Below are positions 1 through 32,180 of a DNA stretch of 32,180 nucleotides, piece after piece. The DNA comes from a virus. The stretch is taken from positions 1 to 32,180 of the IMG/VR virus record IMGVR_UViG_3300025671_000280, one strand, 5' to 3'. Both the position numbers and the translations under genes were made by a program. Position 1 is the first letter of the stretch. Every line of letters starts with the position of its first letter. The notes below the pieces were generated by a model. That model ran no database searches. It was not told the DNA's origin and saw only the letters and a program-made list of their open reading frames with translations.

Positions 1-261
1 GTAATTGAAGGAAAACTAATACCAACTGATCAAGTTGAGTCAACCTGGATTAATTATGCTGCTAATTGTAGAGGTAAACTATTAACAATACCAAATAAAG
101 TTAGCCATTTAGTTTTAGCAAGCAGTGATTTTAATGAAGTTGAAAAAATACTTAAAGACGTAATATACGAGGCATTAGAGGAATTAGCAAATGACCCAAT
201 ACCAAGAGAATATAGAGAAAATACTCTTATCGACAAAGAAGACCTGGACTCCACCACCTAA
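1..261 (+). CDS. Terminase small subunit, Nu1-like (5' truncated)
   Basis: Frame 1 is open from the window edge to a TAA at 259-261 and gives 86 residues of a C-terminal part. The stretch reading LLTIPNKVSH followed by EVEKILKDVI and ALEEL matches the typical end of Nu1-type small terminases, where a conserved Leu-x-x-Ile-Pro segment precedes a helical dimerisation and large-subunit contact region. In that family the N-terminal winged helix recognises the packaging site; that part lies outside the window. The large terminase start overlaps the last 71 bases in another frame, the usual coupling of the two subunits. The family call is based on pattern and position; the truncation prevents checking the DNA-binding domain. 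Confidence 0.8.
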   Translation, partial: VIEGKLIPTDQVESTWINYAANCRGKLLTIPNKVSHLVLASSDFNEVEKILKDVIYEALEELANDPIPREYRENTLIDKEDLDSTT

Positions 262-2017
262 TTTAACTGTTTCTGAATGGGCTGATAATTATCGTACATT
301 ATCACCGGAATCATCAGCAGAAGCCGGTATGTGGAAAACATCACGAGCTCCATATCAAAAAGGTATTATGGACGCTGTTAATGATCCAAAGATTCATACT
401 ATTGTTTTTATGAAAAGTGCGCAAGTTGGTGCAACTGAAATATTAAATAATATAGTTGCTTATTATATTGACCAGGACCCAAGCCCATGTTTAGTACTAC
501 AACCAACTTTACAAATGGCCCAAGCATGGAGTAAAGACAGATTAGCTAATATGATTCGTGATTGTGATCGGTTGCGAGCCAAAGTAAAAGACCCGAGAAG
601 TAAAGATAGTTCTAATACGGTTTTATCAAAACAATTTCCCGGCGGCAACATTAATATTGTTGGATCTAATTCTGCTGCTGGTCTCGCTTCAAGACCAATT
701 AGAATTTTACTTTGTGATGAAATTGACCGTTATGACCCAAGTGCAGGTTCTGAAGGTGATCCTATTAACTTAGCAATTAAACGTACAACAACATTCTGGA
801 ACAGAAAAATATTTATTACTTCTACCCCAACTATAAAAGGTTTATCAAGAATAGAAGTTGCGTTTGAAGAATCAGATCAACGTTATTACGAAGTGCCATG
901 TCCAGAATGTAATGAGTATCAAGTCCTTGAATGGGAACAAATTCATTGGGAATCAAAAAAACCAGAAACAGCAGAATATACTTGTAAACATTGTGAAGTT
1001 GTGATACCTGAAACAAAAAAAATGTGGATGCTATCTAAAGGTAAATGGGTAGCTACACAAGAAACTAAAAAAACTGCAGGCTTTCATATATCAGAATTAT
1101 ATTCGCCCTGGCGATCATGGAAAGATATGGCTGTAGATTTTTATGCTGTTAAAAGTCAACCAGAAATGTTAAAGACCTGGGTAAATACTGCATTAGGTAA
1201 AACATTTGATGATCCAGGTGAAAGTATTGAATATAGCTCATTGATGAATCAAAGAGAAGAATATGACTATACTAATATTCCAAATAATATTTTATTAATT
1301 ACAGCAGGGATTGATGTACAAGGCGATAGATTAGAAGCGCAAGTAATTGGTTGGGGGCAAAACAATGAAGCATGGGTTTTAGATTATCGAGTATTCTTTG
1401 GTGATCCGTCAAGTAATTTGGTATGGAAAGATTTAGATAATTATTTAGGCATGACATTTAAACGAGACGATGATAAAGCTTTAAAAATAGCTTGTGCTTG
1501 CGTTGACTCTGGTGGTCATCATACTCAACAAGTTTATGCTTTTACTTCAAAACGAGTACATCGAAAAGTATTTGCTATTAAAGGTCAATCACAAAGCAAT
1601 AAGCCAATTGCAGGCAGACCATCGTTTATTGGCAGATCACGACATATTCTTTATCCAGTTGGTGCTGATACTGCTAAAGAAGCAATATATACAAGATTAA
1701 AATCTGAAACTAAAACAATACACTTTCCAGCAACAGTTGATGAAGAGTACTTTAGACAGCTTACATCAGAAAAACGTGTAATTAAATATTTTAAAGGTGC
1801 TAAAAAGTTTGAATGGGTTAAAAAAACAACCAGAAATGAAGCATTAGATACATTTGTTTATGGATTAGCTGCTTTATACATACTTCAACCAAATTATGAT
1901 CGATTAGAGCAATTAATTAATAAAAATCAATCTACACAAGCAGAACATACAAAAAACATTAAAAAAAGCTCATTTAGAGCTAATCATAGGCCAAATTGGG
2001 TAAATAATTGGAAATAA
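191..2017 (+). CDS. Terminase large subunit, lambda gpA-like
   Basis: A 608-residue packaging motor: ATPase plus nuclease that cuts concatemeric DNA and pumps it through the portal. Visible in order are a deviant Walker A (KSAQVGATE, about 75-83), Walker B with catalytic Glu (ILLCDEID, 172-179), a coupling segment STPT (211-214), a four-Cys zinc-type module (Cys237, 240, 265, 268), and an RNase H-like nuclease with Asp375 in GIDVQGD and Asp439 in VDSGGH. The zinc cysteines and these motifs are hallmarks of the GpA family rather than T4- or P22-type terminases. The start at 191 follows an AGAGG about 9 bases upstream and overlaps the small subunit. Length fits gpA-type proteins (about 600-650). 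Confidence 0.95.
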   Translation: MTQYQENIEKILLSTKKTWTPPPNLTVSEWADNYRTLSPESSAEAGMWKTSRAPYQKGIMDAVNDPKIHTIVFMKSAQVGATEILNNIVAYYIDQDPSPCLVLQPTLQMAQAWSKDRLANMIRDCDRLRAKVKDPRSKDSSNTVLSKQFPGGNINIVGSNSAAGLASRPIRILLCDEIDRYDPSAGSEGDPINLAIKRTTTFWNRKIFITSTPTIKGLSRIEVAFEESDQRYYEVPCPECNEYQVLEWEQIHWESKKPETAEYTCKHCEVVIPETKKMWMLSKGKWVATQETKKTAGFHISELYSPWRSWKDMAVDFYAVKSQPEMLKTWVNTALGKTFDDPGESIEYSSLMNQREEYDYTNIPNNILLITAGIDVQGDRLEAQVIGWGQNNEAWVLDYRVFFGDPSSNLVWKDLDNYLGMTFKRDDDKALKIACACVDSGGHHTQQVYAFTSKRVHRKVFAIKGQSQSNKPIAGRPSFIGRSRHILYPVGADTAKEAIYTRLKSETKTIHFPATVDEEYFRQLTSEKRVIKYFKGAKKFEWVKKTTRNEALDTFVYGLAALYILQPNYDRLEQLINKNQSTQAEHTKNIKKSSFRANHRPNWVNNWK

Positions 2018-2018
2018 T

Positions 2019-2058
2019 CATATAAAAATGTATACTTTTATATATAATTTGGTATAAT
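2019..2058 (+). promoter_or_regulatory. Promoter with palindromic GTATAC at the -35 position
   Basis: A perfect -10 box TATAAT lies at 2053-2058. The -35 position, 17 bases upstream, is occupied by the palindrome GTATAC (2030-2035), centre of an imperfect dyad spanning about 2021-2044. The 28-base stretch 2019-2046 matches 25290-25317 at 25 of 28 positions, including GTATAC. It precedes a strong AAGGAG ribosome-binding site at 2085-2090 and the nucleotide cassette. The repeat makes a promoter-operator much more likely than chance AT-rich sequence. The protein that reads the palindrome is unknown. Confidence 0.7.
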
Positions 2059-2096
2059 TATATTATAAACAAACAACATAATTTAAGGAGTTAATT

Positions 2097-2261
2097 ATGA
2101 CAAACGAACAATTAATACAAGCATTAGAAGCCGAAAGATCTAGATTATTAGGTTTACCTAGAAGACAGCAAATACAGGTTTTACAACAAACCTCACATGG
2201 AGAATTTAGAGCTGTTATTAGAGATATTGAAAATACTATTATAACTTTACAAGCTGCTTAA
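2097..2261 (+). CDS. Small hypothetical protein, first gene of nucleotide cassette
   Basis: A 54-residue protein with an excellent AAGGAG site six bases before the ATG. It is the first gene after the promoter at 2019-2058 and ends three bases before the NTP pyrophosphohydrolase gene. The sequence is helical and charged (MTNEQLIQALEAERSRLLGL at the start, AVIRDIENTIITLQAA at the end) with no Cys, signal peptide or membrane segment. I do not recognise the family. Its place suggests it belongs to the cassette, but nothing in the sequence shows a function. Confidence 0.75.
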   Translation: MTNEQLIQALEAERSRLLGLPRRQQIQVLQQTSHGEFRAVIRDIENTIITLQAA

Positions 2262-2264
2262 TTA

Positions 2265-2666
2265 ATGATAGGAGATATTAAAAACTTAAACCGGTATTAT
2301 CAAATATATCGGTTTATTGCTAATGCTTCAGATAATGAAAAATTACATTATCTTGAATTTCGTGCTAAGTTTATTCAAGAAGAATTAAACGAATTAATTA
2401 CAGCAATTGAAAATAATGAAGCTGATGAAGTAGTAGATGCTTTAATAGATATTATTGTTATTGCTTTAGGAACACTAGATGCATTTGATGTAAATATTAA
2501 AAAAGCATGGAAACGAGTACATCATGCAAACATGCAGAAAAAAATAGGGGTTAAAGATACCAGGCCAAATCCTTTAGGATTACCTGATCTTGTTAAACCA
2601 GAGGACTGGCAAGCTCCTCAACATTTTGATAATGTAGGTAAATTAAATTTTTTAGATAAGGAGTAA
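2265..2666 (+). CDS. MazG-like all-alpha NTP pyrophosphohydrolase
   Basis: A 133-residue helical protein. QEELNELITAIE followed by EADEVVDALIDI gives the EExxE and ExxD metal-binding pattern of the all-alpha NTP pyrophosphohydrolases (MazG, HisE, dimeric dUTPase and T4-type dCTPase). These hydrolyse an NTP or dNTP to the monophosphate and pyrophosphate using Mg ions. The last 45 residues (NPLGLPDLVKPEDWQAP) form a Pro-rich tail seen in phage members. It starts three bases after the preceding gene and ends two bases before the next. In this cassette a dCTPase or dUTPase role that feeds monophosphate to the synthase homologue is plausible, but substrate specificity cannot be read from sequence. 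Confidence 0.8.
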   Translation: MIGDIKNLNRYYQIYRFIANASDNEKLHYLEFRAKFIQEELNELITAIENNEADEVVDALIDIIVIALGTLDAFDVNIKKAWKRVHHANMQKKIGVKDTRPNPLGLPDLVKPEDWQAPQHFDNVGKLNFLDKE

Positions 2667-2668
2667 CT

Positions 2669-2932
2669 ATGCATTCAGTATTAAGTGAAGCGGCAGCTTT
2701 ACAAACACAAAAAGCCGAAGATTATAATTCAAATGATTCAGAAGCTAAACAAGAATACTTTCCGTACGGGCATCATTCGTATTTGCAAATGATTTCAACA
2801 AAAGTTAAACGCTTAGAGTCAATTGCATTTAACGAAAAAAATCCTAACTTTGAATCAGCTTACGATTCGGTATTAGATTTAATTAACTATGCAAGTTTTT
2901 ATGGAGCTTATTTAAAAAAACATGGAAAATGA
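2669..2932 (+). CDS. DUF1599-type (nucleotide-modification-associated) protein
   Basis: An 87-residue protein with the pattern of DUF1599: LQTQKAEDYN near residue 15, KVKRLESIA in the middle and ESAYDSVLDLINYA near the end. This family has been linked by gene neighbourhood to enzymes that modify nucleotides or DNA bases, and its helical layout resembles other all-alpha pyrophosphohydrolases. The role is not experimentally settled as far as I know. It has a GGAG ribosome-binding site and overlaps the synthase gene by 11 bases, so translation is probably coupled. Its position directly before a synthase predicted to use dCMP fits the family's association. The family assignment is by eye. Confidence 0.65.
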   Translation: MHSVLSEAAALQTQKAEDYNSNDSEAKQEYFPYGHHSYLQMISTKVKRLESIAFNEKNPNFESAYDSVLDLINYASFYGAYLKKHGK

Positions 2933-3716
2933 AAAACAATACTTTGCATTGGTTAATAAAATATTAACTGAAGGAGTAACTAGAAATAAAGAACGTACTG
3001 GCACAGGTACTAAAAGTATATTTGGTGCACATTTAGAATTAAATGTAAAAGCTGGTTTCCCATTATTTACACATAGAAAAATATTTTATAAAGGGGTAAT
3101 TGGTGAGTTAATATCATTTTTACGCGGTCATACTAATGTTAATGATTTTAAAACATTAGGTTGTAACTATTGGGACGAATGGGCGGAGCCCGATGGAAAT
3201 CTAGGACCAATATACGGTTATCAATGGCGTAACTATGCTGGTTTACAAATAGATCAGTTAAAAAATGTAATTGAAGAAGCTAAAGTAAATCCTGAATCAA
3301 GAAGATTATATGTTACAGCATGGAATCCAATTGATGCTGATAAAATGGCTTTATTACCATGTTTTCACGGTTTTCAATTATTAATTCATAATAATTCTTT
3401 GAATTTAGTAGTCAATATGCGCTCGTCTGATGTAATGCTTGGATTACCTTCAGATATATTATTTCATGCATTGTTAATGTTAGTTTTGTCTAATGAATTA
3501 GATATAACTCCTCATAAACTAATATTTAATTTAGGCGATGCGCATATCTATAACAATCATTTAAGATTTGCCCGTATGGTTCATGAATTACAAATATTTA
3601 ATCCACCTCAAGTTAGATTATATTATGAAGCTGGAATAGATAATTTATATCCTAACGATTTTATAGTTGCAAGTTATAAACATAATGCAGCACAACATTT
3701 AAAAATTAATGTCTAA
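2922..3716 (+). CDS. Thymidylate synthase family protein with Asn-to-Asp change; predicted dCMP (hydroxy)methylase
   Basis: A 264-residue ThyA-fold protein, normal length. Family residues present: Arg25 in ERTGTGT, Glu62, Trp84 and Trp87 in WDEWAE, Arg127-Arg128 in PESRR, nucleophile Cys147 in LLPC, Arg167 and Asp170 in MRSSDV, His208 and Tyr210 in DAHIY. The Asn that reads the dUMP uracil (GLPFN in E. coli, Asn177) is Asp178 here (GLPSD), in a gap-free stretch. Asp at this position is found in T4 dCMP hydroxymethylase, and the Asn-to-Asp mutant of Lactobacillus casei synthase prefers dCMP. Also as in T4 gp42, VVNMRS precedes the Asp. Retention of both Trp makes it otherwise synthase-like, so methyl versus hydroxymethyl transfer is open. 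Overlaps both neighbours. Confidence 0.85.
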   Translation: MENEKQYFALVNKILTEGVTRNKERTGTGTKSIFGAHLELNVKAGFPLFTHRKIFYKGVIGELISFLRGHTNVNDFKTLGCNYWDEWAEPDGNLGPIYGYQWRNYAGLQIDQLKNVIEEAKVNPESRRLYVTAWNPIDADKMALLPCFHGFQLLIHNNSLNLVVNMRSSDVMLGLPSDILFHALLMLVLSNELDITPHKLIFNLGDAHIYNNHLRFARMVHELQIFNPPQVRLYYEAGIDNLYPNDFIVASYKHNAAQHLKINV

Positions 3717-4173
3717 TTATTCTTATTCTTGGAATTTAAAATATTTAACACTTGCTAAAAAGTTTGCTAGTTGGTCTAAAGACCCTTCAACACAAGTAGG
3801 AGCAGTAGCAATAGGTAATAAAGGCCAGGTATTATCACAAGGTTATAATGGTTTTCCTAGAGGATTTAATGATTCACCATTAATATATAAAGATTCAAAA
3901 TTAAAAAGTAATTATATTATTCATGCTGAAATGAATTGTATTTATCATGCAACATTAAATGGCATATCATTAGAAGGATCAACATTGTTTGTATATGGGC
4001 TTGATGTATGCCATGAATGTGCTAAAGGTATTATTCAAGTAGGTATAAAAGAAATAGTTACTTATTCTCCAAATAAGCCAAAAGAAAAATGGATTGATAG
4101 TTTTAAAATATCTCAAAAATTATTTACAGAAAATAATATAAATTATATAAAAATAGACCAAAATAAATTTTAG
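3709..4173 (+). CDS. Deoxycytidylate (dCMP) deaminase
   Basis: A 154-residue zinc-dependent deaminase that would convert dCMP to dUMP. Visible are DPSTQVGAV (25-33), GYNGFPRGFND (45-55), the zinc and catalytic motif HAEMN (His72, Glu74) and the second zinc pair CHEC (Cys101, Cys104). The Pro that usually precedes the first Cys is Val here. Start and stop overlap the synthase-like gene by 8 bases. If the neighbour methylates dCMP, this enzyme could deaminate 5-methyl-dCMP directly to dTMP; phage dCMP deaminases can accept 5-substituted dCMP. Alternatively it only supplies dUMP to a host synthase. The family is clear; the physiological substrate is inferred. Confidence 0.9.
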   Translation: MSNYSYSWNLKYLTLAKKFASWSKDPSTQVGAVAIGNKGQVLSQGYNGFPRGFNDSPLIYKDSKLKSNYIIHAEMNCIYHATLNGISLEGSTLFVYGLDVCHECAKGIIQVGIKEIVTYSPNKPKEKWIDSFKISQKLFTENNINYIKIDQNKF

Positions 4174-4174
4174 C

Positions 4175-4211
4175 TATAATATAACAAATCTATATAAATA
4201 TTTGATATAAT
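4175..4211 (+). promoter_or_regulatory. Candidate promoter before head genes
   Basis: The 62-base gap after the deaminase holds two TATAAT boxes, at 4175-4180 and 4206-4211. The second sits in TATTTGATATAAT, resembling the -10 region of the promoter at 2019-2058. No good -35 or GTATAC palindrome is present. The downstream gene has no Shine-Dalgarno site. A late promoter that restarts transcription for head genes is plausible; the signal is weak in such AT-rich DNA. Confidence 0.4.
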
Positions 4212-4235
4212 CGGGTAAAGATATATTTTAAATTT

Positions 4236-4817
4236 ATGGCCAATAAATTCGACAGCACATACTATTCTACAACAGAACCCAATGAATTACAGCTTGGTGA
4301 TTTTTGGGCATGGAAAAAAATTGATCTTTCAGTTGATTATCCTACTTCATTATATAGTTTATCATACGAATTTAATTTAGTTGACGGGTCAACAGCAGCC
4401 AATTTTACATTAACAGCTACAGAATCTAATGATGAATATATTATTGAAGCAAGTAATACAACATCATATACTGCTGGCGAATATAATTGGGTTTCTTATA
4501 TAACACGATCAAGCGATTCGGCAAGAATTAAATTATCTGAAGGTTTTACAGAAATACAGCAAAATTATGCTACTACAACAAGCTCAGTTAGAAGCCATGC
4601 AAAAAAAGTTTTAGATGCTATAGAAGCAGTAATTGAAAATCGTGCAACTATGGACCAATCATCAATGAGTATTGCTGGTAGATCGTTATCAAGATTAACA
4701 ATTGATGAATTAATGACATTTAGAGATAGATATAAAATAGAATACTTAAAAGAAGTTAAACAGGCTAGAATTAAAAATAAAAAAGATTCGGGTAATTCTA
4801 TCAAAGTGAGGTTTTAA
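4236..4817 (+). CDS. Head-tail joining protein, gpW-like C-terminus with N-terminal beta domain
   Basis: A 193-residue protein between the terminase/cassette and the portal, the position of lambda gpW. Residues from about 120 on (VLDAIEAVIENRA, SIAGRSLSRLTIDELMTFRD, YLKEVKQARI) resemble gpW, a small protein that closes the DNA-filled head before tail joining. The first 110 residues are not in lambda gpW: they look like a beta-sandwich, starting with KFDSTYYSTTEPNELQLGDF. The product is about three times longer than gpW (68 residues). No Shine-Dalgarno site is seen before the ATG. The gpW link rests on position and the C-terminal pattern; the N-terminal domain's role is unknown. Confidence 0.6.
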   Translation: MANKFDSTYYSTTEPNELQLGDFWAWKKIDLSVDYPTSLYSLSYEFNLVDGSTAANFTLTATESNDEYIIEASNTTSYTAGEYNWVSYITRSSDSARIKLSEGFTEIQQNYATTTSSVRSHAKKVLDAIEAVIENRATMDQSSMSIAGRSLSRLTIDELMTFRDRYKIEYLKEVKQARIKNKKDSGNSIKVRF

Positions 4818-4819
4818 AT

Positions 4820-6328
4820 ATGGCCTGGTATAATCCATTTATAAATAACAAAAAAAATAAAAAAGTTACAAAAATTAGAAGATATACCGGAGCAAATACT
4901 GGTAGATTATTTTCAGACTTTACCGCATCAAGCACATCAGCAGACGCTGAAATTAAAGATCAATTAAGAATACTAAGAGAAAGAAGCCGTGATTTAGCTA
5001 GAAACGATTCTTATGTAACAAGATATTTAAACTTAATGGTTAGTAATATTATTGGTCATAATGGAATTAGATTAAGTGTTAAAGCTCGTGATTCAAAAGG
5101 TGATTTAGATATTATTGGAAATCAAACTATTGAACGAGAGTTTAAAAATTGGTCAAGAATGGGAAATTGTACATTAAATGGTCGTCAATCATTTTTAGAT
5201 TGTCAAAAGTTATTTGTCGAAGCGTTAATGAGAGATGGCGAAGTTTTAGTTAGACATGCTACTCCGACTGATTCAAAATATAAATATAAAATTCAATTTT
5301 TAGAAGCGGATCATTTAGATGAAACAAAAAATGATTTCAATCCTCAAACAAAAAATAGAATTAAAATGGGTGTTGAAGTTGATAAACATGATAAGCCAGT
5401 TGCATATTATTTGTTTAAAAATCATCCTTATGATAATACATATCAATCACCTAAAGAACATATAAGAGTTCCAGCTGAAGAAATTATTCATGCTTATATG
5501 CCAACACGTCCTGAGCAAACCAGGGGCGTGCCTATGACTGCTTCAGCTATGCCTCAAATAAAAATGCTTAATGGCTATATGGAGGCCGAAATAACAGCCG
5601 CACGTGTTTCAGCGGCTAAAATGGGATTTTTTACTTCGCCAGACGGTGATGGATATGTTGGTGAAGATTTTGAAGATACTTATACTCCAATTATGGAAGC
5701 GCAAGCTGGTTCATTTGAACAACTTCCTGCGGGAATGGATTTTAAAAGCTTTGACCCAGATCATCCAAGCACAGCATTTGGCCCGTTTACAACACAAGTT
5801 TTAAGAGGAATAGCTTCTGGTTTAAATATTTCATACCATGCTCTAACAAACGATTTAAGTTCAGTTAATTATAGTTCATTAAGAGCTGGCGCATTAGAAG
5901 ATAGAGAAATGTATAAGCTGTATCAAAGATTTGTTGTAGATCATTTTATGAGGCCTGTATTTGAAAAATGGTTAGAAATGGCTATTTCAAGCGGGGCTAT
6001 TATCATGGACCCTGAGGTAAATATTCCTTTACCAATGTCTAAGTTTGAAAAATTTGCAGCTGATACAGTATTTATTGGCCGTTCATTCCAGTGGGTTGAC
6101 CCTCAAAAAGAAATGAATGCATCAATAAGTGGTATGCAAGCAGGCTTGGTAACATACCAAGATGTTCAATCTAATTATGGCAGAGATGTTGAAGAGTTAT
6201 ATGAGCAACATGAAAGAGAGCAAAAATTAGCAGAACAATATGGAATTCAAACAGCTTTCCAACCATTTGGAACGAAGCTGCCAATTGAACCAGTAGTACA
6301 AGGAGGCAGCAATGGCGATTCCGAATAA
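4820..6328 (+). CDS. Portal protein, lambda gpB-like
   Basis: A 502-residue protein of the lambda-type portal family, which forms the dodecameric ring through which DNA enters and leaves the capsid and on which head assembly starts. Typical features are an N-terminal RLFSDF and an Arg-rich RERSRDLARN-YVTRYLNLMV segment, NIIGHNGIRL, the central QFLEADHLDE and YYLFKNHP beta region, EEIIHAYMPTRPEQTRGVP, and AALTNDL-type Ser/Tyr-rich sequence near SSVNYSSLRAG. Length matches gpB (533). It starts two bases after the gpW-like gene and overlaps the polyprotein by 17 bases, so portal and protease-capsid genes are translationally linked. Confidence 0.93.
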   Translation: MAWYNPFINNKKNKKVTKIRRYTGANTGRLFSDFTASSTSADAEIKDQLRILRERSRDLARNDSYVTRYLNLMVSNIIGHNGIRLSVKARDSKGDLDIIGNQTIEREFKNWSRMGNCTLNGRQSFLDCQKLFVEALMRDGEVLVRHATPTDSKYKYKIQFLEADHLDETKNDFNPQTKNRIKMGVEVDKHDKPVAYYLFKNHPYDNTYQSPKEHIRVPAEEIIHAYMPTRPEQTRGVPMTASAMPQIKMLNGYMEAEITAARVSAAKMGFFTSPDGDGYVGEDFEDTYTPIMEAQAGSFEQLPAGMDFKSFDPDHPSTAFGPFTTQVLRGIASGLNISYHALTNDLSSVNYSSLRAGALEDREMYKLYQRFVVDHFMRPVFEKWLEMAISSGAIIMDPEVNIPLPMSKFEKFAADTVFIGRSFQWVDPQKEMNASISGMQAGLVTYQDVQSNYGRDVEELYEQHEREQKLAEQYGIQTAFQPFGTKLPIEPVVQGGSNGDSE

Positions 6329-9101
6329 AGGCATGAAAGCAGAAGCTATTAAAGGTTTAGACTGGCGTAAAGAATTTGGTAGGGGAGGAACAAGAGTTGG
6401 CTTAACTCGTGCAAATCAAATAAAAAATGGTGTTGATTTATCTGATTCAACTATTAAAAGAATGTATAGTTTTTTTGCTAGACATGAAGTTGATAAACAA
6501 GCTGAAGGATTTAGACCTGGTGAAAAAGGTTACCCCAGCAATGGAAGAATAGCATGGGCTTTATGGGGAGGAGACCCTGGTTTTGCATGGTCAAAAGCAT
6601 TAGTTGAAAAAATGAAAAAAGAAGATGAGCGTAATTTAGAAATGCGCCCATACCCAAATGAACATGCTGCTCGTATAGAAGACCCTGAGCAGTTTGATAC
6701 ATTTAGAAGAAAAAATAATGAATTTAAACCTGGTATACATGTAATACATGGTATTAAAGATAATGAAAGATTAATTCAAAGCATAAGGTTTGATTCTGAT
6801 ATGTTTACTCCGGACGAAGCAAAAGCATGGCTTGAAAGAAATGAATTTGAATATATTAAATTTGAAAATGCAATTGACGAAAGAGCAATATCAGAAAAAA
6901 CAGAAAATGCTTTAAAAAATAAATTAAAAGAACATAATGACGAAGTAGGTGATGTTCAAAGTAAAAAAACAACGCTTACTGTATTAAAAAAAGTTTATGA
7001 TCGCGGGATTGGAGCCTATAACACAAATCCAGGCTCAGTAAGGCCTCAGGTTAGTAATTCTAATCAATGGGCTATGGCTCGTGTGAATAGTTTCCTTTAT
7101 GCTTTACGTAATGGAAAATATAGAGGTGGTAAGCATGATACTGATTTACTACCTAAATCTCACCCTTTATCATCGAAAGAGGAAAAAGCTATGAAAGATA
7201 AAGACGATAGACATATCCTCAACGTGAATGAAACAGATAACTCTGTAGTTATTGAATTTTCAAAACATCATGAGGATAAAGTTGAAGAAGAAAATGTTGA
7301 CGCAGTTTCTTCTTATTATGAAGATGATGAAAGAAAAGTTGTTGATTTACCATTAAGGTATAGAACAATTGATCTTTCAAAAAATTCATATGTTGATGAA
7401 GAAAAAAGATTGGTTCGAATTGGTGTTTCATCAGAAGAACCAGTTGAACGTTCTTTTGGCTTAGAAGTTTTAAGCCATAAATCAGATGATATAGATATGG
7501 AATTTGTGTCATCTGGAAGGGCTCCATTTTTATTAGACCATGACATGTCTAAGCAAATTGGAGTTATCGAAGAATTTAAACTTGATGAGGCAGCTAAAAG
7601 GACTATAGCTGTTGTTAGATTTGGTAAATCAGCACTTGCTCAAGAAGTTTTTCAAGATGTAGTCGATGGTATTCGCATGAATATAAGTGTTGGCTATAAA
7701 GTAAATAAATTAGAAAGAGTGAAAGACAACGACCAAATGCTTTATAAAGCTCAATGGACACCGCTTGAAGTATCAAGTGTTTCCGTTCCAGCCGATCAAA
7801 GCAGACTAGTTGGGGTTGGACGCTCAGCTAAAATTAATAAGGATATTATTATGACTGAAGAAAAAAAAGATATTAATCTTGACGAAGTCAGAACTAAAAC
7901 TCTTGAAGAAGCCAAAGCTGAATATAAAAGAAACTCAAAAGAGATTATAGATTTAGCTTTACAGCATAACAAAAGAGATTTAGCTGATAACGCAATTAAA
8001 GAAGGTCTTACAGTTGAAGAGTTTAGGGGCGTATTATTAAATGAAATATGTAATGATAAGCCACTTGAAACTGCTGAAATTGGTATGACTCAAAATGAAG
8101 TGAGAGAATTCTCATTAGTAAGAGCAATTAATGCTTTAGCAAACCCAACTGATAGAAAAGCTCAAGAGGCTGCTGCTTTTGAATTTGAATGTTCAAATCA
8201 AGCTGCTAGACAACAAGGAAGAACAGCACAAGGAATTATGATTCCAGCTGATGTACTTGGTAACTGGAGTAAAAGAGATATTAATAGTGGAGATGATTCA
8301 ACATTAATATCAGAAGACTATCGTCAGGGTGATTTTATTGATGTTTTACGTAATTCATCAAGTGTCATGCAAGCGGGCGCAACTATGCTAAGAGGGCTCT
8401 CCGGCTCCGTCGTAATTCCAAAGAAAACAGCTGCTTCATCAGCTGCTTGGATTGCAACTGAAGGTAATGCTGCTTCTGAAAGCGAATTTACATCAGGTAG
8501 TGTAACTATGTCTCCAAAAGTAATTGGAGCGTTTACTGATGCTACAAGATTGCTTTTACAACAATCTTCATTAGATGTTGAAAACTTAATCAGAGACGAC
8601 TTAACACAATCTATAGCTACTGCTATCGATTTAGGTGCTTTAGCTGGTTCAGGTACAAGTGGTCAGCCAACTGGTATTGCTAATACTTCTGGTATTAACA
8701 CTACAACTTTTGCTGCTGCTAATCCAACATATGCTGAAATTATTGCTATGGAATCTGCAGTTGCTGCTGATAATGCGTTAGTTGGAAGCTTAGCTTATAT
8801 ATGTAAACCAAGTGATTATGGTACATTAAAAACAACTTCAAAAGATAGCGGAAGTGGTCAATTTGTAGTTGAGCCAGACGGAAGAATGAATGGCTATAAT
8901 GTTATTAGATCAAATCAAGTAACAGCAGGTGATTTCTACTTTGGTAATTTTGCTGATTTACTTATTGGTATGTATGGCGGCCTTGATATAACAGTGGACC
9001 CATATGCGTTAAGCACATCAGGTGGAGTAAGAATTATTGCTTTACAAACTGTTGATGTAGCTGTACGTCATGCGGTATCTTTCTGTAAATCAAGCGACTA
9101 A
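6312..9101 (+). CDS. Prohead protease-major capsid polyprotein (HK97 fold) with N-terminal accessory domains
   Basis: A 929-residue fusion. About 1-100: a domain with RGGTRVGLTRA, KRMYSFFARHEVDKQ and GRIAWALWGGDPG, often found beside phage proteases. About 112-180: PYPNEHAARI to DEAKAWLE, another phage accessory domain. About 228-290: RGIGAYNTNP to HDTDLLPKSHPLSS, a DUF5824-like segment. About 340-505: prohead serine protease with His410 in LLDHD, Ser459 in NISVGY and VSSVSVPAD. About 514-620: charged helical delta-type scaffold (KTLEEAKAEYKRN). About 640-929: HK97-fold major capsid protein, with GIMIPADVL, WIATEGNAASES, GSGTSGQPTGI and a C-terminal DITVDPY. The protease would cleave scaffold from capsid. 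Two in-frame internal starts with good ribosome sites lie at 7191 and 7851. GAGG-type site precedes 6312. Confidence 0.92.
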   Translation: MAIPNKGMKAEAIKGLDWRKEFGRGGTRVGLTRANQIKNGVDLSDSTIKRMYSFFARHEVDKQAEGFRPGEKGYPSNGRIAWALWGGDPGFAWSKALVEKMKKEDERNLEMRPYPNEHAARIEDPEQFDTFRRKNNEFKPGIHVIHGIKDNERLIQSIRFDSDMFTPDEAKAWLERNEFEYIKFENAIDERAISEKTENALKNKLKEHNDEVGDVQSKKTTLTVLKKVYDRGIGAYNTNPGSVRPQVSNSNQWAMARVNSFLYALRNGKYRGGKHDTDLLPKSHPLSSKEEKAMKDKDDRHILNVNETDNSVVIEFSKHHEDKVEEENVDAVSSYYEDDERKVVDLPLRYRTIDLSKNSYVDEEKRLVRIGVSSEEPVERSFGLEVLSHKSDDIDMEFVSSGRAPFLLDHDMSKQIGVIEEFKLDEAAKRTIAVVRFGKSALAQEVFQDVVDGIRMNISVGYKVNKLERVKDNDQMLYKAQWTPLEVSSVSVPADQSRLVGVGRSAKINKDIIMTEEKKDINLDEVRTKTLEEAKAEYKRNSKEIIDLALQHNKRDLADNAIKEGLTVEEFRGVLLNEICNDKPLETAEIGMTQNEVREFSLVRAINALANPTDRKAQEAAAFEFECSNQAARQQGRTAQGIMIPADVLGNWSKRDINSGDDSTLISEDYRQGDFIDVLRNSSSVMQAGATMLRGLSGSVVIPKKTAASSAAWIATEGNAASESEFTSGSVTMSPKVIGAFTDATRLLLQQSSLDVENLIRDDLTQSIATAIDLGALAGSGTSGQPTGIANTSGINTTTFAAANPTYAEIIAMESAVAADNALVGSLAYICKPSDYGTLKTTSKDSGSGQFVVEPDGRMNGYNVIRSNQVTAGDFYFGNFADLLIGMYGGLDITVDPYALSTSGGVRIIALQTVDVAVRHAVSFCKSSD
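7178..7193 (+). promoter_or_regulatory. Internal ribosome-binding site and in-frame ATG before protease domain
   Basis: AGAGG at 7178-7182 lies eight bases before ATG 7191, which is in frame with the polyprotein (Met294). Initiation here would give a 636-residue protein starting MKDKDDRHIL, without the two N-terminal accessory domains and nearly all of the DUF5824-like one. The start lies where stand-alone prohead proteases would begin. Use of this start is inferred. Confidence 0.45.
7839..7853 (+). promoter_or_regulatory. Internal ribosome-binding site and in-frame ATG for free capsid protein
   Basis: AAGGA at 7839-7843 lies seven bases before ATG 7851, in frame with the polyprotein (Met514). 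Initiation would give a 416-residue scaffold-plus-capsid protein starting MTEEKKDIN, immediately after the protease domain. This is a sensible way to make excess capsid subunits over protease, comparable in logic to nested scaffold starts in lambda gene C. Placement exactly at the domain boundary supports it. Confidence 0.6.
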
Positions 9102-9107
9102 TAATCA

Positions 9108-9365
9108 ATGATGAAATGGAATGGGGGTAGCAATACCCCCAACTTAAATATGAAAAAATTTTTAATAACTAAAGATACAATAGCTAATGGCCAAAAAGTA
9201 AGTGCTGGTGATATTGTAGAATTAAAAGAAGATGTTGGTCATGAGCTTTGTGCTTATGGAAAAGCATCTGTACATATAGAAAAACCTAAAGCTGAAAAAG
9301 AAGATAGAAGCGTAGGTTTAAAAACTTCAAAAGTTAAAGCTCCAAAAACAAGAGCTAAAAAATAA
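9108..9365 (+). CDS. Small hypothetical head-region protein
   Basis: An 85-residue ORF between capsid and head-tail joining genes. Its core, MKKFLITKDTIANGQKVSAG followed by DIVELKEDVGHELCAYGKA, looks like a small beta-rich phage domain seen between capsid and connector genes, and the last 30 residues are Lys-rich. Two starts are possible: ATG 9108, six bases after the capsid stop but with the GNRA hairpin just inside the ORF, or ATG 9150 (MKKF), which would leave the hairpin in the leader and give 71 residues. Neither has a Shine-Dalgarno site. The conserved-looking part begins at 9150. Function is unknown; a connector or decoration role is only positional inference. Confidence 0.65.
   Translation: MMKWNGGSNTPNLNMKKFLITKDTIANGQKVSAGDIVELKEDVGHELCAYGKASVHIEKPKAEKEDRSVGLKTSKVKAPKTRAKK
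9122..9141 (+). other. Stable hairpin with GNRA tetraloop after capsid gene
   Basis: TGGGGGTA (9122-9129), loop GCAA, then TACCCCCA (9134-9141) form a perfect 8-bp stem closed by a GNRA tetraloop. Runs of five G and five C are striking in DNA this AT-rich. It begins 20 bases after the capsid stop codon. No U-tract follows immediately, so it is not a standard terminator. A role in protecting the capsid mRNA 3' end, pausing, or modulating the next gene is inferred. Confidence 0.7.
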
Positions 9366-9367
9366 AT

Positions 9368-9769
9368 ATGGCTATTGAAAGTGCGGCTGATTTTACTTCA
9401 TACCTTGATATTAATACAGGGCATGGAGTAACCGCAACTTTCTTTGAAGTACAACAATCTTTATGGGATGATTTTCCATTAATTGATACTTTGTTTGATA
9501 TTGATTCAGGTTTTTCTAAAAATATTAATGTAATTATTGATCAAGAATATTTTAATATTGAAGCTGGCACAGTGCCTGTTGCCGGTTATCAACCTAGAGC
9601 AATTATCAAAGCATCAGATGCTCCTTATATTTCACAACAAGATAGATTAATTATTAATGCAATTACTACAAATAATGGTAATGTATTAAAACCGGAAACA
9701 GCATTTGTTGTTCGTTCAGTTGAGCCTGATAATTTAGGATTAATTGAATTAGTTTTAGAGGAAGAATAA
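9368..9769 (+). CDS. Head-tail joining protein, gpFII-like (copy 1)
   Basis: A 133-residue beta-rich protein. Its pattern, YLDINTGHGVTATFF, then NINVIIDQEYFNIEAG, QPRAIIKASDAP and VVRSVEPDNLGLIELVLEEE, has the layout of lambda gpFII (117 residues): a partner for gpW at the head neck that presents a surface for the tail. The next gene is clearly a paralogue with the same landmarks in the same order. It starts two bases after the preceding stop and shares its last base with the paralogue's start codon (TAATG). The gpFII assignment is by topology, position and short motifs. Confidence 0.6.
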   Translation: MAIESAADFTSYLDINTGHGVTATFFEVQQSLWDDFPLIDTLFDIDSGFSKNINVIIDQEYFNIEAGTVPVAGYQPRAIIKASDAPYISQQDRLIINAITTNNGNVLKPETAFVVRSVEPDNLGLIELVLEEE

Positions 9770-10119
9770 TGTCTCAGTATCGCATGGAAACAGAAGAAGA
9801 TATGGCTGCTTATCTTGATCCAACATATGGGCATGGAGTTGGCGCTACATATATTAATAATGGAGTATCATCAAGTATTAATATTATTTTAAATAATGAA
9901 TATATAGAGCAAGATGAAGGCATTGGCGTTGAAGCATTGCAACCGGTTGCATATTGCAGAAGCATAGATATTCCTCTAGTTGGATATGGAAATTTATTAA
10001 ATGTTAACGCTATAAAAGATACAGATGGTAATATAATAAAAGCAGCAACAAATTATACAATTGTTAATATAAGACCGGATAGAACTGGTTTTATTGCATT
10101 GGAGCTAGAAGAAGTATAA
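9769..10119 (+). CDS. Head-tail joining protein, gpFII-like (copy 2)
   Basis: A 116-residue paralogue of the preceding gene: AYLDPTYGHGVGATY, SINIILNNEYIEQDEG, ALQPVAYCRSIDIP, LLNVNAIKDTDGNIIKAAT and VNIRPDRTGFIALELEEV each align to the other copy. It lacks a stretch of about 20 residues that copy 1 has after its GHG motif. Its length is closer to lambda gpFII. Start and stop codons overlap both neighbours (TAATG), so the two copies and the tail terminator are translated as a coupled set. The copies could form different rings of the neck, or one could serve the tail side; this is inference. Confidence 0.6.
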   Translation: MSQYRMETEEDMAAYLDPTYGHGVGATYINNGVSSSINIILNNEYIEQDEGIGVEALQPVAYCRSIDIPLVGYGNLLNVNAIKDTDGNIIKAATNYTIVNIRPDRTGFIALELEEV

Positions 10120-10559
10120 TGGCAAATCATGTACGACAACAAATAAGAGAAAAAATTACTACGACACTAACTGGTTTAACAACAACTGGTTCAAGAGTTT
10201 ATGAGTCCAGGGTTTATCCATTAGAAACAGTACCAGCATTAGTTATTTATACTAAGTCAGAAACATCTGAACCTATTGTTATAGGAACAAATAGAGTTAT
10301 GAGCAGAGAGTTATCTGTAATTGTTGAAGGATATGCTAAAGCAACTAACAACTTTGATGATACAATTGATACAATAAGTAAAGAAGTTGAGGCAGCTATA
10401 GCAGCTGATAGAACTTTAGACGGATTAGCTAAAGACTGCTATTTAGAATCAACAGAAATAGAGTTTAATGGTGAAGGTGAGAAACCGCTAGGATATGTGA
10501 GTTTAACCTTCTTAACTAATTACTATGTTCAGGAAACAAGTCCTGATGTAGCAGTATAG
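10119..10559 (+). CDS. Tail terminator, lambda gpU-like
   Basis: A 146-residue protein with the features of tail terminator (gpU/tail completion) proteins: an N-terminal helix (VRQQIREKITTTLTGL), RVYESRVYPLETVPALVIY, a central beta strand RELSVIVEGYAKA, a helix DDTIDTISKEVEAAIAAD, and LESTEIEFNGEGEKPLGYVSLTFLTNY. It would cap the growing tail tube and dock it to the neck. The Arg-Val-Tyr and Leu-Pro-type start and the final Tyr-rich strand are typical. It lies between the joiners and the tube gene, exactly as in lambda. Confidence 0.8.
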   Translation: MANHVRQQIREKITTTLTGLTTTGSRVYESRVYPLETVPALVIYTKSETSEPIVIGTNRVMSRELSVIVEGYAKATNNFDDTIDTISKEVEAAIAADRTLDGLAKDCYLESTEIEFNGEGEKPLGYVSLTFLTNYYVQETSPDVAV

Positions 10560-10568
10560 GAGACAATT

Positions 10569-10736
10569 ATGAAATTAATTAGTCCAAATGGTAAAAGTTC
10601 TGTAATAGCTCATCCTACTCAGGTTGAGTCAATGAAGAAAAAGGGCTGGAAAGAGGAAGCAGTCCATTCGCAAGATAAAGATAAATCTTCTTCTAAGAAA
10701 AAGTCGAAAGACGAGGTAGAAAATGGCGACACATAA
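10569..10736 (+). CDS. Small Lys-rich hypothetical protein between tail terminator and tube
   Basis: A 55-residue protein: MKLISPNGKSSVIAHPTQVE, then MKKKGWKEEA and a Ser/Lys-rich tail. The pattern 'sequence-position-dependent' Pro-Asn-Gly then His-Pro-x-x-Val then a Gly-Trp-Lys turn recurs in small phage proteins near capsid and tail genes, whose role is unknown. A GGAG site (10559-10562) precedes the ATG. Its stop overlaps the tail tube gene by 14 bases. Codon use is like its neighbours. It resembles in style the 85-residue protein at 9108, but no alignment is claimed. Confidence 0.7.
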   Translation: MKLISPNGKSSVIAHPTQVESMKKKGWKEEAVHSQDKDKSSSKKKSKDEVENGDT

Positions 10737-11112
10737 AGGAAGTGAAGGAACTATTAAAGTAGGTTCTAATGCTGTAGCTGAAATTAGGTCTTATTCAATT
10801 GAAGAATCTGCTGATACTTTAGAAGATACTTCAATGGGTGATTCTGCTAGAACGTATAAACCATCATTGACTTCTTTCTCAGGAAGTTTAGATGTATTTT
10901 GGGATGAGACTGATGCTTCAGGTCAGGGTGCATTAACTATTGGTTCAGAAGTAACATTAAATGTATATCCGGAGGGAGATACAGCGGGAGATACTTATTA
11001 TACTGGTTCAGCTATTGTTACTGGAGTTTCAAGAAGTGCATCATTTGATGGATTGGTTGAAGCTAGTATTTCAGTACAGGGTAATGGTGCTTTAACATCA
11101 ACAACTGTATAA
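10723..11112 (+). CDS. Major tail tube protein, lambda gpV-like
   Basis: A 129-residue beta-rich protein: ATHKGSEGTIKVGSNAVAEI, YSIEESADTLEDTSMGDSA, FSGSLDVFWDETDASGQGAL and ITVTGVS-type strands near the end. This is the usual pattern of small siphovirus tail tube subunits (TP901/gpV-like): a ring of six stacks to form the tail. Length is at the short end, without the lambda gpV Ig-like C-terminal domain. It follows the tail terminator and precedes the frameshifted chaperone, as expected. Confidence 0.85.
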   Translation: MATHKGSEGTIKVGSNAVAEIRSYSIEESADTLEDTSMGDSARTYKPSLTSFSGSLDVFWDETDASGQGALTIGSEVTLNVYPEGDTAGDTYYTGSAIVTGVSRSASFDGLVEASISVQGNGALTSTTV

Positions 11113-11116
11113 TACA

Positions 11117-11452
11117 ATGTCAGCAATAGATAACGCAGTAGCTCATTATAAAAGCATAGATACTAAAATTATTGACGTACCTGAATGGGGTGATGGTGAT
11201 CAGCCAATGAAAATATTGTGCGAACCTATCACCCTATTTGATATGAAAAAATTTATGAAACTAGCTAAAGATGATGAGGTTGAAATGCTTGTATATGTAT
11301 TAATATATAAAGCACTTGACGGAAATGGAGATAAAATATTTACTATTGAAGATAAACATAAATTAATGAATAATGTTGATAGTAGTGTTTTAGTAAGAGT
11401 AGCAACAGAAATTATGGGTAATATATCTCAAGGGGCTATGCAAAAAAAGTAG
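11117..11452 (+). CDS. Tail assembly chaperone, gpG-like
   Basis: A 111-residue protein between the tail tube and tape measure genes. It contains ILCEPITLFDMKKFMKLAKD, MLVYVLIYKALDGNGDKIF and DVSSVLVRVATEIMG-like helices, consistent with the chaperone that coats the tape measure and recruits tube subunits. It ends with a run of seven A and a TAG at 11450-11452. The heptamer A AAA AAG in the correct frame precedes the stop and allows a -1 slip into the downstream reading frame, the G-GT arrangement of long-tailed phages. Confidence 0.85.
   Translation: MSAIDNAVAHYKSIDTKIIDVPEWGDGDQPMKILCEPITLFDMKKFMKLAKDDEVEMLVYVLIYKALDGNGDKIFTIEDKHKLMNNVDSSVLVRVATEIMGNISQGAMQKK
11443..11449 (+). promoter_or_regulatory. 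Programmed -1 frameshift site (A AAA AAG)
   Basis: The heptamer AAAAAAG is in the X XXY YYZ register relative to the gpG-like frame (codons AAA at 11444, AAG at 11447) and is directly followed by the stop TAG. An inverted repeat TAGCTG (11450-11455) and CAGCTA (11464-11469) lies immediately downstream and could stimulate slipping, though the spacing is shorter than usual. It is one of the best-known slippery sequences and is in the expected gene. Confidence 0.85.
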
Positions 11453-11604
11453 CTGAAGATAAGCAGCTATTTTCTAAGTATGCTCTAGCAGAAAGATTGC
11501 ATAAAACTGTTGCTGAAATTGAAGAAATGACTCTGGAAGAGTTTAATGGTTGGATTGCTTATCTAAATATACAACAAGAGGAATTACAAAAAGAACATGG
11601 CTAA
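11449..11604 (+). CDS. Frameshift extension of tail chaperone (gpT-like part of gpGT)
   Basis: After a -1 slip at 11443-11449 the frame stays open for 51 codons to TAA 11602-11604: KK-VAEDKQLFSKYALAERL, then HKTVAEIEEMTLEEFNGW and IAYLNIQQEELQKEHG. The T part would give a fusion of about 162 residues. The Ala-Glu-Arg-Leu, Thr-Val-x-Glu-Ile and Trp-x-x-Tyr-Leu pattern is typical of gpT regions, which bind tail tube subunits. It has no start codon with a ribosome site of its own, and overlaps the tape measure start by eight bases, so frameshifting is the likely route. In lambda the G:GT ratio is essential. Confidence 0.85.
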   Translation, partial: VAEDKQLFSKYALAERLHKTVAEIEEMTLEEFNGWIAYLNIQQEELQKEHG

Positions 11605-13231
11605 ATCTGATGTAAGAGTACGAATACTAGGTGAAAATAAAACCGGTGCTGCTTTTAATAAATTTAAAAAAGATATAAACTCTACTCAGAGTGCTATAGC
11701 TAATTTAAGAAATCAAATTATAGCTGCATTTGGTGTTCGTGAGCTTGTAAGAGCGGGCGATACTTTTGTTAATCTTCAAAACAGAATGGGTGCTTTAACT
11801 GGTACTGCTACTGGTACAGCAGAAGCTATGGCACACATGAAAAGAATTGCATTAGAGTCAAGATCAGACTTTGATGCTGTTGGTGATTTATTTGCCAAAA
11901 TTACTTTTGCTACTAAAGAAATGGGTTTATCCCAACAACAAGTAGCCGATGCAACTCAAACAGTTGCAAATACATTTATTATTTCTGGTGCTTCAGCTAT
12001 TGAAGCTGCAAATGCTTCAAGACAGTTAGCACAAGGTTTAGCATCCGGTACTCTTAGAGGTGATGAGCTTAATTCTGTTATGGAACAAAACTCAGCTTTA
12101 GCTGAATTATTAGCTAAAGGATTAGGTGTTTCAACCGGTCAATTAAGAGAAATGGGTGCTGCTGGTAAGATTACAGCAGAGAACATCTTACCAACATTAA
12201 TATCAGCAACAGCAGAGACTTCTGAAATTGTTGGTAATATGAATATGACTATTGGGCAATCAATAAGTATGCTCAAAACAAATTTTATAACACTTGTCGG
12301 TGAGTTTGAAAAATCAACAGGCGTATTTGCTGCAACTGCTAATCTTGTTGGTTTTTTAGCAGAAAATATACAAACATTAGCAAAAATGTTTGCAGTAGCT
12401 TTTTCAGTAATTGTGGTACAAAGAATTGCAGCAGTAGTAGTTACAGTTGTTAATTTAGCAAAAGCATTTCAAGCAGCAGCTACAGCAGGAACTTTATTAC
12501 AAGGCGTTACTGGTATTGGAATAGCAAAAGTCGCTGCTGGTATAGCAGCAGCTAGTGCTGCAATAGTTGGAATGAATAAACTTTTTGATGATAGTGTTGA
12601 GGGCTTAGAAGATATTGGAGACGCTGCTACAGGTTTAGAAGATATTACATTACCTAAAATTACAAATACTTTTGAAGGAATTAAATCAGAAATTACTGAA
12701 TCAATACAAGTGGTTAAAAGTTTTGCAGACACAGTAGAAGGTCAATTAACAAATGCTTTTAAAAACTTTTTTGATTTTACTAATCAGCAATTCTTAGATT
12801 TTAAAGACTTAGCAACTTCAGTTGCAAGAGCGGTTATTAATGAATTAATAAATGTATTTATAGTGCAAAAATTAGTTGGTATGGTTAAAGGAAGTTTAAG
12901 TGATATAGGAGCTGTATTTGAAGGATCTACTGCTAAAGCAGCTGCTTTAACAAATTCAATAGATATACCTATTGGCGAGGGCGGAGGCTTTACAGGTATG
13001 GGCGCAAGAGCTGGTGGTTTAGATGGAAAAGGTGGTTTTATGGCTATGCTCCATCCTAATGAAACTGTTATAGATCATACTAAAGGACAAGGTATGGGGG
13101 CTACAGTCAACTTTAATATATCAACAGTAGATGCTGTTGGATTTGACCAGTTATTAGCATCAAGAAAAGGATTAATAACATCAATCATAAACAATGCCAT
13201 GAATAATCAAGGCAAGATGGGAGTAGTGTAA
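11597..13231 (+). CDS. Tail tape measure protein
   Basis: A 544-residue protein. An N-terminal VRVRILGENKTGAAFNKFKK and the segment from about 40 to 210 (RAGDTFVNLQNRMGALTG, AALESRSDFDAVGDLFAKIT, LASGTLRGDELNSVMEQ, GAAGKITAENILPTLI) match the tape measure N-terminal domain. Two hydrophobic regions follow (about 255-330: VAFSVIVVQRIAAVVVTVV and GIGIAKVAAGIAAASAAIVG), consistent with membrane-passage segments. The C-terminal part contains GGFTGMGARAGGLDGKGGF and MLHPNETVIDHTKG. Length predicts a tail of very roughly 80 nm by the usual proportionality. It is short for this family. It overlaps the chaperone extension at its start and abuts the next gene in a TAATG. Confidence 0.93.
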   Translation: MAKSDVRVRILGENKTGAAFNKFKKDINSTQSAIANLRNQIIAAFGVRELVRAGDTFVNLQNRMGALTGTATGTAEAMAHMKRIALESRSDFDAVGDLFAKITFATKEMGLSQQQVADATQTVANTFIISGASAIEAANASRQLAQGLASGTLRGDELNSVMEQNSALAELLAKGLGVSTGQLREMGAAGKITAENILPTLISATAETSEIVGNMNMTIGQSISMLKTNFITLVGEFEKSTGVFAATANLVGFLAENIQTLAKMFAVAFSVIVVQRIAAVVVTVVNLAKAFQAAATAGTLLQGVTGIGIAKVAAGIAAASAAIVGMNKLFDDSVEGLEDIGDAATGLEDITLPKITNTFEGIKSEITESIQVVKSFADTVEGQLTNAFKNFFDFTNQQFLDFKDLATSVARAVINELINVFIVQKLVGMVKGSLSDIGAVFEGSTAKAAALTNSIDIPIGEGGGFTGMGARAGGLDGKGGFMAMLHPNETVIDHTKGQGMGATVNFNISTVDAVGFDQLLASRKGLITSIINNAMNNQGKMGVV

Positions 13232-13836
13232 TGTCAGGACAATTTCCAACATCTCCTAATTTTAGAAGTTTAAATTTTAAAGATAATAGACCTACATTAT
13301 TGAATCAGACTTTATCAGGTAAAAAACAAGTCAGACAAATAGGTAGTCAATATTTTTCTTTTACAGTGCAAATGCCACCTTTACAACAAGAAAAGGCTCA
13401 AGAAGTATTTGCATTTTTACAAAAACAAAAAGGTTCTTTTGAGGACTTTACTATTCAAGCGCCACTAGATAATGTAGGTGCAAGCAGATTTGAAACAGAT
13501 ATATTAGTCAATGGCTCACATTCATCAGGAGATGCTTCTATTCAATTAGATGGTTTTGCAGCAAGTACATCAGGTGCTTTGAAGGCTGGTGATTTAATTA
13601 AGTTTGCAAATCATAGTAAAGTTTATATGGTTCAATCAAATATTGATTCGTTGGGTGATGGCTCATTAACAGTTCTTATATCGCCTAACCTAGTAGCATC
13701 TCTAGCAGATAATGAAGCTGTTACTGTAAACAAACCTAGTTTCACTGTTTATCTTGAAAATAATGAGATTATGTATTCAACAGATGCTAGTGGTTTTTAT
13801 AGTATTTCATTTGATGTTAGAGAGGTTATAACCTAA
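13231..13836 (+). CDS. Distal tail / minor tail protein
   Basis: A 201-residue protein following the tape measure: FPTSPNFRSLNFKDNRPTLL, GKKQVRQIGSQYFSFTVQMP, ALQKQKGSFEDFTIQAPLD and a C-terminal FTVYLENNEIMYSTDASGF strand region. The initial Phe-x-Ser-Leu-x-Phe pattern and central 'Gly-Ser-Phe-x-x-Phe' piece resemble small distal-tail proteins that seal the tube and connect to the hub, in the place of lambda gpM/gpL. The function is inferred from position and pattern. It shares the last base of its stop with the ATG of the next gene. Confidence 0.65.
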   Translation: MSGQFPTSPNFRSLNFKDNRPTLLNQTLSGKKQVRQIGSQYFSFTVQMPPLQQEKAQEVFAFLQKQKGSFEDFTIQAPLDNVGASRFETDILVNGSHSSGDASIQLDGFAASTSGALKAGDLIKFANHSKVYMVQSNIDSLGDGSLTVLISPNLVASLADNEAVTVNKPSFTVYLENNEIMYSTDASGFYSISFDVREVIT

Positions 13837-14384
13837 TGCCTAGAAGTTTATCTACTGCTTTACAAACTCAAGTATCATCAACAGCAACCAAAACAGCTTT
13901 TTTAGTTGAGCTTAATTTATCATCTACTATCAGGCTGACTGATTGGTATTCTAATGTAACTTATGATTCTAATGTTTATGAAGCTGGTGGTTCTTTTTTA
14001 CAAGTAAATTCTACAACTGAGACAGGGCAACTAGAGGTTAATGAAATTAACATAGGATTTTCTAATATTACTGACCAAGTTAGGTCATTAGTTCAAGATG
14101 GAGCTTTTTCAGATAAAACTGTAGAAATTTATATAGCTTATTTTAATTCAGATGAAACTATAGTTGGTGCTATAAATTATTTTACAGGTCAAATAAGAAA
14201 TGTTGTTATACAAGAATCTATAGATAATTCTATTTTAACCATGACAGTTGCATCACATTGGGCAAACTGGGGTTTAACAAAAGGCAGACATTATTCAGAT
14301 GAATCACAACAATTATTTAGTTCAGGCGATAAGGGTATGGAATTTGCAACTCAAGTTAAAAAAGACGTTAGGTGGGGTAGATAA
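13836..14384 (+). CDS. Tail tip protein, DUF2163-like / gpL-like
   Basis: A 182-residue protein. MPRSLSTALQTQVSSTATKT followed by AFLVELNLSS and WYSNVTYDSNVYEAGGSFL gives the N-terminal beta pattern of tail tip proteins (gpL/DUF2163-like), and the end, HWANWGLTKGRHYSDESQQL then DVRWGR, has the His-Tyr and Trp-Gly conserved motif of the same group. These proteins line the tip between the distal tail protein and the J-like hub. No Cys cluster that would suggest an iron-sulfur site is seen. It shares an A with the next start (TAATG). Confidence 0.65.
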   Translation: MPRSLSTALQTQVSSTATKTAFLVELNLSSTIRLTDWYSNVTYDSNVYEAGGSFLQVNSTTETGQLEVNEINIGFSNITDQVRSLVQDGAFSDKTVEIYIAYFNSDETIVGAINYFTGQIRNVVIQESIDNSILTMTVASHWANWGLTKGRHYSDESQQLFSSGDKGMEFATQVKKDVRWGR

Positions 14385-17300
14385 TGGTTTGGCAGGCAAT
14401 AGTATCTTTTTTTAAAGCAGTTGGTCAATTTTATGTAAAGTATAAAGTTTATATCGATGCTGCTTTAACAATAGGAACTTTATATGTAGGTGTTAAAGGC
14501 TATCAACAAGCTAGAAATATGCTTGCAAAAGGTCAAGACATTTTAGCAAACAAACAAAGTGCTGGAGGGAAAATACCAGTCATATATGGCACAAGAAGGG
14601 TTGGTGCTCAGATTGTCTATATGGATGTAAATGCTAATGATTCAAGAGATTTATATGTAGTCTATGCTTTATCAGTTGGTGAAGTAGATGAAATTATTGG
14701 TAAAACCATTGAGCTAGATGGAAACCGCCTAACTGATTCTGCTAGATTTAGAGATGGCGGTTATATAGGTTCAGATAAAATATCTTCAGGTTCAGGCTCA
14801 TTAAATACAGTTTCACAAAATGGTACTGGTATAGATGCTGGTGCTGGTCAGTTTGGTTCAAGTCCTACTTCTAAATATAGATACGTAATGAACCTACATC
14901 ATGGAGCTGCATCACAAACAGCAGACCCTATGCTAGTAGCTTCTATGTCTAATTGGACTTCAGCACATAAATTGAATGGCATTGCTTATATAGCGGCTCA
15001 TTATGGCTTTGATGCAGAAGGCATTTGGTCAGGAGTTCCACAACTAACAGTTCAAGTAAGAGGTAAGAAAGTTTATGACCCAAGAGATTCAGGTCAAACA
15101 TTTGGAACTCCATCTACTTATGAGTATTCAGATAATCCAGCTTTAACTTTTCTTGATTACATTACTAATAACGAATATGGAAAAGGCTTAACTGAATCAC
15201 AAATCAATATGTCTACATTTAGTTCTGCTGCTAATGTTTGTGATACTCAAGTTGACCAGCCTTACTTTAATGGAACAGCACAATCACTTACTTGGAGTGG
15301 TACTGCTGGTGATGATTTTATAACTATTAGTGGTTCTTCTGCTATTGCAGAATGGTATCAGAATAAGATAGCTGAATTAATTATTTTATTTGATGATAAT
15401 GGTAATAGAGTATTAGACGGTGTTGAAATTAAAGACATACAAAGAACAAACTATTTTGGCTCAACAGAAAATTTTATAATATTCTTTAATGGAACATTAG
15501 GCTCTACCTATTCACCACAAACAGGTACTTCATTATTAAAAGTAAAAAGATTTCATTGTAATGGTTATTTAGATACTAATAAAAATGTAATGGAAAATGC
15601 TAAAGAGCTTCTTGCAAACATGAGAGGTATCTTTCTTTATATAGATGGTAAATATGAGCTATCAATAGAAGATACAGGTTCTTCTACATTTAGTATTAAT
15701 GATAATCATATTATTGCTGATGCTGGTATATCAGTTGATTATGGCAATAAAGATAAGAAAGCAAATAAGGTTATTGTTGAATTTTTTAATGCTAATAAAA
15801 AATACGAATTAGATACAGCTACAGTTTTACATGATGCTACTCCTGAATATTACTCAGATGATGGTGATGAGATATTAGAAATTAAAGCTGAGTTCCCTTA
15901 TATAAGCGACCCTTACATAGCTTATAACATGGGTAAGGCAATCTTAACTAGAAGTAGAAATCAAACAACTATGCAGTTCTTAGGAACTCCTGAGATGTAT
16001 AAATTAAATGTAGGAGATATTGTTGATCTTACTTATGCAGGTTTAGGATTCTCAGGAAAGATTTGTAGAGTTGAAGCATTAGAATTACAGCCTAATGGTT
16101 TAGTTGCAGTTAGCTTAATAGAATACTTTGATGTTTATACATGGGAAGTACCACCTCAAGAACCAGTAGAAGAACTAGCTAACTTACCTTCAGCTTATGC
16201 AGTAAAAGCTCCAACAGGATTATCATTTACTGATACTGATGCAAGTTCTACAGGTAGACCATTCTTATCATGGGATGAGCCAACTGATTTTCCTAATTAT
16301 CAATATAGGGTTAATGTTGTTGATAGTTCTAGCAATCAAGTTAAAAACACTATTGTTGATGTAGAGAATTGTGATTTAAACTTTTTACCAGTTGATGCTA
16401 ACTATGTTGCAAGTGTTAGCTCATTAAATACTTTAGGCAGTGAATCATCTCCAGCTACTTTAACCTTTAGTATTGGTGATGCTCCTACAGGTGAAGATGA
16501 TTTAAAAGATGGTTCAGTAACAATCACTAAAATAGGTTCTGATGTTCAATCTGCAATCAATGCTGGTGGTACTAATTCAACTCAACTAATAAAATCAACA
16601 ACAGCTCCAACAACAAGGACTGATGGTTCTACATTACAAGAGCAAGATATTTGGTGTGATACAGATGATGATAATCAAATATATGTTAGAAACGCGACTA
16701 ATAGCGGTTGGGAAAAAGCTAGAGATGCTTCATTAGTAACTTTATATAATTCATTAAGTTCTACTGTATCTACTAACACAACAAATATAGCTTCAGCTCA
16801 AGGTGATATAGTTACACTTACAACTGACACTTCAGCTAATGCTACAGCTATAACTAATTTAACAGCTAGTGTTAATACTAATGCTGCTGCTATAACCACT
16901 GAGCAAACAGCAAGAGCAAACGGAGACTCTGCTTTAGCTTCAGATATAACAGCATTAACTGCTACTGTTAACTCTAATACTGCTGGTATATCAAGCGAAG
17001 CGACTACTAGAGCAAATGCTGATACTGCTTTAGCTTCTGACATTACAACATTAACTGCTTCAGTAAATACTAATGCTGCTGATATTACTACAGAGCAAAC
17101 AGCAAGAGCAAATGGTGATAGTGCTTTGGCTTCTGATATAACATCTTTAACTTCAACAGTTAATGGAAATACTGCATCAATAACAACAAATGCAACAGCA
17201 ATAACAGATATAAATGATAATGCTTCTGCATCTTATGTATTACAACTAAACGCAAATGGAAAAGTTGCACAAATGGTTCTTGAAAGTAATGCTGATTCAG

Positions 17301-17914
17301 GAACAGGCGCAACAAGCACAATAGCTTTCTTAGCTGATACTTTTAAAATTGATAATGATGCTGGTTCTAGTGTAAGTCCATTTATTGTAAGTGGTGGCTC
17401 TGTACTTATTGATAATGCAAGGATAGAAAATTTATCAGGAACTAAAATTGATGTTGATACATTAAATGTAAAACATTTTGCAGATGTATCTGCTGATATT
17501 ATTAATCAAACTGGTGGAACAGTACCATTAAGAGTAACAGCAGAAAACAGTCAATGGAATGGAACATACCCAGGGTCTACAATAAATAATGTTGAAGCTA
17601 CTTATATGAATACTACATTAAACAATGTAAGAAATGGTGCAGGTTATCAGGTTATATATAGTGCTGTACTAGGTGATGTAAGAAATGGAACTATAGAATA
17701 TAGTTTTAACAATAGTACATGGACAAGTCTAGGCTCTCCAATGAACGCTGATGCTGGAACATTTAGAAGTTATGTATTTGTATGGCAGGGAACTTTAAGT
17801 GGAATGAGTTCTTCTCAAGAAACTGTATATTGGAGAGTTAATTGGAATAATAGTGGCTCTATATTTAACAGCACATATCAAGCAATGTATATAGATGTGG
17901 ATAATACACAATAA
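14384..17914 (+). CDS. Tail tip host-specificity protein, gpJ-like central hub
   Basis: A 1176-residue protein, the length of lambda gpJ. The N-terminal part has AALTIGTLYVGVKGYQQARN and GGKIPVIYGTRRVGAQIVYM (about 25-85), then the tail hub core with YDPRDSGQTFGTPSTYEYSD, NPALTFLDYITNNEYGKGL (about 225-270) and DIVDLTYAGLGFSGKICRV (about 545). A fibronectin III-like domain follows (APTGLSFTD, about 605-705) and a DIWCDTDDDNQIYVRN segment. Three 32-residue repeats (826-921) and an Asp/Thr-rich helix precede a DUF1983-like segment (SVLIDNARIENLSGTKIDVD, about 1000). The last 120 residues form a beta-rich tip, likely the host-contact region. It follows the tip protein with a TAATG overlap. Confidence 0.9.
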   Translation: MVWQAIVSFFKAVGQFYVKYKVYIDAALTIGTLYVGVKGYQQARNMLAKGQDILANKQSAGGKIPVIYGTRRVGAQIVYMDVNANDSRDLYVVYALSVGEVDEIIGKTIELDGNRLTDSARFRDGGYIGSDKISSGSGSLNTVSQNGTGIDAGAGQFGSSPTSKYRYVMNLHHGAASQTADPMLVASMSNWTSAHKLNGIAYIAAHYGFDAEGIWSGVPQLTVQVRGKKVYDPRDSGQTFGTPSTYEYSDNPALTFLDYITNNEYGKGLTESQINMSTFSSAANVCDTQVDQPYFNGTAQSLTWSGTAGDDFITISGSSAIAEWYQNKIAELIILFDDNGNRVLDGVEIKDIQRTNYFGSTENFIIFFNGTLGSTYSPQTGTSLLKVKRFHCNGYLDTNKNVMENAKELLANMRGIFLYIDGKYELSIEDTGSSTFSINDNHIIADAGISVDYGNKDKKANKVIVEFFNANKKYELDTATVLHDATPEYYSDDGDEILEIKAEFPYISDPYIAYNMGKAILTRSRNQTTMQFLGTPEMYKLNVGDIVDLTYAGLGFSGKICRVEALELQPNGLVAVSLIEYFDVYTWEVPPQEPVEELANLPSAYAVKAPTGLSFTDTDASSTGRPFLSWDEPTDFPNYQYRVNVVDSSSNQVKNTIVDVENCDLNFLPVDANYVASVSSLNTLGSESSPATLTFSIGDAPTGEDDLKDGSVTITKIGSDVQSAINAGGTNSTQLIKSTTAPTTRTDGSTLQEQDIWCDTDDDNQIYVRNATNSGWEKARDASLVTLYNSLSSTVSTNTTNIASAQGDIVTLTTDTSANATAITNLTASVNTNAAAITTEQTARANGDSALASDITALTATVNSNTAGISSEATTRANADTALASDITTLTASVNTNAADITTEQTARANGDSALASDITSLTSTVNGNTASITTNATAITDINDNASASYVLQLNANGKVAQMVLESNADSGTGATSTIAFLADTFKIDNDAGSSVSPFIVSGGSVLIDNARIENLSGTKIDVDTLNVKHFADVSADIINQTGGTVPLRVTAENSQWNGTYPGSTINNVEATYMNTTLNNVRNGAGYQVIYSAVLGDVRNGTIEYSFNNSTWTSLGSPMNADAGTFRSYVFVWQGTLSGMSSSQETVYWRVNWNNSGSIFNSTYQAMYIDVDNTQ
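16859..17190 (+). repeat. 32-residue (96-bp) tandem repeats in the J-like protein
   Basis: Three 96-base units start at 16859, 16955 and 17051, and a partial one at 17147. Each encodes a 32-residue unit with landmarks LTASVNTNAA, TEQTARANGDSALASDIT. Units one and three are nearly identical in protein sequence; the middle one differs most. The pattern suggests a trimeric coiled coil stalk that lengthens by duplication. Confidence 0.8.
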
Positions 17915-17924
17915 GGTTTAAGGA

Positions 17925-18296
17925 ATGAAATATAGTATATATAAAACTGAAACAGGATTAATAAATTCTCAGGGTAGTAGTAGTCATCTTACAGATTTAT
18001 CAGATATATTACTTGAAGATGGTGAAGCTATTATTGAAGGACACTATGATAGAGCAACACAAAAAATAGTAGATGGAGTTATTACAGAATATGTTGCTGA
18101 TTTTTTTCCATCAATAAGAAACAAAAGAAACAAATTACTAGATGAATCAGATTGGACACAAATGAGTGATAGTCCTTTATCTGTTTCTAAAAAACAAGAA
18201 TGGGCAACATATAGACAGGAATTAAGAGACTTACCATCTTTATATCAGTCAGCTAATAATATTGCTGATGTTATATTTCCAAGTATCCCTGAATGA
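17925..18296 (+). CDS. Tail fibre assembly/chaperone protein (Phage_tail_APC-like)
   Basis: A 123-residue protein before the fibre gene. The second half, IRNKRNKLLDESDWTQMSDS followed by KKQEWATYRQELRDLP and IADVIFPSIPE, is the typical phage tail assembly chaperone pattern: Arg-x-x-Arg-Asn-x-Leu-Leu-x-x-Ser-Asp-Trp, Trp-x-x-Tyr-Arg-x-x-Leu-Arg. Its N-terminal half (YKTETGLINSQGSSSHLTDL) is beta-rich. Such proteins are often found with fibres and may be structural rather than chaperone. A TTAAGGAATG site overlaps the start. It ends 28 bases before the fibre gene. Confidence 0.8.
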   Translation: MKYSIYKTETGLINSQGSSSHLTDLSDILLEDGEAIIEGHYDRATQKIVDGVITEYVADFFPSIRNKRNKLLDESDWTQMSDSPLSVSKKQEWATYRQELRDLPSLYQSANNIADVIFPSIPE

Positions 18297-18324
18297 TTTA
18301 ATATATAGAAAATAGGATTTTATT

Positions 18325-21300
18325 ATGGCACAACACGATTACAACATAGCAAACCAGTCAGGTGCAGACTTTAGAGCAGATTTAAACAATGCTCTTTTAG
18401 CTATTGCAACTGTTAATAGTGGAGCAACAGAACCATCAACTACATTTGCTCATCAATTATGGGTAGATACATCTAGCAGTGTATTAAAGATCAGAAACGC
18501 TGCTGATAATGCATGGATTACTACAGGTGTTAGTATTACTGCATCTAATACTTTTACAGGTGACTTAACAGGTAATGTTACTGGTAACTTAACAGGTAAT
18601 GTTACAGGTAATGTAACCGGTGATTTAACAGGTAATGCTGATTCTGCTGATATTTTAAGTACAGCAAGAACCATATCTTTATCAGGAGATGTAGTAGGTT
18701 CAGTGTCTTTTGATGGTAGTGCAAATGTTGATATAGATACTGTAGTTCAAATTAATTCTATTACTTTAGGAACTGATACAACTGGTGATTATGTTGAATC
18801 ACTATCAGGTGGAACTGGTGTAACAGTAACAGGTGGAACTGGTGAAGGTTCTACTCCTAGTGTTGCTATAGGACAAGCTGTAGCTACAACTGATGATGTT
18901 ACTTTTAATTTAGTTACTGCAACAGATGAATTTGTTGGTGATTTAGATGGTGCTGTTAGATTTAGTGCAAAAGCTGGTGAAGCATTAACAAAAGGTGATT
19001 TAGTTTATGTCTCAGGAGTTTCAGGTGATGTTCCAGTGGTATCTAAAGCTAAAGCTGATGATGTTTCTAAAATGCCCGTATTTGGTTTAGCTGTAACAGA
19101 TGCTAATAATAATGCAGGATTACAAGTTGCAACATTTGGTACGTTAGATGGATTAGATACCTCAGGTGTATCAGAAGGACAAATTTTATATGCTTCAACA
19201 ACAGCAGGTGCTTATACAACAACAAAACCAACAGGTGAATCAAGTCAAATACAAAACATAGGTAAAGTTATAAGAAGTCATGCTGCTGCTGGTTCAATTA
19301 AAATAGGTGGTGCTGGTAGAAGTAATGATGTTCCAAACTTAAACAATGGAAAGATATTTATAGGTAATGCTTCTAATCAAGCAATTACATCAACACTTGA
19401 TACTTCTATAGTCGTTGAAAATACTAATCTTTACTATACAACAGCAAGAGCAAATACAGATTTCGATACAAGATTAGCCACAAAAGATACAGGCGATTTA
19501 ACAGAAGGGTCAAACTTGTATTATACGACAGCTAGAGTTAATTCAGATTTTGATACTAGGTTAGCTACTAAATCTACAACTGATTTGGCAGAAGGCACTA
19601 ATTTATATTACACATCAGCTAGATTTGATTCAGCTTTTACATCTAAAGATACAGATGATCTTAGTGAAGGAACAACTAATTTATATTACACAACTGCAAG
19701 ATTTGATTCTGCATTTGGTAATAAAACAACTTCTGATTTAACAGAGGGCACAAATTTATACTATACAGATACAAGAGCAAATTCAGCTATAGATACAAGA
19801 GTTACTAAAGCATTTGTTGATGCACTAGGAATACAAGCATCAAGCGTAGATGCTAACTCAGTAACACTTGGAACTGATACAGTAGGTAACTATGTTGCAA
19901 CAGTAACTGGAACTGCTAATAAAATCACTGTTACAGGTAGTGGAAGTGAGTCTGCAAACATAACGCTATCACTACCTGATGACGTGCAAATTGCATCTGA
20001 TTTAACAGTAGCTGGTAATTTAACTGTTAATGGAACTTTAACATCACTAGATACAACGAATTTAGATATAGAAGATAACCTATTCCAACTTAATGCAGGA
20101 TTAACAGGTAGCCCTGTAAACGATTCAGGTATGCTTATTAATAGAGGTGACCAAGATAATGGTATCTTTATGTGGGATGAATCTGTTGATAAATTCACAT
20201 TAGGATTAACAACAGCAGATGGAACTGCTACAGGTAATATTACACTTAATTCACTTGGAACTTTAGTTGCAAATTTAGAGGGAGCAGTTACAGGAACTGT
20301 ATCTAGTTTATCAAATCACGATACTGGAGATTTAGCAGAAGGGTCAAATTTGTATTATACAGATGCAAGGTCGAGAGGTGCTATATCTGCAACTGGTGAT
20401 ATTTCTTATAATAGCTCAACTGGTGTTATTAGCTTTACTCAATCTGCATCTCCAGTAACAAGTGTAAATACACTAACTGGTGCTGTTGTATTAGATACTG
20501 ATGATATTGGTGAGGGTTCAACTAATGTTTACTTCACTAACGCAAGAGCAGATACTAGAATCAATTTACAAACAGGAACTAATCTTGATTTAAGTTCTAA
20601 ATCTACATCTGATTTATCAGAAGGAACTAATCTTTATTACACTGATGCAAGAGTACAAGCTGTTTCTATTAATAATGTTGTAGAAGATACAACTCCTCAG
20701 CTTGGTGGTGATTTAGCATCTAATGGTAATAACATATTATTTGGCGATAATGACAAAGCCATCTTTGGAGCAGGTTCAGATTTAGAGATTTATCATGATG
20801 GTAGTAATAGCCGAATAAGAGAAGTTGGTACTGGAAGCCTATTATTGGATGCTGAATCTTTATACCTAAGAAATACAACAGGAGATAGCTACTTACAAGG
20901 AATTAATGGTAGTGCAGTTAATATTTTTTATGATGGCTCAGTTAAACTAGTCACAACCTCTACAGGCATAGACGTAACAGGTACAGCCACAATGGATGGT
21001 TTGACTGTTGATGGGGCTTTGGCAACCATAAACTCATCAGGTGCTAATTCTGATTTAATTTTAACAGAAGGAAGCACAAATACAGACGCAAGAATTAGAA
21101 ACTCTAATGGTATTCTTCAAATTGGTGCTGACATCAACAATGAGTTTGGTGCAAGTGAAATGCAATTTTCTGTAGATGGAAAAAAATTTTTAAGCATAGA
21201 CCGTTTTGGAGACATCTCCTTCTACGATGATACAGGAACTAGCCCAGCTCTATTCTGGGATGCTAGTGCTGAATCGCTTGGAATTGGAACGACTAGTCCT

Positions 21301-22995
21301 TCTACAGCTTTAGATATTTCCGCAACTACAGGAGCTATTAAAACTACAAGCAGTACAGGAACAAATATAGCATATAACGCTATATTAAATACTGGCGGTG
21401 GATTATATCTAGGTTTAGAACAAAGTACAGGTGGTGGATTATTTACTGGTACTTCAGGCTACGATGCTGTTTTAGGTCATACTGGTGCATATAAAATGCA
21501 CTTTGCTACTTCTAATACAATTAGAACAACCATAGATTCTTCAGGCAACGTTGGAATTGGAGACTCCTCTCCAGCAGCTAAATTAGAAATCAAACAAGGC
21601 TCTAGTGATTGGTATGAAGGTATTAGAATAAACAGGTCTGATAATACTACACAATTTGGTACATTTTCAAATAATAGTGGTGCAACCTTTATAGGTGCTG
21701 CTGATAGTGCTGGTGGTAATAACAATGCAATAATATTTGGTAACTCTACAAATGGTACAACTTTTACTGAGAGAGCTAGGATTAGTTCAGATGGCAATGT
21801 ACAAATAGCTGATGGTGGCAAGTTAGTAACTAAGACAACTTCAGGCGAAGTAATAAGATTTGAAAGAGCAAGTGATTCAAATAGATATTCTTCAATCCAT
21901 GCAAATAGTACAGATGCTGGAGGTGCTTTTATATCTTTTAAAGTTCATGATGGCTCATCAGCAACATCTCAAGCAGATGTACTACATTTATTAGGTAATG
22001 GCAACGTTGGAATTGGAACCGATAGTCCTAGAACACAAACACATATTTTAGGTACTGGTCAATTTACTGCTAATATCACAGATGCTGGTAGTCAAGGTGG
22101 TACTCTAACTCTCAGTCAAAATAGTGGCTCAGCAGGTAGTGGCGGTGCTTTGTTATTTGCTGCTTTAAACGATTCTGGAAATTACAAGCCTCAAGCTGGA
22201 ATTAAAAGTCTACTTGATAACGGAAGTGGTCAAGGAGTTGGTGTTTTAGCCTTTTCAACTAGAGCAAGTACATCTGCAACAGCTTTAACAGAAAGAATGC
22301 GTATTGATGCTTCAGGCAACTTGTTGGTGGGGACTACTTCAACATCTGCATCAGTTGCAGGTGGTCGTATATTTAGTACAGGTCGTTTAGTTACTTCAGT
22401 TGATAATGAAGGACATTATTTTAGACGTAACAGTAGTGATGGTACTATTGTTGAGTTTGCTAAAGATGGCACAACAGTTGGAAAAGTTGTTACCACTGCA
22501 ACTGGTGGTGGAAGTATAGTTATAGGTAACGATTCAAGCGGTATAATGTTTAGAGGTGATTTAACAGGCTCTGCATTTATTCCAGCCGACCCAGCTACAG
22601 GAAATCAAACAGATAATACTTTAGATATTGGTCATAGTGTAATTAGATTTGACGATGTTTATGCAACTAATGGCACTATCCAAACTTCAGACAGAAATGA
22701 AAAACAAGATATAGAAGCTCTAACAGATGCAGAAACTAGAGTAGCTGTTGCAGCTAAAGGATTATTAAGAAAGTTCAGATGGCAGTCTGCTGTAGCTTCA
22801 AAAGGTGATGAAGCTAGAATCCACTTTGGAATCATAGCTCAAGATTTACAAGATGCTTTTACTGCTGAAGGATTAGATGCAAGTGACTATGCTATGTTTA
22901 TTAGCACCACTTGGACTAATGATGACGGAGTGGAACAAACAAGACTAGGGGTACGTTATAGCGAACTACTAGCATTTATTATTGCAGGAATTTAA
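18325..22995 (+). CDS. Tail fibre with C-terminal S74 intramolecular chaperone
   Basis: A 1556-residue fibre. The N-terminus (MAQHDYNIANQSGADFRADL, then LWVDTSSSVLKIRN) is the attachment domain seen in many marine fibres. Next come 4-residue TGNV/TGDL repeats (about 78-105), a SRTISLSGDVVGSVSFDG-type domain, a GDL-YVSGVSGDVP domain, and about five copies of EGTNLYYT-type beta repeats (366-495) plus more at about 670-780. A middle part has 'LEIYHDGSNSRI', VGIGDSSPA and GNVGIGTDSP, the beta-strand motifs of virion knobs. The C-terminus (1455-1556) is the S74 chaperone, beginning SDRNEKQDI (Ser1455-Asp1456 cleavage site) with FGIIAQDLQ and YSELLAFI. In S74 proteins this domain trims itself after trimerisation. 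Its usual coiled-coil end is on a separate ORF (22995). Confidence 0.92.
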   Translation: MAQHDYNIANQSGADFRADLNNALLAIATVNSGATEPSTTFAHQLWVDTSSSVLKIRNAADNAWITTGVSITASNTFTGDLTGNVTGNLTGNVTGNVTGDLTGNADSADILSTARTISLSGDVVGSVSFDGSANVDIDTVVQINSITLGTDTTGDYVESLSGGTGVTVTGGTGEGSTPSVAIGQAVATTDDVTFNLVTATDEFVGDLDGAVRFSAKAGEALTKGDLVYVSGVSGDVPVVSKAKADDVSKMPVFGLAVTDANNNAGLQVATFGTLDGLDTSGVSEGQILYASTTAGAYTTTKPTGESSQIQNIGKVIRSHAAAGSIKIGGAGRSNDVPNLNNGKIFIGNASNQAITSTLDTSIVVENTNLYYTTARANTDFDTRLATKDTGDLTEGSNLYYTTARVNSDFDTRLATKSTTDLAEGTNLYYTSARFDSAFTSKDTDDLSEGTTNLYYTTARFDSAFGNKTTSDLTEGTNLYYTDTRANSAIDTRVTKAFVDALGIQASSVDANSVTLGTDTVGNYVATVTGTANKITVTGSGSESANITLSLPDDVQIASDLTVAGNLTVNGTLTSLDTTNLDIEDNLFQLNAGLTGSPVNDSGMLINRGDQDNGIFMWDESVDKFTLGLTTADGTATGNITLNSLGTLVANLEGAVTGTVSSLSNHDTGDLAEGSNLYYTDARSRGAISATGDISYNSSTGVISFTQSASPVTSVNTLTGAVVLDTDDIGEGSTNVYFTNARADTRINLQTGTNLDLSSKSTSDLSEGTNLYYTDARVQAVSINNVVEDTTPQLGGDLASNGNNILFGDNDKAIFGAGSDLEIYHDGSNSRIREVGTGSLLLDAESLYLRNTTGDSYLQGINGSAVNIFYDGSVKLVTTSTGIDVTGTATMDGLTVDGALATINSSGANSDLILTEGSTNTDARIRNSNGILQIGADINNEFGASEMQFSVDGKKFLSIDRFGDISFYDDTGTSPALFWDASAESLGIGTTSPSTALDISATTGAIKTTSSTGTNIAYNAILNTGGGLYLGLEQSTGGGLFTGTSGYDAVLGHTGAYKMHFATSNTIRTTIDSSGNVGIGDSSPAAKLEIKQGSSDWYEGIRINRSDNTTQFGTFSNNSGATFIGAADSAGGNNNAIIFGNSTNGTTFTERARISSDGNVQIADGGKLVTKTTSGEVIRFERASDSNRYSSIHANSTDAGGAFISFKVHDGSSATSQADVLHLLGNGNVGIGTDSPRTQTHILGTGQFTANITDAGSQGGTLTLSQNSGSAGSGGALLFAALNDSGNYKPQAGIKSLLDNGSGQGVGVLAFSTRASTSATALTERMRIDASGNLLVGTTSTSASVAGGRIFSTGRLVTSVDNEGHYFRRNSSDGTIVEFAKDGTTVGKVVTTATGGGSIVIGNDSSGIMFRGDLTGSAFIPADPATGNQTDNTLDIGHSVIRFDDVYATNGTIQTSDRNEKQDIEALTDAETRVAVAAKGLLRKFRWQSAVASKGDEARIHFGIIAQDLQDAFTAEGLDASDYAMFISTTWTNDDGVEQTRLGVRYSELLAFIIAGI
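18556..18639 (+). repeat. Seven 12-bp tandem repeats in the fibre
   Basis: Seven consecutive 12-base units of the form ACAGGTAATGTT encode TGNV, TGNL and TGDL tetrapeptides. Base identity between units is high, so slippage and length variation are likely. It lies near the N-terminal attachment domain. Confidence 0.85.
19423..19803 (+). repeat. Beta-repeat array with NLYYT motif
   Basis: About five units of roughly 25 residues each contain NLYYT followed by T/S-A-R-x-[ND]-[ST]-x-[FI]-D and [DS]-L-x-EG-[TS]. More copies recur at about 20326-20370, 20505-20560 and 20604-20660. DNA identity is lower than protein identity, suggesting old, selected duplications. This is a common shaft element in marine phage fibres. 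Confidence 0.8.
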
Positions 22996-23069
22996 TGAAA
23001 GCTATACAAGAACAACAAGCACAGATTGAAGCCTTACAATCTGAAATTAACGAGTTGAAAAACTCATAA
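22995..23069 (+). CDS. 24-residue coiled-coil peptide detached from S74 fibre end
   Basis: An ATG overlaps the fibre's TAA (TAATG). It encodes MKAIQEQQAQIEALQSEINE plus LKNS, a heptad-type helix. In many S74 fibres the chaperone's last Leu-rich helix runs on into exactly this type of sequence (KAIQEQ-IEAL-E), so here that tail has been separated from the fibre by a stop and frame change. It might be made by translational coupling or be a remnant of a frameshift. No Shine-Dalgarno site other than the coupled stop is seen. Expression is unproven; the match to the S74 tail is the reason to list it. Confidence 0.55.
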   Translation: MKAIQEQQAQIEALQSEINELKNS

Positions 23070-23087
23070 ACCAAAGGAGAAAATAAA

Positions 23088-23435
23088 ATGGCAATTGGAT
23101 ATACTTGGGATGTTTCAACAGTTGATACTTACCCAACACTAGATGGTAATGCAGACGTGGTTTATAACGTGCATTGGAGATTAATCGCAGAAGATGACGC
23201 TAATCAGGATGCTGATGGTAACAACTGGACAGCTACATCATACGGAACTCAATCTGTAGATACTTCAGACATTTCAAGCTTTACAGCTTTTGCAGACTTA
23301 ACAAGCTCTGACGTTCAAGGTTGGGTAGAAGCTGCTATGGGTGAAGAAGCTGTTGCAGATTTAAAAGCTGGTTTAGATTCTCAAATAGAAAGTCAAAAAA
23401 ATCCAACTTCAGTAACAAAAACTTTAGAATCTTAG
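23088..23435 (+). CDS. Hypothetical protein, DUF7936-like, fibre-linked
   Basis: A 115-residue protein with an AAGGAG-type site (23075-23080) ahead of the ATG. Its pattern is TWDVSTVDTYPTLDGNADVV, NVHWRLIAED and DLTSSDVQGWVEAAMGEE, with a final Gln-Lys-Asn-Pro segment. Small proteins of this type are common just after fibre genes of marine phages and have been grouped as DUF7936-like. No function is known. It follows the detached coil peptide by 18 bases. A beta-rich N-terminus and helical C-terminus are seen; no membrane segment. Confidence 0.75.
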   Translation: MAIGYTWDVSTVDTYPTLDGNADVVYNVHWRLIAEDDANQDADGNNWTATSYGTQSVDTSDISSFTAFADLTSSDVQGWVEAAMGEEAVADLKAGLDSQIESQKNPTSVTKTLES

Positions 23436-23473
23436 TATATAATTTAATTTTAAATAACTTATAGGAGAGTTAA

Positions 23474-23737
23474 ATGAGTAAAGAAGAAAATAAGATGGAA
23501 AACCAAGAACCAGTAATAATTACATTTAATGGCACTGAATACAGAGCTGCTGATTTAAATGAAGAGCAAATGGCACTAGCTGCTAAGCTAAACATTGCTG
23601 GTAAAAAACTAGCTAGACTTCAAGAATACTATGATGATTATGTGATCACTGATGAATATAAGAATCTATGTATTCAATCATTTGATAGAGCTATCAATGC
23701 TACAAATGAAGAGGTTGAGGTAGTAGAGGAAGAATAA
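23474..23737 (+). CDS. Small hypothetical protein, DUF6447-like
   Basis: An 87-residue acidic protein: EPVIITFNGTEYRAADLNEE followed by a helix with MALAAKLNIAGKKLARLQE and DYVITDEYKNLCIQSFDRAI. The Phe-Asn-Gly-x-x-Tyr strand followed by a helical part resembles small fibre-region proteins (DUF6447-like) in marine phages. An AGGAGAG site six bases before ATG 23474 decides this start over the internal Met. Its stop overlaps the next gene's start (TAATG). Function is unknown. Confidence 0.65.
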   Translation: MSKEENKMENQEPVIITFNGTEYRAADLNEEQMALAAKLNIAGKKLARLQEYYDDYVITDEYKNLCIQSFDRAINATNEEVEVVEEE

Positions 23738-23973
23738 TGCCTAGAGTCACCGCACAAGATATCGGAGTTGAATTAGAAAAACACGAAATCCAATGCGGTG
23801 AAAGATGGACTCAAAACTGGAATAGACTTAAAAAGATAGAAGAACAAGTTAAGGACTTAGATGGTAAGACTGAACTTAAATTGAATCAAATTGATTGGTC
23901 TATTAAGGGCGGTTTGGGTGCAGTGATATTAATACTATTAAGTGGCATTATCACCTTAATTGTTAAATTATGA
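23737..23973 (+). CDS. Small membrane protein with coiled coil, XhlA-like; lysis cluster
   Basis: A 78-residue protein. Residues 1-55 are charged and helical (WTQNWNRLKKIEEQVKDLDG), and 57-78 form one membrane segment (GGLGAVILILLSGIITLIVK). A soluble helical N-terminus plus a C-terminal anchor is the layout of XhlA-type proteins, which act with holins in some phages. It is followed by a holin and lysozyme, with a four-base ATGA overlap. A membrane or accessory-lysis role is inferred from context; a spanin component cannot be excluded. Confidence 0.6.
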   Translation: MPRVTAQDIGVELEKHEIQCGERWTQNWNRLKKIEEQVKDLDGKTELKLNQIDWSIKGGLGAVILILLSGIITLIVKL

Positions 23974-24341
23974 TAGACAAACTAATCCAACCTGTTAGTG
24001 ACATATTAGATAAATTTGTTGCTGATAAAGATTTAAAAACAAAACTATCTCATGAACTTGAGAAAGAAATAATATCGCTTAACAAAGCACAATTAGAAGT
24101 AAATAAAGTTGAAGCAAAACACAATAATATATTTGTCTCAGGTTGGCGTCCTTTTATCGGTTGGTGCTGCGGTTTATCACTCGCTTATCATTTTATCTTA
24201 GAACCTGTAATACAATATATTCTTATAGTTAATGGGATTCAATTTGAAACACCTGAGTTTGATTTTAGTCAACTATCTACAATCGTTATGGCTATGCTTG
24301 GGATGTCAACACTTAGAACCTACGAAAAAACTAAAAAGTAA
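23970..24341 (+). CDS. Holin, 3TM superfamily (gene transfer agent type)
   Basis: A 123-residue protein. The centre is RPFIGWCCGLSLAYHFILEP, VIQYILIVNG and, near the end, STIVMAMLGMSTLRTYEKTK, the pattern of the 3TM GTA-type holins: a Trp-Arg-Pro turn before the first hydrophobic segment and a Leu-Gly-Met/Ser-x-x-Arg-Thr-x-Glu-Lys end. A helical N-terminus (DILDKFVADKDLKTKLSHEL) precedes it. Holins open the inner membrane at the end of infection so that the lysozyme can reach the wall. The start overlaps the upstream gene by four bases; one base separates it from the lysozyme's start. Confidence 0.85.
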   Translation: MIDKLIQPVSDILDKFVADKDLKTKLSHELEKEIISLNKAQLEVNKVEAKHNNIFVSGWRPFIGWCCGLSLAYHFILEPVIQYILIVNGIQFETPEFDFSQLSTIVMAMLGMSTLRTYEKTKK

Positions 24342-24342
24342 A

Positions 24343-24789
24343 ATGAAAGATCTTGTTAAAGAACGATTAATACAATGGGAAGCATTAGTATTAAAGCCGT
24401 ACGAATGTTCACAAGGTTATACAACAATTGGTGTTGGAAGAAATCTTGAAACTAACGGCATATCAAAAGATGAAGCTATGTATCTTTTAGATAATGATAT
24501 TGATAGCGTAATAAAAAAACTAGATAAGCACTGGCCAGTATGGGCTACATTTCCAAAAGAAGCTAAGGCTATTATTATGGATTTAGTATTTAACATGGGA
24601 ATAAACACATGGCTTTCATTTCGAAAAACACGTGCTTATATGGAGCTTGGAGAATGGGAAAAAGCGGGTAAGGAATTATTAAATTCTAAATATGCACAAC
24701 AGGTTGGAAGACGTGCAATATTTAATTCTGAAGAGTTAAAGAAATGCCAACAAAAAGTTCAGACGAACATCAGCGAAACTCAAGAGTAG
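24343..24789 (+). CDS. Endolysin, T4-type lysozyme (GH24)
   Basis: A 148-residue muramidase that cleaves peptidoglycan. The triad region reads QWEALVLKPYECSQGYTTIG, aligning Glu13, Cys22 and Thr28 with T4 lysozyme Glu11, Asp20 and Thr26. The middle residue is Cys, a natural variant of the E-8-D/C-5-T motif; in T4 lysozyme an Asp20-to-Cys substitution keeps activity. Later helices (NMGINTWLSFRKTRAYMELG and GRRAIFNSEE with the Gly-Arg-Arg) fit GH24. No signal peptide is seen, so export through the holin is expected. ATG 24343 is chosen because the open frame upstream overlaps the holin. It overlaps the following gene by 46 bases. Confidence 0.9.
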   Translation: MKDLVKERLIQWEALVLKPYECSQGYTTIGVGRNLETNGISKDEAMYLLDNDIDSVIKKLDKHWPVWATFPKEAKAIIMDLVFNMGINTWLSFRKTRAYMELGEWEKAGKELLNSKYAQQVGRRAIFNSEELKKCQQKVQTNISETQE

Positions 24790-25196
24790 GAGCGTTTGCT
24801 GAATCACTAGTACAGACGTTTTTGCTGGAATACTGCGACTTCTGTTTTCCTTGTCAAGATAAACACCCGGCAGATTTAGTATGCGAGCTTGGGCCTGCTA
24901 TGTATACAGTTCAAGTTAAAGCTAGAAGCAAAACACCAGAAGGTAAATACGTTTTTGTTTCTGATAATTCCAGGAATCAAAGCGAAATATATAAAAACTA
25001 TCATTGTGATATTTTAGCTTTTGTATTTATGCCTGAAAAAAGGATCCTATTTAAAGCCAACTCTAGCTCTCAAACATATTTTACTTTTGATCAAAAAATA
25101 TTTAATGATAAATTAGAAATAGATACATTTCATAAAACATTAAAAACTTTATCTGAAGTTCCGGTCGTCCGACCGATCATAGATGAGGCTGATTAA
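24744..25196 (+). CDS. PD-(D/E)XK-fold nuclease-like protein
   Basis: A 150-residue protein. RVGAFAESLVQTFLL, then HPADLVCELG and YTVQVKARSK give Glu20, Asp44 and a Gln57-x-Lys59 core, the layout of PD-(D/E)XK nucleases in which the Glu of the last motif is Gln (PDDEXK_5-like). KRILFKANSSSQTYF follows. The Cys-rich DFCFPCQDKH segment is unusual. The sequence at the end of the lysozyme gene is used in a second frame for 46 bases. The Gln substitution is seen in intron-type endonuclease relatives. Host DNA degradation or DNA processing is possible; no specific substrate can be named. Confidence 0.65.
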   Translation: MPTKSSDEHQRNSRVGAFAESLVQTFLLEYCDFCFPCQDKHPADLVCELGPAMYTVQVKARSKTPEGKYVFVSDNSRNQSEIYKNYHCDILAFVFMPEKRILFKANSSSQTYFTFDQKIFNDKLEIDTFHKTLKTLSEVPVVRPIIDEAD

Positions 25197-25250
25197 AATA
25201 TGGAGATATTGAGTAAGGAGTAGTATTATTTTATTATCAGCCTCTTAATT
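25185..25250 (+). terminator. Candidate hairpin terminator of late operon
   Basis: GAGGCTGAT (25185-25193), directly before the nuclease's TAA, pairs perfectly with ATCAGCCTC (25236-25244), and TAAAATA (25194-25200) with TATTTTA (25227-25233) after a two-base bulge. The hairpin is followed by TTAATTATT. Loop and T-tract are not ideal. A second dyad, CGGTC (25162-25166) and GACCG (25171-25175), lies just upstream. Together they mark the end of the late genes. Confidence 0.6.
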
Positions 25251-25289
25251 ATTCTACTTTAAACGCCCTTAATATAATACGAATAAATA

Positions 25290-25330
25290 CATATAAAAAA
25301 GTATACAATTATATATATCCTCGATATAAT
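25290..25330 (+). promoter_or_regulatory. Early-region promoter with palindromic GTATAC
   Basis: The -10 box TATAAT (25325-25330) lies 18 bases after GTATAC (25301-25306). The 28 bases 25290-25317 match 2019-2046 at 25 positions. The 5' leader, including AAGGAG and TTAA, also resembles the 2097 gene leader. The start point is expected near 25337, which makes ATG 25337 leaderless and 25367 the likely gene start. It heads the replication genes. Confidence 0.72.
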
Positions 25331-25366
25331 TTATTTATGTTAAATAAAATTAAGGAGTTAAATAAC

Positions 25367-25573
25367 ATGAGTAATTTAGAAATAACAAAATCCAAGACTG
25401 AGTTTTTATTAGGTAGAAGCAAAGGAAATAGTGCTGAACTTGAAAGACTTTGGAATTTATACGATCAGGCTTATGAAAAATATACCAAAAAAATCGATGC
25501 TCTTACAGATAAAAGAGATTATGAACTAGGTTATATATGGAATGAAATTTGTAAATTAAATGGGAGTAAATAA
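25367..25573 (+). CDS. Small hypothetical protein, first early gene
   Basis: A 68-codon frame, with AAGGAG (25352-25357) nine bases before ATG 25367. An upstream in-frame ATG at 25337 would lie at the expected transcription start and is less likely. The protein is helical: MSNLEITKSKTEFLLGRSKG then ELERLWNLYDQAYEKYTKKI, and GYIWNEICKLNGSK at the end. No known family is recognised. It is the first gene after the GTATAC promoter and is coupled to the next by TAATG. Its position suggests an early host-takeover or regulatory role, but the sequence shows none. Confidence 0.75.
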   Translation: MSNLEITKSKTEFLLGRSKGNSAELERLWNLYDQAYEKYTKKIDALTDKRDYELGYIWNEICKLNGSK

Positions 25574-25722
25574 TGCAAACTAGATACACACTACAAGTTC
25601 AACTACCTAGCTTAGGCTGGGTGGTTGCTATGAAGACTAATGACTTATTTGACGTGGCTAGCAAGAGAGCAAGATTAATTGCTCAAGGGCATAAGGTTAA
25701 ATTAACTAAAGAGAAGAAGTAA
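25573..25722 (+). CDS. Small hypothetical basic protein
   Basis: A 49-residue protein: MQTRYTLQVQLPSLGWVVAM then TNDLFDVASKRARLIAQGHK and a Lys-rich end. It starts in the previous stop (TAATG) and ends in the same type of overlap. The length, start with a short beta region, and coupled translation favour a real gene. The family is not recognised. Confidence 0.65.
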   Translation: MQTRYTLQVQLPSLGWVVAMKTNDLFDVASKRARLIAQGHKVKLTKEKK

Positions 25723-25811
25723 TGGATATACAACTATTACCAGTATTAATCTTTATGGCATTTTGTTTATATGCAGTAGCATTAATTATTAACGATAGGA
25801 ATCAAAAATGA
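25722..25811 (+). CDS. 29-residue single-pass membrane microprotein
   Basis: MDIQLLPVLIFMAFCLYAVA then LIINDRNQK. One hydrophobic segment fills residues 4-22 and a charged tail follows, so a small membrane protein is the simplest reading. Both ends overlap neighbours by four bases or fewer (TAATG and ATGA). Short membrane peptides are common early phage genes; its task is unknown. Confidence 0.55.
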   Translation: MDIQLLPVLIFMAFCLYAVALIINDRNQK

Positions 25812-25984
25812 ACGTAACATTTAATTTATTAGGTGGCGGGCAATTACATATTCCTGCTAGGTCAATTAGCGGCTTTTATAAAGATCAATATACAAGTGAA
25901 GTTATAGTTGAAGTAGGCGACCAAGAGTATAAAGTAAGAGATTCATTAGATGAAATTAAATATATTTTAGGAATTGCAAGATGA
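25808..25984 (+). CDS. Small hypothetical beta-rich protein
   Basis: A 58-residue protein: MNVTFNLLGGGQLHIPARSI, then YTSEVIVEVGDQEYKVRDSL and DEIKYILGIAR. The pattern of two strands followed by Val-Arg-[DE]-Ser-x-[DE]-E-[IV] and a helix is like that of small FlbD-type proteins, but I would not name it on that basis. The start and stop overlap both neighbours (ATGA). Translation coupling and length make it a probable real gene. Confidence 0.65.
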   Translation: MNVTFNLLGGGQLHIPARSISGFYKDQYTSEVIVEVGDQEYKVRDSLDEIKYILGIAR

Positions 25985-26187
25985 ACAAATTAAACTTAAG
26001 TCAAAGAAAACTAAACAAACAGGAAGTAGAATTTTTAATATGGTTTTTATCTATAAGTAACGAAAATCCATTTGAGAATCCTATTGAAAATACTGTATTT
26101 AGTTATGATGATGTACCTCATTCAGCAGTGCAATTTAAAAACTTATTTACTAAACTTAAAGCAATACATAAATCTTATATATCATGA
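25981..26187 (+). CDS. Small hypothetical protein
   Basis: A 68-residue protein without recognised motif: MNKLNLSQRKLNKQEVEFLI, WFLSISNENPFENPIENTVF and a helical, Lys-rich end. The start lies in the ATGA overlap with the previous gene, the stop overlaps the next by four bases. The first 35 residues are amphipathic helical, followed by an Asn/Pro-rich turn. It reads as part of the early small-gene string. Confidence 0.65.
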   Translation: MNKLNLSQRKLNKQEVEFLIWFLSISNENPFENPIENTVFSYDDVPHSAVQFKNLFTKLKAIHKSYIS

Positions 26188-26411
26188 TACCTATAAAAGA
26201 CATACCAAAAATAACAGAATGGTCTAACAGAATTAAACTACTTGAAATTAATAACTGGGGCGATCATAAATACACAAAAATTATTTATAACGACGGAACT
26301 ATAAAAGTTACTGATCGATATATTGGAAAAGATCATGAAACACATATTTATCCTTCAGATCTTTCATTACAAGAATTAGCAGATTTATATTACAGGAGAG
26401 ATACATGGTAG
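26184..26411 (+). CDS. Small hypothetical protein
   Basis: A 75-residue protein: MIPIKDIPKITEWSNRIKLL, GDHKYTKIIYNDGTIKVTDR and THIYPSDLSLQELADLYYRR. A beta hairpin (KYTKIIYNDGTIKVTD) between two helices is seen. It overlaps the previous gene by four bases and the exonuclease by seven; an AGGAG site for the exonuclease lies inside its end. Family is not recognised. Confidence 0.65.
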   Translation: MIPIKDIPKITEWSNRIKLLEINNWGDHKYTKIIYNDGTIKVTDRYIGKDHETHIYPSDLSLQELADLYYRRDTW

Positions 26412-27343
26412 GTAAAAAAACACGATACGATCAAGCTAGCTGTTCAACATTACCTTATATAAAAGGCATTAGTCAATATCAATCAAGAAACCAATGGCTT
26501 GATGTTGCTATTAAAGCCAGCGAAGGGGAACTGCCAAAACAGACTCCCCAGCTCATGCTTCAACGTATGGGTGATTTATTAGAACCAGTTTTATGTGAAG
26601 AGGCTAAAAATATACTTGGCCTTGAAAGTGTAAAAGTAGACTACGAAGAGCCTGTCCATCATCCGATACTCCCTCTATCAGGCTCTTTGGACGCTACTGG
26701 TATAGCAAAAGGATTAACATTTAAAAATGGAGAACATGATCATATTATTATTCCAGAGCAAGAAACAATTGTATTAGACGGACCTGGTGTAATTGAATGT
26801 AAGGCTACACGTAATGCACCTACAAATGAGCTAGAAGAATGGCGAGGCGTATTGCAAGCTAAAGGTTTAATGGAATGCACTGGCTATGGCTGGGCGGCCG
26901 TTATCGTACTTTGGCAATCTACTGATTTTAGAATTTATCTATATTCAAGAAAACCAGAGTTTGGCGGAATATTATCAGCACTAGTATTAGACTTTGATTA
27001 TAGAGTTAAAAATAAAGAATACTATCCTCCGTCTTCAACTGATGATGCGAATGTAGTATACAAAAATGTTAATAAAGATATAATAACTTTAGGTCGTAGT
27101 GCTGATATGTACTGTGAAGAAATACTTCAAAAGAAACAGCATATAAAAGAATTAACAGAAGATATTAATGATCTTGAGTTGAAGCTAAAAAAACAAATTC
27201 AAGACGCTGATGGAGGTCAAACAAATCAACATACAATAATGTGGCCGATGATAAACTATAAAGCACAACCAGAAAAAGTAACTCCAGCTAAAGAAGCAAG
27301 GAGTGTAAGATCAAAAACATTAAGGATAAAACAACATGGATGA
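26405..27343 (+). CDS. YqaJ-like viral recombinase exonuclease
   Basis: A 312-residue protein of the YqaJ/lambda-exonuclease type, which digests one strand of duplex DNA ends so that an annealing protein can pair the remaining strand. MLQRMGDLLEPVL gives Glu60; SGSLDATG gives Asp96; GVIECKATR gives Glu131 and Lys133; LQAKGLMECTGY gives Gln151: the full PD-(D/E)XK series in the right order. After residue 230 a coiled coil (CEEILQKKQHIKELTEDIND) follows, also typical. An AGGAG site (26393-26397) supports ATG 26405. No annealing partner is nearby other than the SSB-like protein at 28321. It is in the replication/recombination cluster. Confidence 0.85.
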   Translation: MVGKKTRYDQASCSTLPYIKGISQYQSRNQWLDVAIKASEGELPKQTPQLMLQRMGDLLEPVLCEEAKNILGLESVKVDYEEPVHHPILPLSGSLDATGIAKGLTFKNGEHDHIIIPEQETIVLDGPGVIECKATRNAPTNELEEWRGVLQAKGLMECTGYGWAAVIVLWQSTDFRIYLYSRKPEFGGILSALVLDFDYRVKNKEYYPPSSTDDANVVYKNVNKDIITLGRSADMYCEEILQKKQHIKELTEDINDLELKLKKQIQDADGGQTNQHTIMWPMINYKAQPEKVTPAKEARSVRSKTLRIKQHG

Positions 27344-27476
27344 GAATCAAATGAAAGCAGTTTGGGTTAAACCTGAAACGCATAAACTATTAAAAGATTA
27401 TTGTGATAAACACGGTAAAAAAATGATATTTGTTGTTGAGCAATTAATTAACAATAAATTAAAAGATAATGACTAA
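27336..27476 (+). CDS. 46-residue ribbon-helix-helix-like protein
   Basis: An AAGGA site (27322-27326) precedes ATG 27336. The protein has a strand-like AVWVKPETHKLLKDY followed by CDKHGKKMIFVVEQLINNKL, resembling a ribbon-helix-helix DNA-binding domain: a Val-x-Val/Pro-Glu-Thr-His-x-x-Leu-Lys pattern then a second helix. It would be a small transcription regulator; no target can be named, though two palindromic promoters in the window are available. It overlaps the next gene by eight bases (ATGACTAA). The family call is tentative. Confidence 0.5.
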   Translation: MDENQMKAVWVKPETHKLLKDYCDKHGKKMIFVVEQLINNKLKDND

Positions 27477-27594
27477 ATGGCATGGCGGTAAAGGAAGCAA
27501 GCGTAGGCCAGAAGATAAAAAAAAAATAGATAATAATTGGGACAAAATATTTAATGCCGGAAAAAATAAAAAAGTCAGTAAAAACAAGAAATAA
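27469..27594 (+). CDS. Small phage protein with GGKGSxxR...NWDxIF pattern
   Basis: A 41-residue protein: MTKWHGGKGSKRRPEDKKKI then DNNWDKIFNAGKNKK. GlyGlyLysGlySer, an Arg-Arg-Pro turn and AsnTrpAspLysIlePhe form a pattern I have seen in small early phage proteins. Function is unknown. Strongly basic overall. It overlaps the previous gene by eight bases and the next one by 41. Confidence 0.65.
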   Translation: MTKWHGGKGSKRRPEDKKKIDNNWDKIFNAGKNKKVSKNKK

Positions 27595-27745
27595 AAATAC
27601 TGGTAAATACGAAGTAGAGCATTATTATTTAAAAAACAGATCTGTTAAAGAACTTGAAACGTTAATTAATAATCATAGTACAAAACCAAAAATAAAACTT
27701 AAAGCATGCAGAGAGTTAGTAAGGAGAAACAAAATTGGTAAATAG
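27554..27745 (+). CDS. Small basic hypothetical protein
   Basis: A 63-residue Lys/Arg-rich protein: MPEKIKKSVKTRNKNTGKYE, then VEHYYLKNRSVKELETLINN and KIKLKACRELVRRNKIGK. The pattern KxxRN-x-x-T-G-K-x-x-x-EHYYLK with RSVKELE is a recurrent small phage family of unknown function. Nucleic-acid binding is possible because of charge, but not shown. It overlaps the preceding gene by 41 bases and the resolvase-like gene by 11. Confidence 0.65.
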   Translation: MPEKIKKSVKTRNKNTGKYEVEHYYLKNRSVKELETLINNHSTKPKIKLKACRELVRRNKIGK

Positions 27746-28157
27746 CCGAACTAAAGGAGCTGCATTTGAAAGAAAAATAGTTAGCCTATTAAAAGCATTA
27801 TCTGATGAGCATAATGCTGATATACACATTACAAGAAACTTTGAACAGCTATATAAAAAAGGTGAATGTGATATAAACTTTTTAAATTATGCTATTGAAT
27901 GTAAGTGCTATGCTGAAGGTAAAGGTTATAAATCTGGCTGGTGGGAACAAGTATGCACATCAGCAGGTGATTCAAGAATTCCAGTTTTAGTTTATAAATA
28001 TAACAGAAGTCCTATTGAAGTAGCTATGCCGTTTTGGTCTATTTTAAAAGATGAGCCAAAAGATAACAATAAGATATTTACGTGCAAATGGGAAGATTTT
28101 GTAGATATAATAAAAAAAAATACAATTTTCCAAGCTTATGTCAATAGAGACAAATAA
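27735..28157 (+). CDS. Holliday junction resolvase-like nuclease
   Basis: A 140-residue protein. SRTKGAAFERKIVSLLKAL gives Glu12; RNFEQLYKKGECDI gives Asp46; AIECKCYAEG gives Glu55-x-Lys57; WWEQVCTSAGD follows. This is the PD-(D/E)XK order of small phage resolvase-like proteins, with Arg-Asn and a Gly-Trp-Trp-Glu-Gln turn. It would resolve branched DNA or trim replication intermediates. The start is TTG 27735, eight bases after AAGGAG (27721-27726), and overlaps the previous stop by 11 bases. No ATG fits as well. A related restriction-type nuclease is possible. Confidence 0.7.
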   Translation: MVNSRTKGAAFERKIVSLLKALSDEHNADIHITRNFEQLYKKGECDINFLNYAIECKCYAEGKGYKSGWWEQVCTSAGDSRIPVLVYKYNRSPIEVAMPFWSILKDEPKDNNKIFTCKWEDFVDIIKKNTIFQAYVNRDK

Positions 28158-28311
28158 AGATTTACGATTTTCAGAGTTCTGTGTTTTAGAATATTTAGAT
28201 TATTTAGAAACCGACATGAGAATCAAACTAAGTTTTGATGAGTATGTGTCTGAGTTTAGATACATGCTAATTGAAAAATGGCGCAATGAAGCGCAACCTA
28301 TAATACATTAA
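28138..28311 (+). CDS. Small hypothetical protein
   Basis: A 57-residue acidic helical protein: MSIETNKDLRFSEFCVLEYL, DYLETDMRIKLSFDEYVSEF and RYMLIEKWRNEA. Start overlaps the resolvase-like gene by 20 bases and it ends nine bases before the SSB-like gene. No family is recognised. The frame is fully open and the early gene string continues through it without a gap, which supports it. Confidence 0.6.
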   Translation: MSIETNKDLRFSEFCVLEYLDYLETDMRIKLSFDEYVSEFRYMLIEKWRNEAQPIIH

Positions 28312-28320
28312 GGAGTAATT

Positions 28321-28938
28321 ATGGATATTTTGGGTATTAATTCGGGTGGTGATAATGTTTATATTAAGCATTGCAGCACAAACAAATGTTGGAAAGTAGG
28401 AGATGAAGCATTAGATAATGTGGTTCATATTTTAATTGATCCAGCAACAATACAAACAGGATGGGGCATTTATGAAGGTGCTTACAGTTGGGAATGGGAC
28501 GAAAGACCAGGACTATCTAAAGGCCAGCCTACGCCTGATCATAAACGTGCATTTAGTGTTTGGATGTATATTCCAGAACACGGCTCTAAACTTTGGAGAA
28601 GATTTAGTTGGGGCGAAAGTCAAGGCTTTAATAAAATGTGCGCTATGTTTTGGAATGAAATAAAAGCAAATCCAGGTAAAGTTGTATATGTAAAATATAC
28701 TGGTGCTAAGGTTGAAAAGTTTAAAGTCGGCCAAGCAGCAATTCCTGAATTTGAATTTGTTAAGTGGGCAGATAAACCGGCTGATTTTGTTGCTACAAAT
28801 GTAGATGCTATAAGTGCACCAGTTGCAAACAATAGTAATGACTTTAGCTTTGCTATGGAAAATCAAACACCTGAATCCGGTGATCCTAGATTTGATCCTG
28901 CAGCTAAGCCTTTAACTGAAGACGAACTGCCGTTTTAA
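28321..28938 (+). CDS. SSB-like single-stranded DNA-binding protein
   Basis: A 205-residue protein. The end, KPLTEDELPF, is an acidic tip with a final Pro-Phe, like the protein-docking tail of bacterial SSB, and the 30 residues before it are a flexible Asn/Ser/Pro-rich linker. The central part has GWGIYEGAYSWEWDERPG, RAFSVWMYIPEHGSKLWRRF and a WADKPADF segment, a Trp-rich beta region suited to ssDNA contact. The strong TTAAGGAG site seven bases before ATG suggests high expression. It is followed two bases later by the primase-helicase. The OB-fold is not confirmed by sight; the tip and context are the basis of the call. Confidence 0.75.
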   Translation: MDILGINSGGDNVYIKHCSTNKCWKVGDEALDNVVHILIDPATIQTGWGIYEGAYSWEWDERPGLSKGQPTPDHKRAFSVWMYIPEHGSKLWRRFSWGESQGFNKMCAMFWNEIKANPGKVVYVKYTGAKVEKFKVGQAAIPEFEFVKWADKPADFVATNVDAISAPVANNSNDFSFAMENQTPESGDPRFDPAAKPLTEDELPF

Positions 28939-28940
28939 TC

Positions 28941-30782
28941 ATGCGAGAAGTCAACTTTGTACAGTTGGCTCCTCAAGTTGGACTTCATTTATTAGGAAAG
29001 CCTACTAAGCAATCAAGTACAGAAATGAGATGGGGTACTAACGGAAGTTGGTGCCTTAATCTCGAAACAGGGTTGTTTTTTAGTTTCGAATTAGATGAGG
29101 GAGGAGGAGTTATATGGTTAATTGATCACTTTAATCAGAATCGAAATGATATATTAAATATGTATAGTCCAGAAATTCAACAAGAGCAATTTCCTGAAAC
29201 TAAAACATATAAACAATATAATCAAGAACAAATGCGCGCTTTAGCACAAGAAGCAGTTGTGTTATTAAAATACACTGATTCATTTGTTGTTATGCGATTT
29301 CCAGACAATCATGCAATTAAACAAAAGTATGCACCATTTCATAAACAAAATAATACTTGGCTATTAAAACGGCCTGAAGGTTTAATGCCTATATACTATA
29401 AAGAGGGCGAAGGACCAGTATTAATTAGTGAAGGTGAAAAGGCTACTTTAGGAGCTAACCGTATTTATGATGGGCCTACGGCCACTTGGCATGGCGGTGT
29501 TAATAGTTGGAAGAAAGCTAACTGGGAACCTTTGTTTGGTAAAGAAGTAATTATATGGCCTGATAACGATGAAGCTGGTTTTAAATGTGCTGATGAATTA
29601 TCTGAATATTTAACTGAAAACAAATGCATAGTTCAAATAGCTAAGATACCAGAAGCATTAAACGAAAAAGATGATTTATATGATGCATATCATAATAATA
29701 TTTTTGATAAAGAATCATTTAAAGAATACTTAAATACTCAAGTTTCAAAGCCTAAAAAGCCTTCATTGGTATTAAGAAAAATTTCTGATCTTATAACTAA
29801 TATTCCTGAACCCGAATGGGTAATAGAAGATATTATGGAAAAAGATTCAGTAATAGATATTTATGGAGCGCCTAAAAGCGGTAAATCATTTGTAGCTATT
29901 GATATGGCTTTATGCTCATCACTCGGTATACCCTGGCAATCGCATAAGACTGAACAAACACCGATTATTTATTTAGCAGGTGAAGGTCAGCGAGGTATAG
30001 CTAGACGTGTGCAAGCATGGGAACATTATCATGGTCATGACTTAACTAATGCACAAATGTTTGTATCAGATAGAGGTGTACGTTTTTTAGACGAAAAAGA
30101 CCATCAAAACTTAATCGATCATATAAAACAAGTTGCTGATGAATTTGGTGATATAGGCTGTTTATATGTAGATACTTTGGCTCGTAACTTTGGCGCTGGA
30201 AATGAAAATAGCACTGAAGACATGAACAAATTTATTGAACGTGTGGACATGTTAAAGTCTGAGTTTAGTTGTTGTATTGCTTTGATACATCATACAGGAC
30301 ATGGCAGTATGGGTAGAGCACGTGGCTCCTCTGTGCTTCCTGCTGCTGTTGATGCTGAATTTGCGGTCAAACGACCTAAAGACGAAGGCGAAGAAATGAA
30401 AGTCGAGTTTACACAAACATTAATTAAAGATGGGAAACCTATGAACCCTAAGTACTTTAAGTTTAGAGAAATAGATTTAATTAATTATCCCGGCATGACT
30501 TCCGGCGTATTAGTTAAAACTGAATACGATGAATTTAAAGAAGAAGATTCGAAAATTGATGAAACAATATTAGTAATTGCTGAAATACAAGCTGAAAAAG
30601 CTACAGCTGAAAATGTGGATCCTATAAATATATGGGTAACACAAAAAGAAATTATTAATGCATCAGGACATTTAAAAGACAGTACAGTTAAACAACGGGT
30701 AAAAAGGTTGAAAGATGATAATAAGATATATTATGAACAAGGTAAGGGCTATCAAGCTAAAAAGTATGATAATATTGATTAG
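28941..30782 (+). CDS. Primase-helicase (TOPRIM plus RecA/RepA-type ATPase)
   Basis: A 613-residue replication protein. Residues 34-66 resemble a degenerate zinc-primase domain (GSWCLNLETGLFFSFELDEG, no Cys pair). A TOPRIM follows: Glu164 in ISEGEKA and Asp208-Asn-Asp210 in WPDNDEAG. The RecA-type ATPase has Walker A GAPKSGKS (309-316), Walker B LYVDTL (408-413) and IALIHHTGHG with His450-451. The C-terminal 60 residues (WVTQKEIINASGHLKDSTVK) look like a winged helix. It would prime and unwind DNA. The last codon overlaps the start of the GTTACAT array, so this protein or its winged helix is a candidate to bind it. No separate polymerase is in the window. Confidence 0.88.
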   Translation: MREVNFVQLAPQVGLHLLGKPTKQSSTEMRWGTNGSWCLNLETGLFFSFELDEGGGVIWLIDHFNQNRNDILNMYSPEIQQEQFPETKTYKQYNQEQMRALAQEAVVLLKYTDSFVVMRFPDNHAIKQKYAPFHKQNNTWLLKRPEGLMPIYYKEGEGPVLISEGEKATLGANRIYDGPTATWHGGVNSWKKANWEPLFGKEVIIWPDNDEAGFKCADELSEYLTENKCIVQIAKIPEALNEKDDLYDAYHNNIFDKESFKEYLNTQVSKPKKPSLVLRKISDLITNIPEPEWVIEDIMEKDSVIDIYGAPKSGKSFVAIDMALCSSLGIPWQSHKTEQTPIIYLAGEGQRGIARRVQAWEHYHGHDLTNAQMFVSDRGVRFLDEKDHQNLIDHIKQVADEFGDIGCLYVDTLARNFGAGNENSTEDMNKFIERVDMLKSEFSCCIALIHHTGHGSMGRARGSSVLPAAVDAEFAVKRPKDEGEEMKVEFTQTLIKDGKPMNPKYFKFREIDLINYPGMTSGVLVKTEYDEFKEEDSKIDETILVIAEIQAEKATAENVDPINIWVTQKEIINASGHLKDSTVKQRVKRLKDDNKIYYEQGKGYQAKKYDNID

Positions 30783-30946
30783 TTACATTTTTAGTTACAT
30801 TAGTTACATTCTAGTTACATTTCTTGGTCAACTTTATCAAAAAAAGAGTTACATTTTGAGTTACATACATATACCTTTAGGTATATGTAACTCATGTAAC
30901 TATTTTAAAAGTCCGTTTTTATTAAAATGTAACCATTGATGTAACC
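30781..30946 (+). repeat. GTTACAT iteron array, candidate origin of replication
   Basis: Six direct copies of AGTTACAT (30781, 30793, 30802, 30813, 30847, 30859) are followed by two of its inverse ATGTAACT (30885, 30894) and two variants ATGTAACC (30927, 30939). Spacings of 9-12 bases are close to one helical turn, and 33-34 to three turns. An AT-rich A-tract separates the groups. The array follows the primase-helicase stop and runs up to the next ATG. Iterons of this kind bind an initiator or a regulator. The next gene has no ribosome site, so the array may also control it. Confidence 0.75.
30866..30889 (+). repeat. 10-bp inverted repeat at centre of iteron array
   Basis: TACATATACC, loop TTTA, then GGTATATGTA form a perfect 10-bp hairpin or cruciform. 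It sits exactly where the GTTACAT units change orientation; with a four-base bulge pairing extends to GAGT on the outside. A strand-opening site or a regulator dyad are both possible. Confidence 0.75.
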
Positions 30947-31468
30947 ATGAATTATAAAGAAAAGAAAATTAAAGAGTTAGAAGCATTAGAAAAAAACAAA
31001 GTTTTTAACGAATCGATTCGTAAATTAAATGATACAAAAAATAAATTGCGATTAGAATGGGGCTTAGAAAGGATTATGACCTTGATAAGTCCTGAATTGC
31101 TTTTAAGATTTAAAAGAGCTGAAAATAAATATACTCATGAATACCACGCATCGTTTAATAAAATTAAGTTAAACGAAATGATGGTTAGAGCTTATGAAGC
31201 ATTGATGGTTGATGCTATAGAAAGAGGTTATAATAGATTATCACCAGAATTTATATATACAAAGCATCCAAAAACTAATGATAATATAATTATTTGTTTA
31301 AATGAAGATGATATATACATTGCTTTTGAAAAATATAAATCAAAAGAAGATGTTATAATTTTTCATATCAATGAAATACTTATATCAATGACTCAAGATT
31401 TTATTGATATAAAAAAGAAAACACATAAGCTAGGAGGCAGAATAAAAAGTTATGCGCGTAAAAATTGA
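30947..31468 (+). CDS. Hypothetical protein
   Basis: A 173-residue charged helical protein: MNYKEKKIKELEALEKNKVF, LRLEWGLERIMTLISPELLL, IKLNEMMVRAYEALMVDAIE and a C-terminal basic end IKSYARKN. No Cys and no membrane segment. The middle, YTHEYHASFNKIKLNEMM, has no motif I know. It starts directly after the last iteron without a Shine-Dalgarno site and overlaps the Z-like gene by 17 bases. It might be a late or DNA-binding gene; nothing in the sequence decides it. Confidence 0.7.
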   Translation: MNYKEKKIKELEALEKNKVFNESIRKLNDTKNKLRLEWGLERIMTLISPELLLRFKRAENKYTHEYHASFNKIKLNEMMVRAYEALMVDAIERGYNRLSPEFIYTKHPKTNDNIIICLNEDDIYIAFEKYKSKEDVIIFHINEILISMTQDFIDIKKKTHKLGGRIKSYARKN

Positions 31469-32036
31469 AACAAATATCAAACCCGTAATGAAAAACTTTA
31501 TAAAGTTTCAAAACGTCGATATACCTAACATCACTCGTATTGCTATAAACGAAACAGCTACAAGAGTTAAAGAATTAGAACAGCAAGGTATGCATAAATA
31601 TTTGGATCGACCTAGAAAACAAACAATCAATTCATTATATGTAATATTTGCACGAAGAAATAAGTTAGAAGCTGTAATACGATTTAGAGATTGGGCTCAA
31701 GACTTTATGAAACTACAAATCAAAGGTGGTATCAGAAAAGTAAACAATACAGCAGTTCCTACAATTAATGCTAAGCTAAATACATACGGTAACATTCCAG
31801 GAAGAAAAGCTGGTGTTGTTAAAGGAAAACAATTTAGAGCAACCATTGATGGAATATATGGCGTATGGGAACGAAATAAAAATGGATTAAAGATAATACA
31901 TAGATTTGAAACTAATCCTAAATATGAAAAACGTTTTCCGTTTTATCGTATAGCTGGTAAGGCTATTAGATATACATGGCCCGCTAAGTTTAAACAGGTA
32001 TCTAATTATTACATAAGAAAGGCTGGGTTTAAATAA
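31452..32036 (+). CDS. Minor tail protein Z-like
   Basis: A 194-residue basic protein. The pattern ITRIAINETATRVKELEQQG, RKQTINSLYVIFARRNKLEA then a Gly-Gly-rich turn, IPGRKAGVVKGKQF and KYEKRFPFYRIAGKAIR follows the layout of lambda gpZ (192 residues), which acts in tail completion and DNA positioning. An AGGAGG site (31432-31437) precedes the ATG. In lambda gpZ is next to gpU; here it is at the far end of the window, but on a circular map it would lie just upstream of the terminase. The call is by pattern and length. Confidence 0.6.
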   Translation: MRVKIETNIKPVMKNFIKFQNVDIPNITRIAINETATRVKELEQQGMHKYLDRPRKQTINSLYVIFARRNKLEAVIRFRDWAQDFMKLQIKGGIRKVNNTAVPTINAKLNTYGNIPGRKAGVVKGKQFRATIDGIYGVWERNKNGLKIIHRFETNPKYEKRFPFYRIAGKAIRYTWPAKFKQVSNYYIRKAGFK

Positions 32037-32037
32037 G

Positions 32038-32180
32038 ATGAAGTTTAGTGAGCTATTAAGTATGGGTATTACTTATGAAGAAAAAGTATTAAAAGTATTA
32101 CAAAAGAAATATCCGTTAGCAAAAAGAATTGAAGGACAGTTTCTTGATTATGATATATGGGTGCCGGAGTTACATAAGTC
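32038..32180 (+). CDS. Possible PD-(D/E)XK-type protein (3' truncated)
   Basis: The open frame starts at ATG 32038, one base after the stop of the Z-like gene, and runs off the window edge after 47 codons: MKFSELLSMGITYEEKVLKV, then LQKKYPLAKRIEGQF and DYDIWVPELHKS. The Tyr-Glu-x-x-Val, Ala-x-x-Ile-Glu-Gly and Tyr-Asp-Ile-x-Val-Pro pattern resembles the first half of phage nuclease-fold proteins, where the Asp would be metal-binding and an ExK motif would follow outside the window. The truncation prevents checking. No function should be assigned beyond this. Confidence 0.55.
   Translation, partial: MKFSELLSMGITYEEKVLKVLQKKYPLAKRIEGQFLDYDIWVPELHK

What the first reader, a model, noticed from the sequence alone, without database searches (positions are those of the whole stretch)
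2922..3716. Thymidylate synthase homologue carrying the dCMP-specific Asn-to-Asp change
Seen: Asp178 replaces the Asn that in dUMP-specific thymidylate synthases reads the uracil ring, within a gap-free alignment (GLPSD versus GLPFN). All catalytic landmarks (Cys147, Arg167, Asp170, His208, Tyr210, Glu62) are present. Known: T4 dCMP hydroxymethylase carries Asp here, and the same single change turns a bacterial synthase towards dCMP. Inference: the enzyme makes 5-methyl- or 5-hydroxymethyl-dCMP. Annotation pipelines would call it plain ThyA and miss this.
Basis: partly seen in the sequence, partly recalled or inferred. Interest (0 to 1): 0.75.

Follow-up and report, generated by a model that had tools for sequence, protein, structure and literature searches.

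The report
Phage enzyme likely makes 5-methyl-cytosine nucleotide
A small marine phage carries an enzyme that annotation software calls thymidylate synthase, but its active site, its gene neighbourhood and its relatives suggest it methylates the cytosine nucleotide dCMP, so the phage can build its DNA with 5-methylcytosine; some close relatives carry at the same spot a different enzyme that would add hydroxymethyl instead.

Summary
ORF 2922-3716 is a 264-aa ThyA-fold protein with Asp178 at E. coli Asn177, in an ungapped alignment. Asp178 is fixed in all relatives down to 59% identity (GAT in 22/22 distinct close sequences).

The dCMP inference holds and can be narrowed to methylation. The gene lies between a MazG-like pyrophosphatase, a DUF1599-like gene and a dCMP deaminase. 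The same order occurs in Bosavirus/Pamexvirus phages, kin of Xp12, whose DNA has 5-methylcytosine for all cytosine. The nearest cultured clade (Rosemount/Loughboroughvirus) includes Salmonella phage S144, whose DNA resists C-containing restriction enzymes and whose modification gene was never identified. T4-type hydroxymethylase signatures (Asp at Cys-3, Ser-Asn-Tyr, no C-tail) are absent.

At the same locus in close relatives, a T4 gp42-like hydroxymethylase replaces this gene. All 12 such loci with complete sequence carry extra genes behind the deaminase; 31 of 31 loci of the window type carry none.

Most likely function: a dCMP 5-methylase. No biochemistry exists for it. Asp177-type TS homologues in modified phages were already known (MetaGPA 2021). 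What appears new is this third Asp clade, the allele exchange, and the gene candidates for S144 and AXL1.

The parts
2922..3716 (+). predicted dCMP 5-methylase (ThyA/PF00303 fold; Asp178, Phe148, Met166, Leu144, intact C-terminal tail)
2265..2666 (+). MazG-like / all-alpha NTP pyrophosphatase (PF01503), inferred dCTP pyrophosphatase; matches the N-terminal half of the Bosavirus/Pamexvirus pyrophosphohydrolase (phrog_18404)
   Evidence: 38% identity, E=3e-13 to DLP4 protein
2669..2932 (+). DUF1599-like ('nucleotide modification associated domain 1') protein; matches the C-terminal half of the same Bosavirus/Pamexvirus protein
   Evidence: Pfam sub-threshold E=0.0047, phrog_18404 168-250 E=4e-16, 38% identity E=1e-19 to DLP4
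3709..4173 (+). dCMP deaminase (PF00383), zinc ligands present; start overlaps the end of the methylase gene
   Evidence: kept in both allele types
4236..4817 (+). next gene (virion module, unnamed); begins 62 bp after the deaminase stop: no tailoring gene in between

Best explanation
The gene encodes a dCMP 5-methylase. It binds dCMP because Asp178 (in place of the uracil-reading Asn, with His147->Phe and Gln165->Met) can pair with and protonate N3/N4 of cytosine. Cys147 attacks C6, the one-carbon unit of methylene-tetrahydrofolate is transferred to C5, and the intermediate is reduced by hydride from tetrahydrofolate as in ThyA, giving 5-methyl-dCMP plus dihydrofolate. The neighbouring MazG-like enzyme (probably with the DUF1599-like protein) would remove dCTP, the deaminase would drain dCMP to dUMP, and host kinases and polymerase would place 5-methyl-dC in phage DNA, protecting it from restriction. 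Shown: residues, conservation, gene order, allele exchange. Inferred: substrate, product, roles of the neighbours, extent of replacement.
For: (1) Asp178 fixed, under purifying selection. (2) Phe148 and Met166 change with it: Asn-type homologues have His and mostly Gln; all Asp-type groups but L094 have F/Y/P/T and M/L/I. MetaGPA found positions 177 and 147 to be the two most associated with modified contigs (PMC8670742). (3) MazG-like gene beside the TS in all 49 Asp-type loci with usable flank versus 0 of 50 Asn-type within the flank. (4) Same order pyrophosphohydrolase-TS-deaminase in DLP4, AAT-1, AXL1, all Asp; AXL1 is close kin of Xp12 and its DNA resists C-containing enzymes (PMC9206674); Xp12 has 5mC for all C (PMC7653180). 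(5) The window clade groups with Rosemountvirus TS (98/91); S144 of the sister genus has Asp and the same motif and its DNA was cut only by AT-site enzymes, gene unidentified (PMC7432712). (6) A gp42-like enzyme replaces it at the same locus. (7) Methyl rather than hydroxymethyl: Leu at Cys-3, Ile/Val before Tyr, full C-tail, versus Asp, Ser-Asn and no tail in gp42 types (signature from PMC6400193); 31 of 31 window-type loci lack tailoring genes, 12 of 12 gp42-type loci have extra genes.
Against: No enzyme assay and no chemistry of this phage's DNA. Xp12's own sequence was not in the collection, so its enzyme is judged from kin; those kin have Asn at Cys-3 and mostly Ser/Thr-Ala before Tyr, so they are a separate lineage and not a perfect proxy. 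No dNMP kinase or DNA polymerase was recognised in the window. The deaminase could also point to thymidylate supply. Loci are related, so counts are not independent.
Confidence: 0.72

Rival explanations
1. It is a dCMP hydroxymethylase like T4 gp42, making 5-hydroxymethyl-dCMP.
For: Shares Asp, Met166 and the stretch VVNMRSxDV with gp42; occupies the same locus as gp42-like genes in relatives.
Against: Lacks the residues proposed as the hydroxymethylase signature and needed in T4 (Asp145, Ser94) and has the ThyA C-terminal tail that T4 lacks; falls outside the gp42 clade in the tree; no tailoring gene beside it in 31 of 31 loci.
Confidence: 0.14
2. It is a thymidylate synthase that still prefers dUMP, with the deaminase supplying dUMP.
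For: ThyA fold, NCBIfam names it thymidylate synthase; dCMP deaminase next door; the CRP-822 paper reads the deaminase of this family that way (PMC12629253).
Against: Asp at this site in place of Asn switches E. coli and L. casei enzymes toward dCMP (cited in PMC8670742; original papers not read); Asp is fixed and co-varies with 147 and 165; a gp42-like enzyme, which is not expected to make dTMP, substitutes for it while the deaminase is kept.
Confidence: 0.07
3. Thymidylate by-pass: the enzyme methylates dCMP and the neighbouring deaminase converts 5-methyl-dCMP to dTMP, so the aim is dTMP and not modified DNA.
For: Both genes overlap in one operon; some dCMP deaminases are known to accept 5-methyl-dCMP (from memory, not checked).
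Against: The same deaminase is kept beside the gp42-type allele, where it could not yield dTMP from the product; MazG-like and DUF1599-like neighbours point to dCTP control; DNA of cultured phages with related enzymes appears cytosine-modified.
Confidence: 0.07

Closest known systems
Xp12 dCMP methyltransferase and the TS-like proteins of its Bosavirus/Pamexvirus kin (DLP4, AXL1, AAT-1)
   Same: Asp at E. coli 177; same order pyrophosphohydrolase (MazG + DUF1599-like), TS, dCMP deaminase; Xp12 DNA has 5mC for all C and a dCMP methylase activity is on record.
   Different: Separate clade: Asn at Cys-3, Pro after Cys, different C-tail, fused pyrophosphohydrolase, DHFR next door; about 30% identity. 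Xp12's own gene could not be read here.
Rosemountvirus / Loughboroughvirus 'thymidylate synthase' (brorfarstad, S144)
   Same: Sister clade of the window clade (98/91); PC[FY]HGFQ and [HN]MRSxDVxLGLPxD motifs; MazG-like gene directly upstream; S144 DNA resists C-containing enzymes.
   Different: 40% identity; 30 aa longer; deaminase not adjacent; modified base of S144 not identified.
T4 gp42 dCMP hydroxymethylase and marine gp42-like proteins
   Same: Asp at the base-reading site, Met before the Arg, same superfamily, same locus in relatives of this phage.
   Different: gp42 types have Asp at Cys-3, Ser-Asn-Tyr, Thr after Cys, no C-tail; the window enzyme has none of these.
E. coli ThyA N177D / L. 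casei TS N229D mutants
   Same: Asn-to-Asp with otherwise ThyA-like catalytic residues and C-tail; reported to methylate dCMP.
   Different: Engineered single changes; the natural enzyme also has His147->Phe and Gln165->Met.

Membership tests
Thymidylate synthase superfamily (PF00303) | Pfam model match and ThyA fold | tested here: met
   E=2.7e-75; AF2 model TM about 0.9 to ThyA structures
Thymidylate synthase superfamily (PF00303) | catalytic Cys, Glu58, Arg166, Asp169, His207, Tyr209 equivalents | tested here: met
dUMP-specific thymidylate synthase (ThyA function) | Asn177 reading uracil | tested here: not met
   Asp178
dUMP-specific thymidylate synthase (ThyA function) | His147 and Gln165 of E. 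coli ThyA | tested here: not met
   Phe148 and Met166
dCMP hydroxymethylase (T4 gp42 type) | Asp (or Glu) three residues before the catalytic Cys | tested here: not met
   Leu144; signature from PMC6400193
dCMP hydroxymethylase (T4 gp42 type) | Ser/Thr shortly before the catalytic Tyr; absent C-terminal tail | tested here: not met
   Pro-Ile-Tyr and full tail ending KINV
dCMP methylase (Xp12 type activity) | Asp at the base-reading site without hydroxymethylase signature residues | tested here: met
dCMP methylase (Xp12 type activity) | pyrophosphohydrolase - TS - dCMP deaminase gene order as in Xp12 kin | tested here: met
   read from DLP4, AAT-1 and AXL1, not from Xp12 itself
dCMP methylase (Xp12 type activity) | converts dCMP to 5-methyl-dCMP; 5mdC in phage DNA | not testable with these tools
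   needs enzyme assay and LC-MS
CRP-822-type phage family (PMC12629253) | homologous capsid and synteny with CRP-821/831; low-GC subgroup with deaminase and pyrophosphohydrolase | tested here: inconclusive
   capsid DNA 66-70% identical over part, similar gene order, GC 33%; subgroup lists not read

The most novel reading that the evidence does not exclude
One family of small marine phages switches between two cytosine chemistries by exchanging a single gene at a fixed place in an otherwise conserved nucleotide operon: a dCMP methylase (plain 5-methyl-dC, no further decoration) or a gp42-like dCMP hydroxymethylase coupled to tailoring genes (SAM-dependent methyltransferase-like, PLP-enzyme-like, unnamed proteins) that decorate the hydroxymethyl group.
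Probability: 0.6. Interest if true: 0.75.

Novelty: new variant of a known kind. Interest (0 to 1): 0.6.

Why it matters
Annotation hides this class as ordinary ThyA. Reading it as a dCMP methylase offers a gene candidate for cytosine modification in cultured phages whose authors could not name one (S144, AXL1), gives a sequence rule separating methylase, hydroxymethylase and true ThyA, and exposes an apparent methyl/hydroxymethyl allele exchange that could reflect pressure from restriction enzymes specific for one or the other base.

Tried and rejected
Three bacterial 'Asp' hits were regex artefacts. Xp12 MT664984 is not held; kin were used instead. The E. coli thyA interval fetched missed the gene; PDB alignments were used. 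My MazG profile was seeded from Asp-type loci, so Asn-type records were rechecked with Pfam PF01503: 1 of 50 over cut-off, on a different part of its contig from the TS. Loci found through the MazG query were left out of the adjacency count because that search selects for MazG. Hydroxymethylase, unchanged ThyA and thymidylate by-pass were considered (see rivals). No Rfam or tRNA hits in the window. No DNA methyltransferase was recognised among the window proteins scanned.

Full report
Observation. The ORF at 2922-3716 (+) encodes 264 aa with a full-length PF00303 match (E=2.7e-75). Against E. coli ThyA the stretch from the catalytic Cys to the base-reading position has no gap: Cys147/146, Phe148/His147, Met166/Gln165, Asp178/Asn177. 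The model predicted from 34 aligned viral sequences has pLDDT 91 and matches ThyA structures at TM about 0.9. NCBIfam would name it thymidylate synthase.

Conservation. Thirty close viral relatives (82-100% identity) all have PSD and PCF; relatives at 45% or less from the same search are Asn with PCH. In 22 distinct nucleotide sequences Asp178 is always GAT while the neighbouring Ser codon varies; dN/dS is 0.06-0.15. Four more distant relatives at 59-61% keep Asp and Phe. Eighty bacterial relatives are all Asn.

Tree. Fifty-one sequences give three Asp groups: gp42-like hydroxymethylases, the Bosavirus/Pamexvirus group, and the window clade with Rosemountvirus (98/91). One further sequence, L094, has Asp but keeps His and Gln and lies next to the Asn group. 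Long branches make the deep order unsure, so the number of origins of Asp is not settled.

Neighbourhood. The window gene overlaps the DUF1599-like gene before it and the deaminase after it: MazG-like 2265-2666, DUF1599-like 2669-2932, deaminase 3709-4173. All 49 Asp-type loci from TS-seeded searches with usable flank have a MazG-like gene beside the TS, and most also have the deaminase; none of 50 Asn-type loci has MazG in the flank and two have a deaminase (Pfam check). These loci fall into only a few lineages, so the counts are not independent. The two small window genes match the two halves of one Bosavirus protein (38% identity each; phrog_18404).

Cultured phages. DLP4, AAT-1 and AXL1 carry pyrophosphohydrolase, TS with Asp, and deaminase in this order, with one extra small gene between TS and deaminase in AAT-1. 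AXL1 DNA resists enzymes with G/C in their sites; its authors suggest 5mC as in the related Xp12 and state that the genetic mechanism is unknown (PMC9206674). Xp12 has 5mC for all cytosines (PMC7653180). S144 DNA was cut only by SspI and PacI, both AT-only sites, and no modification gene was found (PMC7432712); its TS has Asp and the window-type motif.

Methyl or hydroxymethyl. In T4 gp42 the water for hydroxylation is held by Asp145 (three before Cys) and Ser94, and the C-terminal tail that seals ThyA is missing (PMC6400193). All gp42-like proteins examined here have Asp and Ser-Asn at those columns and no ThyA-like tail; the window clade has Leu, Pro-Ile/Val and a full tail like ThyA. This predicts hydride transfer and a methyl product. 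It is an inference from signature residues.

Allele exchange. In relatives with flanks 72-91% identical at DNA level, the match to the window stops at or before the start of the TS gene (about 2922-2936 in L116, L121 and L122; near 2665 in L119 and L123) and resumes at about 3690-3741, and a gp42-like gene of about 212-218 aa lies between. Contig L122 has a terminase 95% identical to the window's but the gp42-like allele. Twelve gp42-type loci with complete sequence have 789-3902 bp between deaminase and the next virion gene; 31 window-type loci have 64-102 bp (Fisher p=6.5e-11, ignoring relatedness). The inserts hold a methyltransferase-like gene or a set including a PLP-enzyme-like gene and unnamed proteins. 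A methyl group offers no handle for further decoration and a hydroxymethyl group does, which fits the assignment.

Phage. The closest cultured relatives by DNA are Roseobacter phages CRP-821/822/823/831, of a family whose low-GC subgroup is predicted to infect SAR86 (PMC12629253). Those read here have no TS; CRP-821 has an annotated DNA cytosine methyltransferase. The window is nearly complete: L122 joins its end to its start across about 640 bp.

Known versus new. Asp177 and position 147 as marks of modified phage DNA, and co-occurrence of TS with PF01503 and deaminase domains, were reported by MetaGPA (PMC8670742). What I did not find in the papers searched is this clade, the allele exchange, or the assignment of these genes to S144 and AXL1; the library holds open-access papers only.

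Noticed in passing
L116:4096-4863, L123:4346-5083, L126:4044-4898: A SAM-dependent methyltransferase-like gene (PF13489) accompanies gp42-like hydroxymethylases in phages of two different kinds; it might O-methylate the hydroxymethyl group.
   Followed up: partly
L142:4610-8454, L186:6068-9055: Set of unnamed proteins plus a PLP-enzyme-like protein (PF00291, sub-threshold) between deaminase and virion genes, only with the gp42-like allele; looks like a cytosine hypermodification cassette.
   Followed up: partly
L119:2984-3289: In some gp42-type loci a dATP/dGTP diphosphohydrolase N-domain gene (PF18909) takes the place of the DUF1599-like gene.
   Followed up: no
L094:3569-4489: TS homologue with Asp at position 177 but His147 and Gln165 kept, with a MazG-like gene next to it: possible intermediate between ThyA and dCMP methylase.
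   Followed up: no
window 6312-9101: 929-aa protein whose C-terminal third is the capsid domain (PF05065) and which carries a long N-terminal part: capsid apparently fused to other functions.
   Followed up: no
window 1-190 and 32180: The record seems to start inside the small terminase gene; L122 bridges window end and start with about 640 bp, so the genome is nearly complete.
   Followed up: partly
L085 (CRP-821) 7910-8983: A cultured relative without TS has an annotated DNA cytosine methyltransferase, suggesting an alternative route to methylated cytosine in the same phage family.
   Followed up: no
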